DNA from: a virus
Direction: 5' to 3' (one strand)
Length of the DNA: 20,138 nucleotides
IMG/VR virus record: IMGVR_UViG_3300009160_000217
Coordinates: 1 to 20,138 of that record
Shown: one piece after another, positions 1-20,138 of the stretch
Layout of the letters: every line of letters begins with the position of its first letter
How positions within the stretch are numbered: position 1 is the first letter of the stretch
Position numbers and translations under genes: made by a program
The notes under the pieces: generated by a model
The model's input: the letters and a program-made list of their open reading frames with translations, nothing else
What the model was told of the DNA's origin: nothing
Database searches by the model: none

Positions 1-255
1 ATTACTAGTCCAACTAATAGTTGAAGTATATGGATATACTCCACTACTAGGGCTTATACTTACACTAACTGCATAAACAGTTTTTGTTTTGCCGCGCAAA
101 TTATCTAGGCTAATTTGACCACTGGCAGGTACTCCGTTGGTGGTAGCAGGTACATAACTACCACCAGCATAGTACTCATCTAGTCCAATAGGGTTATCTC
201 CACCAAATTCTGTTTGAACATCTGTTAAACTAATCGTATCCGTAGGAGTGGTCAT
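1..255 (-). CDS. Partial tail surface protein with a 'SLTDVQTEFGG' N-terminal domain
   Basis: The first 85 residues are visible; the C-terminus lies beyond the left edge. The start is the ATG at 253-255, which overlaps the TGA of the fibre gene as ATGA, so the two are translationally coupled. Residues 8-20 read ISLTDVQTEFGGD, followed by NPIGLDEYYAGG near residue 21 and a VPASGQISLDNLRGK stretch near residue 45. From memory of such proteins, this 'SLxDVQxEFGG…IxLxEYYxGG…IPxSGxISLxxxxGK' pattern is a common opening module of phage tail and virion surface proteins, where it precedes variable beta-rich domains. A beta-rich stretch (VYAVSVSISPSSG) begins at the cut. Its place after the fibre fits an accessory fibre, decoration or receptor-binding protein. 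The function of the missing part is unknown. Confidence 0.7.
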   Translation of the reverse strand, partial: MTTPTDTISLTDVQTEFGGDNPIGLDEYYAGGSYVPATTNGVPASGQISLDNLRGKTKTVYAVSVSISPSSGVYPYTSTISWTSN

Positions 256-3200
256 CTAGTTCTCCTATCTAACTCTTTAATAGCTTCAATAATAAGTGGA
301 ATTAATTTTTCGTACATAACAGCTTTATAGCCATCTGTTCTAGTAGCTACAATTTCCGGCAGTATGGCTTCTACTTCTTGAGCAATAACACCTACATCAT
401 GCTTTCGTATAAAATAGCCATCTTCACCGCCATTTTTCTCAATATAGTCATCTGTCCAATCAAAATATACACCACGAATTTGATCAATCATTTTAACTGG
501 ATCTTTAATGGTCTTAATATTTTGCTTTAATCTGGCATCAGAACTATAATAAGCAGTAATGTTTGCATAGCTATTAATAGCATCACTAGCCCAAATTTTA
601 CCAGCAATTCCTACACCACCACTTACTACAAGTGCCCCATTAGTAGTTCCGGTAGATGCAGTAGTACTAGTGATATATAATGGTTTATAACTAGTAGAAT
701 ATGTAGGAGCAAATTGAAATACTCCATTATTTGCAACTGTAATATTTAATTGATCAGTACTTCGATTAAATATCAATGTAGAGCTACTACTTAATGCTAG
801 TAATGGATTACCACTATTCATTGTAAGATAATAATTATCATCACCTAGTGTTAGCCGTTCTAATGCAGTCCAAATTGATCCTGAAGTTCTACCTAGAGTA
901 TTATTAGATAAGTCTGTAGTTCCATCAAAGTATACCACACCTCCAGCATTTTCAATGCCGTAACCAGTATTGCCAATTGATTTACCTCCACGAATACGTA
1001 CTTGATAGCTGTTAATATTAGAAGCAATTTTAATACCGCTTTTACCAGGGCTACTAACTGAAAATCCAGCTCCTAAAATATACGGAATATTAAAATCATA
1101 GTCTAATCCAGCTAAAATTTCAATACCGTGACTGCTTGGATAGTCAATTTCAATATGATTAAATCTGCCAATTGCAGGATATGTACTACCACCAGAAGTA
1201 TTACGAATAATTACTCCTTTAGTTGTAACCAATCCTAAATAGGCAATTTCTAAACTATGACAGTTACCATCCCAGTCAAGCCCGTATTGATCGTTTGCAC
1301 AATCAATAACTGCAAAATCAATTCTTAAAATATCAGATCTTAAACTATCAGATCCATACCATGTAATACCTTTACCGCCACAATATGCATATAACCAATC
1401 TATAACAACAGTATTGGCTTGTTGAATATATAAAACAGAACTAGTAGTATAATTACTACCAATATCAATTCCATGTAATTTTTTAATATTTACACGATTT
1501 CCATTAGCAATTCTAAGTGCGCAACCTTGTAAATTAGGAGCAATAAAAGTTAAATCAACTTCTACACCATCGGATCCACCACCAATAGTAACAGCATTAA
1601 TATTACCACTTGGTTTTAATATACCTGGGCCACCAAAACGTTGATAACTATTATTTAGTACTAAACCTGTTGTAAAATAGTAAGTTTTATTAGTAGCTAA
1701 ATATACTGGCCTACCAGTATTAATAGCTGCTTGAAGAGCTGCATAATCATTAGTTGTACCATTACCTACGGCACCATAGCTTTCTGGATATACTTCGTCT
1801 AAATTAAGACTAGCGCTAAGACTGGCAGTAGTTAAAACTCTGTTTCCATTATCGTATAAACTACCGGCATATAATGCACCACTAATACCTACTCCACCAG
1901 TAATAACTAAAGATCCTGAGGTAGTGCTTGTAGAAGCAATATCTGCAATAGATTCAATTTTACCACTTGCCCATATAGTACCATAGGCAGTAATAGCGGG
2001 AGAACTAGAACCATTACGATTTTCAACAGTTATAGTAGGTATGTTGCTGCTTCCATTAAGAAATTCAGCTGCTTTTGCTGGATAACTAGTACTAGTATTA
2101 TTAACATATAGTGTTGATTGTTGGGCTCGTGTTGCACTACCACTAGCAAGAGATAATGTATGTTTTGTTCCACCTTGAATTGATGCGGCTATTACATCTG
2201 TTGTAAAACCGTTGCTTCCAGCCAAGCACAAAATTTTAAGTGCTTGGCTATATTCAGTTAATATATTTAGAGAAGGATAAGCATTGATTAAAGACGGATA
2301 ATCTGGCCAAGTAGCTTGATCATATATATTTATAGCACTACTTAAAACTCGTTTAACTGTACCAGTTCCACTACCTGTATTACCTGTTGCTACAAAAAAG
2401 CGTCCAACACTAGGAGTGCCATATATACCGCCAACAGTTTGCCAATTAGTTGTTCCTACAGTAACTATTTGATACCAATAACCTTGAGTAAGACTGCTTG
2501 TATCTATTATAGGAAAATTAGAATTATTACGAGTAATAGATATACCCGCACTAGCTAAACCAGTGCCAAAACCAGATAAATTTGAAGAAGAATAATTACC
2601 TACATTAATACTAAAATTACTATCAGTGGAAGTAATAGTACCACCAGTAATTTTATCAGCAGCTATACTGTTTGCAGCAATTTGATCACCAGTAATAGTT
2701 GCTGCAGCAATTTGTCCAGCGGTAATTGTATTAGCGGCTATTTGACTAGCAGTAATTGTATTAGCAGCTATTTGACTAGCAGTAATTGTATTAGCTGCTA
2801 TTTGACCAGCAGTAATGGCATTAGCAGCTATTTCATTAGCAGTAATTGTATTGGCAGCTATTTTAGCTGCTGTAATTGCTCCTGCCGCAAGTTTAGCTGT
2901 ACTAATAGCACTATCTGTAATTTGCGTACTAGTAATTTGACCAGTTAATTTTGCAGCAGCAATATCGGCTAATTGACTATCTGACAATTGACCAGTAACA
3001 TCTGCAGCAAGTACGCTAGCTACATAACTAGTGCCATTCCAACGGTATAATTTGCCGTCTGTGCTATTAAAAATACTACTCGTTGACTTTGTATTTGGTA
3101 CACTGGTAACTATAGTAACTGGTTCTAATCCAGTAGCAAATTTATCAATACTAATTGCACCATTAACAATATTACTAGCACCTACAATATTACCATTTAA

Positions 3201-3929
3201 ACTTAGCACATTACCATTGTAAGTAATATTTGTTGTGCTATTACCAAAGGCAAAGTTACCAGTACTATAAAGTACACCACCAGCTGTACCACTAGTTATA
3301 CCAGTACCACTAATAACAGCTGTACCTGCTTTAAAAGTACCGGTAACTGTTAAGTTACCGGTATTAGCAGTAATTGCCTCTAAAGTGTCTACTTTAAAAT
3401 AGCTTAAATATGGAGTACTCCAAGTAGTAGCTGTATCACCAGCAGAACTTTTTCCGTCGCTTTGAAACTGTGCTTGTGTTCCAGTTAATGTAACTGGTGT
3501 GGTTGACCAACCCGGAGGAGTTGCACCATTTTGAGTAGTAGCAGGTGTAGTTGGTGTAGCAGCATTATTTGCAGTAGCTATATAAATTCTATATGTAGCT
3601 GCTCCAGTTGGACCAGTTGCAGAAGTTAATGTAGTTTGACTATACTGTTTTGAGTAAGTATATACTGTTGGATCAATAACAGATATAAAAGCATATCTAA
3701 CATAGTATGTAGTATTGTCAAGTAAACTTGTTAAAGTAATAGATGAACTAAAAGGACCACTAAATGCTAGGGTAGAATCACTAGGAGTGAACCCTTGCGT
3801 AGTAGATAGCCAGACTCTAATAGTACTAAGATCATTTCTGGGCTTAGTATTATTCCAATCAGTAGGTGTTTTTAATGTTAATATTAAGGACTTAGTTCCA
3901 GCACTTAAATCAGCTAAAGTATTTGACAT
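252..3929 (-). CDS. Tail fibre/tailspike with beta-helix depolymerase-like domain and C-terminal S74 autoprotease
   Basis: A 1225-residue protein counted from the ATG at 3927-3929, preceded by AGAGG nine bases upstream and starting one base after the stop of the J-like gene. A TTG start at 3959 would overlap that gene by 29 bases and is less likely. Order of parts: an Fn3-like domain (about 10-100); a glycine/threonine/serine-rich linker; eight decapeptide repeats (348-427); a 'VGTT…FVATG…GTGTV' domain (about 480-525); a GGVGI motif (about 675); a right-handed beta-helix of pectate-lyase type starting at 713 with SYGAVGNGTTNDYAALQAAI and running to about 1020; a second GGVGI motif (about 1100); and a Peptidase_S74 domain from Ser1130 (SDARLKQNI). 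S74 domains trimerise fibres and cut themselves off using a Ser-Lys dyad; Ser1130 and Lys1135 have the family's S+5 spacing. The likely role is host surface binding and perhaps polysaccharide degradation; the substrate is unknown. Confidence 0.9.
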   Translation of the reverse strand: MSNTLADLSAGTKSLILTLKTPTDWNNTKPRNDLSTIRVWLSTTQGFTPSDSTLAFSGPFSSSITLTSLLDNTTYYVRYAFISVIDPTVYTYSKQYSQTTLTSATGPTGAATYRIYIATANNAATPTTPATTQNGATPPGWSTTPVTLTGTQAQFQSDGKSSAGDTATTWSTPYLSYFKVDTLEAITANTGNLTVTGTFKAGTAVISGTGITSGTAGGVLYSTGNFAFGNSTTNITYNGNVLSLNGNIVGASNIVNGAISIDKFATGLEPVTIVTSVPNTKSTSSIFNSTDGKLYRWNGTSYVASVLAADVTGQLSDSQLADIAAAKLTGQITSTQITDSAISTAKLAAGAITAAKIAANTITANEIAANAITAGQIAANTITASQIAANTITASQIAANTITAGQIAAATITGDQIAANSIAADKITGGTITSTDSNFSINVGNYSSSNLSGFGTGLASAGISITRNNSNFPIIDTSSLTQGYWYQIVTVGTTNWQTVGGIYGTPSVGRFFVATGNTGSGTGTVKRVLSSAINIYDQATWPDYPSLINAYPSLNILTEYSQALKILCLAGSNGFTTDVIAASIQGGTKHTLSLASGSATRAQQSTLYVNNTSTSYPAKAAEFLNGSSNIPTITVENRNGSSSPAITAYGTIWASGKIESIADIASTSTTSGSLVITGGVGISGALYAGSLYDNGNRVLTTASLSASLNLDEVYPESYGAVGNGTTNDYAALQAAINTGRPVYLATNKTYYFTTGLVLNNSYQRFGGPGILKPSGNINAVTIGGGSDGVEVDLTFIAPNLQGCALRIANGNRVNIKKLHGIDIGSNYTTSSVLYIQQANTVVIDWLYAYCGGKGITWYGSDSLRSDILRIDFAVIDCANDQYGLDWDGNCHSLEIAYLGLVTTKGVIIRNTSGGSTYPAIGRFNHIEIDYPSSHGIEILAGLDYDFNIPYILGAGFSVSSPGKSGIKIASNINSYQVRIRGGKSIGNTGYGIENAGGVVYFDGTTDLSNNTLGRTSGSIWTALERLTLGDDNYYLTMNSGNPLLALSSSSTLIFNRSTDQLNITVANNGVFQFAPTYSTSYKPLYITSTTASTGTTNGALVVSGGVGIAGKIWASDAINSYANITAYYSSDARLKQNIKTIKDPVKMIDQIRGVYFDWTDDYIEKNGGEDGYFIRKHDVGVIAQEVEAILPEIVATRTDGYKAVMYEKLIPLIIEAIKELDRRTR
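2355..2487 (-). other. 'VGTT' domain in the tail fibre
   Basis: It encodes YWYQIVTVGTTNWQTVGG, then RFFVATGNTGSGTGTVKR. It matches the J-like copy residue by residue at the key positions (TVGTT, FVATG, GTGTV), although the DNA has diverged. Confidence 0.7.
2649..2888 (-). repeat. Eight tandem 30-bp repeats encoding decapeptides in the fibre
   Basis: Exactly 240 bases form eight in-frame 30-base units. The encoded consensus is AANTITAxQI, and two neighbouring units (AANTITASQI) are identical at the protein level. The outer units are more diverged (AAGAITAAKI at the start, AANSIAADKI at the end). The regular alternation of small and beta-branched residues, with an Ile every ten residues, suggests a fibrous trimeric shaft, which is inference. 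The near-identical central units could gain or lose copies by slippage. Confidence 0.9.
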
Positions 3930-3930
3930 A

Positions 3931-6900
3931 TTAAGTATCCTCTGGATCTTCTTCCACAATTGTTTTTAGGGTAAAACTAGTAAGAGTACTAGTACTACTA
4001 TAGTTATTATTAGTATCTAAAACTCTACAAGCTATTCTATACTGTACGCCAGCTTCAGAAATTCTTGGTTGATCAAAAGTGCGTAAATCTATTCTGCTTG
4101 CGCTACGACTTTGTACAAATTTAATAGTACTTAAAGTAGTTCCTAGATCCCAGAAGTCTTGGGTAGTGCTTCCAGAACTTTTATAGGCTCTGTACTCAAA
4201 AGTATTAAATGTATCATCTTTTGCCACAGCGCTATCACTAGGAGTAATTACTAGCCAATATCCATCTAAATCAACTGTTATATTAGGCGGAACTAAGCTA
4301 TTAGTGCGCTTACCTATAACTGTTGCAGTAAATGGTGGGCTAGACCAAGGTCCGCGAACGGTTCCAGAATTATTTAAATATCTAGCTCTAAATTTATATC
4401 CTTTACTAGCTACTAATCCGCGAATTTCAATACCGCCACTAGCACCTTTATCTACTGTAACACTTAATCCCATAGTATCAGTATTCATATCTTCTTGATC
4501 ACTAACATACTGTATTTCTACTTTTTGAGCTATTTGTGTTAAATTATTGGGATGTGCAACGGCTAGTTTTAAAATATTAGTATATACGCCTGGCGAAGTC
4601 AATTCAGCAAGAGCACTATCACTAGTTGCATCTTGAATTGTAGGTGACTGTGTAATTGAATTTATAATTACATCATTATTGCTGCCAGTAATTCCTGGAT
4701 CATATACTAAATTTGTAAATCCTTCAGTATATATTTGAGGTGAATAGTCTGTTAAAGTTAATACTGCACTAGTATTACTAGTAGGTTCAATTGATAGAAC
4801 AATTAATTGTTGTGAATCTTTTGCAGCACCGCCAACTACTTCTCCAATCATAAATAAATTATCTACAAGTAAGCCTGCATTACTTAAATTTTCATTAATT
4901 GTTATAGTATTAGTATAACCAGTAGTATAACTTCCAGCTTTTAAGTTTTTAATTCCTAAACTATAAAATGTTGCACTGCCAATCCTAAATCTAATACAGT
5001 AGTTTTTAGCGGTATCTAAATAAATGTCTTCACTTAGTGTAATAATCGTATTTGTACCATAAGTAATACTAGTAATCCTGCCGCTTGCAGTACCCCACTG
5101 AGGAATATCATGTGATACACGCACTAAATCACCACGCGTACATACTAGGTATTCAAAGTCGACATTAAGTTTGTAAGTTTCTGGTCTAAGCTTTAACTGA
5201 GCAAAATGCCATTTAGCTAAGTAAATAGCATGAGTTTTATTAGTTACGCCAGGTAGTGAAAGTTGTTCGTAAATTTTAGCAGTATCACTAGTTACACCTT
5301 CTCTATAAACAAAAAATTCATCTGGTTGAAATGCTTTGTCTTCGTTATTAATAGTTACTCTAAATGCATCAGGAATTTTTGGCAAGGCTTTAGTAGACTC
5401 AAATCCCCAACTATTATGTGGTGTAAAATGTTGTGTAACATAGTCGCGAGGTTTATCAATAACCACAGACCATTTACCGTTTACCATAGTAGGACTAGCT
5501 AAACCTGCTGCACATATTTCACGCAGTGTGTCCATAACACTTTGTGTATTAGTTAATACATTATTATAGGTAAAATCTTTACCTTTGCAAAAATTGTGCC
5601 ATACTACTAGTTGGTCTAAATCAATATCTGATGTACTTACAGCATACATATTAGCAGGATGTGTTAATACATATCTAAACAAACTAGCAGGATTATTAAT
5701 AGGTAAATTATCTACCCAAGTTTTTGTAGCCCCTCCATTGGTATAAACCACATCATAACCACGAGTTTGTACTAAAGCATTAATTCCGTCAACTGTACCG
5801 TTTACTTTGCCAGTACTTTGCAATCTAATAGCAGTTTTTGCTAAATAACAACCTGGTGGATTAGTCATTGGTTTATTATTACTAAAACCGGTTACACTAT
5901 ATAGTATACACTTATCATAAATATAAAATCCACCAGTAGTAGGGTCTTCTAAACCTCCCCAACTTCTGTTATTTCTACGTACTCTTACGCTGTAGTTAGC
6001 AGGCGATAAATTTGAAATATTATAGGTATCATTAAAAGCATCTTTATATTTAAAATATCTACCAGAAACACCAAAATTTAATATTGTATTAGCTGTAGCA
6101 TTAGCATTGCTTTGACCGTCTTTAGTAAGTGTAAATTTTACAGCTACTGCAGCTGGAGTATCAATAATGCTGTTTTCAGCAACTATTTTTATTGCTCTAC
6201 TTCCTGCTTCAATAAACACATTATTAGTAAAAACATTTGTATAGCTATCATCACTATCTAATGTCATTACTAAACTACCATCAATATAAAGTTTAGCTGT
6301 ATTATCAGCACTAAAATATACTTTATATACCCCACTTTCTGCCACTGTCCAGTTTTGAATTAGTTCGCAAGTATTCATATATACAGTACCAGTACCAGTA
6401 CCGGGTCCTGTAGCTACAAATCTAGTACCTGGATAATTTTGACCACTAGTAAGTCCGCTTATTGCTGTAAAATCCGTAGTTCCTACTGTGGCAATTGTGT
6501 ACTTTTTTCCAGCAATAATATTAGGTGCAGTATATGTAGTTGTTGTGCTACTTTGCTGAATCCAGCGACCATACTCATTTAAAAAATCACACCAACTAGT
6601 TTGTTGGGCAGGATCTGTAATTGTATATACAGAGCTTGTAAATTCTTTAGTACTAAACTTTTCTACTTCTACAGAGCTAGTATATACAGCACTACTATTA
6701 GTAATGGTGCCTGCACTAATACTAACAAGTATATTACCATTTGATTGTTGTTGATAACTAAAATCTAGTCCAGATACGGTACCGCTTTCACTACGTTTAT
6801 CTACTCTGGTTTCATATCCGCCACTTCTAGACTCTACAGAACTACGTAAGCAAACTTGATATAATTGAATTTGATTGCTAGGAATTTGTGGCAATTTTGT

Positions 6901-8646
6901 ATATTTAGAGCCGTAAGCTTCAGTCATCTCAGATATTTGATTAAGCTGTGTATTTGTATATCTAGAAATAATTAAGTCACTAGGTTCTTCATCTATAACG
7001 TAAGTAGGGCTGCCTGCATATATATTAATTCCGCCACCAGCTTGTAGTGTAATAATATGCCACTGATAAGTTGTCACCAAATTTGGAATCCAGCCCCCTA
7101 CTACAGCGTCACTACTAGATTGATTATATCCTTGATCATCGGCTTCAGGAACTTGAATTACGCGTTGCCAACCTGCACTAGCATTAGTCTGTGCTGCAAC
7201 ATCAACAGTATTAAAAGGCGCTACATTTGTCCAATTTCCACCAGCAGTTTTATATTGTACTTCTATTTGTGCAGTAGCACCTTTAATATCACCATTACTA
7301 GGTTTTACACTACGTAATCCCTGTGGAAAATTAAATGCCAACTCAATACGAGTACATTGATCAGTTAACGTAACCTCTCTCCAAGGACCATATTGAGATA
7401 CAACACCATTTTCAAGTGGATTGTCTTGAGGAGTATTTACTAAATCTGCATTAACAATTTGCTGAGTTATATCTTGTCCGTATAGCTGATCAAAGCTAGT
7501 AGTTACTTCATCTGCATATCCATATAGTATAACTGGCGTGGCTTGATCACTTTTACCCTGTAAATCAACAGTATAAAATCGTTCCATAGGAGTTAACCCT
7601 ACTTGTATATCACTAATACTAAGTGGGCCAAATCCCCATACTAATGCCATATTAATTACACTAGTATCTGATAAACTTTCTATATAAGGTGTAGCACCAT
7701 GTACAGCAGTCATACGTACTCTACCAAGTACAACGGGTATAGCGCCAAAACGATTTATTTGATTACTGCTACCATTAAATAAATTAAGACTTTGACCTTG
7801 AGCAACATCTTTAGGTTTGGTTATAGGTGCAATAGCATTGATTAATGCCATTCCAGCCATATTAATACCAATCTGTACAACTGCAGTCCAACCTGCAACA
7901 GCTGCTGCAGTTGGAGGGCCGCCTGCAACTGAAGCTGCAATTGATCCACCATATGGCCCTGCAAATTGATATGCTATGTACATTACTGCAAGAGTTAATA
8001 TTAACCTTCCAGTATTGCCTGCAGCTACAACTCTATAAGCAACAATTTGTCCTGGCAATAACTTAGTAGTTTGCCAATTTTGTTGTGGTACTGGAACACC
8101 ATCTACTAAAATTGCAATTCTGTCCAATAATCTATTACTTACATTATACTTTTCTTGAATATGCTGTGTAAGTTGATATATGGTAGTATTTGCTGGAGCC
8201 CAGTCAGTAATTACATTTTGCAGCTGCAGTGGATGTGGTGCACCAGTTAATTGAATTGCCCCAGGATTATACTCATAGATGCCTTCTAATCTACGATTCC
8301 AAGCAACGCTATCTAGTGACTCAATAACGCTGTCTTGACCAGCTCTGGCGTGTAAAAACTTTTTATTGCCAACGTAAATGCCTACATGAGTAGGTTCGCC
8401 TAAAATATTAAATACGCAAATATTACCAGCTTTAGGCTCGGTAGTCAAAATCCAAGATTCTTTAGTGCTAGTAACTAACCCTTTAACTGCTAAGTCTTGA
8501 CTGCCCACATACTGATCATCTAGTGTGGGTAGTTCAATATCAAAATGTTCGCGATATACTAGACAAGCTAATCCCCAGCAATCAATTCCAGCTGTAGTTC
8601 TGCCATTGTCTTTGTAGGGTAGTCCAATATATTTATTATACCACAT
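3931..8646 (-). CDS. Tail tip fusion: NlpC/P60 peptidase + I-like domain + J-like host-specificity hub
   Basis: This 1571-residue protein joins jobs that lambda splits among gpK, gpI and gpJ. Residues 1-125 are an NlpC/P60 cysteine peptidase: Cys23 in IDCWGLA, His87 in THVGIYVG and His99 as probable third residue. These enzymes cut peptide bonds in peptidoglycan at DNA entry. Residues 137-210 look like the ubiquitin-like part of gpI (ILVDGVPVPQQNW…LLPGQIVAYRVV), followed by a hydrophobic Gly/Ala-rich stretch (213-285). The J-like hub begins near 290. It carries a VGTT domain (about 711-755), a PA14-like beta-sandwich (about 756-830), a conserved core at about 1060-1230 (LREICAAGLASPTMVNGKW) and two Fn3-like domains near the C-terminus. 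The start overlaps the preceding stop as TAATG. The product should sit at the tail tip and contact the host. The domain calls are by motif; the fusion is read directly from one open frame. Confidence 0.9.
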   Translation of the reverse strand: MWYNKYIGLPYKDNGRTTAGIDCWGLACLVYREHFDIELPTLDDQYVGSQDLAVKGLVTSTKESWILTTEPKAGNICVFNILGEPTHVGIYVGNKKFLHARAGQDSVIESLDSVAWNRRLEGIYEYNPGAIQLTGAPHPLQLQNVITDWAPANTTIYQLTQHIQEKYNVSNRLLDRIAILVDGVPVPQQNWQTTKLLPGQIVAYRVVAAGNTGRLILTLAVMYIAYQFAGPYGGSIAASVAGGPPTAAAVAGWTAVVQIGINMAGMALINAIAPITKPKDVAQGQSLNLFNGSSNQINRFGAIPVVLGRVRMTAVHGATPYIESLSDTSVINMALVWGFGPLSISDIQVGLTPMERFYTVDLQGKSDQATPVILYGYADEVTTSFDQLYGQDITQQIVNADLVNTPQDNPLENGVVSQYGPWREVTLTDQCTRIELAFNFPQGLRSVKPSNGDIKGATAQIEVQYKTAGGNWTNVAPFNTVDVAAQTNASAGWQRVIQVPEADDQGYNQSSSDAVVGGWIPNLVTTYQWHIITLQAGGGINIYAGSPTYVIDEEPSDLIISRYTNTQLNQISEMTEAYGSKYTKLPQIPSNQIQLYQVCLRSSVESRSGGYETRVDKRSESGTVSGLDFSYQQQSNGNILVSISAGTITNSSAVYTSSVEVEKFSTKEFTSSVYTITDPAQQTSWCDFLNEYGRWIQQSSTTTTYTAPNIIAGKKYTIATVGTTDFTAISGLTSGQNYPGTRFVATGPGTGTGTVYMNTCELIQNWTVAESGVYKVYFSADNTAKLYIDGSLVMTLDSDDSYTNVFTNNVFIEAGSRAIKIVAENSIIDTPAAVAVKFTLTKDGQSNANATANTILNFGVSGRYFKYKDAFNDTYNISNLSPANYSVRVRRNNRSWGGLEDPTTGGFYIYDKCILYSVTGFSNNKPMTNPPGCYLAKTAIRLQSTGKVNGTVDGINALVQTRGYDVVYTNGGATKTWVDNLPINNPASLFRYVLTHPANMYAVSTSDIDLDQLVVWHNFCKGKDFTYNNVLTNTQSVMDTLREICAAGLASPTMVNGKWSVVIDKPRDYVTQHFTPHNSWGFESTKALPKIPDAFRVTINNEDKAFQPDEFFVYREGVTSDTAKIYEQLSLPGVTNKTHAIYLAKWHFAQLKLRPETYKLNVDFEYLVCTRGDLVRVSHDIPQWGTASGRITSITYGTNTIITLSEDIYLDTAKNYCIRFRIGSATFYSLGIKNLKAGSYTTGYTNTITINENLSNAGLLVDNLFMIGEVVGGAAKDSQQLIVLSIEPTSNTSAVLTLTDYSPQIYTEGFTNLVYDPGITGSNNDVIINSITQSPTIQDATSDSALAELTSPGVYTNILKLAVAHPNNLTQIAQKVEIQYVSDQEDMNTDTMGLSVTVDKGASGGIEIRGLVASKGYKFRARYLNNSGTVRGPWSSPPFTATVIGKRTNSLVPPNITVDLDGYWLVITPSDSAVAKDDTFNTFEYRAYKSSGSTTQDFWDLGTTLSTIKFVQSRSASRIDLRTFDQPRISEAGVQYRIACRVLDTNNNYSSTSTLTSFTLKTIVEEDPEDT
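6382..6512 (-). other. 'VGTT' domain in the J-like protein
   Basis: It encodes KKYTIATVGTTDFTAISG, then RFVATGPGTGTGTV. The pattern Y-x-I-x-TVGTT, a G-rich turn, FVATG and GTGTV is the same as in the fibre copy at 2355-2487. It appears just before the PA14-like region. Confidence 0.7.
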
Positions 8647-9179
8647 TAGAATAATCCTGGAAAGTTTCTGGGTGTAAAATTATATGCAGGAAATGGTTCT
8701 GTGTTATAGTTAATCATACTTAAATTTAGAGTAATACTCTCAGCATTGTAGCTAGCACTGGTAATATAAAATCCGGAAAAGGTAGCTTCTACAGTATTAA
8801 GATCCGCACTAGTACCATCTGTAAGTACTAGTTCTAATAAAATCTTAACTGGACCTGTTAACTGTTCACGAATAATTTGTATGGCTTCTGGTGTAACAAA
8901 ATTAAACCTAATACTACAGTTACTATTACCATCCTCAGTTTCGCTAGGTAAAGATATTTCCATTGGCAAAAATACGTAGTTGTTGTTACGACTACGTACT
9001 CCATAAGCAATATCTGCATCAGTTTCGCTAATGCGCTTGTTAAAATTATCTGCTAAACGAATAACTACAGAGGTACCATCAAGGCCGTAAATCGTCAACA
9101 ACATAACAACTGCTTGTTCTGTTTCTGACGAAAACATTGCTTTAATAGCTGTTGCACTAAGTGTACTTAATCTACTCAT
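8646..9179 (-). CDS. DUF1833-type minor tail protein (L-like)
   Basis: A 177-residue protein that matches DUF1833 by its ending: NTEPFPAYNFTPRNFPGLF is the typical C-terminal signature of that phage family. Its place, after the M-like gene and before the peptidase/J gene, is that of lambda gpL, a tail tip assembly protein. Only one cysteine is visible, in NSNCSIRF, so the cysteine cluster of gpL, which binds an iron-sulphur centre, is absent. The start ATG overlaps the TGA of the upstream gene (ATGA), and its own stop overlaps the next start (TAATG), so three genes are tightly coupled. It probably forms part of the tip hub beneath the tape measure. Confidence 0.82.
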   Translation of the reverse strand: MSRLSTLSATAIKAMFSSETEQAVVMLLTIYGLDGTSVVIRLADNFNKRISETDADIAYGVRSRNNNYVFLPMEISLPSETEDGNSNCSIRFNFVTPEAIQIIREQLTGPVKILLELVLTDGTSADLNTVEATFSGFYITSASYNAESITLNLSMINYNTEPFPAYNFTPRNFPGLF

Positions 9180-9544
9180 GGTAATACTTCAAATACTAAG
9201 TCTGTTTGCCAATAGCCTGGTGCTAAGTAAGTTAGTTTATAAAACTCACTGTCACTTTGTGGTACAATTCTAACTTCTACAGTATTACCAGTACGCGGAT
9301 GTAGGAAATTAAATCGTTTAGTACCCAACAGTGTAGTTTTTACAAAGGTTTCTAGTGTAGCTGCTTGTGCACTAGTAAGTATAAAAGCAACATTAAGCAC
9401 ACTAGGTCTAGCACCACGTCTACGCATTTTAGCAGGACCTGTGTCCATGGAAGAACGTATAACGTTAACCCCCACGGACTCAGTAAAACCCTTTTGCGGC
9501 ACTTGTGGAAAAGGCGCACTAGGCCAATAAATGTTTGTAGCCAT
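9176..9544 (-). CDS. M-like minor tail protein (distal tail/tip)
   Basis: A 122-residue protein directly after the tape measure gene, the slot of lambda gpM and of the distal tail proteins of other siphophages. It opens MATNIYWPSAPFPQVPQKGF and contains MRRRGARPSVLNVAFILTSAQAATLETFV, a charged strand followed by a short helix, then LHPRTGNTVEVRIVP and a C-terminal beta strand ending VFEVLP. This is the usual layout of small tail-tip proteins. A strong ribosome site, TAGGAG, overlaps the end of the tape measure gene seven bases before the ATG. The name rests on gene order plus general sequence character; a specific family is not certain. Confidence 0.75.
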   Translation of the reverse strand: MATNIYWPSAPFPQVPQKGFTESVGVNVIRSSMDTGPAKMRRRGARPSVLNVAFILTSAQAATLETFVKTTLLGTKRFNFLHPRTGNTVEVRIVPQSDSEFYKLTYLAPGYWQTDLVFEVLP

Positions 9545-9547
9545 TGT

Positions 9548-12500
9548 TTATCTCCTAGCAAGTGCTGGTCTATTACCATAGGTATTAGACATGGACTGTT
9601 GTACTGGGCTGCCCTTAGTTGCAATTTGTTGTGCAACTACATCACCAACGATTACTTCAATTGTACGATTACCACGACTATCCATGGTTTCACGAGTTTC
9701 TGCTGGTTGACCGCTGTGATTATTAACCACAACATTAACATTACTAGGCTGTGAGCGTACTCCAAGATTACCTTCACCATCACGCTTTAGGGGCATAATG
9801 GCTTCGGGTCCTGCTTCGCCCATCATGCCTGTGCCTTGTGCAAATTTAAATAGTGTAGGACTATTTACTACACTGTTAGTAAATGCACCACCCATTGCAA
9901 ATCTGTGAACTGGATAACCTTGATCATAGGCCGCACCTTTAGCAGCCCTACTATAAACATTTGCACCATAACCAGAACTTGTAGAACTAGCTAAAGCTGA
10001 TGTAGCATCTGAATATCCTTGCATGCCAAATGTAAAAGGATTAAATCCTCCTATAAACGCTGCTGCTCCAGGCCTAAAGGCTTTATATGCTTCCATCATT
10101 TGCAGTTTTAATTCATACCTGATTAAATCGCTAAGCATGCTATCAATTAAGCCTTTAAAGTCAAGTTTTCCAGTTTTGGCAAATTCTGCAATTGCATCGC
10201 CCATTCTTGAAAAACCACTTTCAAATATATCAATATAAGCTTGCTGCCTAGTACTTAGTTCATAAGTTAAATTAATAGCTTCAACTCTGCCTTTATTAGT
10301 TAATTCAATGCCTTGGATTTGTGTGTGCCAGTAAGCTCTTGCAGCATTTTTTCTAGCGTCAAAATTATCTAAATCTTCTTTAGAGTATTCTTTTCCATCT
10401 TTACGCATTACCATTCTGCGAACGTCGTCGTCTCTTTCTATTTGTTTAAGCTCATCTGCCCTAGATTTTTCAGCATTAGCTAAATCTTTAATACCCTGCA
10501 AATTTGCTTCGCGTAATTTTAAAGATTTTTCTGCATTTTGTAATTCTTGTTCTGTATATAGGCCTCTTTTACTATTAATTTGTAGTAGTTGACTTTCTAT
10601 ACTAAGATTTTGTTGTAGTATTTCAACTTCTTGAATTTTATTTCTAAAATCCCGTTCTCTAATAGTAGAATCTTTAGCATAACTATTATCAATAATTTGT
10701 ACTGCTTGTTTAATAAAAAACAATTTTTGTTCTGCGGTTAAAAGTTTATTGATATAATCTAGTTCTGCTTGCGCTTCAACAGCTATCTCGTTTGCCATAC
10801 TTTCTGTAGACTTACCCCTAGATTCTTCTAATATTTGTTTAGCAATGTTATTTTTTCTTTGAGCACTTTCACGTCTATTTGTAACGTCTAACCGATTAAG
10901 CTCAGTTTCTAAAGCTTGTTGAGCCTCTAGTGTTCCTGTTGATAAATAACTAACGCCAGTTTGTCTAAATTTATTTAATTCTTGTTCTAAGGCATTTAAC
11001 TGCTGAGTTCTTGAAATCTGTTTTTGACGTTCTTTAGTAATATATTCATCTATTTTTAATCTATCCTCAAAAGTTTTAAGAAGAGTTTTATTTGCATTAG
11101 CTTCTTCAGCATTTTCTAATGCCTTTTTCTCTAGCCCTTGAAGCTCTAGTTGTTGTATTCTTAAAGTCCCTTCGTCAAAATTTTTGTTTGCTTGTTTACC
11201 TTTGTTTATTTGATCTTCAATTACTTGAGCTTTATCTGCATAGTCTTTTTTAATTGCTCCCTTAGTTTTTTCATAATCAAGTTCTTGTTGTAGATTTTTT
11301 AGTATATTTTGACTAATTGCAAATGTTGTAGTATTACTAAGGCCTAATTTTTCAGAAATTTGTAATAATTGATTTTCGTAGTTAATTTGTTCCTGACTAC
11401 TAGCTTGTATTAATTGATCTAATGCATACTGATTTTGTCTACTAAGAACAGTTTCTTTACTAGCATTTTCTATTTGTTTTTGACTTCTTTCAATAGCGGC
11501 ATTATTTTTTGTAGTATCTTGTGCAGTAACTAATTGTGATCGTTGTCTTTGTTTTTCAATTAAATTTCTTTCTAGCTCTTGTTTAATTGACGCAGCTAAC
11601 GGCTCTTTAAGTCGGTCTTGTATACCCGCAATGTCACTATCTATTTTAAATAGTTCCGTAGCTTGTTTTTTAGCTAAAACTTGTGCCTCTAATGTATTTT
11701 TTCTAAGTATTTGTTGTTCGCTAAGTATAGATACTGCTTTAATTTCAATATTAAATTGTTCTAAAGCAAGCTCTGCTCCACGCTCTTGTTCAGCTAGTCT
11801 ACCTGCTTGAAGAGCTCGAGATTCTTGTCCTTGTTGTACACGACCTAATGCTTGACGACTGCTTATTTGAGCATCAATACTACCAAGTTGTACTTGTGCT
11901 CCTCGGCTAGTACTTAGCGCAAGTAATGCTTCGCGTCTAGGACCCTCAAAAAACCCGCCTAAAGAAGCTTCCAGTGTTTTTTTATTTTCAGCACTGGAAT
12001 CAGCTAAAAACTTTTCTACTACATTAAACTGCTCATTAATTATTTTTGCCTCGGGACCGCTTACTATTTTTTGTTCGTCTGCAGTTAGTGGACGTTTTTC
12101 TTGTTGAGCACGTTGTAGAATAGTTTGCTTTTGACTTTCAGCTAAACTTTTTTCACCTATTATTCTACTTAATTGTGCTTGATTAACTAATTTTAAAGTA
12201 AGATCTAGTTGAGACTTTTGTAGATTTAAATCAGCAATATCTAATTTAGTAGTAGCTGCTGCAACTCCTGCCCCACTAACTCCAGCAAGCAAAGACTTTG
12301 CACCTGCAATTTCATTTCTTTGACGTTCAATATTGGCTCTTTGATTTAGCAAAGATAAAGCATTATTAATAGCACCACCAGTAACACGCTCTATATTTTC
12401 TTTTATGCCATTTAAAGCTCTGTCACTTATAGTTAGACTAAGTTCAAGATTTTGCAACCTACTTTTAGCTTCTTCAATACCTTGTACAGTTAATTGTCTT

Positions 12501-15076
12501 GTATAAGCACTTTGACCACCTTTTGCTAGTGAAGCTTCTAATTGTCCTTTATTTTTACGAACTGTGGCAATTTCGGAATTAAGTAACTCAACATCTTTAG
12601 TATATTGTTGCAAAGGTTTTACATATTCTTTTAATTGCTCAGTACTTACACCTAAAAGTTCAAAAGCTTTAGGATTATTTAGTATTTCTTGAAGTGCAAT
12701 TGCAGAAGTGGCAGGATCTTTGAATAAGTCAGTTAATTTTAAACTTGCGTCTAACATAGTATTACCAAATTCAGTAATTGGATCTTTGTTAGCTAGAGTA
12801 TTTACTAAGTTCTGACCAGCTTTATTTGCAGCATCTAAACTACTTTTAAAATCTTGCACTTTGTCATTTTGAGCAACAATTGTATTAACTACAGGCGCAA
12901 GTGTTGCTTGTGCTTGTTTAGCTAACTTATCAACTGTAAAAGTGCTTTCGCCTTGAAGACGTTTTTCTAAACCTGTTTCAGTAAGATTTCCTACTTGAAA
13001 TATCTTTTTTAACTTTTCCTTGAGTTCTTCTTTAGCAGGACCTTCAGGTATAAGTTTTATCTGAGCAATAATACCTTTGGATACGTTTTCACTAAAATCA
13101 GCTTTTACACCTAGGTTTCCAAAAGATACGAGTTCTTTTATTTTATCCCAAGCACCTTCTACAAGACTCATTTTTTGAATTGCTGCTGAGTATTTTTCTA
13201 CTAAATCGTTTGCCTGATCTCCAAGATCTCGTAAACTAGTGCTGCGAGCATTTAAAGCTATTGCAGAAATAGTATCCCCAAACTTTTTGCTTACACGTTC
13301 TGCGTTCTCAATAGTTGAAGTATATGTTTTAGAAGCGTCTTCTAAACTTGCTAGTTCTTTTTCAGCGCTGCTAAAAGCATTGTATAATAATGCAATAGCA
13401 CTAACTATTACTCCTACTATACCAAAAGCAGCACTTAATGCACTAGCAAATATACTTACACTAACAGCAGCGGCATAAAATGCACCAGTAACTTGAGTGC
13501 GAAACTTATCCCACTGATTCATATCACGGGTAGTATTTATACGTTTATTAAGCTGGTCTATAGCATATCCAAAACCACCAGCTTCAGTTTCGCTAGTAAC
13601 TTCGGATAAAATGCTTAATCTTTCAGATCTAGCACCTGCTTTTCTGCTAATTATTTCCCTGGCCTTGGCCTCAGCATCAAATTTATCTGCTTTTGCATAG
13701 GCAATATTTTCTGCATCGTTTCGTACCTTTTGAGCTTTAGTAACAGCATCTTCGGCTGTTTTTCTTTCCTGTAAAGCAGCAGTTCTGCGCTTTTCTATTT
13801 CTAGAGTTTTTTCTCCTGCTGTTTGATTGATCTTTTCTGCGTCTGCAATATATTTTCTATCAATATAATCTTGATCATGAGCAGCTTTTTGTTTGGCTAT
13901 TTTTGCCTTTTCTAAAATATCTTTGTCGCCGGCAGATAAGCTGGTAACTTTTGATTTTTGATAGTCTTCATCAATTTTATTAAACTTTAAAACAGACTGT
14001 GTATACTGACGCTCTGCATCCTGTAAATTTTTATTAAATTTAGGCAAATCATATTTTGCCTGAATTTTTTCAACAAACTTTTCACCAAAACTGGTATTGA
14101 TATCTTCAGCTTTTTCTTTGGCTACTTTAGCGGCTTGTTTTAAATTGTCCTGCCATTGTGTTAAAGCAGGAATTGCCATTGTAAGTAGTTTAGATGCTAA
14201 TCCAACTAATGCTAAAGTTAAAAGACCTGAGTTATTTGCCAATACACTAGCTAAAGGTCCAATAAATTTATTAATAAGCGATAAGCCTGCTTGAGTTAAA
14301 TTTATAATAGAAGCTTCTAGTTGTTTATAAGGATTAGCTGGAATATCTATATCTTTAAATTTATCATTAGCTTCTTTTAAAACAGCATTAGCAAATGCTT
14401 GTCGTCTTTGAAAATCTGTTAATGCAGTAACTGGTTTACCTATACTACGAGCATAATCTTCAGTGGCTTTTTCAATTTTTGTAAAAATGCCTAATTCGTC
14501 TAATAATTCAGGTTCTAGTTTAGTAATACCACGTGTTAATCTACTAACCGCATCTGTAGCATCAATACCAAGTGCTTGGGAAGCCTTTTTTGCAGCATCA
14601 CCAATTTGTAACATTTGTTTACTACTTAAACCAGCGCTAGTACCTTTTGCAACTGCAGACATTGCTTCACGCAGACTAATTGCGCCGTCTGTAGCTTTTA
14701 CAAAATTTTGAGAAAGAGCACCTAGAGCAACGCCGCTTGTTGCCCCTAGTTGATCTAAGCCTTTAATCATATTAGTTGTATCTAATGCATCTTTTAAGGC
14801 ATTAAAAGCACTTACAGCAGCATAAGTGTTTGCAGCAACAGTTGCATAAATACGAACTAAACCACCTAAACCTTGTTGTTCATTAGCAAAATCACGAGCA
14901 CTAGCTCCAGTTAAACCACTAGCTCCTCTAGCTCGACCATATTGCATAGAAGCAGCACTTAACTGCTGTGATTTTTGAAGTTCTTTGTTATAAGCTTTGC
15001 CTTCACTAATACGTTCACGCATACTGCCGCGAGTATCTTCAACGCTTAAATCAATTTTAACAGTTTGATTTGCCAT
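9548..15076 (-). CDS. Tail tape measure protein
   Basis: The largest gene here, 1842 residues. Tape measure proteins fill the tail tube and set its length. The N-terminal part has the family-like LTRGITKLEPELLDELGI motif near residue 185 and hydrophobic segments near 280-300. A second strongly hydrophobic segment (about 530-566) could insert into the host membrane. A long Gln/Glu/Lys-rich central region is predicted coiled coil. The C-terminus is lambda-gpH-like: DFKGLIDSMLSDLIRYELKL, then GMMGEAGPEAIMPLKRDGEG, the commonest tape-measure ending. At about 0.15 nm per residue it implies a tail near 270-280 nm; that is inference. The start has GGAG (15082-15085) six bases upstream and its own consensus promoter. 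Three bases separate its stop from the M-like gene. Confidence 0.95.
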   Translation of the reverse strand: MANQTVKIDLSVEDTRGSMRERISEGKAYNKELQKSQQLSAASMQYGRARGASGLTGASARDFANEQQGLGGLVRIYATVAANTYAAVSAFNALKDALDTTNMIKGLDQLGATSGVALGALSQNFVKATDGAISLREAMSAVAKGTSAGLSSKQMLQIGDAAKKASQALGIDATDAVSRLTRGITKLEPELLDELGIFTKIEKATEDYARSIGKPVTALTDFQRRQAFANAVLKEANDKFKDIDIPANPYKQLEASIINLTQAGLSLINKFIGPLASVLANNSGLLTLALVGLASKLLTMAIPALTQWQDNLKQAAKVAKEKAEDINTSFGEKFVEKIQAKYDLPKFNKNLQDAERQYTQSVLKFNKIDEDYQKSKVTSLSAGDKDILEKAKIAKQKAAHDQDYIDRKYIADAEKINQTAGEKTLEIEKRRTAALQERKTAEDAVTKAQKVRNDAENIAYAKADKFDAEAKAREIISRKAGARSERLSILSEVTSETEAGGFGYAIDQLNKRINTTRDMNQWDKFRTQVTGAFYAAAVSVSIFASALSAAFGIVGVIVSAIALLYNAFSSAEKELASLEDASKTYTSTIENAERVSKKFGDTISAIALNARSTSLRDLGDQANDLVEKYSAAIQKMSLVEGAWDKIKELVSFGNLGVKADFSENVSKGIIAQIKLIPEGPAKEELKEKLKKIFQVGNLTETGLEKRLQGESTFTVDKLAKQAQATLAPVVNTIVAQNDKVQDFKSSLDAANKAGQNLVNTLANKDPITEFGNTMLDASLKLTDLFKDPATSAIALQEILNNPKAFELLGVSTEQLKEYVKPLQQYTKDVELLNSEIATVRKNKGQLEASLAKGGQSAYTRQLTVQGIEEAKSRLQNLELSLTISDRALNGIKENIERVTGGAINNALSLLNQRANIERQRNEIAGAKSLLAGVSGAGVAAATTKLDIADLNLQKSQLDLTLKLVNQAQLSRIIGEKSLAESQKQTILQRAQQEKRPLTADEQKIVSGPEAKIINEQFNVVEKFLADSSAENKKTLEASLGGFFEGPRREALLALSTSRGAQVQLGSIDAQISSRQALGRVQQGQESRALQAGRLAEQERGAELALEQFNIEIKAVSILSEQQILRKNTLEAQVLAKKQATELFKIDSDIAGIQDRLKEPLAASIKQELERNLIEKQRQRSQLVTAQDTTKNNAAIERSQKQIENASKETVLSRQNQYALDQLIQASSQEQINYENQLLQISEKLGLSNTTTFAISQNILKNLQQELDYEKTKGAIKKDYADKAQVIEDQINKGKQANKNFDEGTLRIQQLELQGLEKKALENAEEANANKTLLKTFEDRLKIDEYITKERQKQISRTQQLNALEQELNKFRQTGVSYLSTGTLEAQQALETELNRLDVTNRRESAQRKNNIAKQILEESRGKSTESMANEIAVEAQAELDYINKLLTAEQKLFFIKQAVQIIDNSYAKDSTIRERDFRNKIQEVEILQQNLSIESQLLQINSKRGLYTEQELQNAEKSLKLREANLQGIKDLANAEKSRADELKQIERDDDVRRMVMRKDGKEYSKEDLDNFDARKNAARAYWHTQIQGIELTNKGRVEAINLTYELSTRQQAYIDIFESGFSRMGDAIAEFAKTGKLDFKGLIDSMLSDLIRYELKLQMMEAYKAFRPGAAAFIGGFNPFTFGMQGYSDATSALASSTSSGYGANVYSRAAKGAAYDQGYPVHRFAMGGAFTNSVVNSPTLFKFAQGTGMMGEAGPEAIMPLKRDGEGNLGVRSQPSNVNVVVNNHSGQPAETRETMDSRGNRTIEVIVGDVVAQQIATKGSPVQQSMSNTYGNRPALARR

Positions 15077-15081
15077 AGTAT

Positions 15082-15085
15082 CTCC
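15082..15085 (-). promoter_or_regulatory. Ribosome binding site of the tape measure gene
   Basis: The leader reads TTGGAGATACT directly before the ATG, placing GGAG five bases from the start codon. It confirms the start at 15076. Confidence 0.8.
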
Positions 15086-15093
15086 AAGTACTC

Positions 15094-15118
15094 TGCAGCA
15101 ACTATAATATTAGCTGCA
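15094..15118 (-). other. Hairpin in the tape measure leader
   Basis: Perfect six-base arms TGCAGC and GCTGCA enclose a 13-base loop rich in A and T. The hairpin lies between the predicted transcription start (about 15129) and the ribosome site, eight bases upstream of GGAG. It could stabilise the message or tune translation. There is no U-tract, so it is not a terminator. Confidence 0.5.
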
Positions 15119-15135
15119 TATTTTTACGTATACCA

Positions 15136-15164
15136 ATTATACCACATAGGCAAATAGGTGTCAA
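15136..15164 (-). promoter_or_regulatory. Perfect consensus sigma-70 promoter before the tape measure gene
   Basis: Read on the minus strand, TTGACA (15159-15164) is followed after exactly 17 bases by TATAAT (15136-15141), a full match to both consensus hexamers at the best spacing. An A/T-rich tract including AAAATTTTTT lies just upstream and may act as an UP element. Transcription should start near 15129, giving a leader of about 53 bases. The promoter lies in non-coding DNA directly after an intrinsic terminator, so it would restart transcription for the tape measure and tip genes. Confidence 0.9.
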
Positions 15165-15188
15165 TACAAAAAATTTTATAACAGCAAC

Positions 15189-15218
15189 AAAAAACCCGCG
15201 TATTAGGCGGGTTTTTTT
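15189..15218 (-). terminator. Bidirectional intrinsic terminator after the chaperone genes
   Basis: CCCGC and GCGGG arms (15195-15199 and 15207-15211) surround a seven-base loop. Six A residues on the left give a U6 tract for leftward RNA, and seven T residues on the right make it work in the other direction too. The TAA stop of the T-frame chaperone (15203-15205) sits inside the loop, so the hairpin overlaps the coding end. It should end or reduce transcription of the head-proximal tail genes before the tape measure. Confidence 0.9.
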
Positions 15219-15535
15219 GTTGTTTTAGAATTAACTTGTTCTTGTCTAACTTGATCAATTATACGCACAAGAATTAGTATATACTTATAGTCTGCTGGTT
15301 CAATTTCGCAAGCAAAAAATATTTCATGTATGCCAGCTAAAGATTTGCCTAGATACAAACCATTCATGCCTTCCCATTCATCTCGCAACATTCTATATAC
15401 AATAAAAGCTTGTTGCAGTTCTAGGGGAAAGTCATCAAAGTCAACTGGAATTTCTTCTTCTACAGGTTCTGATCCCAGCTGTTCGCACATTTCAAAATAA
15501 CTTTCCTTAGTCATACTAAGACTATTATTTTGCAT
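15203..15535 (-). CDS. Tail assembly chaperone, T-frame; mainly made as a G-T frameshift fusion
   Basis: The segment from the first ATG is 110 residues, but that ATG (15533-15535) has no ribosome site in front of it. The frame stays open upstream as far as the slip site at 15583-15589, adding 16 residues that start LFDWQLTEVNRLL. The full product, read 15975 to 15203 with a -1 shift, would be about 257 residues: 131 from the G frame, then 126 from the T frame. The T segment (MTKESYFEMCEQLG, then an acidic PVEEEIPVDFDDFP stretch) has the character of the T domain of lambda gpGT. That domain binds tube subunits while the G part coats the tape measure. Its C-terminus, TTKKPA, is encoded within the terminator hairpin. 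Confidence 0.85.
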   Translation of the reverse strand: MQNNSLSMTKESYFEMCEQLGSEPVEEEIPVDFDDFPLELQQAFIVYRMLRDEWEGMNGLYLGKSLAGIHEIFFACEIEPADYKYILILVRIIDQVRQEQVNSKTTKKPA

Positions 15536-15547
15536 ATAATTTACTAA

Positions 15548-15571
15548 CAGCCTATTTACTTCTGTAAGCTG
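15548..15571 (-). other. Possible stem-loop downstream of the frameshift site
   Basis: The RNA can fold as CAGC-TTAC-AGAA-GTAA-ATAG-GCTG, that is eight base pairs with an AGAA loop and a four-base bulge. It begins 11 bases after the slip site, a little farther than the usual five to nine. It may be a weak frameshift stimulator; the lambda site works without a strong one. Confidence 0.4.
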
Positions 15572-15975
15572 CCAGTCGAAAAGTTTCCCAATTCGCTTAC
15601 CTGTTCACTAATAAATGCATCAAAATTGCTTGAGTTTTTCATCAAATACAGTGCATTTTCATTAGTAAATTCTAGGTAATCTTCTGGATCTTGTCCTGTT
15701 AGGTCAACAGGCGCTAGTTGCTCTAAGTATTTAAGTTTAAATCCTGACCAACCTTTGATAGCATTTTCAGTATAAAGTTGTAAGAAAAGATCTTCATTAA
15801 ATTCTTCTTCAGGTTTGCGGTTTTTAAAAGTAGTTTTTGTAGATTTTTTGCGAACGTTAAGCAAAATTTCCCTAGACAAGAAACTAAGTTGTAGTTTAAA
15901 ACCTGGCATACCAGGATACTCAACTTCAACTGACTTGGAGGGAACTAGGAGTGATTTAAGGGAAAGAGTGGACAT
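15556..15975 (-). CDS. Tail assembly chaperone, gpG-like
   Basis: A 139-residue protein between the tube gene and the tape measure gene, the position held by gpG and its relatives. It starts MSTLSLKSLLVPSKSVEVEYPG and has a mixed charged middle region (STKTTFKNRKPEEEFNEDLF) and the ending NFSTGSLQK. The start at 15975 has AAGGTG four bases upstream. Near its 3' end the codons TTG GGA AAC form the slip heptamer G GGA AAC in the correct frame. Most ribosomes would stop at TAA (15556-15558) and a minority would shift by -1 into the T frame. It is expected to keep the tape measure soluble during tail assembly and to be absent from mature virions. The assignment rests on position and the frameshift signal more than on sequence. 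Confidence 0.85.
   Translation of the reverse strand: MSTLSLKSLLVPSKSVEVEYPGMPGFKLQLSFLSREILLNVRKKSTKTTFKNRKPEEEFNEDLFLQLYTENAIKGWSGFKLKYLEQLAPVDLTGQDPEDYLEFTNENALYLMKNSSNFDAFISEQVSELGNFSTGSLQK
15583..15589 (-). promoter_or_regulatory. Programmed -1 frameshift slip site GGGAAAC
   Basis: On the coding strand the heptamer is G GGA AAC with zero-frame codons GGA and AAC, the X XXY YYZ form required for tandem slippage. It differs from lambda's GGGAAAG only in the last base. A -1 shift here enters a frame that stays open through to the stop at 15203. The zero frame ends nine codons later, so both products are possible. Confidence 0.88.
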
Positions 15976-15999
15976 TAGTCACCTTGGTTAGTTGGGGGT

Positions 16000-16022
16000 G
16001 GACCAGACATAGAGTCTGGCCC
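16000..16022 (-). other. Intergenic hairpin between tube and chaperone genes
   Basis: Nine-base arms GGGCCAGAC and GTCTGGTCC enclose a five-base loop. One pair is G-U on the minus-strand RNA but would be A-C on the plus strand, so the structure fits the transcribed strand better. No U-tract follows, so it is not a standard terminator. It may be an RNA processing or stability element that keeps tube-protein message more abundant than chaperone message. Confidence 0.55.
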
Positions 16023-16037
16023 GGTATTTAATTAAAT

Positions 16038-17786
16038 TTATGCAATAGGTGCGTAGTATCTAACTTCAAGTTCATTACTGGCTGTAATATCAAATACATC
16101 TGTAGCATTGCTGGTTGGTGTATAACCTTGAGCAGTAAAGTTAATAGTTGTGCTAATAACTTGTTCTGTTGCAATAGTAGGAATTTGTACCACAGCAGCA
16201 CTAAGATCAAATTCTACACGAGTAGCATTTGAGGCACCGCCCATAGCAATAACTAATTCATATGCTGGGTTTACATCTGTAATATTTGAACTACTAAGCA
16301 TGTCAGCTAATAGTGTAGCAGTAAAGTTTGCAGAAGTACCACCACGCAAATAAGCTGTTACATTACCAGTAATACTGCGTGTGCCTGTAAAATATGTACA
16401 AGGTTGATTAACAATACCTAAGTTTGCTGGTGTTAGGTAGGTAACATTATTACTAATTGTAATATTACCGCCTGTTAGTGCTAGTGTATAAGTTTTGGTA
16501 GTACCTTCAGCATTGATGCCCGACTTTAAGGTCATTGTGCTTAACTTATTAGCAATATACGGTGCATAAGTAATTTTTGGCTTAAATGATATTGCACTAT
16601 ATCCACCACTCATTGTACCAGGACTAACATCGCTGATAGTAACTGTAGTACTTGGTGTAGTCAAAGTAGTTGCTTTGCCAGTCCAAGCAATAGTAGCAAT
16701 TGCATCAAGTCCAAAATCAATAGTTGCTGTATCTAGGGTACAATTTTCAATAAAGAAAGTTGTATCATCAAATACAACGATCATACCAAATTTTTGCAGT
16801 TGGTGAACCTGACTATAGTTAGTAACTACTTTAGCTGGTGAATTAGTAGTAGTTGCAGAAACAGTGGCTACAGTTGCTGTAAAACCAGAACCAGCACCAC
16901 CCAAAGCAGTATTAGGTGCTGTAAATACCATTGTTGCAACAACGCCTGTACCAGCATTAACGTTAGAAACTGTAGTTACAGCGCCACCTAATACAGTAAT
17001 ATCAGCAACAATTTGTTCTTTAGGTCCTAATGTAAAAGTAAGTCCTGTAGGGCTTGTTCCATTAGTAGTAATTGCTGTGCCACCTAAAGTTGCAGACAGC
17101 TGAAAACTAGTAGTACCATTAGTAGCAATAATATAATAATTGGTTCCAGTTGTGTAACCAGCAATAGTACCACCAGCAATAGTACCGGTAACATATACTA
17201 ATTGGCCAACATTTAGACTTGACGAAGTACAAGTAAATTCACCAACAAGACTATCAGCTACAAGTGCTACACTAGTAAGTGCCGTACCGCCAGTAGCAGC
17301 AGCCATTACTAGAGGTACTGAGTAATAAGTTCCGGGAACAGTATATCCACTACCTGCAGCAAGAGTATAAGTTAATACAGAACTAGCGGTTCGCTCTTGC
17401 CAAGCCGCGCCTGTAGTACCAATTGCCTTGTTGCTAAACATTGCGTTCCATAAGCAACGCTCTTCGCAAGTGACGAATCCGCCGGTAACAGAACCAGTAG
17501 CAGTATTATTACTATCGCAAGGACGAAGATAAGTTGAAAAACTAAAATCAACTGGATCAAGCGCAGTATTAAAGCTGCGTTGTCCACGAACAGGTGCAGA
17601 ACCTGCTTCATTAAGGGTAACTGTTTCAGCAGTAGTTCCTTGACTAAAACTAAATCCATCCAAAACTTGGATTTCAAAAGTATTAGCACTAGTACCACTA
17701 TTAGCAGTTGTGTTAATCTTACCAGTATCTGCATTTACATTAGTAGTAAAGAATACCCTGGCATTACGGAGTAAATTGACGCCCAT
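16038..17786 (-). CDS. Major tail tube protein with inserted beta-rich domain
   Basis: A 582-residue protein in the major tail protein slot. It opens MGVNLLRNARVFFTTNVNAD and has FEIQVLDGFSFSQGTTAETV near residue 40, then RSFNTALDPVDFSFSTYLRP, typical of phage tail tube subunits that stack as hexamers. From about residue 142 to 313 the tube sequence is interrupted by low-complexity Gly/Thr-rich material with GSGYT and a VGEFTCTSSSLNVGQLVYV…YYIIATNGTTSFQLS domain. The tube sequence resumes at QLQKFGMIVVFDDTTFFIE. The insert probably projects from the tube as an outer decoration. A strong ribosome site (AAAAAGG) precedes the start; 76 bases of non-coding DNA separate it from the tail terminator gene. 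It is long for a tube protein (lambda gpV is about 246). Confidence 0.9.
   Translation of the reverse strand: MGVNLLRNARVFFTTNVNADTGKINTTANSGTSANTFEIQVLDGFSFSQGTTAETVTLNEAGSAPVRGQRSFNTALDPVDFSFSTYLRPCDSNNTATGSVTGGFVTCEERCLWNAMFSNKAIGTTGAAWQERTASSVLTYTLAAGSGYTVPGTYYSVPLVMAAATGGTALTSVALVADSLVGEFTCTSSSLNVGQLVYVTGTIAGGTIAGYTTGTNYYIIATNGTTSFQLSATLGGTAITTNGTSPTGLTFTLGPKEQIVADITVLGGAVTTVSNVNAGTGVVATMVFTAPNTALGGAGSGFTATVATVSATTTNSPAKVVTNYSQVHQLQKFGMIVVFDDTTFFIENCTLDTATIDFGLDAIATIAWTGKATTLTTPSTTVTISDVSPGTMSGGYSAISFKPKITYAPYIANKLSTMTLKSGINAEGTTKTYTLALTGGNITISNNVTYLTPANLGIVNQPCTYFTGTRSITGNVTAYLRGGTSANFTATLLADMLSSSNITDVNPAYELVIAMGGASNATRVEFDLSAAVVQIPTIATEQVISTTINFTAQGYTPTSNATDVFDITASNELEVRYYAPIA
16850..17365 (-). 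other. Inserted domain within the tube protein
   Basis: This stretch encodes about residues 142-313. It holds two short GSGYT/GSGFTATV-type motifs around a core with NVGQLVYVTGT, YYIIATNGTTSFQLSATLGG and TSPTGLTFTLG. From memory, the core resembles a small beta domain found in many environmental phage virion proteins. The flanks read as continuous tube-protein sequence, which is why it is treated as an insertion. Boundaries are approximate. Confidence 0.6.
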
Positions 17787-17862
17787 GTCATTTCCTTTTT
17801 GTTAATGCTATAGCTGCATAAACTAGACATTTATCTGTTTTTAGCACTATTAGCATATTTAG
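17787..17862 (-). other. Leader before the tail tube gene
   Basis: These 76 non-coding bases hold a strong ribosome site (AAAAAGG, then AAATGAC before the ATG). I find no consensus promoter or U-tract terminator here. It is one of three real gaps in an otherwise overlapping gene string. Confidence 0.5.
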
Positions 17863-18300
17863 TTACGAGACTTGATACCTTACTTGTAGATTGATTTCTC
17901 CAACCGCATAAGGCGCTAGTAATCCTTCATCAGTAGTAATTGACTGAACTAGGATCTCAGTTGTAGATTGGTTGTTTACCGAATTGTATACTATTGATCT
18001 ATTAGCATCAATACAAGTTTCTATATCAGTTAATAAGGATTCCAGTTGTTCGCTGCTGTATTCACCATGGCAATATACTTTAACAGCAATACCTAAATAA
18101 CCCCAAGCAAATCCTGCTGGATGATATTCACGGGTTTCTGTGCCAGGCATTAAGAAAACACTAGGAAAATCATCTACTTCATCCCAGAATTTTAGCTTAG
18201 CATACGCATTTTTAAAAATGTTGATCTTGTACGGGTCTTTGCCGTTAATCAGGGCTATCTTATCAGTAAGGGCTTTTACAATTTGTGTTCTTGCACTCAT
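17863..18300 (-). CDS. Tail terminator-like protein (tail completion)
   Basis: A 145-residue protein that lies directly before the tube gene, the usual place of the tail terminator (lambda gpU role). Such proteins cap the finished tube as a ring and prepare it to join the head. It starts MSARTQIVKALTDKIALING, a short helix of the kind common in this family; a central FPSVFLMPGTETREYHPAG and VKVYCHGEY follow, then a helix LESLLTDIETCIDANR. The final strand is SITTDEGLLAPYAVGEINLQVRYQV, where 'DEG…PYAVGEI…V.Y' resembles tail terminators of many siphophages and myophages. The start overlaps the upstream TGA (ATGA). Confidence 0.78.
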   Translation of the reverse strand: MSARTQIVKALTDKIALINGKDPYKINIFKNAYAKLKFWDEVDDFPSVFLMPGTETREYHPAGFAWGYLGIAVKVYCHGEYSSEQLESLLTDIETCIDANRSIVYNSVNNQSTTEILVQSITTDEGLLAPYAVGEINLQVRYQVS

Positions 18301-19763
18301 ATTAACACCGCCCTTAATCTATTTCGTACTTGGGTTTCAGCAATTTCCCTGATTGATTTGCTTATTAACAGTTTAGGGTTGCGAGTTTTTGGAGATTCTT
18401 GACGCCCACCTTCACTAAATGTGCCGTAGGGATTACGCATATAGTTATAAAATGCAGTAATCATACCTTCGCGGCTTTGGGTCATTCGTTCTACTTTTGC
18501 ACTTTCAGCAAATTTGCCGGTGCGTAGGTTTAAAATATCACGACGACTGCCAGTACCCATATTTTCTTTAATAGTTTTTGCTAATAGACTATTAATTAAT
18601 TGCTGTAAATTAACTAAACTATACGACTGGTTATCCCGTGTTTTTAATTGATTTCTAACTTTGGTTTTAGTTTTAGTAATATCCGACTTTGCTTTTTTTA
18701 AATCAGACTTGGCTTTTGCAATACTTGCTTTTGCCTGAGCAACTCCTGATACAGACTGCAACTTTAAATTAGTAGCTTCAATATTACCGGTGTATTCTTC
18801 GGCATATTTTTTACGATTACCAGTAATTGCGCTTACTAAAGAATCTTCTACTAGTTTAATAATAGGTGGCGAAGATTCTAGATTTACTAGGTTACTGTTT
18901 GATAAACCTTGGTCTATAAAACCTTTTATCATGCCTTGCATGGCTTTTTCAAGTAAGTTATTGCCACTTTGATAACCTACACTATTTAAAAAACCTCTTA
19001 TACCTGTATTACTGCTTTTACCAACTACAGTACCAACCCCACTACCAGCTTTTTGCTGTGACGTGGCTCCTTGCCACTGAATTAACCAACTACTATCAGT
19101 TTTTCTATATTGAGCAAAAATTGCTGCATTTAAATCTTGACCTAGACTACTAGCTGCTTGATCTAATTCTTCTAGTGCATCTAATAAGCTATCAATAAAC
19201 TTATTTAAACTATCAAGTTCTTTTTGTACTTGTTCTGGTTTAATAGGTTCATTCGTTTTAGGATCTCGCCTATCTGCTAAACTTAATGTTTTGCCAATAC
19301 TTTGTCGTGTTCTTTCTACTAAAGTATTAGCCCATCCATAAACATGGCCTTTATCAAAATCATAGTTTTCTATGTTTTGTGCAATACCTACAGATAAACC
19401 TGTTACACCACTGTATTGTTCTAATATTTCTGCTATTTTTGTATTTAGGGTATCAAATTTAAATTTTTTAAATATAATTGCCTGCGTACCGTTGGGAGGA
19501 CTAAATATTTCTACTAAATCTGTGCCACTAACAGCGATATCGGCTTTAATTAAATTAAAGATATTATTAGCTAGCTGTTTATTACCAACTACTTTTTCTA
19601 AGTCAGCTATAGGTAATATAAAATCAACTGTAGAACTTTTAATTTCTTGTTTGCTAGATCCGCGGGTTTGATGTAATACCGAACTAGTATCTTGGCGGCC
19701 TTCTGCCCAAGATTTAAGTTCTGGTATATTTTTCATTATCTCTCTAAAAGCTTTTGCGCTCAT
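18297..19763 (-). CDS. Hypothetical neck-region protein, possibly HK97 gp10-like at its C-terminus
   Basis: A 488-residue protein not recognised with confidence. It sits between the head-tail connector and the tail terminator, where siphophages keep head-closure and tail-completion (gp10-like) genes, but it is about three times longer than those. The N-terminal 330 residues are mixed helix with no clear motif. Residues about 330-370 are Lys/Ala-rich (AKASIAKAKSDLKKAKSDIT) and look like coiled coil. The last 85 residues contain DILNLRTGKFAESAKVERM and NPYGTFSEGGRQESP, then KLLISKSIREI. The 'RTGxxxxS…PYxxFxEGG' spacing recalls gp10-family proteins, so a neck protein with a long N-terminal extension is the best guess. 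Both ends overlap neighbours as ATGA. Confidence 0.6.
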   Translation of the reverse strand: MSAKAFREIMKNIPELKSWAEGRQDTSSVLHQTRGSSKQEIKSSTVDFILPIADLEKVVGNKQLANNIFNLIKADIAVSGTDLVEIFSPPNGTQAIIFKKFKFDTLNTKIAEILEQYSGVTGLSVGIAQNIENYDFDKGHVYGWANTLVERTRQSIGKTLSLADRRDPKTNEPIKPEQVQKELDSLNKFIDSLLDALEELDQAASSLGQDLNAAIFAQYRKTDSSWLIQWQGATSQQKAGSGVGTVVGKSSNTGIRGFLNSVGYQSGNNLLEKAMQGMIKGFIDQGLSNSNLVNLESSPPIIKLVEDSLVSAITGNRKKYAEEYTGNIEATNLKLQSVSGVAQAKASIAKAKSDLKKAKSDITKTKTKVRNQLKTRDNQSYSLVNLQQLINSLLAKTIKENMGTGSRRDILNLRTGKFAESAKVERMTQSREGMITAFYNYMRNPYGTFSEGGRQESPKTRNPKLLISKSIREIAETQVRNRLRAVLI

Positions 19764-20138
19764 GTGTAATCCGACCTGTACATATCTAACACACGTCGAA
19801 TATGTGCTGGTAAACCTGTAGTAGAAATATACTCAATCTGTACGCTATTAGTTCCGGGAGCTTTGGTGCTATGTACACTCATATCATTTTTACGATAGTA
19901 AGTTACCATGTCCATAATAGCTAGTGCAACGTCTGCAGGTACATCATCATATCCTGCGCGATAAGTTACCTTGTAACCTTTGATTACTTCAGGAAATCCA
20001 CGATTAACTGTAATTAGACTATTAACTGCATTAGTATTTAAGCTTTGTATTTCATTGCCATCTAAAATCCAGTCTTTGTACTGTACAAGATTAGTGTAGT
20101 TTTGACCAAAGTCTATGCTATAGCCAACACTAGCAACA
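19760..20138 (-). CDS. Partial head-tail connector protein (gp6/phiE125 gp8-like)
   Basis: The last 125 residues are visible; the start lies beyond the right edge. The stretch VTYRAGYDDVPADVALAIMD, continuing into MVTYYRKND, is typical of head-tail connector proteins of the HK97 gp6 / phiE125 gp8 group: a strand ending in YxAGYxxVPxDV followed by a long helix with a YY pair. These form a ring under the portal that joins head to neck. The protein ends IRRVLDMYRSDYT, and its TGA overlaps the next ATG as ATGA. Its presence shows that head genes lie to the right of the window. Confidence 0.82.
   Translation of the reverse strand, partial: VASVGYSIDFGQNYTNLVQYKDWILDGNEIQSLNTNAVNSLITVNRGFPEVIKGYKVTYRAGYDDVPADVALAIMDMVTYYRKNDMSVHSTKAPGTNSVQIEYISTTGLPAHIRRVLDMYRSDYT

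What the first reader, a model, noticed from the sequence alone, without database searches (positions are those of the whole stretch)
15077..15220. Terminator and perfect sigma-70 promoter back to back before the tape measure gene
In phage late regions the tail genes usually form one long transcript. Here an intrinsic terminator overlapping the T-frame stop is followed about 25 bases later by TTGACA-17-TATAAT with an A/T-rich upstream tract, then a leader hairpin. This would split tail genes into two transcription units and give the tape measure and tip genes host-RNA-polymerase-driven expression, independent of any phage late activator. A full consensus promoter is rare by chance and lies exactly in the one large non-coding gap. 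It may instead mark a junction where two modules were joined.
Basis: partly seen in the sequence, partly recalled or inferred. Interest (0 to 1): 0.65.

Follow-up and report, generated by a model that had tools for sequence, protein, structure and literature searches.

The report
Conserved full-consensus promoter before tape measure
A large uncultured group of T5-related phages keeps a transcription stop signal followed by a textbook-perfect bacterial promoter just before the gene for the tail-length protein, so the last tail genes are probably switched on separately by the host's own RNA polymerase.

Summary
In detail: minus strand, terminator at 15217-15189, then TTGACA-17-TATAAT with TGG before the -10 (15164-15136), 59 nt before the tape measure (TMP) start. 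It is not a local oddity. The window is a fragment of an uncultured T5-related phage. In IMG/VR relatives found by TMP protein alone, every gap that could be read carries the promoter (43/43 in one scan, 79/79 in a second; some contigs shared), nearly always 12/12 or 11/12 with a 17-nt spacer and TGn. Across 84 distinct versions -35, TG and -10 hardly vary; an A/T tract at about -48 to -40, a G/C pair at -22/-21 and a G at -5 are also kept. The terminator is kept in 31 of 32 distinct gaps tested. A collection-wide search for the DNA motif alone lands mostly before T5-like TMP or other structural genes of the group. Cultured T5 relatives differ: terminator without promoter before TMP, terminator plus promoter (T5 P-G25) after it. 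Best reading: a T5-type, host sigma70-dependent late promoter at a new position, starting a second tail transcription unit. The module-junction alternative is not supported; activator independence is untested. No RNA data exist. New variant of a known kind.

The parts
15203..15535 (-). tail assembly chaperone, T frame (frame open from 15604); last gene of the upstream tail unit; its stop codon lies in the terminator loop
   Evidence: PHROG 3914 tail assembly chaperone E 4e-13; frame layout; the equivalent frame in relatives matches T5.142
15189..15217 (-). intrinsic terminator: 11-pair stem, 7-nt loop, T run
   Evidence: z -4.66; kept with divergent stems in 31 of 32 distinct gaps of relatives
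15168..15177 (-). A4T6 tract, UP-element-like, about -48 to -39
   Evidence: 84 of 84 distinct promoters have A at the tenth base upstream of the -35 hexamer; AAAWTTT consensus
15159..15164 (-). -35 hexamer TTGACA
   Evidence: TTGA invariant, position 5 C 82/84, position 6 A 73/84 or T 11/84
15149..15151 (-). mid-spacer GCC at -22 to -20; G/C-G/C-pyrimidine in relatives; lies at the place of the Z element
   Evidence: 46 of 52 in the second, independently retrieved set have G/C at both -22 and -21, against 9% expected from the rest of the spacer
15142..15144 (-). extended -10 TGG
   Evidence: TG in 84 of 84 distinct promoters
15136..15141 (-). -10 hexamer TATAAT
   Evidence: at least 83 of 84 at every position
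15134..15134 (-). discriminator G at -5
   Evidence: G in 56 of 84 distinct promoters
15129..15129 (-). predicted transcription start (A)
   Evidence: inferred from spacing; A is commonest at this and the next position in relatives; no RNA data
15094..15118 (-). leader hairpin
   Evidence: fold -9.9 kcal/mol, z -0.95; variable in relatives; probably not essential
15082..15085 (-). ribosome-binding site GGAG
   Evidence: read directly from the sequence
9548..15076 (-). tape measure protein, first gene of the downstream unit
   Evidence: PHROG 3779 tape measure E 1e-42; about 30% identical to the tape measure/pore-forming tail tip protein of Demerecviridae

Best explanation
The gap is a terminator-promoter tandem of a T5-related lytic phage. 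The terminator ends (fully or partly) the transcript that carries the major tail protein and tail chaperone genes. A host sigma70 (housekeeping) RNA polymerase then binds a promoter in which nearly every known contact is at or near its optimum: UP-like A/T tract, TTGACA, 17-nt spacer, extended -10 TGn, TATAAT and G at -5. It starts a second transcription unit with the tape measure gene and the tail-tip and fibre genes behind it. Shown here: the sequence elements, their extreme conservation, and reuse of the same promoter type before other structural gene blocks. Inferred: that it is active, that the host sigma70 enzyme reads it, that it acts late as T5 P-J5 and P-G25 do, and that its job is to supply the very long downstream genes behind a terminator.
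For: Only 12/12 promoter in the window, expected 0.0008 by chance with TG. Loci fetched by TMP protein alone: 43/43 relatives with readable upstream DNA in the first scan and 79/79 in the second have it; in the second 68 are 12/12, 9 are 11/12 and 2 are 10/12 with an 18-nt spacer. 84 distinct versions share the elements while most spacer positions vary freely. Terminator kept in 31/32 distinct gaps with different stem sequences. Reverse test: a scan of the viral collection for the DNA motif alone gave 80 listed loci, 53 directly before a T5-like TMP; of the rest, several are contig ends with the same promoter type or a TMP start, and others lie before portal or capsid/protease genes. The same promoter type precedes portal and tail-fibre blocks in the relatives. 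T5 core genes are present in six ~100-kb relatives. No sigma70 r2/r4 domain found there. T5 precedent: late promoters P-J5 and P-G25 in the tail region, P-G25 behind a terminator, and all T5 gene classes are transcribed by host sigma70 RNA polymerase (PMC7472727).
Against: No expression data. The host is unknown; a Burkholderiaceae link rests on one accessory gene of relatives only. Full-consensus promoters can be limited by promoter escape, so strength is not certain (PMC10911233). T5 itself has no promoter at this place. T5.026, the T5 protein that modulates early/late promoter use, was not found by phmmer in the relatives.
Confidence: 0.85

Rival explanations
1. The gap is a recombination junction between two tail modules, and the promoter came along with one of them.
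For: Promoters and terminators often sit at module borders (general knowledge); flanking genes do vary between relatives.
Against: The same tandem occurs at the same place in all readable relatives. Against L004-L006, nucleotide identity grades from 86 (G) through 75-80 (T) to about 70% (TMP) with no break at the gap.
Confidence: 0.05
2. The site is read by RNA polymerase altered by a phage-encoded regulator that recognises the class-specific mid-spacer G/C pair at -22/-21 (an operator or activator contact), so it is not activator-independent.
For: The G/C pair is strongly kept in the late class (46/52) and in 14/14 hand-picked late promoters of other gene blocks, against 4/14 early-type ones. 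T5 late expression needs phage functions although its promoters are sigma70 type (PMC7472727; D5 note).
Against: The position coincides with the Z element contacted by the beta-prime subunit (-22 to -18, PMC10911233), so no extra protein is needed to explain it. The late/early lists were picked by hand and the sequences are related.
Confidence: 0.25
3. The conserved DNA serves mainly as something other than a promoter, for example a packaging, nick or recombination site.
For: T5 DNA does carry specific nick sites (annotated).
Against: The conserved positions are the RNA polymerase contact positions in the correct spacing, with start-site A and a ribosome-binding site downstream.
Confidence: 0.02
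4. The promoter is not late but active from the moment its DNA enters the cell.
For: Nothing in the sequence would keep a full-consensus sigma70 promoter silent; T5 delays such genes partly by two-step DNA entry (PMC7472727), which is unproven here. A1/A2 homologues, needed for second-step transfer in T5, were not found by phmmer.
Against: It lies in the structural gene block, and the early-type promoters of the same genomes tend to look different, as in T5, where early promoters carry ATATT in the discriminator (PMC7472727).
Confidence: 0.15

Closest known systems
Phage T5 late promoters P-G25 and P-J5
   Same: Host-sigma70 type -35/-10 with 17-nt spacer and upstream A/T tract, in the tail gene region on the late strand; P-G25 follows a terminator; both act late in vivo (PMC7472727).
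   Different: P-G25 lies after the tape measure gene and P-J5 inside the gene before the major tail protein; each matches 11/12, neither has TGn or the -22/-21 G/C pair with a -5 G together. Here the promoter lies before the tape measure gene and is 12/12 with TGn.
Terminator between tail chaperone and tape measure genes of cultured Demerecviridae
   Same: A terminator in the same gap, in T5, Eos, S124, STG2, KEY, Roth39, My1, phi 3 and Gary.
   Different: None of the gaps examined there contains a promoter scoring above 9/12.
Synthetic full-consensus sigma70 promoters
   Same: TTGACA-17-TATAAT plus UP-like tract, TGn and G at -5.
   Different: A 2025 paper states that no natural E-sigma70 promoter adopts the full consensus core (PMC12464699; it speaks of E. 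coli). Here it is kept across a large natural phage group; T5 itself also has one annotated TTGACA-17-TATAAT site at 53903, without TG.
Z element (RNA polymerase beta-prime contact, -22 to -18, loose consensus AACCT)
   Same: Conserved spacer bases at -22 to -20, pyrimidine/C-rich.
   Different: The consensus here is T-G/C-C-Y, about one base offset from AACCT; no functional test.

Membership tests
sigma70-dependent promoter | -35 TTGACA and -10 TATAAT with 16-18 nt spacer | tested here: met
   conserved in relatives
sigma70-dependent promoter | initiation by host sigma70 RNA polymerase | not testable with these tools
   no RNA or biochemical data; absence of sigma70 r2/r4 domains in six relatives fits. 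The T7-type RNA polymerase search had no working control and says nothing.
T5-type late promoter | lies in the structural gene region on the late strand of a T5-related phage | tested here: met
T5-type late promoter | preceded by a terminator, as P-G25 | tested here: met
T5-type late promoter | same genomic position as a known T5 late promoter | tested here: not met
   T5 and cultured relatives have only a terminator in this gap; 11 of 12 uncultured relatives tested have no promoter of 10/12 or better after TMP
T5-type late promoter | lacks the early-class ATATT discriminator | tested here: met
   TGGTATA follows the -10 in the window; early rule from PMC7472727
T5-type late promoter | active only late in infection | not testable with these tools
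   needs an isolate and a time course
Demerecviridae (T5 family) | T5 core replication, capsid and tail genes | tested here: met
   pol, D5, D6, D10-D15, terL, portal, capsid, pb6, pb2, both chaperones found in ~100-kb relatives (pb2 in four of six by phmmer); the window itself carries only tail genes
Demerecviridae (T5 family) | pre-early A1 and A2 genes | tested here: inconclusive
   no phmmer match in six relatives; records not shown to be complete; more sensitive searches not done
intrinsic terminator | GC-rich hairpin followed by T run, better than shuffles | tested here: met

The most novel reading that the evidence does not exclude
The late promoters of this phage group form a class marked by a G/C pair at -22/-21 inside an otherwise full-consensus sigma70 promoter, and this spacer signature is functionally read (by the beta-prime zipper as a Z element, or by a phage regulator) to tell late from early promoters of the same phage.
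Probability: 0.3. Interest if true: 0.7.

Novelty: new variant of a known kind. Interest (0 to 1): 0.5.

Why it matters
Textbook accounts hold that natural sigma70 promoters avoid the full consensus because expression is optimised rather than maximised (PMC12464699). Here a large natural phage group keeps the full consensus core together with UP-like tract, TGn and -5 G at one site under evident purifying selection. That makes it a natural test case for how a maximal promoter is timed and escaped, for the role of the spacer, and for the open question of how T5-type phages time late transcription with host RNA polymerase. It also gives a DNA signature that finds late units of uncultured T5-like phages.

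Tried and rejected
Rfam over the window and over six cultured-phage loci: no match. Leader hairpin as a functional part: not better than shuffles and not uniformly kept. Module junction: rejected. Phage sigma factor: sigma70 r2 and r4 not found; the T7-type polymerase search has no positive control and is uninformative. Host promoters of ten genomes reached through an accessory gene (mostly Burkholderiaceae and other betaproteobacteria): no near match to the TG-containing consensus, so host spacer habits could not be compared; the true host is unknown. No DNA-level match in the phage collection. Classic T5 promoter papers (Brunel 1983, Gentz and Bujard 1985) and the Z-element paper are not held, so their content is known only through citing papers.

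Full report
OBSERVATION. On the minus strand the order is T-frame chaperone (stop 15205-15203), terminator hairpin 15217-15189, A4T6 tract 15177-15168, TTGACA 15164-15159, 17-nt spacer, TATAAT 15141-15136, predicted start A 15129, GGAG 15085-15082 and ATG at 15076 of a 1842-aa tape measure protein. It is the only 12/12 promoter in the window; the next best reach 10/12. The total number of promoter-like sites (78) is no more than in shuffles (72.8, sd 8.3), so only this perfect site stands out. From composition, 0.015 12/12 sites with spacer 17 are expected in the window, 0.0008 with the TG. The terminator folds far better than shuffles (z -4.66), the leader hairpin does not (z -0.95).

WHAT THE PHAGE IS. 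The window is a 20-kb virus record with tail genes only: tail completion, tail terminator, major tail protein, two chaperone frames, tape measure and minor tail proteins. The nearest cultured relatives are T5-like phages (Demerecviridae), about 30-40% identical in TMP and major tail protein, with no DNA-level match. Six uncultured relatives of 92-102 kb carry T5 homologues of polymerase, helicases, primase, D5, D2, D10-D15, terminase, portal, capsid and tail proteins, but no phmmer match to A1, A2 or T5.026.

CONSERVATION. Relatives were fetched by TMP protein, not by promoter, so the test is not circular. First scan: 45 loci, of which 43 have readable upstream DNA; every one has TTGAC[A/T]-N14-TGN-TATAAT in the gap before TMP. 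Second scan with a 14-sequence alignment: at least 587 relatives exist in IMG/VR, 80 kept, 79 readable, all with the promoter (68 at 12/12, 9 at 11/12, 2 at 10/12 with an 18-nt spacer). Some contigs occur in both scans. The 84 distinct 17-nt-spacer versions give a logo in which TTGA, TG and the -10 are essentially invariant. A at the tenth base upstream of the -35 is 84/84 within an AAAWTTT tract. Spacer position 9 is C or G in 82/84 and position 8 in 78/84, -16 is a purine in 83/84, -5 is G in 56/84, and A prevails at +1/+2. Most other spacer positions are free. In the second set, taken as a test of the motif seen in the first, 46 of 52 have G/C at both -22 and -21 against 9% expected from the free spacer positions; the sequences are related, so the formal probability overstates the case. 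A terminator precedes the promoter in 31 of 32 distinct gaps, with different stem sequences.

REVERSE TEST. Of 80 listed loci, 53 have a T5-like TMP within 1600 nt downstream. Among the other 27, several are contig ends with the same promoter type or a TMP start, about ten lie before the portal block, one before a protease/capsid gene, and a handful before genes I could not place. The extended motif is therefore largely a signature of structural-gene promoters of this group. Within the long relatives the same type also precedes tail-fibre, HNH-portal and protease-capsid blocks, mostly behind a terminator in the tail-fibre case.

COMPARISON WITH T5. In T5 and eight other cultured relatives the chaperone/TMP gap has a terminator and no promoter above 9/12, and a terminator followed by a sigma70-type promoter lies after TMP in most of them (T5 P-G25 and equivalents). 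In 11 of 12 uncultured relatives examined no promoter of 10/12 or better follows TMP. So relative to T5 the terminator-promoter pair sits on the other side of the tape measure gene. T5 late promoters P-J5 and P-G25 are sigma70 promoters active late, all three T5 gene classes are transcribed by host sigma70 RNA polymerase, and how timing is achieved is unknown. T5 early promoters carry ATATT in the discriminator (PMC7472727); the window promoter does not.

MECHANISM. The conserved positions coincide with known RNA polymerase contacts: UP element (alpha C-terminal domains), -35 and -10 (sigma), TGn, the Z-element region -22 to -18 (beta-prime), and G at -5 (sigma region 1.2) (PMC10911233; PMC12464699). 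The simplest reading is a host-read promoter selected for maximal binding, placed directly after a terminator. It would uncouple the very long tape measure, tip and fibre genes from the transcript of the abundant tail-tube protein. Whether it is strong in vivo is open, because full-consensus promoters can be limited by escape (PMC10911233). No sigma70 r2 or r4 domain was found in six relatives. Timing, activator requirement and the role of the -22/-21 pair are inferred or unknown. Late promoters of other blocks have the pair in 14/14 and early-type ones in 4/14, but these lists were chosen by hand.

ALTERNATIVES. A module junction is unlikely: against L004-L006 nucleotide identity falls gradually (G 86%, T 75-80%, TMP about 70%) and the tandem is at the same place throughout the group.

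LIMITS. No RNA evidence, no known host, and fragments rather than complete genomes. The host hint (Burkholderiaceae) rests on one metallophosphoesterase gene of relatives whose five best genome matches are Burkholderiaceae-type MAGs at 55-57% identity.

VERDICT. It is a new variant of T5-type late promoters, remarkable for its exact and group-wide conservation.

Noticed in passing
window 15589-15583 (minus strand): The heptamer G-GGA-AAC lies in the reading frame of the first chaperone, inside its overlap with the T frame (open from 15604); this fits a lambda-like -1 programmed frameshift making a G-T chaperone (lambda's GGGAAAG recalled from memory).
   Followed up: partly
cultured Demerecviridae, e.g. 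L047:3540-3610, L048, L050, L182, L184, L185, L187; T5 record AY543070 about 96530-96620: The chaperone/TMP gap of cultured T5-like phages carries a conserved non-coding motif (TTTCCTCCAA-GGGCGTTCCACG-TGAGG) just before the terminator, not seen in the window's gap; no Rfam match. Possibly an attenuator or antiterminator RNA.
   Followed up: partly
G003 (L051) 18081-20075 and equivalents in five other relatives: T5 prohead protease and T5 capsid protein both match one and the same open frame in the uncultured relatives, suggesting a protease-capsid fusion.
   Followed up: no
G003 27553-31515 (L052), G004 1-1313 and 100136 (L056, L061), G013 30372-36571 (L068): Another promoter class with 18-nt spacers (TTGACA-CGTCCCAAAATTATATGT-TATAAT and similar), repeated several times near the dmp homologue, presumably the pre-early region.
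   Followed up: no
G003 26219 minus strand, G001 26951 minus strand, G002 5483 plus strand: A late-type promoter (TATACT -10) precedes a small membrane protein and a metallophosphoesterase gene whose closest bacterial relatives are Burkholderiaceae MAGs: a possible host clue.
   Followed up: partly
T5 genome position 53903, plus strand, before nrdD: T5 itself has one annotated promoter with TTGACA-17-TATAAT, at odds with the statement that no natural sigma70 promoter has the full consensus.
   Followed up: no
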